Origin: Acidimicrobiia bacterium | Lineage (GTDB): Bacteria; Actinomycetota; Acidimicrobiia; IMCC26256; PALSA-555 | DNA length: 33,913 nt | Reading direction: 5' to 3' | Assembly: GCA_040881685.1 (NCBI GenBank) | Contig: JBBECS010000039.1 | Coordinates: forward strand, 34,226-68,138 | Shown: positions 1-33,913 of the stretch, piece by piece | Layout: each line of letters opens with the position of its first letter | How positions within the stretch are numbered: position 1 is the stretch's first letter | Made by a program: the position numbers and the translations under genes | Notes under the pieces: model-generated | The model's input: only the letters and a program-made list of their open reading frames with translations | Database searches by the model: none | Told to the model about the DNA's origin: nothing

Positions 1-115
1 TGGCTCGCTCGCTGCGGCGGAGGGTACCTCCGCCGCGGGCGCTTGCTCCCCCGTGACCATTGGCTCGCTCGCTGCGGCGGAGGGTACCTCCGCCGCGGGC
101 GCTTGCTCCCCCGTG
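1..115. repeat. Tandem 60-bp repeat carrying two palindromic elements (copies a1, a2)
   Basis: Bases 1-55 and 61-115 are identical, so a 60-bp unit is present twice. Each unit holds a near-perfect hairpin (14-36 and 74-96): arms GCGGCGGAGG and CCTCCGCCGC around the triloop GTA. Flanks are CTCGCTCGCTG on the left and CGCTTGCTCCC on the right, the same flanks seen at the copy near 11790. The repeat lies just past the 3' end of metG, so it could also terminate that transcript. The window edge cuts the region, so more units may lie to the left. Confidence 0.9.
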
Positions 116-151
116 CGCCCTTCGCTCGCTTCGCTCACTGCGGCCGCGCCG

Positions 152-1669
152 TCATGCCTCGATGCGCGGGAAGAGTGGCGTGCCCTTGTCGAGGCGCGTG
201 TCGACCGGGCCGAGGCCCCATGCGGCGGCGTCGGGAAGGCGCTGCTCCTCGGGCATGCCGTCGAGACCAAGGCGGCGCCACAGCTCATTGCAGGCCCGCG
301 GGATTGCCGGCGACGCAAGGAGCGTCACGATGCGCAGCACCTCGACGCAGTCACCCAGCACGCCCGCGGTCGCGGCGGCGTCACCCGACGTGTGCAGCTT
401 CCACGGCTCCTGATCCTCGATGAACGAGTTCGCGGCCCGGATCAGCTCCCATACCGCACCGAACGCACGCGCGTAGTCGAGCCGGTCCATCGCGCCTTGC
501 ATGTCGTCGAACGCCGTGGCGCTCGCGGCCACGAGCGGCCCGTCGGCGCGCGCGCTCGGCGCGACCCCGTCGCAGTAGCTCACCGCCATGTTGAGAACCC
601 GGTTCGCGAGGTTGCCGAAGTTGTTCGCGAGGTCCGCGTTGTAGCGAGCGACCATCGCCTCGTAGCTGAAGTCGCCGTCGGGCCCGAAGCGCTGATCCGC
701 AAGGAAGTGGTACCGGTAGCCGTCCGAGCCGAACTCGGCGACGAGGTCGGCGGGCGCGATCTGGTTGCCGCCGCTCTTCGCCATCTTCTCGCCGCCCACC
801 TGGAGCCAACCGTGCGCGAACACGTGCTTGGGTGGGGCTTCGCCGCCGGCCATGAGCATGGCGGGCCAGTAGACGGCGTGGAATCGAAGGATGTCCTTGC
901 CGATCAGGTGGTAGTCGGCGGGCCAGTACCGGTCGAAGCGCTCGCGGTCTGTGCCGTAGCCAGCCGCGGTGCAGTAGTTGAACAGCGCGTCGAACCACAC
1001 GTACGTCACGTGCTTCGGGTCCCACGGGAGTGGGATCCCCCACGTGAGCGACGTGCGGCTCATCGAGAAGTCGCGCAATCCCTGCTTGATGAAGCCGAGC
1101 ACTTCGTTCCGGCGGGACTCGGGTTGCACGGCATCGGGGTACGCGGCGTAGTGCTCCAGTAGCCGGTCCTCGAAGCGCGAGAGCTGGAAGAAGTAGTTCT
1201 CCTCCGTGACATGTTCGACGGGTCGACCGTGGATCGGGCAGTTGCCGTTCACCAGCTCGTCCTCGGTGTAATACGCCTCGCACGCGACGCAGTACAGACC
1301 TTCATAGGTGCCCAGCTCGATGAAGCCGTGGTCGTAGACCACCTGGAGGAACTGCTGAACCGCCTCGTAGTGCCGCGGCTCGGTGGTGCGGATGAAGTCG
1401 GTGTTCGTCAGGTCGATCAGGGTCGTGAGCTCGCGGAACGTGGGGCTCGTCCGGTCGACCAGCTCCTGAGGGGTGATGCCCTCGGCCTCGGCGGTGCGCT
1501 GCATCTTGAGCCCGTGCTCGTCGGTGCCGGTGAGGAACGCGACGTCGTCGCCCCAGAGCCTCCGCCAGCGTGCGAGCGCGTCGGCCGCGACCGACGTGTA
1601 CGCGTGTCCGATGTGCGGAACGTCGTTCGGGTAGTAGATCGGCGTCGTCACGTAGAACGGCGTGGGCAT
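152..1669 (-). CDS. metG: Methionyl-tRNA synthetase
   Basis: Class I aminoacyl-tRNA synthetase that charges tRNA-Met in the cytoplasm. The 505-aa product has the HIGH motif at residues 19-22 and the KMSKS-type signature as KMAKS at 295-299. A single zinc knuckle is formed by C127, C130, C144 and H147, the spacing of the Thermus-type enzyme. The anticodon-binding helical domain fills about 350-505, and there is no C-terminal EMAP/tRNA-binding extension, as in short MetRS forms. The start is ATG 1669, which lies 7 nt after a TACTGT -10 on the minus strand (1682-1677), so the mRNA is probably leaderless. The gene diverges from an abrB-type gene. Confidence 0.97.
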   Translation of the reverse strand: MPTPFYVTTPIYYPNDVPHIGHAYTSVAADALARWRRLWGDDVAFLTGTDEHGLKMQRTAEAEGITPQELVDRTSPTFRELTTLIDLTNTDFIRTTEPRHYEAVQQFLQVVYDHGFIELGTYEGLYCVACEAYYTEDELVNGNCPIHGRPVEHVTEENYFFQLSRFEDRLLEHYAAYPDAVQPESRRNEVLGFIKQGLRDFSMSRTSLTWGIPLPWDPKHVTYVWFDALFNYCTAAGYGTDRERFDRYWPADYHLIGKDILRFHAVYWPAMLMAGGEAPPKHVFAHGWLQVGGEKMAKSGGNQIAPADLVAEFGSDGYRYHFLADQRFGPDGDFSYEAMVARYNADLANNFGNLANRVLNMAVSYCDGVAPSARADGPLVAASATAFDDMQGAMDRLDYARAFGAVWELIRAANSFIEDQEPWKLHTSGDAAATAGVLGDCVEVLRIVTLLASPAIPRACNELWRRLGLDGMPEEQRLPDAAAWGLGPVDTRLDKGTPLFPRIEA

Positions 1670-1675
1670 CAGGTT

Positions 1676-1682
1676 TACAGTA
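1676..1682. promoter_or_regulatory. Overlapping divergent -10 elements, metG / abrB
   Basis: The heptamer TACAGTA reads TACAGT on plus and TACTGT on minus, both matching TAnnnT. The minus -10 lies 7 nt from the metG ATG, which predicts a leaderless metG mRNA. The plus -10 would start transcription near 1688-1691, at a tiny ORF in front of the abrB gene. No convincing -35 was seen. This is inferred from spacing, not from mapped transcripts. Confidence 0.5.
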
Positions 1683-1690
1683 CCGACCGC

Positions 1691-1720
1691 ATGTCGCCAT
1701 CCCGGACCCGTTTCGCGTGA
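1691..1720 (+). CDS. Possible 9-codon leader ORF before abrB-type gene
   Basis: ATG 1691 opens a frame encoding MSPSRTRFA that stops with TGA at 1718-1720. The stop overlaps the GTG start (1717) of the AbrB-like gene as GTGA. Because ATG 1691 lies about 9 nt after the plus-strand TACAGT -10, it could be the leaderless start of the transcript, with the abrB-type gene then translated by coupling. The AbrB frame has no clear Shine-Dalgarno of its own. The ORF is very short and could be chance. Confidence 0.3.
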   Translation: MSPSRTRFA

Positions 1721-1962
1721 GCACGCAGGACCGCACGCGGCGCGTCGACTCGCTCGGGCGGGTGGTGCTCCCGGCCGACCTCCGCCGCGCGCTCGGCATC
1801 CGTGAGGGCGACGTCTTGGACGTGTCGGTGCAAGACGGCAGCCTCGTGCTCACTCGTCACGAGCCGATGTGCGTATTCTGCGGCTCTCGTGACGGGCTTC
1901 GCGAGCATGCGGGGAGGCACGCGTGCCCCACGTGCGTCAGCGCGCTCGGCGCTGAGCAATGA
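1717..1962 (+). CDS. AbrB/MazE/SpoVT-fold DNA-binding protein with C-terminal zinc ribbon
   Basis: The 81-aa protein (GTG start) carries a swapped-hairpin AbrB domain at about residues 8-47, with the typical RRVDSLGRVVLPADLRRALG signature. A small zinc-ribbon-like tail follows, with C52-x2-C55 and C70-x2-C73. AbrB-fold proteins bind DNA as dimers and act as transcription regulators; the target here is unknown. An upstream in-frame extension exists but lies inside the divergent metG gene, so GTG 1717 is preferred. The 3' end overlaps the convergent rsmI by 26 bp. There is no toxin partner next to it, so a free-standing regulator is likelier than an antitoxin. Confidence 0.8.
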   Translation: MSTQDRTRRVDSLGRVVLPADLRRALGIREGDVLDVSVQDGSLVLTRHEPMCVFCGSRDGLREHAGRHACPTCVSALGAEQ

Positions 1963-2785
1963 CGGCGTCGTAGGCGCGTCGGCGGGACACACCAGACCGC
2001 GCTGCGAGGCGATCGGCGGCGACGCGCGTCGGGAGTCCCTCGGCGACGAGCGCGAGTGCTTGTTGCGCCAGGTCGGCGTCGGTCGTCGCAACCTCGGTCG
2101 CGACCGACGGCTCCAGCACGATGACGATCTCCCCGCGGGGTGCGGTCGCGAAGTGCTTGGCCGCGGCACCCAGGGTGCCCCGCCACATCTCCTCGTTCAG
2201 CTTGGTGAGCTCGCGTGCGACCGCGACCAGGCGGGCGTCTCCGCACACCGCCGCGAGATCGGCGAGCGTGGCGGCGAGACGGTGCGGCGACTCGTACAAG
2301 ATGGTGGTTCGCTCCTCGCGCTCGATTGCCTCGAGCCGGTCGTCGCGCTCACGTCCTTTGCGCGGGAGAAAGCCTTCGAACGCGAATCGCGCCGTCGGGA
2401 GACCAGACATCACCAGCGCAGTGAGCGCGGCGCTCGGACCCGGCACCACCTCCACGGGCAGGCCGGCGTCTGCGCACGCGCGTACGAGCCGCTCGCCGGG
2501 ATCGGAGATGCCGGGCATCCCTGCGTCGGTCACGTAGGCCACACGCAGGCCGGAACGCACCTCCTCGACAATCGCTTGGGCGCGGGCGCGCTCGTTGTGG
2601 CCGTGCACGGCGCGCAGGCGGTTGCCGGCGGGCACCCCCGCATGGGTCAGCAACGCGCGCGTCCGGCGCGTGTCCTCGGCGGCGATCACATCTGCGCCGC
2701 GGAGGGCCTCGACCGCGCGCGGTGAGAGGTCGCCCAGGTTGCCGATCGGCGTTGCCACCAGGACGAGCAGGCCCGTGGCGTTCAT
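1937..2785 (-). CDS. rsmI: 16S rRNA (cytidine(1402)-2'-O)-methyltransferase RsmI
   Basis: SAM-dependent tetrapyrrole-methylase-fold enzyme that methylates the 2'-O of C1402 in the decoding centre of 16S rRNA. The 282-aa product begins with the hallmark LVATPIGNLGDLSPRA and has AAEDTRRT, VTDAGMPGISDPG and VVPGPSA, all RsmI signatures. The C-terminal HTH-like tail (about 240-282) is typical. The ATG overlaps the stop of the upstream DUF192 gene as ATGA, so translation is probably coupled. Its end runs convergently 26 bp into the abrB-type gene. Confidence 0.95.
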   Translation of the reverse strand: MNATGLLVLVATPIGNLGDLSPRAVEALRGADVIAAEDTRRTRALLTHAGVPAGNRLRAVHGHNERARAQAIVEEVRSGLRVAYVTDAGMPGISDPGERLVRACADAGLPVEVVPGPSAALTALVMSGLPTARFAFEGFLPRKGRERDDRLEAIEREERTTILYESPHRLAATLADLAAVCGDARLVAVARELTKLNEEMWRGTLGAAAKHFATAPRGEIVIVLEPSVATEVATTDADLAQQALALVAEGLPTRVAADRLAARSGVSRRRAYDAVIAQRRAR

Positions 2786-3123
2786 GACCCGTCGTCCGGC
2801 GCGACTTCCAGCACGTCACCCACGTGCAGACGCCATCGGTCGGCGGCTCCGCTCGGGGCCTCGACCACGAACCGGGCGCGCCACACCGGCGGCGACACGC
2901 GCCGGGGCTTCAGAGTCGAGATCCGCAGCACCCGGCCCGCACGGTCGCACCAGACGACGTCGATGGGCACCCGCATCCCGACGGAGTGGACCTGGCGACA
3001 CGGCTCGAGCACGAGCGCGCGTTCGACGACGTCACGACCGAGCAGACCGCGTCGACGCGCCGCCCGCGTTGTCGCAACCTCGGCCGACGCCAGCACCTCA
3101 CCGTCGCGCAGCAGCCAGGGCAC
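2782..3123 (-). CDS. DUF192 family protein
   Basis: A 113-aa protein matching the DUF192 pattern: RRGLLGRD, ALVLEPCRQVHSVGMRVPIDVVWCD, then a basic linker and a GDVLEV end. The biochemical role of DUF192 is not established. Unlike many homologues there is no signal peptide, so it should be cytoplasmic. The GTG start at 3123 sits 8 nt downstream of a start-proximal hairpin repeat (3132-3165), with GGAGCGGGG as the only Shine-Dalgarno-like stretch. The stop overlaps the rsmI ATG. Confidence 0.8.
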   Translation of the reverse strand: MPWLLRDGEVLASAEVATTRAARRRGLLGRDVVERALVLEPCRQVHSVGMRVPIDVVWCDRAGRVLRISTLKPRRVSPPVWRARFVVEAPSGAADRWRLHVGDVLEVAPDDGS

Positions 3124-3131
3124 GTCACCAA

Positions 3132-3165
3132 CCCCGCTCCTGGCGCCTACGGCGCCGGGCCGCTC
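3132..3165 (-). repeat. Start-proximal hairpin repeat, copy B1 (before DUF192)
   Basis: On the minus strand it reads GAGCGGCCCGGCGCC, GTA, GGCGCCAGGAGCGGGG. Copies of the same layout sit before the genes at 19287, 23320 and 24683. The arms here are CGGCGCC/GGCGCC, different in sequence from the other copies but still complementary. The element ends 8 nt before the GTG start. Confidence 0.7.
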
Positions 3166-3196
3166 CCCTCCACTTTGGCGAACGATCAGCTGCGAT

Positions 3197-3217
3197 CGGC
3201 GCAGGGTACCTGCGCCG
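3197..3217 (-). repeat. Palindromic element, copy b
   Basis: The hairpin has 9-bp arms CGGCGCAGG/CCTGCGCCG around a GTA triloop, followed on plus by GGGCGCTGCCC. It lies between the YchF-like gene and DUF192, just past the 3' end of the former, in the same orientation as those minus-strand genes. It may double as a terminator. Confidence 0.75.
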
Positions 3218-3231
3218 CGGGCGCTGCCCTC

Positions 3232-4254
3232 TCACACGTTGAACCGGATCTCGAGCACGTCACCGTCCTCGACCGAGTAGTCCTTGCCTTCGACCCGCAG
3301 CTTGCCCAGCTCCTTGGCCTTCGCCCATGAGCCGATGTCGAGCAGCTCCGTCCAGCCGATCACCTCGGCTCGGATGAACCCCCGCTGCAGGTCGGAGTGG
3401 ATGACGCCGGCACACTCCGGCGCCTTGGCCCCGGCACGGAACGTCCACGCTCGCGTCTCGTCTTCACCCGTGGTGAGGAAGGTGTTGCGACCGAGCAGGT
3501 GCAGCGCGCTGCGCGCGAGGCGCGGCACCACGCTCTCCGGAACACCGAGCTCGGCGAGGAGCTCGGCCCGATCGTTCCCGACCGACGCGATCACATCCGG
3601 GTCGGCCTCCAGCTCGATGCACACCGCGAGCGCGTCCGGGCCGAACGGACCCGTGACCTCGCTCCCCGATTCCAGCTGGTCGACGCCGATGTTCACGACG
3701 ACGAGTGCGGGCTTGTTCGTGAGCAAGAAGACCTCGTGCAAGAGCAGGCGATCCGTCTCTGCCAGGTCAGAGCGGTAGATCGGAATGCCGTCCGAGAGCG
3801 CGGCCCCGGCGCGCTCGAGTGCGTCGATCTCGGGAACGAGCGACTTGTCGCCCTTCGACGCGCGTCGCTGCTTGGCGACACGCTGCTCGACCGATCCGAG
3901 GTCGGCGAGGATCAGCTCCTCCTCGAGCGCGGTCAGCTCACGCACGGGGTCGTGCCCGTCGTCGGCGCGAATCACGAGCATCAGCGCGTCGGAGTCGCGC
4001 AAGGTGCCGAGCAGTCGGCTGCCGAGGCCCTTGCCCGCCTCCGTGGACAACCCAGGGAGGAAGGCGACCTGGAACGTCGCCGCGACCACTTTCTTCGACT
4101 TGGACATCTCGGCCAGGCGGTCGGCGCGCTCGTCGGGAAGGTGGACGACGCCGAGCACACGATCGGCGGCGGTCGCGACGTCGCTGCCCGTGAGCGCGCT
4201 GAACAGCTGCGCGTGACCGGAGTCGGCGAGGCCGACGAGCCCGAGATGCTCCAT
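3232..4254 (-). CDS. YchF-like protein with degenerate nucleotide-binding site
   Basis: The 340-aa protein is homologous over its whole length to the Obg-like ATPase YchF, which is normally about 363 aa. The C-terminal TGS/DUF933 part is very well kept: TTGEDETRAWTFRAGAKAPE (261-280), AGVIHSDLQRGFIRAEVI, GKLRVEGKDYSVEDGDVLEI. The G domain is not: the P-loop GxxxxGK[ST] is GLADSGHA (8-15, Lys and Ser/Thr lost), the G3 Asp of DIAGL is replaced in AFLPGL (64-69), switch I is shortened, and the NxxE-like motif reads VNIGVDQ. Nucleotide binding is therefore doubtful. ATG 4254 lies 8 nt after a minus-strand TAGCGT -10, which predicts a leaderless mRNA. An in-frame upstream extension to 4629 would cross the divergent gene and is not used. 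Confidence 0.85.
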   Translation of the reverse strand: MEHLGLVGLADSGHAQLFSALTGSDVATAADRVLGVVHLPDERADRLAEMSKSKKVVAATFQVAFLPGLSTEAGKGLGSRLLGTLRDSDALMLVIRADDGHDPVRELTALEEELILADLGSVEQRVAKQRRASKGDKSLVPEIDALERAGAALSDGIPIYRSDLAETDRLLLHEVFLLTNKPALVVVNIGVDQLESGSEVTGPFGPDALAVCIELEADPDVIASVGNDRAELLAELGVPESVVPRLARSALHLLGRNTFLTTGEDETRAWTFRAGAKAPECAGVIHSDLQRGFIRAEVIGWTELLDIGSWAKAKELGKLRVEGKDYSVEDGDVLEIRFNV

Positions 4255-4262
4255 GCAGGACC

Positions 4263-4272
4263 ACGCTAACGT
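4263..4272. promoter_or_regulatory. Overlapping divergent -10 elements, YchF-like / SnoaL-like
   Basis: ACGCTAACGT has the form AnnnTAnnnT: plus -10 TAACGT (4267-4272) and minus -10 TAGCGT (4268-4263) share the central TA. The two start codons lie 6 nt (GTG 4279) and 8 nt (ATG 4254) beyond them, so both mRNAs are probably leaderless. No -35 is evident. Confidence 0.55.
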
Positions 4273-4278
4273 CCGGTC

Positions 4279-4728
4279 GTGGACGAACGGACGTTGCAGG
4301 CGATCGCTGACCGGCTCGAGATCGAGGACGTGCTCACGCGCTACGCGTGGTCCATCGACACCGGAGACTTCGACGGGCTCGACGACGTGTTCACGCCCGA
4401 CGCCTTCGTGGACTACACGAGCGCGGGCGGGATCAAGGGCCAGTACCCGGAGGTGAAGGCGTGGCTCGCGAGCGTGCTCCCGCACTTCCCCGCGTACCAG
4501 CATCTGGTGACGAACAAGGACATCCGCATCGACGGCGACACGGCCTCGAGTCGCGCCGGCTTCTACAACCCGATGGCGCAGGACAAGCCGGAGGGTCGCA
4601 GCTTCTTCTTCGTCGGCGGCGAGTACCACGACCAGCTCGTGCGCACGCCGTCGGGATGGCGCATCAGGGAGCGCATCGAGAAGTCCGTCTGGGTGGACGG
4701 CGACGCGCCGGCGACACCGCCGGCCTGA
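4279..4728 (+). CDS. SnoaL-like (NTF2-fold) protein
   Basis: The 149-aa protein opens with the SnoaL_4-type pattern LEIEDVLTRYAWSIDTGDFDGLDDVFTPDA, followed by DYTSAGG, a HLVTNKDIRIDGD strand and a WRIRERIEKSVW end. The NTF2-like cone fold hosts cyclases, isomerases, dehydratases and pure binding proteins, so the substrate cannot be told. The start is GTG 4279, 6 nt after the TAACGT -10, with no room for a Shine-Dalgarno. It converges on the subtilisin gene at 4739, with a shared terminator across the stop. Confidence 0.8.
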   Translation: MDERTLQAIADRLEIEDVLTRYAWSIDTGDFDGLDDVFTPDAFVDYTSAGGIKGQYPEVKAWLASVLPHFPAYQHLVTNKDIRIDGDTASSRAGFYNPMAQDKPEGRSFFFVGGEYHDQLVRTPSGWRIRERIEKSVWVDGDAPATPPA

Positions 4729-4738
4729 CGGCGGTGTC
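4713..4738. terminator. Bidirectional terminator hairpin
   Basis: The 9-bp stem GACACCGCC/GGCGGTGTC with an 8-nt loop spans the SnoaL stop codon and abuts the convergent subtilisin stop. It is followed by TT only, so a weak intrinsic or structure-assisted terminator is inferred. Confidence 0.55.
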
Positions 4739-6124
4739 TTAGGCCGGGCAGGGCAAGGCGGTCGCGGCCCCCACCTTGATGAGGCCGTGCCCGAGATCGG
4801 TGATGTTGGTCGTGTGCGACGTGGGCCAGCTCGAGATCGCCTCCTCGTAGACCCGCACCGCGGTGGCTTCGAGCATCGCCTTCACGTCGGCCGACGTCGT
4901 CGCACCGTGGTCGAAGAGCGACGGGCACTTCTGGAGAAGCAGCGCGGCCGCCGCGGCCACGTGGGGCGAAGCCATCGACGTGCCGCTGAGGAACTGGTAT
5001 GCGCTGGACGACCCGACGTAGGTGGAGATGGTCTGGTTCCCTGGCGCGGCCACGTCGATGTAGCCGAGGACTTGCGGCCAGGTGGACACCCGTTTGCGCG
5101 GGTTGAAGTTCGAGAACGACGCGCGCTCGTCTCCTTCAGTCGTCGCGGCCACGGCGATCAGATCGGTGTCGGGGCCTGCGGCCGGGAACAGTGCCTGGTT
5201 CGCGACGTCGCAGTTCGTGTTGGGGCCGGCGCCGCAGTTCCCGCCGGCCGCGACCACAACCAGTCCTGCCGTGAGCGCCGCCTGGATCGCATTCTGGATC
5301 GCCTGGCTGCACGACGGCCCACCAAGGCTGAGGTTAATGATGTCGGCGTTTCCCTGGAGCGGGTTGGCGGCCCAGGCGATGCCGGACGCGACGTTGCCCT
5401 CGCCCCCGCTCCCTTGCGCGTTGAGCACGCGGATCGGGACGATCGTTGCCAGTGGCGCGCCGCCAACGACCCCGTCGGAGTTGTCGCTCGCGGCGGCGAT
5501 CCCGGCCACGTGCGTGCCGTGCCCGTGGTCGTCGTCCGTGGCGTCGAGGTTTCCCTCGACGAAGTCCCAGCCGCTCGCGATGTCCACCCGACCGAGAAGG
5601 TCCTCATGAGTGGCCACCACGCCGCTGTCGACGATCGCGATCCGCACCCCGGTGCCATCGAGACCGCTCGCCCACGCGGTCTCGAAGTCCGCGTGCGCGA
5701 GCTTCGGCCCGTACTGCTGACCGCTCGCGAAAAAGTCGTCGTCGCTCGGGTCAACGAGGAGCGCCGACACCAGCCGGTTGGGCTCGACGGTGAGCACGTC
5801 GCCCTCGGCCTCGAGCTGGGCAACCTCGGCGTCGAGCTCGGCCTCCGACGCCGCGGTGAAGGTGACGTACTCGTGCTCGTCGCTCGGTCCCGGCTGCTCG
5901 ACCGTCGCGACGTACTCGACCGGCGCGGTCGGCGTGGGCGTGGGCTCGGGTGCTGCTGACCCCGCGGGGCACAGGGCCTGCGCGCCGACATCGTCGGCCG
6001 CGGTCGCGGCGGGGCCAACCGGCGAGGGTGGTGACGGCTGCGGTGCTGCGGGGAGGACCGGGTGGCACGCGGCAAGCGCCAGGACGGCGAGCAGCACCCA
6101 CGACGGCCGGACACTCACGCGCAT
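4739..6124 (-). CDS. S8 family serine peptidase, predicted lipoprotein (A)
   Basis: Exported subtilisin-type protease of 461 aa. A lipoprotein signal peptide ends in the lipobox LAAC with C20, followed by a Pro-rich spacer. A propeptide-like region covers about 65-125. The catalytic triad is D166 (IAIVDSGV), H202 (HGTHVAGI) and S383 (GTSMASPHV), with the oxyanion Asn at N296. The last residues are CPA; C400 (LQKCP) and the final Cys could form a disulfide, a pattern shared with the neighbouring paralogue. ATG 6124 is chosen over in-frame GTG 6151 because it gives a compact signal peptide and has AAAGG about 11 nt upstream. It is probably co-directional with gene B, 103 bp away. The substrate is unknown. 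Confidence 0.88.
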   Translation of the reverse strand: MRVSVRPSWVLLAVLALAACHPVLPAAPQPSPPSPVGPAATAADDVGAQALCPAGSAAPEPTPTPTAPVEYVATVEQPGPSDEHEYVTFTAASEAELDAEVAQLEAEGDVLTVEPNRLVSALLVDPSDDDFFASGQQYGPKLAHADFETAWASGLDGTGVRIAIVDSGVVATHEDLLGRVDIASGWDFVEGNLDATDDDHGHGTHVAGIAAASDNSDGVVGGAPLATIVPIRVLNAQGSGGEGNVASGIAWAANPLQGNADIINLSLGGPSCSQAIQNAIQAALTAGLVVVAAGGNCGAGPNTNCDVANQALFPAAGPDTDLIAVAATTEGDERASFSNFNPRKRVSTWPQVLGYIDVAAPGNQTISTYVGSSSAYQFLSGTSMASPHVAAAAALLLQKCPSLFDHGATTSADVKAMLEATAVRVYEEAISSWPTSHTTNITDLGHGLIKVGAATALPCPA

Positions 6125-6190
6125 GGTGCTCGCCGCCTTTCGGGTGGCCACCGAGCCGTCTGGTACTTCGTCTCGTGCACGGAGGCCCTT

Positions 6191-6206
6191 GAGCCTACTG
6201 AGGCTC
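6191..6206 (-). terminator. Small hairpin between the two subtilisin genes
   Basis: GAGCCT, loop ACTG, AGGCTC forms a 6-bp stem after the stop of subtilisin B on the minus strand. There is no U-tract. It is a weak candidate for a terminator or an RNA processing site. Confidence 0.25.
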
Positions 6207-6227
6207 GTGGGGCTCGCCGGCGCAGCG

Positions 6228-7481
6228 TCAGGCGGGGCAGGGTGCGGAAGTCGCGCCGCCGGCTTGGACGAGGCTGGCGCCCATGCCCGCGATCACCGGG
6301 CTCGCGGTGGACCGCAACCGGTTCAGCACCTTGTCGGCGACGCTCGACCCGTTCGCGGGACCGTTCGCGATCGCCGGGCAATGCTGGAGCACGAGCGCGA
6401 CCGCGGCCGACACGTACGGCGCCGCCATGGACGTGCCATCCATCGTTGTGTAGGTGTTGGGACCGGGCTTGTAGGTCGAGAGGATCGACGAGCCGGGAGC
6501 ACCGAGGTCCACGAACGGCGTTCCCCAGTTCGAGAACGACGACTTGGTGTTGCTCCAAGTCGTGGAGCCCACCGCGATGACCTCACCCTCGAAGCCGGCG
6601 GGGAAGATCGGGACGTTCGAGTTGCCATTGCCCGCGGCGGCGACCACGACCGCGCCCTGAGCCTCCGCGTAGTCGACCGCGATCTGCTCGCTCGAGGAAC
6701 AATGGGCCCCGCCCAGGCTGAGGCTGATGACGTCGGCGTTGCCCTTGGTTGGGTCGGCGGCCCAGAGGATCCCGTCGACGACGTCGGAGGTGAACCCGGA
6801 CCCGTTCGCCCCGAGCACGCGGACGGGCACGATGGTGGCACCGGGCGCGCCACCCAGACCGCCCAACCCGTTGTCCGATGCCGCAGCGATGCCGGCGACG
6901 TGCGTACCGTGGCCGTGAGGGTCTTCGGTGCCGGTGTTGTTGCCAATGGTATCGACGAAGTCGTTGCCGTTGACTGTGTCGACACGCCCCGCGAGATCCT
7001 CGTGCGTGGCGGTGACGCCAGTGTCGAGGATCGCGATCCTCACACCCGTGCCATCGAACCCTGCAGTCCACGCGGCACCGAACCCTGCGTTGACCAGGCC
7101 CCATTGCTCGGAAGAACGGGGGTCGGAGGTGACCAGGGCGGCGACCGGCTCATCGGGCTCGACGACGACGACCGTGCCGTCGTCTTCGAGCTCGTCGATG
7201 TGCGCCGCCTTGTCGGCGGCGGAGGTCGCGGTGAACGTCTCGACCTCGAGCGGGCCGGCGCCCGGCTCGTCGACCACCGCGACGTAGTCAACCGGGTCGG
7301 CAGGGGTCGGCGCGGCGGTGCTGCCACAGCCCTGGACCGATGCGGGCGGAGGGGGCGGTGGGGGCGGGGGCGGGGGGAGCTTGACGCAGGCCGTCAGCCC
7401 GAGCGCGCCGACACCAACCATCCACAAGGCTCGACGCGTCGCTGCTGTGCCCATGGTCGTCGTTGACCCGGCGCGTGCCAT
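6228..7481 (-). CDS. S8 family serine peptidase, predicted lipoprotein (B)
   Basis: A 417-aa paralogue of the downstream subtilisin. The signal peptide ends in LTAC (lipobox Cys C32), then a run of 11 prolines that probably spans the cell-envelope layer. The triad is D153 (IAILDTGV), H191 (HGTHVAGI) and S351 (GTSMAAPYV), with Asn 285 in the oxyanion hole. It ends in PCPA and has the matching internal Cys in LVLQHCP. ATG 7481 gives the positively charged n-region MARAGSTTTMGTAATRR; ATG 7454 is an alternative. There is no strong Shine-Dalgarno. No type VII secretion genes are nearby, so a mycosin role is not supported. Confidence 0.88.
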   Translation of the reverse strand: MARAGSTTTMGTAATRRALWMVGVGALGLTACVKLPPPPPPPPPPPASVQGCGSTAAPTPADPVDYVAVVDEPGAGPLEVETFTATSAADKAAHIDELEDDGTVVVVEPDEPVAALVTSDPRSSEQWGLVNAGFGAAWTAGFDGTGVRIAILDTGVTATHEDLAGRVDTVNGNDFVDTIGNNTGTEDPHGHGTHVAGIAAASDNGLGGLGGAPGATIVPVRVLGANGSGFTSDVVDGILWAADPTKGNADVISLSLGGAHCSSSEQIAVDYAEAQGAVVVAAAGNGNSNVPIFPAGFEGEVIAVGSTTWSNTKSSFSNWGTPFVDLGAPGSSILSTYKPGPNTYTTMDGTSMAAPYVSAAVALVLQHCPAIANGPANGSSVADKVLNRLRSTASPVIAGMGASLVQAGGATSAPCPA

Positions 7482-7870
7482 CACGAAAATGCTCGAGTGC
7501 GGTTCATGAGCCCTCGTTTTCTGCTTCGGGTCCAACGAAGAAAACCGGCACCCAACTCTCCGCACACAGTGCAGAGATGGGGCCGGTTTCGCCTGGCTCC
7601 CCGCCGTCCCTAGCGACCAAATGACACAGACGGCGGATCGTCGCCTCCCCGAGCAGGTGGCTCGATCGTCCTCGCCCCAGCCACTCTTTGTGGCAGGGCT
7701 CCCTCATCTAACCACTTAGGGTGGTGGTGGTCAACCTCTGGCGAGGTCCGAGGATGCCCCGGGTAAGCCTGAGCGCTGTCATGACCTCCAGACCCCCTGG
7801 CGTCCAACCTGTCCCCACCGCCGGATGCGGCCTAACCTGCGATCTCCGCCGAGCGCACGGGTGAGCCGAG
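7482..7870. other. 389-bp intergenic region with RNA-like hairpins
   Basis: No credible protein gene was found on either strand. Minus strand: a long stem-loop at 7587-7544 (see the separate entry) and GCCAC/GTGGC around 7679-7694. Plus strand: a possible -10 TAGGGT (7717-7722), then an interrupted 10-bp pairing TCTGG(CG)AGGTC / GACCTCCAGA at about 7736-7792. A second plus-strand -10 candidate, TAACCT, lies at 7833-7838. I could not match it to RNase P RNA, tmRNA, SRP RNA or any riboswitch consensus I know. It is most simply the divergent leader/promoter region of subtilisin B and bL37. Confidence 0.4.
7544..7587 (-). terminator. Long stem-loop followed by U-rich tract (minus strand)
   Basis: On the minus strand ACCGGC pairs with GCCGGT, CCCA with TGGG, and CTCTGCAC with GTGCGGAG (one G-U) around a small loop, then TTTTCTTCG follows. 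This resembles an intrinsic terminator or attenuator in the leader of subtilisin B, about 60-100 nt before its ATG. It could also end an unrecognised small RNA. Confidence 0.45.
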
Positions 7871-7954
7871 ATGTCGAAGAAGACGAAGAAGCGCAAGCTC
7901 AAGGCCCGCCGCAACAAGGCGAACCACGGCAAGAAGCCGAACGCCGGCCGCTAG
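7871..7954 (+). CDS. Ribosomal protein bL37 (27 aa)
   Basis: The ATG opens a 27-codon frame, MSKKTKKRKLKARRNKANHG followed by KKPNAGR and TAG. The KANHGKxPN core and the Lys/Arg-rich body match bL37, the small 50S protein seen in mycobacterial ribosome structures and found in many actinobacteria. It would bind 23S rRNA near the peptidyl-transferase region; that is family knowledge, not visible here. GTGAGCCGAG just upstream is a poor Shine-Dalgarno. The stop codon lies in a CTAG that also begins a 66-bp tandem repeat. Confidence 0.85.
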   Translation: MSKKTKKRKLKARRNKANHGKKPNAGR

Positions 7955-8103
7955 CCGACTCCATGGTCGCCGGCGGCAGGCGCCGGCTCGTTGGCCAGCG
8001 GTCGGCACCGCCGCCGCTAGCCGACTCCATGGTCGCCGGCGGCAGGCGCCGGCTCGTTGGCCAGCGGTCGGCACCGCCGCCGCTAGCCCTGCTCCATGGT
8101 CAG
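7951..8103. repeat. 66-bp tandem duplication between convergent gene ends
   Basis: Two copies of a 66-bp unit (7951-8016 and 8017-8082) are identical as far as read, and a partial third copy (8083 to about 8103) differs by small changes. Each unit begins with CTAG. The first CTAG supplies the bL37 stop and the third supplies the stop of the convergent membrane protein. The unit has self-complementary GGCGGCAGGCGCCGGC-type segments and pairs CGCCGGCGG with the CCGCCG tail, so it could act as a duplicated bidirectional terminator. An assembly duplication is possible but the ends are clean. Confidence 0.85.
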
Positions 8104-8529
8104 GCCCCGCGAGGGCAACGACCGGCACAACACGAGCAACCCGCACGCCACGATCGGCGCGATCGCCAGCCCGGCCAGGATGCCGATCTGATCCACGGTG
8201 TCGTAGCGGTCCAGGTTGAGCACGTGGTACGTGAGATGCGGCAGCGGATAGACGATCCACGCCACCGACGCCGCGATCACCATCGGACGCAGGAGCCAGA
8301 TCGCTGCGCACACGGTGAACGCGGCCAGCGCCAGGTTGAGCGCGCCGAAGTCCCGCATCAAGTGCTCGTTGTACGGCCCGTCGGGCGAGATCCATTGGCT
8401 CCCGAAGCCAGGGAAGTCGTCGTAGTACGAGCGCGGGGCGATGACCGCCCATGCCCCGATCGGGATCGCTGTCACTGCGAGCAGCACGAGCCCGATGCGC
8501 GACACACGCGTTGCCGTGTCAGGCGTCAT
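8083..8529 (-). CDS. Small four-helix membrane protein of unknown function
   Basis: The 148-aa protein has four predicted membrane segments at about 9-29, 58-80, 84-102 and 114-135. A conserved-looking outer stretch carries RSYYDDFPGFGSQW, DGPYNEHLMRDFGALN, and later YPLPHLTYHVLNLD. I recall similar actinobacterial hypothetical proteins but no function. ATG 8529 overlaps the 3' end of the SDR gene by 11 bp, suggesting coupled translation. The stop TAG lies in the third CTAG of the tandem repeat. A longer N-terminal reading would sit inside the SDR gene and is rejected. Confidence 0.75.
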   Translation of the reverse strand: MTPDTATRVSRIGLVLLAVTAIPIGAWAVIAPRSYYDDFPGFGSQWISPDGPYNEHLMRDFGALNLALAAFTVCAAIWLLRPMVIAASVAWIVYPLPHLTYHVLNLDRYDTVDQIGILAGLAIAPIVACGLLVLCRSLPSRGLTMEQG

Positions 8530-9466
8530 CAACGCCCTCCTTCGTGTTTGCCTGCCGAGCCGCCGCGATGGCGACCCACCCTTCCCGCACGCTGGGGTAG
8601 GCGGGAGCCCAGCCCGTCGCGTCACGCATACGTCGGTTCGAGACCCGTTGCGACGAGATGAGCGCCCTCGCTCCCGATCCGCCGACGACGCGCATCGGAG
8701 CTCCTGGCGCGACATGCAGCCGCGGGAGGTCGAACGCCGCCGCGAACGCATCGGCGTACTCACGGCGAGTGAGCGGCTCGTCATCGACGACGTTGTACAC
8801 ACCCGCGGGCACATCGAGAGCCGCTACCACCGCCGCGGCCGCGTCCTCGACGTGGATCGACGACACGTAGCCGTCGCGTGCGCCGGGAATCGGTGCGATC
8901 CGCATCTTCGCAAGACTCAGCGTCTCGTCGGTCGCGCGGTTGTCTGGTCCGTAGAAGAGACCGAACCGCAACACCACGCCTCGTCCGCCATCCGCGCCGA
9001 AGCGCGCGACAAGCCGCTCCCCCTCGATCGTGGGCCGCAGCATCTTGATCGACTCGTCCAGTGCCACCGTCTCGTCGATCCAGGCATCGCCGCGGTCGGG
9101 ATATGTGAACGTGATCGACTCCTTGACGAAGAGCCCGACGCCGTGCGTGCGCGCCGCGTCCAAGAGACCTTGCGTGGCCTCCGTGCGCAGCCGGTTGTGC
9201 GTGCGCCACGCGCCAGGGAAGGCCATCTTCGACATGGGCGGCACGTTGGTGGCGAGATGCACGACCGCGTCCACGCCCTCGACGGCGCCGGCCACCGCCT
9301 CGGGATCGAAGAGGTCGACACGCGCCGCCTCGGCTCCCTGGGCGACGAGGCGGCGGGCCTTGATGTCGTCACGGGCAACGGCGCGGACTCGATGCCCGGC
9401 GTCTTGGAGCTTGCGGACGGTCGGGCGACCGATCGCCCCCGTCGCCCCGGTCAGCAGCACGATCAT
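8519..9466 (-). CDS. NAD(P)-dependent epimerase/dehydratase family (extended/atypical SDR)
   Basis: A 315-aa Rossmann-fold protein with the cofactor loop GATGAIG at about 6-12 and a DAVVHLA strand. Further signatures are LRFGLFYGP, SSIHVEDAAAAVV and YNVVDDEPLT, typical of sugar-epimerase-like SDRs. The usual YxxxK pair is not present: the region before GERLV reads KMLRPTIE. It may be an atypical NAD-binding protein or use other residues. ATG 9466 is preferred to GTG 9472. It overlaps the small membrane-protein gene and follows the thioesterase gene by 31 bp, so all three may be one transcript. Confidence 0.85.
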   Translation of the reverse strand: MIVLLTGATGAIGRPTVRKLQDAGHRVRAVARDDIKARRLVAQGAEAARVDLFDPEAVAGAVEGVDAVVHLATNVPPMSKMAFPGAWRTHNRLRTEATQGLLDAARTHGVGLFVKESITFTYPDRGDAWIDETVALDESIKMLRPTIEGERLVARFGADGGRGVVLRFGLFYGPDNRATDETLSLAKMRIAPIPGARDGYVSSIHVEDAAAAVVAALDVPAGVYNVVDDEPLTRREYADAFAAAFDLPRLHVAPGAPMRVVGGSGARALISSQRVSNRRMRDATGWAPAYPSVREGWVAIAAARQANTKEGVDDA

Positions 9467-9497
9467 GGACACACTTTCGCCGCTCGAGGCTGCGCGA

Positions 9498-10295
9498 TCA
9501 CAACCGGTCGACGAGCAGCGCCTGGAGCGAGCGACCGATCACGCCCTGCTCGTCGTGCAGCATGCTCGCCGCGAGCCCGATCCCGACCGGCTCGACCGCG
9601 GTCGCCGTGTCGAGCCCGACCCATTCGCCGTTGGGCGACCGGTGGAGGTAGATCGTGAGGTCGGGGTTGATGAAGAGGTACGCGCCGCGCTCGAGCGCCG
9701 CGCTGATCCCGTTGCCGAAGTCGGCTGCCGCGGCAACGCGCTGCAGCGGTGACGGGTCCTCCCCGGCAACGACCGGAACTCGCAACCGGAACCACACCGC
9801 CGCGGGGCCGGACTCCGCCCATGCCCCTCGCATGTAGCGAAGCTCCATCGCCGACCAGAAGCCGATGTCGGCGGGACCTCGACTCAAGGGGAACTCGATC
9901 GCGAATGGCTCGCCGCGGTTTGGCGGATCCATCGTGGACTCGTACGGCACCGATGGGAGGTCGAGGTCAGCGACGCGCGTGCGCAGCGCGTGTGCTCGCG
10001 CCACCTCGACCTCACCGGCGTGGATCGTGGCTTCGATGAACTGAACCTTTTTCCCAGGTCGCGTCGTGCGCGCCGTCACACGCAACGGTGTGAGTGGAAC
10101 GGGACGAAGCAGCTCGATGGTGAGCCGGGAGACGAAGGCCGCCGGCCCTGGATCGCACGACTCGACCGCTCGGGCGAGCAGCGCGGCCGGGCCGCCACCG
10201 TGTTGAGCATCGGGTGACCACGGCCCGCGTGCGAGTGCCGTCGGTACCAACAGATCACCGTCGGTGTGGAAGACCGCGTTGGGGACCTCGCTCAC
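9498..10295 (-). CDS. TesB-like acyl-CoA thioesterase family protein
   Basis: The 265-aa product has a double-hotdog layout. The first half carries GPWSPDAQHGGGPAALLARA and the PLTPLRVTARTTRPGKKVQF strand. The second half carries AAADFGNGISAAL and NPDLTIYLHR, as in actinobacterial acyl-CoA thioesterase domain proteins. It probably hydrolyses acyl-CoA thioesters; chain length is unknown. The GTG start (10295) lies 7 nt after a minus-strand TACGCT -10, so a leaderless mRNA is likely. Confidence 0.85.
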   Translation of the reverse strand: MSEVPNAVFHTDGDLLVPTALARGPWSPDAQHGGGPAALLARAVESCDPGPAAFVSRLTIELLRPVPLTPLRVTARTTRPGKKVQFIEATIHAGEVEVARAHALRTRVADLDLPSVPYESTMDPPNRGEPFAIEFPLSRGPADIGFWSAMELRYMRGAWAESGPAAVWFRLRVPVVAGEDPSPLQRVAAAADFGNGISAALERGAYLFINPDLTIYLHRSPNGEWVGLDTATAVEPVGIGLAASMLHDEQGVIGRSLQALLVDRL

Positions 10296-10302
10296 GGGGC
10301 GA

Positions 10303-10312
10303 AGCGTAGAGT
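10303..10312. promoter_or_regulatory. Overlapping divergent -10 elements, thioesterase / DinB protein
   Basis: AGCGTAGAGT has the form AnnnTAnnnT: minus TACGCT (10308-10303) and plus TAGAGT (10307-10312) share TA. The minus transcript would begin at the GTG 10295. The plus transcript would have a leader of about 22 nt with the GGAG (10331-10334) before ATG 10342. Confidence 0.55.
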
Positions 10313-10341
10313 GCGCCCACCTCGAGCCGAGGAGCGTGGCG

Positions 10342-10971
10342 ATGGACTACTGGAGGATGACCGACACTGAGCGCGACGCGTTTGCTGATCTCTGCGATTC
10401 ATTGACACCGGCGCAATGGGACCAGCCGTCGCTCTGCGGCAGCTGGAAGGTCCGCGACGTTGTCGCGCATCTGAACCAGGGCTCCGTCCTCACAGGCGGC
10501 AGGGCGATCCTCATCGCCGCGAAGTACGGCTTCCGTATCAACACCATGCTCGAACGCGAGGCACAGAGAGACGGGACCCACTCGCCCGAGCAGCTTCGAA
10601 AAGACATGCGCGCCTCGGTCGGCATGAGGCGCAAGCCGCCCGGCACCAAGCCGGCCGATCTCGTCATGGAGACGATCGTTCACCAGCAAGACGTGCGCCG
10701 GCCCCTCGGCATCCCGCGCGACTACCCAGCGGAGGAGTTGAAGGTCGCGCTCGACTGCGCCGCCAGCACGGGCAGCTCGCTGCTCCCCGGCAAGAAGCGT
10801 GGAGCCGGGCTCCACCTGCGAGCCACGGATCTCGACTGGGAGCACGGCGAGGGAGACGAGGTAAGCGGCTCGGGGGAAGCGCTGTTGATGGCCTTGGCGG
10901 GGCGCTCCGCAGCGCTGGCGGACCTCGTGGGTCCGGGTGTCGAGACCCTGCGCTCGCGCATCACCAATTGA
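10342..10971 (+). CDS. Maleylpyruvate isomerase-type (MDMPI/DinB-fold) protein
   Basis: The 209-aa protein has the four-helix DinB-like fold of mycothiol-dependent maleylpyruvate isomerase N-terminal domains. Signatures are a CGSWKVRDVVAHL segment with H43 and TIVHQQDVRRPLG with H114, which are the usual metal-ligand positions. Family members use mycothiol as a thiol cofactor or are uncharacterised metalloenzymes; the substrate here is unknown. ATG 10342 is chosen because GGAG lies 7 nt upstream; a longer reading to 10264 would enter the divergent gene. Confidence 0.85.
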   Translation: MDYWRMTDTERDAFADLCDSLTPAQWDQPSLCGSWKVRDVVAHLNQGSVLTGGRAILIAAKYGFRINTMLEREAQRDGTHSPEQLRKDMRASVGMRRKPPGTKPADLVMETIVHQQDVRRPLGIPRDYPAEELKVALDCAASTGSSLLPGKKRGAGLHLRATDLDWEHGEGDEVSGSGEALLMALAGRSAALADLVGPGVETLRSRITN

Positions 10972-11049
10972 CCGGAGCAGGCGGGAACCGCGCCCCGAGC
11001 GCGGGTCGTCAAAGCTCTTCAAGGACCGGCTCGACGAGTGGAGGCCCTC

Positions 11050-11775
11050 ATGCGGGCGCGCACGTGGTTGGCAATGACGGTGTTGACGGTAGGGATCGTG
11101 ACGGCGTGGCCCGCAGCCGCGGGCGCAGCCACCGAGGACGGCGGGCGCGAGCCGCGCACGATCACCGTCACGGGCACCGGGTTGGTGCGCGGGACGCCCG
11201 ACGTGTTGGAGCTCGTGGTTGGAGTGAAGACACGGGCCCCATCAGCCGCCGAGGCGCTGACGCGCAACAGCACGCTGACCCGCAAGGTCATCGAGGTGCT
11301 GCAGGATGCGGGCGTCGACAGCGACGACCTCCAGACCACCGACCTCTCCATCACGCCGTTCTACGACGACGAAGGTGACGACCTGGATGGCTACTCGGTC
11401 AACAATCTGCTGAGCGCCACGATCCGCGATCTGGAGAAGGCGGGCGGGATCATCGACGCGGCGACGGAGGCCGCCGGAAACGAGATCCTCGTGCAAGGCA
11501 TCTTCTTCTCGTTCGATGACAACACCGAGCTGGTCGCGAGGGCGCGTACCGACGCGGTGAAGCGGGCGCGCATCCAGGCCGAACAGCTCGCCGATGCCGC
11601 GGGCGTCGACCTCGGCGACCTCCTCTCTCTCACCGAGGACAGCATTCCGTACGGACCCGCGCTCGAGTTCGACCAAGCGCGTGCCGCGTCGGGTGAGCTC
11701 GAGGCCGCCGCGCCGATCGAGCCGGGCTCGCAGTCACTCAGTGTGCAGGTGACGTTGATCTACGAGATCACCTAG
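11050..11775 (+). CDS. SIMPL domain (DUF541) exported protein
   Basis: The 241-aa protein has a clear Sec signal peptide (MRARTWLAMTVLTVG... ending AAAGAA near 25). The SIMPL/DUF541 core follows: ITVTGTGLVRGTPDVLELVV, ALTRNSTLTRKVIEVLQDAG, LQTTDLSITPFYDD and AVKRARIQAEQLADAAGVDLGD. The family is periplasmic or extracytoplasmic with no settled function, sometimes linked to oxidative stress. GGAGG at 11040-11044 sits 5 nt before ATG 11050 and decides the start over GTG 11038. It stands alone, with a palindromic element after it. Confidence 0.9.
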   Translation: MRARTWLAMTVLTVGIVTAWPAAAGAATEDGGREPRTITVTGTGLVRGTPDVLELVVGVKTRAPSAAEALTRNSTLTRKVIEVLQDAGVDSDDLQTTDLSITPFYDDEGDDLDGYSVNNLLSATIRDLEKAGGIIDAATEAAGNEILVQGIFFSFDDNTELVARARTDAVKRARIQAEQLADAAGVDLGDLLSLTEDSIPYGPALEFDQARAASGELEAAAPIEPGSQSLSVQVTLIYEIT

Positions 11776-11789
11776 CTTCGGTCGCTCGC

Positions 11790-11814
11790 TGGGGGCCGGG
11801 ATACCCGGCCCCCA
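11790..11814 (+). repeat. Palindromic element, copy e
   Basis: The 11-bp stem TGGGGGCCGGG/CCCGGCCCCCA has an ATA triloop. Flanks GTCGCTCGCTG and CGCTCGCTCCC match those of the copies at 14-36 and 74-96, although the arm sequence is different. It sits between the SIMPL gene and the MBOAT gene. The 110-bp gap holds nothing else recognisable. Confidence 0.8.
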
Positions 11815-11886
11815 GACGCTCGCTCCCTGGCGAGCTTCCTCGCTGCGCTCCGTCAGCCGCGCGTAGTGCGAAACTGACGTGCCGCC

Positions 11887-13320
11887 ATGCTGTTCCCGAC
11901 GATCACGTTCGCGCTCTTCTTCATGATCGTCCTGCCGTTGTCGTGGCTGCTCATGCCGCGCCGACGCCGGTGGAAGATCTTCATGGTCGCGGCGTCGTAC
12001 TTCTTCTACGGGTACTGGAACCCGTGGTTCTGCCTTTTGATCGCCGCGTCCTCGATCGGCAACCAGCTCGTGGCGCAGCGAATCCACGGATCGACCGACG
12101 AGCGCGTGAAGCGTCGGTGGCTTGTCCTCGGGCTCGTTGGGAACCTCGGTGCCCTCGGGTACTTCAAGTACTACGACTTCTTCGTCAGCGAGGCGACCAA
12201 CCTCCTCGACCGCATCGGCGTCAGGATCGAGCCGGAGATCGTGGCGGTCGCCCTCCCCGTTGGCATCTCGTTCTTCACGTTCCAGGCGATCAGCTACCTC
12301 GTCGACATCTACCGCGGCACCTTTCAGCCCGGCCGGCTGTTCGAATTCGCCGTCTTCCTCTCGTTCTTCCCGCACGTCGTCGCGGGCCCGATCGTGCGCC
12401 CGGCCGAGTTCATGCCCCAGCTCAAGCAAGCGCACGACCCGCGCCAGATCGACGCCAGCCGCGCCTTCTTCCTCATCTTCATCGGGCTGTTCAAGAAGGT
12501 CGTGATCGCGAACCTGCTCGCGACCGAGATCGTCGACGGCGTGTTCGCCTCACCGGACCAGCACTCGGGACTCACGGTGCTGGTGGCCGTCTACGCCTAC
12601 GCGGTGCAGATCTACGCGGACTTCAGCGGGTACACCGACATAGCGATCGGCCTCGCGCTGTTGCTGGGGTTCAAGTTCCCGCAGAACTTCGACAGCCCGT
12701 ACACGGCCGAGTCGATCCAGGACTTCTGGCGCCGCTGGCACATGACGTTGTCGCGGTGGCTGCGGGATTACCTCTACGTCCCGCTCGGCGGAAACCGCAG
12801 GGGTGGTCTGCGCACGTACCGGAACCTCATGCTGACCATGGTCATCGGCGGGTTGTGGCACGGCGCGGCCTGGACGTTCATCGCGTGGGGCGCGATCCAC
12901 GGCTTGTTCCTCTGCGTCGATCACTACCGGCACGCGCGTCACATTGCCCTCGGTTTGCCCGACCTTCCCGACACGTTGCGGCGCCGCGTACTGCGCCGGG
13001 TGGTCACCTTCCAAATTGTGTGCTTTGCCTGGATCTTCTTCCGGGCCGAGTCGTTCGAGAACGCCGGCGACGTCATCGGGCGCATCTTCACTCCGGCGCA
13101 TTGGCTCGACCACGCGCCTCTGGTCACGGTTGGCGTCCTCCTTGCCATCGCGGTCGGGCTCGCCGAGCAGTACATCTCCCACGCCACGATGGCGCGCACG
13201 ATGGCGTCGTTTTCCCGCCTTGTGCCGGTCGCGCAAGGCGCGGTGCTCGGGTTTGCCCTCCTCATCATCGACACGCTGCAGCCGAGCGGCGTGATCCCAT
13301 TCATCTACTTCCAGTTCTGA
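11887..13320 (+). CDS. MBOAT family O-acyltransferase (AlgI/DltB-like)
   Basis: Integral membrane acyltransferase of 477 aa with about ten or more hydrophobic helices. The family hallmarks are present: YFKYYDFF, LPVGISFFTFQAISYLVDIY, AGPIVRP, DFSGYTDIAIG, FWRRWHMTLSRWLRDYLYVP (279-298) and the catalytic His in GGLWHGAAW (H325). Family members move acyl groups across the membrane for O-acylation of polysaccharides or teichoic acids. The gene ends 1 bp before the DUF459/SGNH gene, so the two form an operon and likely work as donor and extracytoplasmic transferase. The polymer acted on is unknown. Confidence 0.93.
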   Translation: MLFPTITFALFFMIVLPLSWLLMPRRRRWKIFMVAASYFFYGYWNPWFCLLIAASSIGNQLVAQRIHGSTDERVKRRWLVLGLVGNLGALGYFKYYDFFVSEATNLLDRIGVRIEPEIVAVALPVGISFFTFQAISYLVDIYRGTFQPGRLFEFAVFLSFFPHVVAGPIVRPAEFMPQLKQAHDPRQIDASRAFFLIFIGLFKKVVIANLLATEIVDGVFASPDQHSGLTVLVAVYAYAVQIYADFSGYTDIAIGLALLLGFKFPQNFDSPYTAESIQDFWRRWHMTLSRWLRDYLYVPLGGNRRGGLRTYRNLMLTMVIGGLWHGAAWTFIAWGAIHGLFLCVDHYRHARHIALGLPDLPDTLRRRVLRRVVTFQIVCFAWIFFRAESFENAGDVIGRIFTPAHWLDHAPLVTVGVLLAIAVGLAEQYISHATMARTMASFSRLVPVAQGAVLGFALLIIDTLQPSGVIPFIYFQF

Positions 13321-13321
13321 C

Positions 13322-14434
13322 ATGACAACCACCACTACGCCCGAAGGAAGCGACCTGCGCACGCGGAGTGAGCGCCGACACGCCGACCCTGAACGCCGCG
13401 CGATGTCGGTCGGTCACGTGTGGATGGTCGGGATCACGTGTCTGCTCATCGGCGCGCTCTTGAATGCGCCCGGCATCCGCAAGACGGCGTTGTCCGAGCC
13501 GGTTGGCACCGAGCGCGACGTCGCGACGGCGCTCGCCGACCCCCTCTACGACGTGAGCCACGAGCTCTACCTCGACCGACTCCGCGTCGGCCTCCAAGAG
13601 CTGATCGGCAAGGGCGGCGAAGACGACGTCGACCTCTCGTTGCCAAGCCCGACGATCAAGAAGGAACCCGAAGAGCCGAAGGTCCCGAAGAAGCGCGCGT
13701 TCACGCCCACCGAGCAAGTGCGCCTCTGGGTCGGCGGCGACTCGCTCTCGATCACGCCAGGCGAGTCAGTCATCAACAAGGCGGTCGCGACCCAGGTGAT
13801 CGGGATCCTGCAGACGGTCGACGGACACGTGGCCACCGGTCTGGCGCGACCCGAGGTCTTCAACTGGCCGGCGTACCTCCAGTCGGTCGTCACGAACAGC
13901 GCGCCCGACGCGATGGTGCTCACGATCGGGTCGAACGACGACCAGACGATGACGGGCATCGGTGGCGTGGGCCCGTTCGGTAGCGCTGAGTGGCAGGCCG
14001 AGTATCGGCGCCGCGTCGGCGGGCTCATGGACCAGGTCACCGGGACCGGGAAGGTGACCTTGTTCTGGGTGGGGATCCCGCAGATGCGCAACGTGACCCG
14101 ATACGAGACGCGCTACAAGCTGATCAACGAAATCGTTCTCTCCGAGGCACAGCTTCGACCGGGCAAGGTGTACTTCGTGGAGACGGCCGCTCTGCTGGCC
14201 GGGCGCGATGGCGGATATGCAGACTTCCGCCCGAAGCTCGACGGCACGGTGACCAAGCTGCGTGCGGGTGACGGCATCCACTTCGAGCGCGCGGGCGCCG
14301 ACCTCATCGCCGACTCGGTGATCGCCGCGATGCACGAGGAGTACGACCTGACGTCGTGGCAGACGGCCGCGACCATCACGACTGCTCCTCCGACCACCAC
14401 CACCAAGCCGAAGAAGCCGAAGCAGGGTTCCTGA
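13322..14434 (+). CDS. Membrane-anchored SGNH/GDSL-type (DUF459-like) acyltransferase partner
   Basis: The 370-aa protein has one N-terminal membrane helix at about 30-50, a Pro/Lys/Glu-rich stalk (105-128), then an SGNH-hydrolase domain. Block I is GGDSLS (S141), block III GSND (203-206) and the catalytic dyad DGIH (D317, H320). The tail is Thr/Pro then Lys-rich. The catalytic domain should lie outside the membrane. The pairing with an MBOAT protein 1 bp upstream matches the AlgI-AlgX/J and DltB-DltD logic, so transfer of an acyl group to a surface polymer is inferred. Simple esterase activity cannot be excluded. Confidence 0.88.
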
Positions 14435-14481
14435 GCGCCACTGGCTTGCCCACCTCCGTCCGACGCGGCGAGGCTCACGGG

Positions 14482-15180
14482 ATGGCGACGCTGGCGCTTC
14501 TCCGCCACGGCCAGAGCGAGTGGAACCTCGCGAACCTCTTCACCGGGTGGGTCGACGTCGACTTGAGCCCGCACGGTGAGAGCGAGGCGATGGCAGCCGG
14601 TCGGTTGCTACGCGACGAGGGCATCACTCCCAGCGTCGTGCACACATCGATCCAGAAGCGCGCCATCCGGACCGCCGAGCTCGCGCTGAAGGAGCTCGGC
14701 GTGACCGACACCGACATCGAGATCAAGCGGTCCTGGCGCCTCAACGAGCGCCACTACGGCGCGCTGCAGGCCCTCGACAAGGCGGAGACCGCGAGCCGGT
14801 ACGGAGACGACCAGGTGAAGATCTGGCGCCGTTCGTACGCAACACGACCGCCGCAGCTGTCGGACGAGGCGTGGCAGGAGCAGCGCGCAGATCCCCTCTA
14901 CGCCGACGTGCCCGACGACGCATTGCCGCGTGGCGAGAGCTTGGCCGACGTCGTCGATCGCATGCTGCCGTACTGGCGAGAGAGCATCGTCCCTGATCTG
15001 ATCGCGGGACACGTCGTGCTCGTCGTCGCGCACGGCAACTCCCTGCGAGCGTTGGTCATGCATCTCGATGGTCTGTCGGAGGAAGCCGTGCTCGAGCTCA
15101 ACATCCCCACCGGCGTACCGCTCGTCTACGACCTCGGGAGCGATCTCGAGCGGCGCGGCGCTCGATACCTGGGCGACTGA
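14482..15180 (+). CDS. gpmA: 2,3-bisphosphoglycerate-dependent phosphoglycerate mutase
   Basis: Glycolytic enzyme interconverting 3- and 2-phosphoglycerate through a phosphohistidine. The 232-aa product has [10 protein letters not shown] with catalytic H9, [15 protein letters not shown], the [10 protein letters not shown] segment and the second His in [15 protein letters not shown] 14482 fits the family N-terminus; an upstream in-frame reading would overlap the DUF459 gene. The next gene (WS/DGAT) begins 5 bp after the stop, so they are co-transcribed. Confidence 0.95.
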
Positions 15181-15185
15181 CTGCC

Positions 15186-16577
15186 ATGGCCGACGACCTC
15201 TTCGAGCATGCGATGGGTGACGCCGACGCGCTCATGTGGAACATCGAGCGCGATCCGCATCTGCGCTCCCCGATCGTCGTGCTGCTGGTGCTCGACCGCG
15301 CACCGAAGTGGAAGCGGGTCCTGGAGAGACTCGAGCGCGGGACGCGGCTGATCCCGCGCATGCGACAGCGGGTCGTGGAGCCTGCGGTCCGCGTGGGCCC
15401 ACCGGCATGGTCGGCTGATCCGGACTTCGATCTCGCGTACCACGCGCGGCGCATCCACCTGCCGAAGGGCAGCTCCTTCGACGCGGTGCTCGAGCTCGCC
15501 GAGCGTGCCGCGATGGGCGACTTCGATCGCGCCCGCCCGCTCTGGGAGTACACGCTCGTCGAGGGACTGCCGAAGGGTCGCGCCGCGTTCGTGTTGAAGG
15601 TCCACCACTCGATGACGGACGGTGTCGGTGGCATGCGCCTGCTGATGATGCTCTTCGATCTCGAGCGCAAGCCGCCCCCCGACGGGCCTGAGCCCGAGGC
15701 CGTGGTGCTGCCGGTGTTCTCGCCCACGAGTCTCATCGGCAGCGGCATCGCCTGGCAGGCGCGCCACGCCACCGACACCGCGCAGCGGATCGTCGACGTG
15801 GCCCGCACGACGTGGCAGCGCGTGCGTGACGACGCGGCCGGCGCACTCGACGAGGTCACCTCGGCTGCGGGATCGGTCGCGCGCTTCCTCGCTCCCGCGG
15901 CCGAGCCCTGCTCACCGCTGATCAACGCGCGCAGCCTCGACCGGCGAGTCTCCGTCTTGCGCGTCCCACTCGACGACCTCAAGCGGGCTGCGAGCGCGGC
16001 CGGCGGCACGCTCAACGACGCGTTTGTCGCCGGCGTCGTGGGCGGACTGCAGCGTTACCACTCGCGCCACGACAGCGAAATTCCCGAGCTCCGAATGATC
16101 ATGCCGATCAACTTGCGTGGCGAGAGCGCCGCGCTCGGCGGCAACCACTTCACGCCTGCGCGACTGCTCGTCCCACTGGACATCGACGATCCCGTCGAGC
16201 GGTTGCGGGTGATCGGCGAACGGTGCCGAGAGCTGCGCGCCGAGCCCGCCGTCGCGCTCAGCGAGACCGTTGCCGGCCTGCTCAACCGGTTGCCACGGCG
16301 CGCCGCGACCCTGCTCTTTGGCTCGATGCTCAAGGGCGCCGACTTCGTCACGAGCAACGTGCCCGGGTCACCGTTCCCGCTGTACCTGTGCGGTGCCGAG
16401 GTTGATGCGCTCTACGCGTTCGCACCGCTCTCTGGCACAGCAGCCAACGTCGCGCTCCTCTCGCATTGCGGCACCTGTTACATCGGGATCAACACCGACC
16501 CGCGAGCCATCCCCGACACCAAGCGCTTCAAGAAGTCCATCCGCCGAGGCCTCCGCGAGGTCCTCGCCCTGAGCTAG
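15186..16577 (+). CDS. Wax ester synthase / diacylglycerol acyltransferase (WS/DGAT family)
   Basis: A 463-aa acyltransferase that would join acyl-CoA to fatty alcohol or diacylglycerol for storage lipid. The active-site motif HHxxxDG is H140-H141-S-M-T-D145-G146 in KVHHSMTDGVGG. The N-terminal LWEYTLVEGLP and the C-terminal signatures LNDAFVAGVVGGL, MPINLRGE, GNHFTPARLL and NVPGSPFPLYLCGA are typical of bacterial WS/DGAT. It follows gpmA by 5 bp. The exact acceptor is unknown. Confidence 0.92.
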   Translation: MADDLFEHAMGDADALMWNIERDPHLRSPIVVLLVLDRAPKWKRVLERLERGTRLIPRMRQRVVEPAVRVGPPAWSADPDFDLAYHARRIHLPKGSSFDAVLELAERAAMGDFDRARPLWEYTLVEGLPKGRAAFVLKVHHSMTDGVGGMRLLMMLFDLERKPPPDGPEPEAVVLPVFSPTSLIGSGIAWQARHATDTAQRIVDVARTTWQRVRDDAAGALDEVTSAAGSVARFLAPAAEPCSPLINARSLDRRVSVLRVPLDDLKRAASAAGGTLNDAFVAGVVGGLQRYHSRHDSEIPELRMIMPINLRGESAALGGNHFTPARLLVPLDIDDPVERLRVIGERCRELRAEPAVALSETVAGLLNRLPRRAATLLFGSMLKGADFVTSNVPGSPFPLYLCGAEVDALYAFAPLSGTAANVALLSHCGTCYIGINTDPRAIPDTKRFKKSIRRGLREVLALS

Positions 16578-16610
16578 GCAATCGCCCGCGTCGCCGGCGC
16601 GGTGCGTCGG

Positions 16611-16616
16611 TAGTCT
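16611..16616 (+). promoter_or_regulatory. -10 element for leaderless serC mRNA
   Basis: TAGTCT (TAnnnT) ends 8 nt before the serC ATG (16625), in the 47-bp gap after the WS/DGAT stop. No Shine-Dalgarno is present, so a leaderless transcript is inferred. Confidence 0.45.
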
Positions 16617-16624
16617 CGACGGCG

Positions 16625-17758
16625 ATGCCCCCGGATCCGGCCGCCATCGTTCTGCCGCCCGACCTGCGGCCTGCCGACGGGCGCTTCGGGTCGGGCCCGT
16701 CCAAGGTGCGGCCCGAGGCGGTCGCCCGGCTCGCCGAGGCCGCACCCACCTATCTCGGCACGAGCCACCGACGAGACGGAGTGCGTGCGGTCGTCCGGCG
16801 CATCCGCGAGGGTTTGCGCGAGCTCTACACGCTCCCTGCTGGCCACGAAGTGCTGCTCGGGAACGGTGGCACAACCGCGTTCTGGGACGCAGCGGCGTTC
16901 GGTCTCGTCGAGCAGCGCAGCGAGCACCTCGTCTTCGGCGAGTTCTCGGGCAAGTTCGCCGCCGTCACTGCCGGTGCGCCGCACCTCGACGAGCCTGTCG
17001 TCATCGAATCCGAACCAGGGACGCATCCGGAGTGGAAGGACGACGCCGGCTGCGACGTGCTCGCCACGACACACAACGAGACATCCACCGGCGTCACCAT
17101 GAACGAGCTCGAGCCGCCGTTCAGTCACGAGCGCAGCATCGTGCTCGTGGACGCGACCTCCGCCGCCGGGGCGATCGACGTCGCGGCAGATGCTTTCGAC
17201 GTCTACTACTTCGCGCCGCAGAAGGCGTTCGCGAGCGAAGGCGGGCTCTGGCTCGCGCTCTGCTCCCCCTCGGCACTCGACCGCATCGAGCGCATCGGCA
17301 GCACCAACCGGTGGCAACCACCGTCTCTGAGCCTTCCGATCGCGTTGGAGAACTCGCGGCTCGACCAGACCTACAACACGCCCGCGTTGACCACGCTGTT
17401 CCTCCTCGTCGACACCATCGAATGGATGCTTGGCAACGGAGGGCTCGCATGGTCCGTTGCGCGCTGCAAGCAGTCGGCCACCACCATGTACGGCTGGGCG
17501 GAAGCCAGCGAGTTCGCGACGCCCTTCGTGCACAAGCCGTCCGAGCGCAGCCCCGTGAACGCCACGATCGACTTCGACGGCGTGCAGGCTGATGACATCG
17601 CTGCGACCTTGCGCGCCAATGGCATCGTCGACGTGGAGTCGTACCGCAAGCTCGGTCGCAACCAGCTGCGCATCGCGATGTTCCCGGCGATCGAGCCCGA
17701 CGACATCGAGGTCCTCACGCACGCGATCGACCACATCGTGGAGGCACTCACCGCGTGA
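16625..17758 (+). CDS. serC: Phosphoserine aminotransferase
   Basis: PLP-dependent class V aminotransferase of serine synthesis (3-phosphohydroxypyruvate plus glutamate to phosphoserine). The 377-aa protein has the N-terminal FGSGPSKVRPE, the LLGNGGTTAFWD segment, THNETSTGV, the VDATSAAGA loop and the PLP lysine K200 in YYFAPQKAFASEGG. The end contains the LRIAMFPAIEPDDIEVL pattern of the actinobacterial form. ATG 16625 fits the short leaderless spacing. The stop overlaps the GTG of the next gene (GTGA). Confidence 0.93.
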   Translation: MPPDPAAIVLPPDLRPADGRFGSGPSKVRPEAVARLAEAAPTYLGTSHRRDGVRAVVRRIREGLRELYTLPAGHEVLLGNGGTTAFWDAAAFGLVEQRSEHLVFGEFSGKFAAVTAGAPHLDEPVVIESEPGTHPEWKDDAGCDVLATTHNETSTGVTMNELEPPFSHERSIVLVDATSAAGAIDVAADAFDVYYFAPQKAFASEGGLWLALCSPSALDRIERIGSTNRWQPPSLSLPIALENSRLDQTYNTPALTTLFLLVDTIEWMLGNGGLAWSVARCKQSATTMYGWAEASEFATPFVHKPSERSPVNATIDFDGVQADDIAATLRANGIVDVESYRKLGRNQLRIAMFPAIEPDDIEVLTHAIDHIVEALTA

Positions 17759-19191
17759 GCACCACGCTGCCCGATGGGCTCGTGGCCATCGTGAAGCGTG
17801 ACTGTCCGACGTGCCAGCTCGTCGTCCCGGTGCTCGGCCAGCTCGCCGAGGGTGAAGAGCCACTGACCGTGTTCACCCAGGACGATCCGACCTTCCCCGA
17901 GGAGCTCCATCCGGTGGACGACACGTCGCTCGAGGTGTCGCTCGCCCTCGATCTCGACACCGTCCCCACGGTGGTGCGGGTGACCGACGGACACGAGGTC
18001 GCCCGCATCGTCGGATGGAGCCGCGATGAGTGGGAGGCGTTCACCGGCCGGGCCGGGCTGGGTGACGGCCTGCCGCCGCACCGTCCCGGGTGCGGGTCGC
18101 TCACCCAGGATCCCGATTTCGCTGCGACACGCGCCGCGGCCGAAGGCGCGGCGCGCCTCAACTCCCGACGCATCGAGCTCGGCGAGCACGAGGACGAGAT
18201 GGAGTCGATGTTCGAGCGAGGCTGGAGCGACGGTCTCCCGCTCGTGCCACCGACCCCGGCGCGCGTCGCCCGCATGCTCACTGGCACGACGCGCGACGCC
18301 GACGAGATCGTCGCCGAAGTGCCGCCCGACCTCGTCGGGTGCACCGTCGAGAAGATCGCGATCAACGCCGTGATGGCCGGGTGCCGGCCCGAGTACCTGC
18401 CCGTCGTGCTCGCGGCCGTCGAGGCGGCGTGCACGGAGGAGTTCAACATCCACGGCGTGCTTGCGACGACCATGCCGGTCGGACCGATCGTGATCGTGAA
18501 CGGGCCAATCGCCCGGGCAATCGGCATGAACTCCGGCGGCAACGCGCTCGGTCAGGGCAACCGGGCCAACGCCACGATCGGGCGCGCCCTTCAGCTCGTG
18601 ATCCGCAACGTGGGTGGCGGGCGCCCAGGCGAGGTCGATCGCGCCACGCACGGCAACCCGGGCAAGTACACGTTCTGCTTCGCGGAAGACGAGCAGGGAT
18701 CGCCGTGGGAGCCGCTGCACGTGTTCCGCGGCTTCGAACCCGGTCAGTCGGCGGTCACCCTTTTCGCCGGCGAAGGACCACGCGTTGTCGTCGACCAGCT
18801 GTCGCGAGAAGCCGACTCACTCGTGCGCACGTACGCCGCGTGCCTACGGACCGTCGCGCACCCGAAGACCGTGGTCGCCATCGACGCGACCCTGGTGGTC
18901 GGCCCCGAGCACGCTCGAGTGCTTCGCGAGGCGGGGTGGAGCCGAGCACGGCTCCTCGAGGAGCTCGCCGCGCTCCTCCAGCTCAACGGGGCCGAGCTCA
19001 TACGGGGTGCAGGCGGGATCGCCGAAGGTATGCCTGAGGCTTTTGCCGACACGGTGCTCCCGAAGTTCCGTGACGGCGGGCTGCTCGTGGTCCACGCTGG
19101 TGGTGGCGCGGGCCTGTTCTCGGAGATCATCGGAGGCTGGGCCGGCGGTGCGATCGGCAGCGAGCCCGTCACTCGGGAGGTGCGCACATGA
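17755..19191 (+). CDS. Thioredoxin-like N-domain fused to a large uncharacterised domain
   Basis: The 478-aa protein (GTG start) begins with a thioredoxin-fold domain at about 1-97 carrying C17-P-T-C20 and a cis-Pro segment DTVPTVV (P71). A linker follows with RPGCGS (C113). The rest (about 140-478) is a large domain I cannot name, with DGLPLVPPTPARVARML, CTVEKIAINAVMAGCRPEYL, IVNGPIARAIGMNSGGNALG and RANATIGRALQLVIRNVGG. The CxxC suggests thiol-disulfide exchange. The gene starts by GTGA overlap with serC and is followed 95 bp later by a UGSC-family selenoprotein, so a redox partnership is a reasonable inference. It has no signal peptide and should be cytoplasmic. Confidence 0.75.
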   Translation: MSTTLPDGLVAIVKRDCPTCQLVVPVLGQLAEGEEPLTVFTQDDPTFPEELHPVDDTSLEVSLALDLDTVPTVVRVTDGHEVARIVGWSRDEWEAFTGRAGLGDGLPPHRPGCGSLTQDPDFAATRAAAEGAARLNSRRIELGEHEDEMESMFERGWSDGLPLVPPTPARVARMLTGTTRDADEIVAEVPPDLVGCTVEKIAINAVMAGCRPEYLPVVLAAVEAACTEEFNIHGVLATTMPVGPIVIVNGPIARAIGMNSGGNALGQGNRANATIGRALQLVIRNVGGGRPGEVDRATHGNPGKYTFCFAEDEQGSPWEPLHVFRGFEPGQSAVTLFAGEGPRVVVDQLSREADSLVRTYAACLRTVAHPKTVVAIDATLVVGPEHARVLREAGWSRARLLEELAALLQLNGAELIRGAGGIAEGMPEAFADTVLPKFRDGGLLVVHAGGGAGLFSEIIGGWAGGAIGSEPVTREVRT

Positions 19192-19202
19192 GGCAAGCGA
19201 CC

Positions 19203-19225
19203 GCGGCGCAGGTACCCTGCGCCGC
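19203..19225 (+). repeat. Palindromic element, copy c
   Basis: The perfect 10-bp stem GCGGCGCAGG/CCTGCGCCGC has a TAC triloop. The reverse-strand flank CGGTCGCTTGCC matches the flank of the copies at the window start. It lies 12 bp after the thioredoxin-like gene and 24 bp before hairpin module B2. Confidence 0.85.
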
Positions 19226-19248
19226 GCGCCGGTCGCCGAGGTGGAGTT

Positions 19249-19282
19249 GAGCGGCCCGGCGCGGAAGGCGCCGAGAGCGGGG
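19249..19282 (+). repeat. Start-proximal hairpin repeat, copy B2 (before UGSC selenoprotein)
   Basis: GAGCGGCCCGGCGC, GGAAG, GCGCCGAGAGCGGGG; the arms CGGCGC/GCGCCG form a hairpin. The ATG of the selenoprotein follows 4 nt later. The same module stands before the genes at 3123 (minus), 23320 and 24683. Confidence 0.75.
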
Positions 19283-19286
19283 TGAG

Positions 19287-19802
19287 ATGAGTCGGTTCGT
19301 GCTCGACCCCACCGGAGAGCTGGCGCCCGCGACGCGAGAGCGCACGCCTCGACCCACCTCGCTCGACGGCAAGACCGTCGGCCTCCTCGACATCAGCAAG
19401 GCTCGCGGCGACGTGTTCCTCGATCGCATCGAGGAACGCCTCGAAGAGCGCGGGCTGAAGGTGGAGCGCTTCCGCAAGCCGACGTTCACCAAGGTCGCGC
19501 CGATCGACCTGCGCCATGAGATCTCACAGAAGTGCGACGTGGTGATCGAGGCGCTCGCCGACTGAGGCTCGTGCACGTCGTGCAGTGTGCACGACATCGT
19601 GAACCTCGAAGGCTTGGGCATCCCGTCGGTGTTCGTCGCGTCGAGTGAGTTCATCGACGGCGCGGATGCGCAGGCGAAGTCCCTCGGCGCCGATCCGGCG
19701 CGAGTCTTCGTGCCCCACCCGATCCAGGACCGGACCGATGAGGAGATGCGGGCACTCGCCGACGCCGCGGTGGACGAGCTGCTCGGTCGTCTGATCGACT
19801 GA
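19287..19802 (+). CDS. UGSC family selenoprotein (Sec encoded by in-frame TGA at 19563-19565)
   Basis: The frame runs 171 codons if TGA 19563-19565 is read as selenocysteine. Residues 93-99 are then U-G-S-C-T-S-C, the signature of the UGSC (seleno)protein family, whose cysteine forms have CGSC. Before U93 come a KTVGLLDISKARGDVFLD strand, an EERLEERGLKVER helix, an FRKPTFTK stretch and CDVVIEALAD. After it come HDIVNLEGLGIPSVFVASSEF and RVFVPHPIQDRTDEEM, with no loss of frame. Both halves are needed for the family fold, and a perfect stem-loop follows the TGA. A redox-active U/C pair is inferred; the reaction is unknown. The true stop is a second TGA at 19800-19802. Automated callers would split this gene at 19565. 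Confidence 0.88.
19563..19594 (+). promoter_or_regulatory. Candidate bacterial SECIS with Sec UGA
   Basis: Three bases after the UGA, TCGTGCAC (19569-19576) pairs perfectly with GTGCACGA (19587-19594) around the 10-nt loop GTCGTGCAGT, whose first base is G. The apical loop begins 11 nt after the UGA, the distance known for E. coli fdhF. A competing smaller fold TGCACG-T-CGTGCA exists. SelB binding is inferred from these features. Confidence 0.75.
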
Positions 19803-19806
19803 GCCC

Positions 19807-20508
19807 ATGTTCCTACTGCACGAGGTTCACCGGGTCCGTGGCGCGCACGAAGTAGAGTTCGAAGCGGATTTCCGCGACGGCTGGCTCCCAGAGCTCGCCA
19901 AGGGTGACGGCGCGCGTCTTCTCTACTTCATGCATCTCGCCCACGGATCCGGTCGCGCGTACGTGGTCACCACGGTCACCGCGGTGCGCGACGGCGCGGC
20001 ATGGGAGCGCCTGGCCGGTCGCGTACAGGACGGCGACCTACGCGCGCTCGCGCGCGACACCGACCAACACCGGCACCAGGTGCACGCCAAGTTCCTCCTG
20101 ACCGTGCCGTGGGCACCACCCGTCGCCGATATCGACGAGGTGCCGACGACGCCTCAGGATCACGAGCTCACGTTGTTCATGGAGGACACCGCCTGGCCTC
20201 ATGAGGGAATGCTCGACGACTACCTGGAGGCCGCGCGCACGCACTACGCGCCGAGCATCTCCGAAGGTCGCGGCCGAGGGATCCTCGAGCTGCTGTCGGT
20301 GTTCCAGACTGCGTGGGGAACCGGCCGACGGGCCGAGGTCATCCTCTGGCAGCACATCACCGACCACGACCGGTTGAAGAACCTGCTGCTCACCGAGGTG
20401 CCGCCTGAATACCGGGCCCCCGGCACGTGGATGCACGACGCGCTACGCGTCCGTGACGACTGGGAGAGCCGCCTGCTCCGCACGACCGCCTGGTCGCCGC
20501 TCGCTTGA
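19807..20508 (+). CDS. NIPSNAP-like family protein
   Basis: The 233-aa protein begins MFLLHEVHRVRGAHEVEFEA and has a LLYFMHLAHGSGRAYVVTTV strand; the second half repeats the pattern (FQTAWGTGRRAEVILWQHI), suggesting two ferredoxin-like (dimeric alpha-beta barrel) domains as in NIPSNAP proteins. No catalytic motif is evident. The ATG lies 4 bp after the selenoprotein stop, so the two are co-transcribed. Function unknown. Confidence 0.65.
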   Translation: MFLLHEVHRVRGAHEVEFEADFRDGWLPELAKGDGARLLYFMHLAHGSGRAYVVTTVTAVRDGAAWERLAGRVQDGDLRALARDTDQHRHQVHAKFLLTVPWAPPVADIDEVPTTPQDHELTLFMEDTAWPHEGMLDDYLEAARTHYAPSISEGRGRGILELLSVFQTAWGTGRRAEVILWQHITDHDRLKNLLLTEVPPEYRAPGTWMHDALRVRDDWESRLLRTTAWSPLA

Positions 20509-20509
20509 C

Positions 20510-20549
20510 GTGCGTCTCTCACCCCGGAATAGGCGGGTGAGGGACGCAC
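20510..20549. terminator. Strong bidirectional terminator hairpin
   Basis: The 15-bp stem GTGCGTCTCTCACCC / GGGTGAGGGACGCAC (one G-U) with a 10-nt loop lies between the convergent NIPSNAP-like and LLM oxidoreductase genes. There is no long U-tract, as is common in high-G+C actinobacteria. Confidence 0.75.
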
Positions 20550-20556
20550 CCAGGGC

Positions 20557-21378
20557 TTAGGTGGCGAGGAACCGGGCCGCGAACTTCTCGACGCGGGCGG
20601 CGCCTTGAGGCGGCCAGCCACCCACGAGGTAGCCAAAACCGGCGTCGCGCCACGCGTCGACGTTGGCTTGCATGGTGTCCCAATCGTCCTCGAGTGACAG
20701 CGACGCGGCGCGCAGGATCTCCGACGGGTCGCGCCCGGCCGCCTCGGCCATGGCGCTGAGACGCGCCGACTTCGGTCCGAGGTGCTCGACCGGTCCGAAG
20801 CAGTGCCACACGTCGGCGTAGCGCGCGGTGATGGGCATCGTGCGCTTCTCGCCAGACGCGCCGATCCAGATCGGGGGGTGTGGCTGCTGCACCGGTCGCG
20901 GGTGCAGCGTGGCGTCGCGCACCTGGAGATGCTTGCCCTCGAACGTGAACCCATTGGTCGTGAGCAAGCCGCGGATGATCTGCAACGCCTCTTCGAAGGC
21001 GTCGATGCGATCCTTGGTGCCCGGGAACGGGATCCCGAGCTCGTGGTGCTCCTTGTCGAACCACGCGGCACCGTACGCGAGCTCGTAGCGGCCGTTCGAC
21101 GCGTGATCGATCGTGATCGCCTCCGCCGCGAAGATCGACGGATGGCGGTACGTCATGCCGCTCACCAACAGTCCGAGCCGAACCTGTGACGTGACCCCGG
21201 CCAGCGCGGCGAGCGTGGTGTTCCCCTCGAAGCACTCGCCGGGGCCGTCGCCGTACATGGGTTGGAAGTGGTCGAAACCCCACACCCCGTCGAAGCCGAC
21301 GCGATCAGCGAGCTGTGCTCGCGAGACCACCTCGGCGAACGGCATGCGTTGCTGCGCGATGTCGAGCCCGAACCTCAT
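20557..21378 (-). CDS. LLM class F420-dependent oxidoreductase
   Basis: A 273-aa luciferase-like TIM-barrel flavin/F420 oxidoreductase. Signatures: MRFGLDIAQQRMPFAEVV, the GFDGVWGFDHF strand, VRLGLLVSGMTYRHPSIFA, SNGRYELAYGAAWFDKEHHE and PIWIGASGEKRTMPITARYAD. The motif set matches actinobacterial F420-type rather than FMN-type members, but the cofactor is inferred. The ATG is preceded by GAGAGCGGGAG, the same words that end the start-proximal hairpin modules elsewhere in this window. The upstream His-rich gene ends 20 bp before it, so they may share a transcript. Confidence 0.9.
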   Translation of the reverse strand: MRFGLDIAQQRMPFAEVVSRAQLADRVGFDGVWGFDHFQPMYGDGPGECFEGNTTLAALAGVTSQVRLGLLVSGMTYRHPSIFAAEAITIDHASNGRYELAYGAAWFDKEHHELGIPFPGTKDRIDAFEEALQIIRGLLTTNGFTFEGKHLQVRDATLHPRPVQQPHPPIWIGASGEKRTMPITARYADVWHCFGPVEHLGPKSARLSAMAEAAGRDPSEILRAASLSLEDDWDTMQANVDAWRDAGFGYLVGGWPPQGAARVEKFAARFLAT

Positions 21379-21397
21379 CTCCCGCTCTCGTCGCTGA

Positions 21398-22645
21398 CTA
21401 GTGGGGGACGGTGTTGCCGAGCTCGGGGTGTTCGCCGCTGAACAGCCCCCAGGCGCTCTCCCAGCCGGGCACGACCCAGGCGTGGACCATCCACGAGTCG
21501 GAGCCGTCGGTCTTCATGCCGCCGCGGCGTGCGCACTCGGCCGGCGTGGTCTCTTCGCTGCCGACCACGCCCTGCGGGCTCACGCACAGCCCGATGTGCT
21601 GGTGCCAGTGGTCGTTCGGCCCGGCGAAGCCCTCCGGCGGGTCGTTCTTGCTGGTGCGGGCCCAGTAGCTGAGTCCCACCATCCGACCGTCGAGGCCGCT
21701 CGTGTCATAGAGCAACATCTCCGGCTCGTTCACGTCGAACTCACCGTCCATGAGCGACGTCTTGATCCAGTGCGCGCCGATGCACGCGAGGTAGGGCGTG
21801 ATACGGACGTAGCCAGCCTTCTTGGCATCCGCCGCGGTCGGGTACTTCTGCGCGGCCACCCGCGCCAATGCGAGCTGTCCACCGAGCACATCGCGCGTCG
21901 CGGCGTCGGTGATCGCTGCTTGAGACGACGGACCACGCTCGCCGTGTCCACCCGAAGCCTGACCTTCGGACACGGGTGGGCCGCTCTCCTCGCAGGGTGA
22001 AAGGCCGGTTGCCGACTCGATGCCCGCCGTGTGCGAGTGACCGGCGGCCTCGAGATCCTCCGGCGACACACCACCGCCGCCCACCGTCACGGCGTGGTCG
22101 TGGTCGGCCGCGACCGACGCGTCGCCATGCTGATGGGTCTCACCGGCGACCGCAGGAACAAGCGCCAGCGTGGAGAGGATGATGACTGCGGCACCGAGCG
22201 CACCCACCGTCGGCAGGGCGACCGCGGGCGACAAACGCCGGAGCGTTGCGCGCGACGAGAGGAGCGCACCGCAGCCCAACACCGTGAGGCCTTCGAACAG
22301 GGTCGCGAGCACGTCGGGGAACTCGGCGGGCTCGGCGGTCCACGGGTGGTCGCCGATCGGCACGCCGAACGTGCGCGACACCACCCACACAACGACGATC
22401 CCGAGGCTGACGACAGCCCCGGTACGGAGCAGCCAACGACTCGGGCGGAGCAGCACCCCGAGCCCGAAGGCCAGCTGGAACCAGGCGGCGAGCGCGAAGA
22501 ACACGCCGTGGCCGGTGCTCTCGCCGAAGTGGTCGCCCATCACGGCAAAGTGGACGAAGGCGCCACCGAACGAGAGCGCCGCAAGCGCCCAACGCCACGA
22601 ACCGTCGAGCTGGTTGAGGTCGTCGCGACGCGTCTGGCTAGCCAT
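21398..22645 (-). CDS. Polytopic membrane protein with His-rich loop and conserved C-terminal domain
   Basis: The 415-aa protein has about five hydrophobic segments in residues 20-160 (starting WRWALAALSFGGAFVHFAVM). A His-rich, probably metal-binding linker follows at about 168-215 (ETHQHGDASVAADHDH, AAGHSHTAG). The C-terminal soluble domain has YPTAADAKKAGYVRITPYLA, GAHWIKTSLMDGEFDVNEPE, DHWHQHIGLCV and four to five Cys residues. Metal handling or sensing at the envelope is possible but unproven. ATG 22645 has GGGAGG just upstream and is preferred to TTG 22675. I do not recognise a named family. Confidence 0.7.
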   Translation of the reverse strand: MASQTRRDDLNQLDGSWRWALAALSFGGAFVHFAVMGDHFGESTGHGVFFALAAWFQLAFGLGVLLRPSRWLLRTGAVVSLGIVVVWVVSRTFGVPIGDHPWTAEPAEFPDVLATLFEGLTVLGCGALLSSRATLRRLSPAVALPTVGALGAAVIILSTLALVPAVAGETHQHGDASVAADHDHAVTVGGGGVSPEDLEAAGHSHTAGIESATGLSPCEESGPPVSEGQASGGHGERGPSSQAAITDAATRDVLGGQLALARVAAQKYPTAADAKKAGYVRITPYLACIGAHWIKTSLMDGEFDVNEPEMLLYDTSGLDGRMVGLSYWARTSKNDPPEGFAGPNDHWHQHIGLCVSPQGVVGSEETTPAECARRGGMKTDGSDSWMVHAWVVPGWESAWGLFSGEHPELGNTVPH

Positions 22646-22764
22646 GTCCCTCCCGATCCCCCGCGAGGGGTGCAACCAGCATACGGCCGAACCGCCGTTT
22701 CACCTACTCGCGGGTCACCTGGAATCCGCTGGCGCGGAGGCGGCCGATCTGGAATACTTCGATG

Positions 22765-22776
22765 AACTAATTAGTT
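22765..22776. promoter_or_regulatory. AT-rich 12-bp palindrome, candidate MarR operator
   Basis: AACTAATTAGTT is a perfect palindrome in otherwise GC-rich DNA, 7 bp before the marR ATG. TAATTA inside it could be the -10 of a leaderless marR mRNA, so binding there would repress the gene. MarR proteins commonly bind such palindromes next to their own promoter; the pairing with this MarR is inferred. Confidence 0.55.
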
Positions 22777-22783
22777 AGGCGAA

Positions 22784-23323
22784 ATGATGACGCCAACCCC
22801 CGTGCTCCCCGACACCGGCCTCGCCGAGCAGCTCCGGCTCGCGATCACCCGCCTCGCCCGCCGCCTCCGCCAGCACGGCGACCCCGGAGATGCGTCACCG
22901 ACGCAGCTCTCGGCGCTCGCGACGATCGAGCGGCGCGGGCCCATCACCCTCGGTGACCTCGCCGCGGCCGAACGGGTTCAGCCGCCGACGATCACCGCGG
23001 CCATCGACCGCCTCGAAGGTCGGGAGCTCGTGGGTCGCCGCCCGGATGAGGCCGACCGGCGCGTCGTGCGCGTCGAGATCACCGGCGCCGGGCGCAAGCT
23101 CCTTGCTCGCAACCGCTCCCGCAAGACGGCGTACCTCGCCAAGCGGCTCGACTCGCTGAGCGCCGCTGACCGCGCCACCCTCGCCGAGGCCACCGTCATC
23201 CTCGACCACCTCCTCGAGCCGGGGGGACCAGAGGCGAGCCTGCGCGGCGCAGGTACCCTGCGCCGCAGCGAGCCGTGGCCCGAGCGGCCCGGCCGGCAGG
23301 GCCGAGAGCGGGCAAGAGGATGA
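22784..23323 (+). CDS. MarR family transcriptional regulator
   Basis: A winged-helix regulator of 179 aa. Helices LAEQLRLAITRLARRLRQHG, the PTQLSALATIERRGPITLGD segment, recognition helix VQPPTITAAIDRLEGRELV and the wing RRPDEADRRVVRVEIT are typical. The natural domain seems to end near residue 148 (LDHLLEPGG). The last 30 or so residues (EASLRGAGTLRRSEPWPERP...) are translated from a palindromic element plus a hairpin module, so the C-terminus has been recoded by repeat insertion. The stop overlaps the MFS ATG (ATGA). It probably controls itself and the MFS exporter. Confidence 0.9.
   Translation: MMTPTPVLPDTGLAEQLRLAITRLARRLRQHGDPGDASPTQLSALATIERRGPITLGDLAAAERVQPPTITAAIDRLEGRELVGRRPDEADRRVVRVEITGAGRKLLARNRSRKTAYLAKRLDSLSAADRATLAEATVILDHLLEPGGPEASLRGAGTLRRSEPWPERPGRQGRERARG
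23244..23266 (+). repeat. Palindromic element, copy d (inside marR 3' end)
   Basis: The 10-bp stem GCGGCGCAGG/CCTGCGCCGC has a TAC triloop, identical in its 23 bases to copy c at 19203. It lies within the marR reading frame and is followed by AGCGAGCCGTGGCCC, which joins to hairpin module B3. Confidence 0.85.
23282..23312 (+). repeat. Start-proximal hairpin repeat, copy B3 (before MFS gene)
   Basis: GAGCGGCCCGGCC, GGCAG, GGCCGAGAGCGGG. The arms CGGCC/GGCCG differ from the other copies but stay complementary. It ends 7 nt before the MFS ATG and lies in the last codons of marR. Confidence 0.75.
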
Positions 23324-24597
23324 CGCCGATCGAGCGCGCCGCGCGCCGCACCTTCCACTCGTTGCGCACGCGCAACTTCCGCCTGTACTTCATCGGTCAG
23401 GTGATCTCTGGAACCGGGTCGTGGATGCAGTTCGTCGCGCAGACGTGGCTGGTGTTCCGGCTCACGCACAGCGGCGTGGCCGTGGGTGTCACGATCGGTC
23501 TCCAGTTCGCGCCGATGCTCCTCGCAGGCGCCTGGGCCGGCGTCTTGGTGGACAGGCTCGACAAGCGCCGGCTTCTGATCGCGACGGCTGCGGCATCGGG
23601 ACTGCTCGCGCTCGTCCTCGGCCTCGTTACCGTCGCCGGCGTCGTCGAGGTGTGGATGGTGTACGTGCTGGCGACAGGTCTCGGCGTCGTCACGGCGCTC
23701 GACAACCCCGGGCGACGCGCGTTCGTCCCGGAGATGGTCCCCGCGAAGGACGTGGCCAACGCGGTCGGGCTCAACAGCTCCGTCTTCACCGCCGCGCGCG
23801 TCATCGGACCGGCAATCGGCGGCTTGGTGATCGCCGGCGTGGGCGTGGGCTGGTGCTTCCTCCTCAACGCAGTGTCGTTCGTCGCGGTCATCTGGGCATT
23901 CGGCGCGATGCGCCCTGCGGAGCTGCACCCGTCACCGCCGCTCGCCAAAGGGCGCCGCCAATTCCAGGATGGGCTCCGCTACGCATGGCGCAATCGGCCC
24001 GTGCGGGTCGCGCTGCTGTTGACCGCGGTGATCGGCACGTTCACGTTCAACTATCAGGTCGTGCTCCCCCTGCTCGTGAAGCACGAGTTCGGGGGTGGCG
24101 CCGATACCTTCGGCACGCTGCTCGCGGTGCTCGGCGCGGGCTCGTTCGTCGGCGCGCTCGCGGTCGCGCACCACGGGCGGGCGAGCATACGCATCATGAT
24201 CGCAACCACCATTGCGCTCGGGGTCGCGATGACCGCGGCCACGTTCGCTCCGACGCTCGGCACCGAGATCGCGGTGCTCCCGCTCGTGGGCCTCACGTCC
24301 ATGCTGATGTTGGCGATGGCCACCGCCGTGTGCCAGGAGGAGACGGCGCCCGAGTACCGAGGCCGCGTGATGGCGCTGTTCGGCGTCGCCTTCTTGGGGA
24401 GCACCCCGATCGGCGGACCGATCGTCGGCTGGGTCTCCGAGTCCTTCGGACCGCGGGCTGGGCTCGGGATCGGCGCGGTCGCGGCACTGGCCGCCGGCGT
24501 GACCGCGTTCGTCGTGGCTCGCCGCGGCGACGAAGTGGCGCCGGTCGAGGCGTCGGAGGTCGCGCTGGCCGCCGACCCCGCGGTGGCGGTGTCATAG
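23320..24597 (+). CDS. MFS transporter (MFS_3/EntS-like exporter)
   Basis: A 425-aa, 12-helix major facilitator. The N-terminal RTFHSLRTRNFRLYFIGQ and TGSWMQFVAQTWLV, the loop motif DRLDKRRLL (motif A-like) and DNPGRRAFVPEMVPAKDVAN are hallmarks of the MFS_3 exporters related to EntS and macrolide pumps. The substrate is unknown. ATG 23320 overlaps the marR stop; an in-frame GTG at 23275 would add 15 repeat-encoded residues and is less likely. Control by the MarR protein is inferred from the overlap. Confidence 0.92.
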   Translation: MTPIERAARRTFHSLRTRNFRLYFIGQVISGTGSWMQFVAQTWLVFRLTHSGVAVGVTIGLQFAPMLLAGAWAGVLVDRLDKRRLLIATAAASGLLALVLGLVTVAGVVEVWMVYVLATGLGVVTALDNPGRRAFVPEMVPAKDVANAVGLNSSVFTAARVIGPAIGGLVIAGVGVGWCFLLNAVSFVAVIWAFGAMRPAELHPSPPLAKGRRQFQDGLRYAWRNRPVRVALLLTAVIGTFTFNYQVVLPLLVKHEFGGGADTFGTLLAVLGAGSFVGALAVAHHGRASIRIMIATTIALGVAMTAATFAPTLGTEIAVLPLVGLTSMLMLAMATAVCQEETAPEYRGRVMALFGVAFLGSTPIGGPIVGWVSESFGPRAGLGIGAVAALAAGVTAFVVARRGDEVAPVEASEVALAADPAVAVS

Positions 24598-24602
24598 CGA
24601 TC

Positions 24603-24608
24603 TAGGGT
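24603..24608 (+). promoter_or_regulatory. -10 element upstream of aldo/keto reductase
   Basis: TAGGGT (TAnnnT) ends 8 nt before an in-frame ATG at 24617, the same spacing as at serC and metG. It implies either a leaderless start at 24617 or a 66-nt leader that contains hairpin module B4. Confidence 0.45.
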
Positions 24609-24647
24609 CACGGGGCATGGAGGCGACTGACCGCGGAGCCGTGGCCC

Positions 24648-24678
24648 AAGCGGCCCGGCGCGCAGCGCCGAGAGCGGG
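24648..24678 (+). repeat. Start-proximal hairpin repeat, copy B4 (before aldo/keto reductase)
   Basis: AAGCGGCCCGGCGC, GCA, GCGCCGAGAGCGGG, with arms CGGCGC/GCGCCG. The 12 bases before it (GAGCCGTGGCCC) match those before copy B3, so the two copies share more than the hairpin. It ends 4 nt before ATG 24683. Confidence 0.75.
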
Positions 24679-24682
24679 AGTG

Positions 24683-25681
24683 ATGGAGCATCGACCACTG
24701 GGTTCCACCGGGATCTCGGTCGCGCCGCTGTGCCTCGGAGCGATGAACTTCGGCGATCCGACCGACGCCAACGAATCCGCGCGCATGGTGGATCGGGCGA
24801 TCGATGGCGGCATCAACATGATCGACGTCGCCGATGTCTACGCCGGCGGTGAGAGCGAGAAGATCCTCGGCGCTGCGCTCGCGGCGAACGGGAAGCGTGA
24901 CGAGGTCGTCGTCGCCACGAAGGTCGGGATGCCCCGCGGGAAGGGTGACCCCGAGCAATGGCACCGGCGCGAGCACATCGTCGCGTCGTGCGAACACAGT
25001 CTCGCGAGCCTGCGTACCGACCACATCGACCTGTACCAGCTGCATCGTCCGACCTTCGCCGGCGTGCCCCAGGAAGAGACGCTCGCGGCCTTCGACGAGC
25101 TCGTGCAGTCGGGCAAGGTCCGCCATGTCGGATGCTCCACCCATCCGGCGTGGTTCCTGATGGAAGCCCTCGCCATCTCCGAGCGCGACGGTCTGGCGCG
25201 CTACGAGACCGAGCAGCCGCCGTACAACCTGCTCGATCGCCGCATCGAGAACGAGCTGCTGCCGCTGTGCCGCAAGTACGGGATCGGTGTTTTGCCGTGG
25301 TCCCCGCTCGGTGGTGGGATCCTGGCCGGCCGATACAACGACGGTGTGCCTGCCGACGCGCGTGCGAACCGCCGCCCACAGATCAAGGACCGCATCACCA
25401 CGCGAGGCATCGACGTCGCGCGAGAGCTCGCAAAGCTCGCGGCGGAGCGTGGCCTCTCGGTCACGCAGCTCGCGTTGCTCTGGTGCAAGGACCAACCCGG
25501 CATCACGGCGCCCATCATCGGCCCCCGCACGCTGGAACAGCTCGACGATGCGCTCGGTGTGCTTCGGGAGACACTCGACGACGAGACACGAACTGCGTGT
25601 GACGCGCTGGTTCATCCAGGGAACGCGGTCGCCGACTTCCACAACACCTCGTTCTGGATGACCGCGACGGTCGAACCATGA
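24683..25681 (+). CDS. Aldo/keto reductase
   Basis: A 332-aa NADPH-dependent TIM-barrel reductase. It has the N-terminal MEHRPLGSTGISVAPLCLGA, catalytic Asp and Tyr in IDVADVYAGGESE, catalytic Lys in VVATKVGMP, the DHIDLYQLHRP segment with catalytic His, and PWSPLGGGILAGRY and IIGPRTLEQLDDAL near the cofactor site. The substrate is unknown. ATG 24683 fits the family. An in-frame ATG at 24617, 8 nt after a TAGGGT -10, would add 22 Ala/Arg-rich residues read from hairpin repeat B4, so a longer form is possible. It overlaps the HD gene by ATGA. Confidence 0.92.
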   Translation: MEHRPLGSTGISVAPLCLGAMNFGDPTDANESARMVDRAIDGGINMIDVADVYAGGESEKILGAALAANGKRDEVVVATKVGMPRGKGDPEQWHRREHIVASCEHSLASLRTDHIDLYQLHRPTFAGVPQEETLAAFDELVQSGKVRHVGCSTHPAWFLMEALAISERDGLARYETEQPPYNLLDRRIENELLPLCRKYGIGVLPWSPLGGGILAGRYNDGVPADARANRRPQIKDRITTRGIDVARELAKLAAERGLSVTQLALLWCKDQPGITAPIIGPRTLEQLDDALGVLRETLDDETRTACDALVHPGNAVADFHNTSFWMTATVEP

Positions 25682-26286
25682 GCGACGACCTCCCCACCGC
25701 CGTTCTCGGCGCGCGCTTCTCCGAAGCCGTGCGTTGGACGTCGATGCTGCACGCCGACCAGTGCCGCAAGGGCACCCGCATCGCGTATGCCTCGCACCTA
25801 CTCGGTGTCGCGTCGCTCGTGCTCGAGGACGGCGGCACCGAAGAGGACGCCATCGCGGCGGTGCTGCACGACGCGGTCGAGGACCGCGGCGTGGTCGAGG
25901 CCGAGATCCGCGCGCGCTTCGGCGAGCACGTGGCGAGCGTGGTCGTGGCGTGCAGCGACGGTGTTGACGGGCCGCGCGACTCGAGCGACTGGAAGCTGCG
26001 CAAGGAGCGCTACCTGTCACACCTCGAGCACGACGAGCTGCCGGAGGGCACGCTTCGCGTTGCCGCCGCCGACAAGCTGCACAACGCGCGCTCGATCCTC
26101 TCCGATCTGCGCGACAGCGGCTCCGACATGTGGGCTCGCTTCAACGCACCCGGTGACGAGCAAGCCTGGTACTACCGCGAGCTCCTGCGGGTGCTCGAGC
26201 AGCGCCACCCAGACTCCGTGGTGACCCGCGAGCTCGGTCGCGTCGTCACCGAGCTCCTCACCGAGATCGAGCGTACTGACGCGTAG
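25678..26286 (+). CDS. HD domain phosphohydrolase (SpoT/MESH1-like)
   Basis: The 202-aa protein keeps the HD metal ligands: H25 in LHADQCRKGT, H40 in ASHLLGVA, H64-D65 in VLHDAVED and D132 in AADKLHNARS. This is the pattern of RelA/SpoT HD domains and small ppGpp hydrolases. There is no synthetase, TGS or ACT domain, so a stand-alone hydrolase of (p)ppGpp or another nucleotide is inferred. The ATG overlaps the aldo/keto reductase stop (ATGA). It converges on the DUF4230 gene with a 25-bp gap that contains the palindrome CGTGCCGGCACG. Confidence 0.88.
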   Translation: MSDDLPTAVLGARFSEAVRWTSMLHADQCRKGTRIAYASHLLGVASLVLEDGGTEEDAIAAVLHDAVEDRGVVEAEIRARFGEHVASVVVACSDGVDGPRDSSDWKLRKERYLSHLEHDELPEGTLRVAAADKLHNARSILSDLRDSGSDMWARFNAPGDEQAWYYRELLRVLEQRHPDSVVTRELGRVVTELLTEIERTDA

Positions 26287-26311
26287 CCACGTGCCGGCAC
26301 GCCCGTCCCCC

Positions 26312-27067
26312 TTAGTTGCCCGCGCCCCGTGTCGGAGGCTTCTCGAAGGTCACGTTCACGTCAGTGAAACCGAGGCGACTGAGAAAGGCTTCGAGCATGT
26401 TCGCCGTGTTCTGCTTCGCACGGTCGACGAGGTTGTTCTCGCGTGCCGCTTTCTCGATGCGGTTCTCAGCTTTGACATAGAGGGGACGGTCGTTGACCGG
26501 GTCTCCCTCGAACGCGTCACCGAGTCGATTGACGAGACCACGGCTTCGATCGGTGATCTCGCTCTGCTTGGGGTCGATCACGGCGTTCCCGAGCTCGGGA
26601 GACGACAGCGTGATCCGCACCGAGTTGTCGGCGTTCACCTGCACCGCGTCGGTGGCCAGCACCTTGAAGTCAACGCTGACGGGAACCGTTCCGACGGCTC
26701 GAAGTGTCGTGCTCTCACCGGCGATGAAGTCCGGCAGGATCGGGACGCCCTTCTTGATCGTGATGTCCTCTTGATACGTCCCTTCGATGGCGACGTACGA
26801 CGACAGGTTCTTGATCTCCTTGAGCAACACCTTTGAGCTCGTCGTGGTGGTGCCTGAGCCAAAGATGCCTCCGAGATCGACCAACCCGGTGATCGCGCCG
26901 ACCACGAGCAAGATCGCGAAAGCGATCGCGCCGAGACCCGCGGTGTGGAGCAAGCCGCCGAAGCTGCGTCCGCCGCCTCCGCCACCGCGCCGGCCTTCTT
27001 CGGTGACCAGGCGCACGGTGACCTGCGGATCGCGCGTCGCGGGACGCTCTTCGAGCAACGTAGTCAT
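26312..27067 (-). CDS. DUF4230 domain membrane-anchored protein
   Basis: The 251-aa protein has a Gly/Arg-rich cytoplasmic start, one membrane helix at about 38-62 (LGAIAFAILLVVGAITGLV), then an extracytoplasmic DUF4230 region. That region carries VLLKEIKNLSSYVAIEGTYQ, VSVDFKVLATDAVQVNADNS and SRGLVNRLGDAFEGDPV. The function of the family is unknown. AGGAGG at 27072-27077 stands 4 nt before ATG 27067; ATG 27070 is too close, and a longer reading would cross the divergent promoter. Confidence 0.82.
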   Translation of the reverse strand: MTTLLEERPATRDPQVTVRLVTEEGRRGGGGGGRSFGGLLHTAGLGAIAFAILLVVGAITGLVDLGGIFGSGTTTTSSKVLLKEIKNLSSYVAIEGTYQEDITIKKGVPILPDFIAGESTTLRAVGTVPVSVDFKVLATDAVQVNADNSVRITLSSPELGNAVIDPKQSEITDRSRGLVNRLGDAFEGDPVNDRPLYVKAENRIEKAARENNLVDRAKQNTANMLEAFLSRLGFTDVNVTFEKPPTRGAGN

Positions 27068-27157
27068 CATTCCTCCTGCGGCTGCAAGCGACTCTGAGTG
27101 TCGCGCACCCACGAGTCTGACCACGCATACTCGGAAAAGGTTTCGAGATTTCGATTC

Positions 27158-27167
27158 AGCGTACGGT
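27158..27167. promoter_or_regulatory. Overlapping divergent -10 elements, DUF4230 / LLM oxidoreductase
   Basis: AGCGTACGGT has the form AnnnTAnnnT: plus TACGGT (27162-27167) and minus TACGCT (27163-27158) share TA. Both genes here have leaders with good Shine-Dalgarno sequences (plus about 19 nt, minus about 84 nt), unlike the leaderless pairs. Confidence 0.5.
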
Positions 27168-27192
27168 GTGACTCGTAACGAGGGAGGCTCGT

Positions 27193-28230
27193 TTGAAGAT
27201 CGACACGATCGCGATGGGTCGACCACTTCGCGACATACCGGGATTGGTGCGGGAGGTCGAAGACTGTGGCTTCACCGGCGTGTGGTTCACCGAGAGCGGT
27301 CGCACCGCATACACGGGATGCACGGCCGCCGCATTGACTGCACAGAATCTTGACATCGGGACCGCGATCGCCGTCGCGTTCCCGCGCAGCCCGATGGTCA
27401 CGGCGCAGGTGGCATGGGAGCTGGCCGACACCACCGCGGGCCGCTTCGTGCTCGGGCTGGGAACGCAGGTCAAGGCGCACATCGAGCGCCGGTACTCCGC
27501 GCAGTTCGATCACCCGGGTTCACGCTTGCGCGAGTACGTCTTGGCGCTGCGAGCCATCTTTCGCGCGTTCCAGGGCGACGAGTCGCTCGACTTCCACGGC
27601 GACTTCTGGAACTTCGACCTCATGCCGCGAATGTGGAGTCCGGGACCGATCGAGCATCCCGACGTGCCGGTGTACATCGCAGCCGTGCGCCCCTGGTCGG
27701 CCCGTATGGCCGGCGAGGTGTGCGACGGCATCCATGTTCACCCGTTCCACTCGATGCGCTACCTCCAAGAGGTGGTACTCCCAGCGGTCCGCGAAGGCGC
27801 CGCGTCGGCCGGACGCGCCCCGGACAGCGTCGCGGTCGTGTGCCCGATCATGGCGATCCTCGGGGACACCGAGGAGGAGCGGATTCGGGCGCGCGACGAG
27901 ACGCGCCTTCGCATCGCGTTCTACGGATCGACCCGTACGTACAGCGGCGTCTTCGATCTGCACGGCTGGGAGGGAACCGCTGATCGCCTGCACGAGCTCC
28001 AGCGTGCCGGTGATCTGAAGGGCATGGCCGAGACGATCACCGACGACATGCTCGAGGTGTACAGCCTCGAATCGACGTGGGACGGCCTGGCCGACGCACT
28101 CGTCGACAAGTACGGGGGCATTGCCGACCGCGTGGTGATGTATGACGCGTCAGCCAACTGGACCTTCGGCGCCGGATCACTCGAGCGTTGGCGCGAGGTC
28201 ACCGCCGCGGTCACGAAGGCGACCACCTAG
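27193..28230 (+). CDS. LLM class F420-dependent oxidoreductase (MSMEG_2256-like)
   Basis: A 345-aa luciferase-like protein: MKIDTIAMGRPLRDIPGLVR, GFTGVWFTESGRTAY, IGTAIAVAFPRSPMVTAQVA, GRFVLGLGTQVKAHIERRY, PVYIAAVRPWSARMAGEVCD and GIHVHPFHSM. This is the pattern of a probable F420-dependent subfamily common in mycobacteria and relatives. The start is TTG 27193, fixed by GGGAGG at 27182-27187 five nt upstream and by the family N-terminus. The substrate is unknown. It stands first in the plus-strand run with two amidohydrolase-type genes. Confidence 0.9.
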   Translation: MKIDTIAMGRPLRDIPGLVREVEDCGFTGVWFTESGRTAYTGCTAAALTAQNLDIGTAIAVAFPRSPMVTAQVAWELADTTAGRFVLGLGTQVKAHIERRYSAQFDHPGSRLREYVLALRAIFRAFQGDESLDFHGDFWNFDLMPRMWSPGPIEHPDVPVYIAAVRPWSARMAGEVCDGIHVHPFHSMRYLQEVVLPAVREGAASAGRAPDSVAVVCPIMAILGDTEEERIRARDETRLRIAFYGSTRTYSGVFDLHGWEGTADRLHELQRAGDLKGMAETITDDMLEVYSLESTWDGLADALVDKYGGIADRVVMYDASANWTFGAGSLERWREVTAAVTKATT

Positions 28231-28270
28231 ATCACACCAACGACTGCTCCTACTCATGGTCGCGCTCGCT

Positions 28271-28293
28271 CGGGCTCGGGATGCCGGAGCCCG
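28271..28293 (+). repeat. Palindromic element, copy g
   Basis: The 10-bp stem CGGGCTCGGG/CCGGAGCCCG (one G-G mismatch) has an ATG triloop and the GCGCTCGCT left flank. A second hairpin GCCCC/GGGGC (28293-28307) follows, so the pair may terminate the LLM transcript. Confidence 0.6.
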
Positions 28294-28321
28294 CCCCTTT
28301 CAGGGGCCGCTCGGCTGCTCG

Positions 28322-28372
28322 TAGTATCCGGACCGCAGCCGCCCCTCCGGGGCGGCGGATCGACGCAGGAGG
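28322..28372 (+). promoter_or_regulatory. Promoter, leader hairpin and Shine-Dalgarno of the 43-aa gene
   Basis: TAGTAT (28322-28327) is a good -10. The predicted leader begins near 28334 and has a perfect 8-bp hairpin GCCGCCCC/GGGGCGGC with TCC loop (28338-28356), then AGGAGG (28367-28372) 6 nt before the ATG. Confidence 0.55.
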
Positions 28373-28378
28373 TGCGCA

Positions 28379-28510
28379 ATGGGATTCGGACGAGCACTCG
28401 GCAGGCTGGCGACACTGGGCGCCGCGATCGGCGGGATCGTGTTCTTCTGGCGCAAGCGGCAGGAGAAGAAGGGCACGGCCACCTCGCCGACGGCGAGCGA
28501 CACTCCCTAA
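28379..28510 (+). CDS. Small single-pass membrane protein (43 aa)
   Basis: ATG 28379 to TAA 28510 encodes 43 aa: an MGFGRALGRLATLGAAIGGI start, VFF, then the basic WRKRQEKK and a Thr/Ser-rich tail. One short membrane helix at about 8-25 with a positive C-side is predicted. The perfect AGGAGG with 6-nt spacing and a good -10 argue for a real gene. No family is recognised. It precedes the amidohydrolase-like genes by about 100 bp on the same strand. Confidence 0.65.
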   Translation: MGFGRALGRLATLGAAIGGIVFFWRKRQEKKGTATSPTASDTP

Positions 28511-28612
28511 CCCTCAACGCTCCCCGCACGCCCGGCCGCCGGGCTTGATGCAGACGTGCGCGCGCGCTCGCGGCTGGGCGACAATCCGCTCCTACCGCGA
28601 GCAGGAGTGAGG

Positions 28613-29476
28613 ATGGGATTCCCGCGAGGTGTCGGCGCCGTCGATCTGATGATCGGCTTTCCGATGCGCGATCACCACAAGGTCTACGAGTACCTGATGA
28701 AGGGCATCAAGGACGACGAGTCCGAGTCGATGGCGATGCCTGCGGGCTACATGTTCAAGGAGGTCCCGGAGGACGCCGACGAAGGCATCGACCCGATCGA
28801 GGTGACGATCGCCGAGATGGACAAGTGCGGCGTGGAGAAGGGCTTGGTCGGCTTGGGCAAGCAGTCGATCGAAGCCGCGAAGCGCTACCCCGGTCGGTTC
28901 CTGTTCTCGCTCGAGATCGATCCCAACGACACGATGGGATGCGTCCGCAAGATGCGCAAGGCGAAGGACGAGCACGACCTCACCGCAATCACGTTCTTCC
29001 CGTCAGGCTGCCTGCCGCAGGTGAACATCGACGACGCCAAGGTGTACCCGATCTACGCGACGTGCATCGACCTCGACATCCCGATCATCGCGAATGCGGG
29101 CATAGCGGGCCCGCGGTTCCCGTCGGAATGCCAGAACGTGATGCGCTTCGACCAGGTGTGCTTCGACTTCCCCGAGCTGCGCATCGTGATGCGCCACGGT
29201 GCGGAGCCGTGGGAGGACCTCGCGGTGAAGCTCATGCTCAAGTGGCCGGGGCTGTACTACATGACCTCGGCGTTTGCGCCCAAGTACTACCCGAAAACCG
29301 TCATCGACTACGCGAACACGCGCGGCTCCGACAAGGTGATGTATGCGGGGTACTACCCGATGGGTCTCTCGTTGGAGCGCATCTTCCAGGAGCTCCCGGA
29401 CGTGCCACTCCGCGACCACGTGTGGCCCAAGTTCCTGCGCGAGAACGCGCTCGAAGTGTTCAAGATCGAAGGATGA
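28613..29476 (+). CDS. Amidohydrolase_2-like TIM-barrel protein lacking metal ligands
   Basis: The 287-aa protein is related to the amidohydrolase_2 (decarboxylase/lactonase) superfamily: GVEKGLVGLGKQSIEAAKRY, PGRFLFSLEIDPND, FPELRIVMRHGAEPWEDLAV and VWPKFLRENALEVFKI. The usual D-x-H-x-H near the N-terminus is replaced by DLMIG (11-15), and the late G-S-D-x-P Asp is replaced in AGYYP (Y247). Loss of these ligands suggests no hydrolase activity or a different chemistry. AGGAG lies 5 nt before ATG 28613. It is followed 85 bp later by an amidohydrolase that keeps more ligands, so a structural or regulatory partner role is possible. Confidence 0.8.
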   Translation: MGFPRGVGAVDLMIGFPMRDHHKVYEYLMKGIKDDESESMAMPAGYMFKEVPEDADEGIDPIEVTIAEMDKCGVEKGLVGLGKQSIEAAKRYPGRFLFSLEIDPNDTMGCVRKMRKAKDEHDLTAITFFPSGCLPQVNIDDAKVYPIYATCIDLDIPIIANAGIAGPRFPSECQNVMRFDQVCFDFPELRIVMRHGAEPWEDLAVKLMLKWPGLYYMTSAFAPKYYPKTVIDYANTRGSDKVMYAGYYPMGLSLERIFQELPDVPLRDHVWPKFLRENALEVFKIEG

Positions 29477-29524
29477 CTACGAAGCGCGGCGAGCGAAGCG
29501 AGCTCGCCCAGCGAACGAACGGCA

Positions 29525-29547
29525 GCGGGCCGGGTATCCCGGCCCGC
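29525..29547 (-). repeat. Palindromic element, copy f
   Basis: The perfect 10-bp stem GCGGGCCGGG/CCCGGCCCGC has a TAT triloop. It is preceded by GCGAGCGAAGCGAGC and followed by GAGTGAGCGAG right up to the ATG at 29562. Read on minus, its left flank CTCGCTCACTC resembles the CTCGCTCGCTG of the other copies. Confidence 0.75.
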
Positions 29548-29561
29548 AGAGAGTGAGCGAG

Positions 29562-30758
29562 ATGGACAGGTACATCCTCATCTCCGCCGACACCCACGGC
29601 GGCGGGTCGATGGACCAGTACGCCGAGTATCTCGACCCGGAGTTTCGAGACGAGTTCGACGCGTGGCGCAATCGCTACAAGAACCCCTTCAAGGACCTGC
29701 ACGGTCACCTGCGCACGCGTAACTGGGACAACGAACGTCGCTTCAGTGAGCTCGAGGAGGACGGCGTCGTCGGCGAGGTGATCTTTCCGAACACCGTCCC
29801 GCCGTTCTTCCCCACCGGCGCCATCGTCGCCCGTCCGCCGAACGCCGAGGAGTACCGACAGCGCTTGGCCGGCATCCGGGCGCACAACCGCTGGCTCGCC
29901 GACTTCTGCTCCGTGAAACCGGAGCGGCGCGCCGGGGTCGGCCAGATCTTCCTCAACGACGTCGACGAGGCGATCAAGGACGTGCAGTTCGCCAAGGAGC
30001 ACGGTCTGCGCGGTGGCGTGCTGATGCCCGGCGTACCCGACGACACCGACGTGCTGCCGTTGTGGGACCCCTACTACGACCCGTTGTGGAGCGCATGCGA
30101 GGACATGGAGGTCCCGATCACGCACCACTCGGGCCAAGGATCACCCGACTACGGGAAGTACTCGGTCGCCTGGACCATGTGGATCTGCGAGACCCAGTTC
30201 TTCTCGCACCGGCCGCTGCACCACATGATCATGGGCGGCGTGTTCGAGCGGCACCCGAAGCTCGTGTTCGCAATGACCGAGCAGGGCTGCGCGTGGATTC
30301 CCGGCGTGCTGAAGATGCTCGACGGCTTCTACACACAGATGGCGTCGGGTCGCATGGGTGAGATCAAGTTCGACAGCGAGGGACAGCTGTCGATGAAGCC
30401 GAGCGAGTACTTCACGCGCAATTGCTACGTCGGCGTGAGCTTCCCGAACCCGGTGGAAGCCGCGGCGATGAAGGTGGTCGGGATCGACCGCTGCATGTGG
30501 GGCAGCGACTACCCACACCACGAGAGCACGTACCCCTACACCACCGAGGGTTTGCGCTTGGCCTTCTCCGACTGGGACCCGGGCGACGTCCGGCGCGTCG
30601 TCACCGAGAACCCCGCCAAGGTCTATGGCTTCGACGTCGACGCGCTCGCGCCGATCGCCGCGAAGGTCGGTCCAACGGTCGACGAGATCAAGGTGCCGCT
30701 CGACGAGGTGCCGGGTGACTCGGGCAGCCCCGCGTTCGGAACGATGGCATCGAGGTAA
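29562..30758 (+). CDS. Amidohydrolase family protein (amidohydrolase_2)
   Basis: A 398-aa TIM-barrel metal-dependent hydrolase. It has ISADTHGG with H12 near the N-terminus, PITHHSGQG in mid-barrel, HMIMGGVFERHPKLVFAMTE, then WGSDYPHHES with the catalytic Asp D316, and a YGFDVDAL end. Members decarboxylate or hydrolyse ring or lactone compounds; the substrate is not predictable. ATG 29562 is chosen from the family N-terminus and the GAGTGAGCGAG before it. It stands downstream of a degenerate relative (28613-29476) with palindromic element f between them. Confidence 0.88.
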   Translation: MDRYILISADTHGGGSMDQYAEYLDPEFRDEFDAWRNRYKNPFKDLHGHLRTRNWDNERRFSELEEDGVVGEVIFPNTVPPFFPTGAIVARPPNAEEYRQRLAGIRAHNRWLADFCSVKPERRAGVGQIFLNDVDEAIKDVQFAKEHGLRGGVLMPGVPDDTDVLPLWDPYYDPLWSACEDMEVPITHHSGQGSPDYGKYSVAWTMWICETQFFSHRPLHHMIMGGVFERHPKLVFAMTEQGCAWIPGVLKMLDGFYTQMASGRMGEIKFDSEGQLSMKPSEYFTRNCYVGVSFPNPVEAAAMKVVGIDRCMWGSDYPHHESTYPYTTEGLRLAFSDWDPGDVRRVVTENPAKVYGFDVDALAPIAAKVGPTVDEIKVPLDEVPGDSGSPAFGTMASR

Positions 30759-30766
30759 CCACCGAC

Positions 30767-30813
30767 TTTTCGGCACGTTCATCAACCTCTGAGGTTGTCC
30801 AGCGTGCCGAGAA
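30767..30813. terminator. Bidirectional terminator with nested palindrome
   Basis: An outer 11-bp stem TTTTCGGCACG/CGTGCCGAGAA (one G-U) encloses an inner inverted repeat CAACCTC-T-GAGGTTG (30783-30797). It fills the gap between the convergent amidohydrolase and MoaD-hotdog genes. Confidence 0.7.
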
Positions 30814-30822
30814 TCCCCGCGG

Positions 30823-31737
30823 TCAGTCGTCGAGGAGCTCGCGGGCGTGGCGGGCCCACCGTTTGCCGTCGACGAGCACGAGCACCGCGTCGCACGTCGC
30901 GAGGACCTTGTCAGCCAGGCGCACGTCGGCATCCACGAGGAGCTTGCGCTCGGTCCGCTCGCGCAGCCGCGCCCGGAATTCCACCGTTCGCTCCGTCGGC
31001 ACGGGCGCCTTGTAGTCGACCGTGATACCGCCCGTGAAGCCCGGATGACCAACCATCCCGAGGACGAAGCCGACCAGGTCGTCGAACACCGCGGCGACCA
31101 TCCCGCCGTGCACCCGGCCCGGCGCGCCCTCGAACGCGGCGCCGAACCACGCATCCGCAACCACCTCGTCACCCTCGCGTCGAGCCGTGAAGTCGACCGC
31201 CGTCGGGTTGGCAGGACCGGCCACGGCGCGGTCGTCCAGGGGATGCCGGCCCTTGGCCGTGGTGTCGATCACCGCACCCTCGCCGAACGTGGGCACGATG
31301 CGCTCACGGCGCGGCCAACCCTCCAGCTCGACCGCCGTGCCGGCAAGGAGCTCGCTGATCCGGCGCAACGTGGTGTCATCGGCTTCGTGCGCGCTGAGGG
31401 CGTGGGCGACCCTGCGCACCGCCGCAGCCGCAGCAAGTCGTGGATCCTCTCGTCCCCCTGACACTGCGGGGAGGATGCTCACTTCGGCACCGTCGGGCAC
31501 GGATGCCGTGAGTCCGCCGAGGAGGCGCGCATCCTCGTCGCCGACGTACACGTGCACGTGACGGCGCAGCGCTCCTTGCTCGTCGAGCACACGGTCCACC
31601 ACGCCAGGGCAGGCATCCGTCAACGATGCAAGGACCTGGGCCACCGTGGCGGCGGCGCCGGTCTCGACCGCGATCGTCGCTCGGCCATCGGTGAACTGAC
31701 GGAGCGCGGCGGGGATTCGGACCGTGACGGCTCCCAC
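30823..31737 (-). CDS. MoaD/ThiS-like domain fused to a hotdog thioesterase
   Basis: The 304-aa protein has an N-terminal beta-grasp domain at 1-95 (VTVRIPAALRQFTDG, CPGVVDRVLDEQGALRRHVH, VYVGDEDARLLGGL, GAEVSILPAVSGG). This is a MoaD/ThiS-type sulfur carrier with Gly94-Gly95 at the expected end. The frame then continues through a helical linker (about 96-135) into a PaaI/4HBT hotdog domain with GRVHGGMVAAVFDDLVGF (208-223) and VDYKAPVP. The Gly-Gly is therefore internal. GTG 31737, 13 bp after the upstream stop, is the natural start; there is no Shine-Dalgarno. It follows a BNR-repeat protein gene, an arrangement I recall for stand-alone MoaD-like genes in actinobacteria. Confidence 0.82.
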   Translation of the reverse strand: MGAVTVRIPAALRQFTDGRATIAVETGAAATVAQVLASLTDACPGVVDRVLDEQGALRRHVHVYVGDEDARLLGGLTASVPDGAEVSILPAVSGGREDPRLAAAAAVRRVAHALSAHEADDTTLRRISELLAGTAVELEGWPRRERIVPTFGEGAVIDTTAKGRHPLDDRAVAGPANPTAVDFTARREGDEVVADAWFGAAFEGAPGRVHGGMVAAVFDDLVGFVLGMVGHPGFTGGITVDYKAPVPTERTVEFRARLRERTERKLLVDADVRLADKVLATCDAVLVLVDGKRWARHARELLDD

Positions 31738-31750
31738 GCGAGCGCGGTGC

Positions 31751-32824
31751 TCAGTTGAAGGCCGTGGCGCGAACGCAGAGCACCGCGGGCAGGAACTCGA
31801 CCAAGAGCTCCCACGACTCACCCTCGTCGAACGAACCGAACACCTGGCCGGTACGAGTCCCGAAGTAAAGGCCTAGCGGGTCGGCACCGTCGTGGCAGAA
31901 CGCGTCTCGCAGCACCGTGAGGTGTGCGCCGTCTTGCGGCAACCCGTTGCCGAGCGGCGCCCACGACGCGCCGGCGTCCTGCGTGCGCCATATCCGACAC
32001 TTCGCGTCGGGCATGCAGCGGTAGTTGGCGTCGAGTGGGATCGCGTACGCCGTGGCGCCGACGCGGGGGTGCGTGACCATGGGAAAACCGAAGTCGGATG
32101 GCACGTCATTCGCGATGTCGTTCCACGTCACGGCGTGGTCGTCCGATCGGAACAACCCGCCGTGGTTCTGCAAGAAGAGCCGGTCAGGATCCTGGCCATC
32201 GCGCGAGACCTTGTGCACGCATTGCCCGAACTCCGGGAAGTTGGTGGGATCGTCTCCCGTCGGGATGCTCGCGTTGCGCGCCGTCCACGTCGTTCCACCA
32301 TCGTCACTGCGGTATACACCGCCCGCGCTGATCGCGACCAGAAGACGCTGCGGATCGCGTGGGTCGACGAGGATCGTGTGCAGACCGAGACCGCCGAAGC
32401 CTGGCTGCCATTGCGCGCGGTGCGGGTGGTCCCAGAGGCTTCGCACCAGCGACCACGTCTCACCGCGGTCGTCGGAGCGGAACAGCGCGGCGGGCTCCAC
32501 GCCGGCATAGATGACGTCGGGCTCGGCAGCCGTCGACGGCTGGAGCTGCCACACCTGCCCGAGCGATTCGCCGGTGTCGTCGGGGAACCGCAGAGGACGT
32601 GTTTCGGGGTCGGTCCAGGTGCGACCGGCGTCATCGCTGAGCCGCACCCCCGAGCCCCACCAGTCGCTCGTCGAGCCGGCGAGCATCCGGACCGGGTTGG
32701 AACGGGTGTCGAACGCCAGGGCGGGGACCCGCTCGCCCTTGAACAAGGGGCCCTCGACCTCACCGCCCCGTAGGAGAAAGGCGCCCTTGATCGTCCCGAT
32801 CGCCACGCTGACGTCATCTCGCAT
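31751..32824 (-). CDS. BNR/sialidase-like beta-propeller protein
   Basis: The 357-aa protein is made of repeated Asp-box/BNR units: LSDDAGRTWTD, FRSDDRGETWSLV, YRSDDGGTTWTARN, FRSDDHAVTWNDI, WRTQDAGASWAPL and GSFDEGESWELLV. This indicates a six- or seven-bladed propeller of the WD40/YVTN/BNR type. It has no signal peptide and lacks the FRIP and Arg-triad evidence for a true sialidase. ATG 32824 lies 7 nt after the minus-strand -10 TACGTT (32837-32832), so a leaderless mRNA is likely; TTG 32887 would read through the promoter. It is probably co-transcribed with the MoaD-hotdog gene. Confidence 0.85.
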   Translation of the reverse strand: MRDDVSVAIGTIKGAFLLRGGEVEGPLFKGERVPALAFDTRSNPVRMLAGSTSDWWGSGVRLSDDAGRTWTDPETRPLRFPDDTGESLGQVWQLQPSTAAEPDVIYAGVEPAALFRSDDRGETWSLVRSLWDHPHRAQWQPGFGGLGLHTILVDPRDPQRLLVAISAGGVYRSDDGGTTWTARNASIPTGDDPTNFPEFGQCVHKVSRDGQDPDRLFLQNHGGLFRSDDHAVTWNDIANDVPSDFGFPMVTHPRVGATAYAIPLDANYRCMPDAKCRIWRTQDAGASWAPLGNGLPQDGAHLTVLRDAFCHDGADPLGLYFGTRTGQVFGSFDEGESWELLVEFLPAVLCVRATAFN

Positions 32825-32831
32825 GGGGCCG

Positions 32832-32837
32832 AACGTA
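32832..32837 (-). promoter_or_regulatory. -10 element for leaderless BNR-protein mRNA
   Basis: TACGTT (TAnnnT) on the minus strand ends 7 nt before ATG 32824. No Shine-Dalgarno is present. Confidence 0.45.
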
Positions 32838-32879
32838 CCTGCTTTCGGGCCATCGCCCAGGCCCGGATTATCACTTTGT

Positions 32880-32895
32880 GTGGTCAAATGACCAC
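32880..32895. promoter_or_regulatory. 16-bp inverted repeat, candidate operator
   Basis: GTGGTCA-AA-TGACCAC is a perfect 7-bp inverted repeat with a 2-bp spacer. It lies between the divergent BNR and HD-GYP genes, close to the -35 position of the GATACT -10 (32905-32910) before HD-GYP. The TGGTC/GACCA halves recall GntR-type sites; the regulator is unknown. Confidence 0.45.
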
Positions 32896-32916
32896 TCTCC
32901 GCGCGATACTGGGGCC

Positions 32917-33913
32917 ATGCAGGCCCCCAGCACCACCGGGCGGGCGCGCTGGGCGGCGCGGCCGCTGCTCACCTTCCTCGTGCGAGCGCTGGTGCTCGCG
33001 GTCCCGGTGGTCGCCGGCCTCGGTGCGGGCGCGCTGGCCAGCGAGCTGCTCCCAGAGGCACACGGCGCCGCTCGGATCGCCTGGTTGGTCGCGGTTCTCG
33101 GCGCGGCCACCGTGGCGACGCTGGGCGCCGACGTCTTGGCCCGCCGGCTCCTCCCCCTCACCGCGCTGCTGCGACTGACCCTCGCGTTCCCGGATCACGC
33201 ACCGTCGCGCTTGCGGGTCGCACTGCGCGCCAGCAACGTCCGTTGCCTCCAGACGCGCGTCCAGTCTCCCGAGCACGCCGACCTGCCCGATGCCGAGCGC
33301 GCGGTCGATATCGTCGCGCTGGCCGCGGCGTTGAATTCGCACGACCGCCGCACACGCGGGCATTCCGAGCGCGTGCAGGCGCTGACGCGACTGGTGGCCG
33401 AGGAGCTGCACCTCGACGCGGACGAACGTGACCGCCTTGGCTGGGCCGCGTTCCTTCACGACATCGGCAAGCTCGAAGTGCCCAGGGCGATCCTGAACAA
33501 GTCGGGCCCACTTGACGACGACGAGTGGGCAGTGCTGAAACGTCACCCGGCTGAAGGCGCGCGTCTGATCGCCCCGCTTGGCGCATGGCTCGGGGATGCC
33601 GCGCACGCGATCGACGAGCACCACGAGCATTTCGACGGGACCGGCTATCCACGCGGTCTCGCAGGCGACGAGATCTCACGCGCGGGGCGCATCGTCGCGG
33701 TCACCGATGCGTTCGAGACGATCACCGCGGCGCGTTCGTACAAGCGGCCGGCCTCGCCCGCCGAGGGACGCGCCGAGCTGACGCGCTGCGCGGGCACCCA
33801 CTTCGACCCGCACGTGGTGCGGGCGTTCCTCGACGTGTCCCTCGGGCGCCTGCGCTGGGTGCTCGGGTTCGGCTCTTGGTTCGCGCTCGTGCCGGTCCTC
33901 GGTGCGACCCGGG
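32917..33913 (+). CDS. HD-GYP domain membrane protein (partial, runs off window end)
   Basis: ATG 32917 opens a frame of 332 codons with no stop before the window end. Two hydrophobic segments (about 18-42 and 52-70) are followed by an HD-GYP domain: RGHSERVQALTRLV, the H181-D182 pair in AAFLHDIGKLEVPRAIL, HPAEGARLI, HH at 235-236 and FDGTGYPRGL with GYP at 243-245. The tail FDPHVVRAF is also typical. A new hydrophobic stretch starts near 315. HD-GYP proteins hydrolyse c-di-GMP; all core motifs are present, so activity is plausible. The gene diverges from the BNR gene. Confidence 0.9.
   Translation, partial: MQAPSTTGRARWAARPLLTFLVRALVLAVPVVAGLGAGALASELLPEAHGAARIAWLVAVLGAATVATLGADVLARRLLPLTALLRLTLAFPDHAPSRLRVALRASNVRCLQTRVQSPEHADLPDAERAVDIVALAAALNSHDRRTRGHSERVQALTRLVAEELHLDADERDRLGWAAFLHDIGKLEVPRAILNKSGPLDDDEWAVLKRHPAEGARLIAPLGAWLGDAAHAIDEHHEHFDGTGYPRGLAGDEISRAGRIVAVTDAFETITAARSYKRPASPAEGRAELTRCAGTHFDPHVVRAFLDVSLGRLRWVLGFGSWFALVPVLGATR

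Follow-up and report, generated by a model that had tools for sequence, protein, structure and literature searches.

We analyzed a 33,913-nucleotide stretch of DNA (the window) from an Acidimicrobiia bacterium and focused on a gene of the UGSC family and its immediate neighbors (Table 1). Standard gene calling reports this gene as two open reading frames in the same frame, one of 92 aa (19287-19565) and one of 71 aa (from a GTG at 19587 to 19802). The only break between them is the TGA at 19563-19565. Reading through this codon gives ...EALAD-U93-GSCTSCSVHD..., which places the motif UGSCTSC at residues 93-99, and the 171-codon gene ends at a second TGA (19800-19802). The whole read-through frame matched both NF041046 ('UGSC family (seleno)protein'; 159.8 bits, cut-off 125) and PF24696 (153.8 bits, cut-off 25), and family sequence therefore lies on both sides of the internal TGA. 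The [U/C]GSC motif, in which the first position is selenocysteine (Sec) or Cys, was found here as U93-G-S-C and with Cys in paralogues. These ORF calls, the translation and the family matches bear out the initial annotation, which had described two frames split only by a TGA, the UGSCTSC motif, family-like sequence on either side of it, a known family with Sec or Cys at this residue and a gene that ordinary gene calling would break. The same misannotation was seen elsewhere: for a Sec-form (TGA) UGSC gene on the IncP plasmid p2-T1 of Acidovorax sp. T1 (L219, 5992-6282; ...SGD*GSCTSWSVHD), the annotated ORF has ~96 codons and stops at approximately the position of the TGA.

Table 1. Features of the UGSC locus, in coordinates of the window
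Feature	Position	Strand	Description
Partner gene, 478 aa	17755..19191	+	Predicted N-terminal thioredoxin fold with CPTC (residues ~1-99), followed by a C-domain of ~330 aa
UGSC family selenoprotein gene (predicted)	19287..19802	+	171 residues with Sec93; NF041046 and PF24696 matches across the read-through frame
In-frame TGA, very probable selenocysteine codon (residue 93)	19563..19565	+	TGA in relatives, Cys paralogues, Sec machinery in the genome
Bacterial SECIS hairpin (predicted)	19577..19595	+	Stem 19577-19584/19588-19595 (8 bp), loop GUG 19585-19587, 19 nt after the UGA
Downstream gene, 233 aa	19807..20508	+	No Pfam or NCBIfam family

By its profile matches, the gene at 19287-19802 is a member of an already known family, described as 'UGSC-containing protein' in PMC2398784. 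It shares with that family a full-length match, the UGSC motif, Sec or Cys at the same residue and a SECIS element after the UGA. We found no essential difference between them; in the source genome, one UGSC copy has Sec and two paralogues have Cys. According to PMC2398784, UGSC is among the commonest families in metagenomic selenoproteomes, with 255 Sec sequences vs 21 Cys sequences, and few selenoprotein families are as common in aquatic metagenomes. The literature we found on the family gives no function for it.

The initial annotation proposed that this lineage uses selenocysteine, and we searched the source assembly (3.1 Mb in 54 contigs) for the decoding machinery. All four components were found: selA (contig 2, 150175-151473; 469.6 bits), selB in one frame directly behind it (contig 2, 151485-153245; 283.1 bits), selD (contig 13, 27250-28194; 403.9 bits) and selC, the tRNA-Sec gene (contig 2, 125999-126088; 66.8 bits), which ARAGORN called as tRNA-SeC with anticodon tca. 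Thus selB and tRNA-Sec, whose lack would count against selenocysteine, are both present, and the stated completeness of the genome is 100%. Formate dehydrogenase, sought as a further Sec user in this genome, gave only matches below the cut-off. In 80/80 relatives retrieved from named genomes the Sec codon is TGA, and aligned homologues with Cys at the same residue exist. By record title, the 80 named loci come from Acidimicrobiia and other Actinomycetota, Deltaproteobacteria/Myxococcota, Chloroflexi, Gemmatimonadota and Latescibacterota. We also surveyed 296 genomes of the class, in which Sec and Cys tallies are among the matches listed, that is, the better-scoring places. On that basis selA is present in 80 of the 82 genomes with a TGA form and absent from 8 of the 11 with only Cys forms (p = 7e-8, among the matches listed). 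The two TGA-form genomes without a selA match are 79% (G185) and 96% (G291) complete.

The initial annotation also described a perfect 8-bp stem with a 10-nt, G-first loop right after the TGA as a fit to a bacterial SECIS. This hairpin is present (TCGTGCAC at 19569-19576 pairing with GTGCACGA at 19587-19594), but its loop begins 11 nt after the UGA, and both loop and spacing fall outside the published model for bacterial elements, which allows loops of 3-9 nt and spacings of 16-37 nt (PMC13188914). Only 21-35% of relatives form its three outer pairs, whose absence from most of them led us to reject it as the conserved SECIS. Comparison among relatives indicates that the conserved SECIS is a register-shifted hairpin, GUCGUGCA-GUG-UGCACGAC, with a 3-nt loop that begins G-U. 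Its 8 bp, GUG loop, 19-nt spacing and folding energy of -10.9 kcal/mol when folded alone all lie within the published model (PMC13188914). In a 40-nt context the two registers are nearly isoenergetic in the window (-12.4 and -12.0 kcal/mol). The 40-nt fold showed no excess stability over shuffles for the single sequence (z = -0.24), and the window by itself therefore gave no basis for judging the hairpin; the exact TGA-plus-hairpin pattern occurs in it once (0 expected).

The evidence for the shifted hairpin comes from 81 loci. Codons +6, +7, +8 and +10 are TGC, AGT, GTG and GAC in 81/81 loci, whereas Ser +2 is encoded by six different codons and Cys +3 by two. The loci were retrieved with degenerate-codon back-translations of peptide patterns, a search that does not account for the fixed synonymous codons. 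Pair 18-30 varies in a compensatory manner (G-C in 63 loci, A-U in 12, G-U in 5) and is never a mismatch. We compared stem pairing with a null of 2000 rounds of synonymous recoding that used the family's own codon usage. The 81 loci keep 7.90 of the 8 stem pairs vs 4.85 expected, and divergent Sec paralogues keep 7.20 vs 4.77 expected; 0/2000 recodings reached the observed value in either set, although the sequences are related and the counts are not independent. More distant Sec paralogues retain the stem but build it from other letters, such as GUCGUGGA-GUG-UCCACGAC. Cys paralogues, in contrast, are near the null (4.78 pairs vs 4.27 expected, 62/2000) and have mostly lost the hairpin. Two regex matches in the paralogue scan (L055 and L056) were non-UGSC and were removed before these statistics. 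Sec and Cys forms thus differ clearly in their retention of the hairpin.

These results bear on whether the TGA could be a true stop, produced by a pseudogene or a sequencing error, so that only a 92-aa fragment is made. The two ORFs from standard gene calling and the ordinary stability of the isolated hairpin relative to shuffles agree with such a stop. The same TGA in 80 of 80 independent named records, the strong protein conservation on either side, the synonymous constraint on the SECIS after the TGA and the Sec genes in the genome make it very improbable. That the TGA is read as another amino acid through a code change or a suppressor is more improbable still, for although the read-through frame alone cannot name the residue, TGA is a normal stop next door (17755-19191) and at the gene's own end, homologues have Cys rather than Trp or Gly, tRNA-Sec and SelB are present, and the hairpin is conserved in TGA forms but near the null in Cys forms. 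We conclude that the UGA at 19563-19565 is almost certainly decoded as selenocysteine, a reading for which sequence could hardly give greater certainty.

The two further UGSC genes in the source genome both encode Cys and lie on contig 45 (28274-28786 and 30920-31429). Each adjoins a paralogue of the C-domain of the partner protein, and the two pairs flank a 309-aa gene, one on each side, that, judged by eye, looks like an IclR-type regulator. One of these Cys paralogues (CGSCTSWSVHD; L051, 6906-7442) has a full eight-pair SECIS-like hairpin after its TGC codon. The intact hairpin suggests a recent Sec-to-Cys change and is perhaps a relic of the Sec codon. Cys paralogues with degraded or intact hairpins, including this intact one, offer a view of Sec-to-Cys exchange.

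The gene upstream of UGSC encodes a protein whose N-terminal ~100 residues resemble thioredoxin (TIGR01068, PF00085) in predicted fold and in having a CxxC motif (CPTC, residues 17-20). Residues 1-99 matched thioredoxins with Z scores of 9.0-9.6 in the fold search. The protein differs from thioredoxin in its weak sequence match (TIGR01068 was weakly matched by 35/39 members of the partner family) and in its fusion to a domain of ~330 aa without a family. For this C-domain, Pfam and NCBIfam searches over the 39 members returned only thioredoxin-type or weak scattered matches. The PDB fold search with the partner gave a list filled by thioredoxin-domain matches, and PDB sequence searches with UGSC and with the partner gave no match. 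The fusion to thioredoxin is a feature of this subfamily, and paralogues of the partner do not have the thioredoxin part.

In the named loci UGSC almost always has the partner beside it; the locus that departs from this (L103) is at a contig edge. Among the 296 genomes of the class survey, UGSC is present in 104, the partner in 104 and both in 102 (p ~1e-74). Among the matches listed, the partner lies 5' on the same strand in 78 of the 80 UGSC places above the cut-off. The gap between the two genes has a median of 100 nt, and three gaps exceed 300 nt. The pairing extends to plasmids. An Arthrobacter plasmid has the gene order trxB-trxA-partner-UGSC, a Variovorax plasmid has trxB, two genes, the partner and then UGSC (trxB thus being four genes upstream of UGSC), and a Natrinema plasmid has UGSC followed by the partner. 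Only in close relatives, about ten of the 80 loci (for example, L062, L064, L067 and L078), is UGSC followed directly by a homologue of the gene at 19807-20508. Judged by gene content and order, UGSC is co-inherited with a partner family that has no Pfam or NCBIfam model, and the partner is near-obligate.

Thioredoxin is fused to the C-domain in the window, and trxA is a separate gene next to the partner on the Arthrobacter plasmid; such a fusion in one lineage, matched by adjacent genes in another, classically points to a functional link. A fusion of UGSC to a domain named 'Unknown_1' is shown in PMC2398784, and this domain may belong to the same family as the partner. The literature found on UGSC, which for PMC2398784 means the article outside its supplements, contains no report of the link between partner and UGSC. 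The UGSC family itself was already known; the partner link and the corrected SECIS are newly added here.

We examined a structural model of UGSC (pLDDT 95.1), which is a five-stranded alternating alpha/beta protein. Sec93 lies right after strand 3 at the N-terminus of the third helix, within a UxxCxxC motif. Flavodoxins and other Rossmann-like proteins were among the best matches in the fold search, and the fold is predicted to be flavodoxin-like rather than thioredoxin-like; the absence of thioredoxin from the fold list is no proof of this. The flavodoxin-like fold is very common, and fold matches say little about function. The top match, a chain of the methyl-coenzyme M reductase activation complex (8s7v_H; Z 11.8), was rejected as a functional clue since a designed protein scored equally high and the fold is widespread. 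The predicted fold disagrees with an earlier guess, made in PMC2398784, that UGSC has a thioredoxin fold. That UGSC is itself thioredoxin-like would alter the mechanism but leave the selenocysteine unaffected. The UxxC motif and the statement in PMC2398784 speak for a thioredoxin-like UGSC, but we consider it unlikely given the modeled topology with its flavodoxin-type matches, the location of the thioredoxin fold in the partner and the rarity of UGSC without that partner.

The Sec region of UGSC resembles that of selenoprotein B of glycine, sarcosine and betaine reductase (GrdB; TIGR01917, PF07355). An hhalign comparison with GrdB-like proteins aligned Sec on Sec over 76 columns (E 3e-4, probability 40%). 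In both proteins Sec is followed by G-[ST]-x-T-x-C and lies in a UxxCxxC motif, and both have a similar helix and a P-x-x-D stretch. GrdB, however, is ~430 aa long vs 171 aa for UGSC. TIGR01917 matched only the C-terminal part of UGSC (14.9 bits, cut-off 602.2; E 0.0096), and we rejected the assignment of UGSC as a glycine reductase selenoprotein B (TIGR01917/PF07355) since there was no full-length match above the cut-off. PF07355 had no match in the source genome. We found no similarity between the GrdB-like profile and the partner, to which the GrdB analogy therefore does not extend. Relatedness of the Sec domains is plausible from these alignments, which make a weak to moderate case for a link between UGSC and GrdB. 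GrdB-like actinobacterial proteins (PF07355) at loci L205-L215, such as L206 (1231-2523, minus strand), have an in-frame TGA followed by GTGTRCGSTLAKELERAGIPT. The PF07355 match at these loci ends just before Sec; the model covers only the part before Sec, and read-through is needed.

We propose a model for the function of the UGSC locus. SelB and tRNA-Sec would decode the UGA as selenocysteine, directed by the hairpin at 19577-19595, and UGSC would act with the protein encoded just upstream. The large C-domain of the partner would bind or activate a substrate, and the Sec of UGSC would attack the substrate so held or activated. The Sec proteins of glycine reductase and proline reductase are thought to attack their substrates likewise. 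The oxidized UxxC of UGSC, a selenenyl-sulfide, would most likely be reduced by the thioredoxin domain of the partner or by TrxA. The pair would then follow the logic of glycine/proline reductase selenoprotein B as a thioredoxin-fed reductase, with UGSC as the selenol subunit, a mechanism we put forward tentatively and by analogy. The substrate is probably a small organic acid or a related metabolite. On plasmids, the neighbors of UGSC include genes for a tripartite tricarboxylate transporter, IclR/LysR regulators and a CoA-ligase, a weak hint of small organic substrates. More broadly, it is possible, though short of probable, that UGSC and its partner each supply one subunit of a thioredoxin-driven reductase, as yet undescribed, that occurs in bacteria and haloarchaea. 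UGSC would then be a small protein related to the Sec domain of GrdB/PrdB, and the C-domain of the partner would represent a new family of substrate-activating enzymes. The partner is a first concrete clue to the role of UGSC. With the near-obligate thioredoxin-domain partner and the trxB-trxA-partner-UGSC order on the Arthrobacter plasmid, a specific biochemical hypothesis can now be tested, and the corrected SECIS identifies the right RNA for mutation.

Elsewhere in the window, a c-di-GMP-II-GAG riboswitch (Rfam RF03169; 49.8 bits, cut-off 40) lies at 7572-7657 on the minus strand. It immediately precedes a subtilase gene (6228-7565; PF00082), which a second subtilase gene adjoins (4739-6151). 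This arrangement suggests c-di-GMP control of the subtilase protease encoded at 6228-7565.
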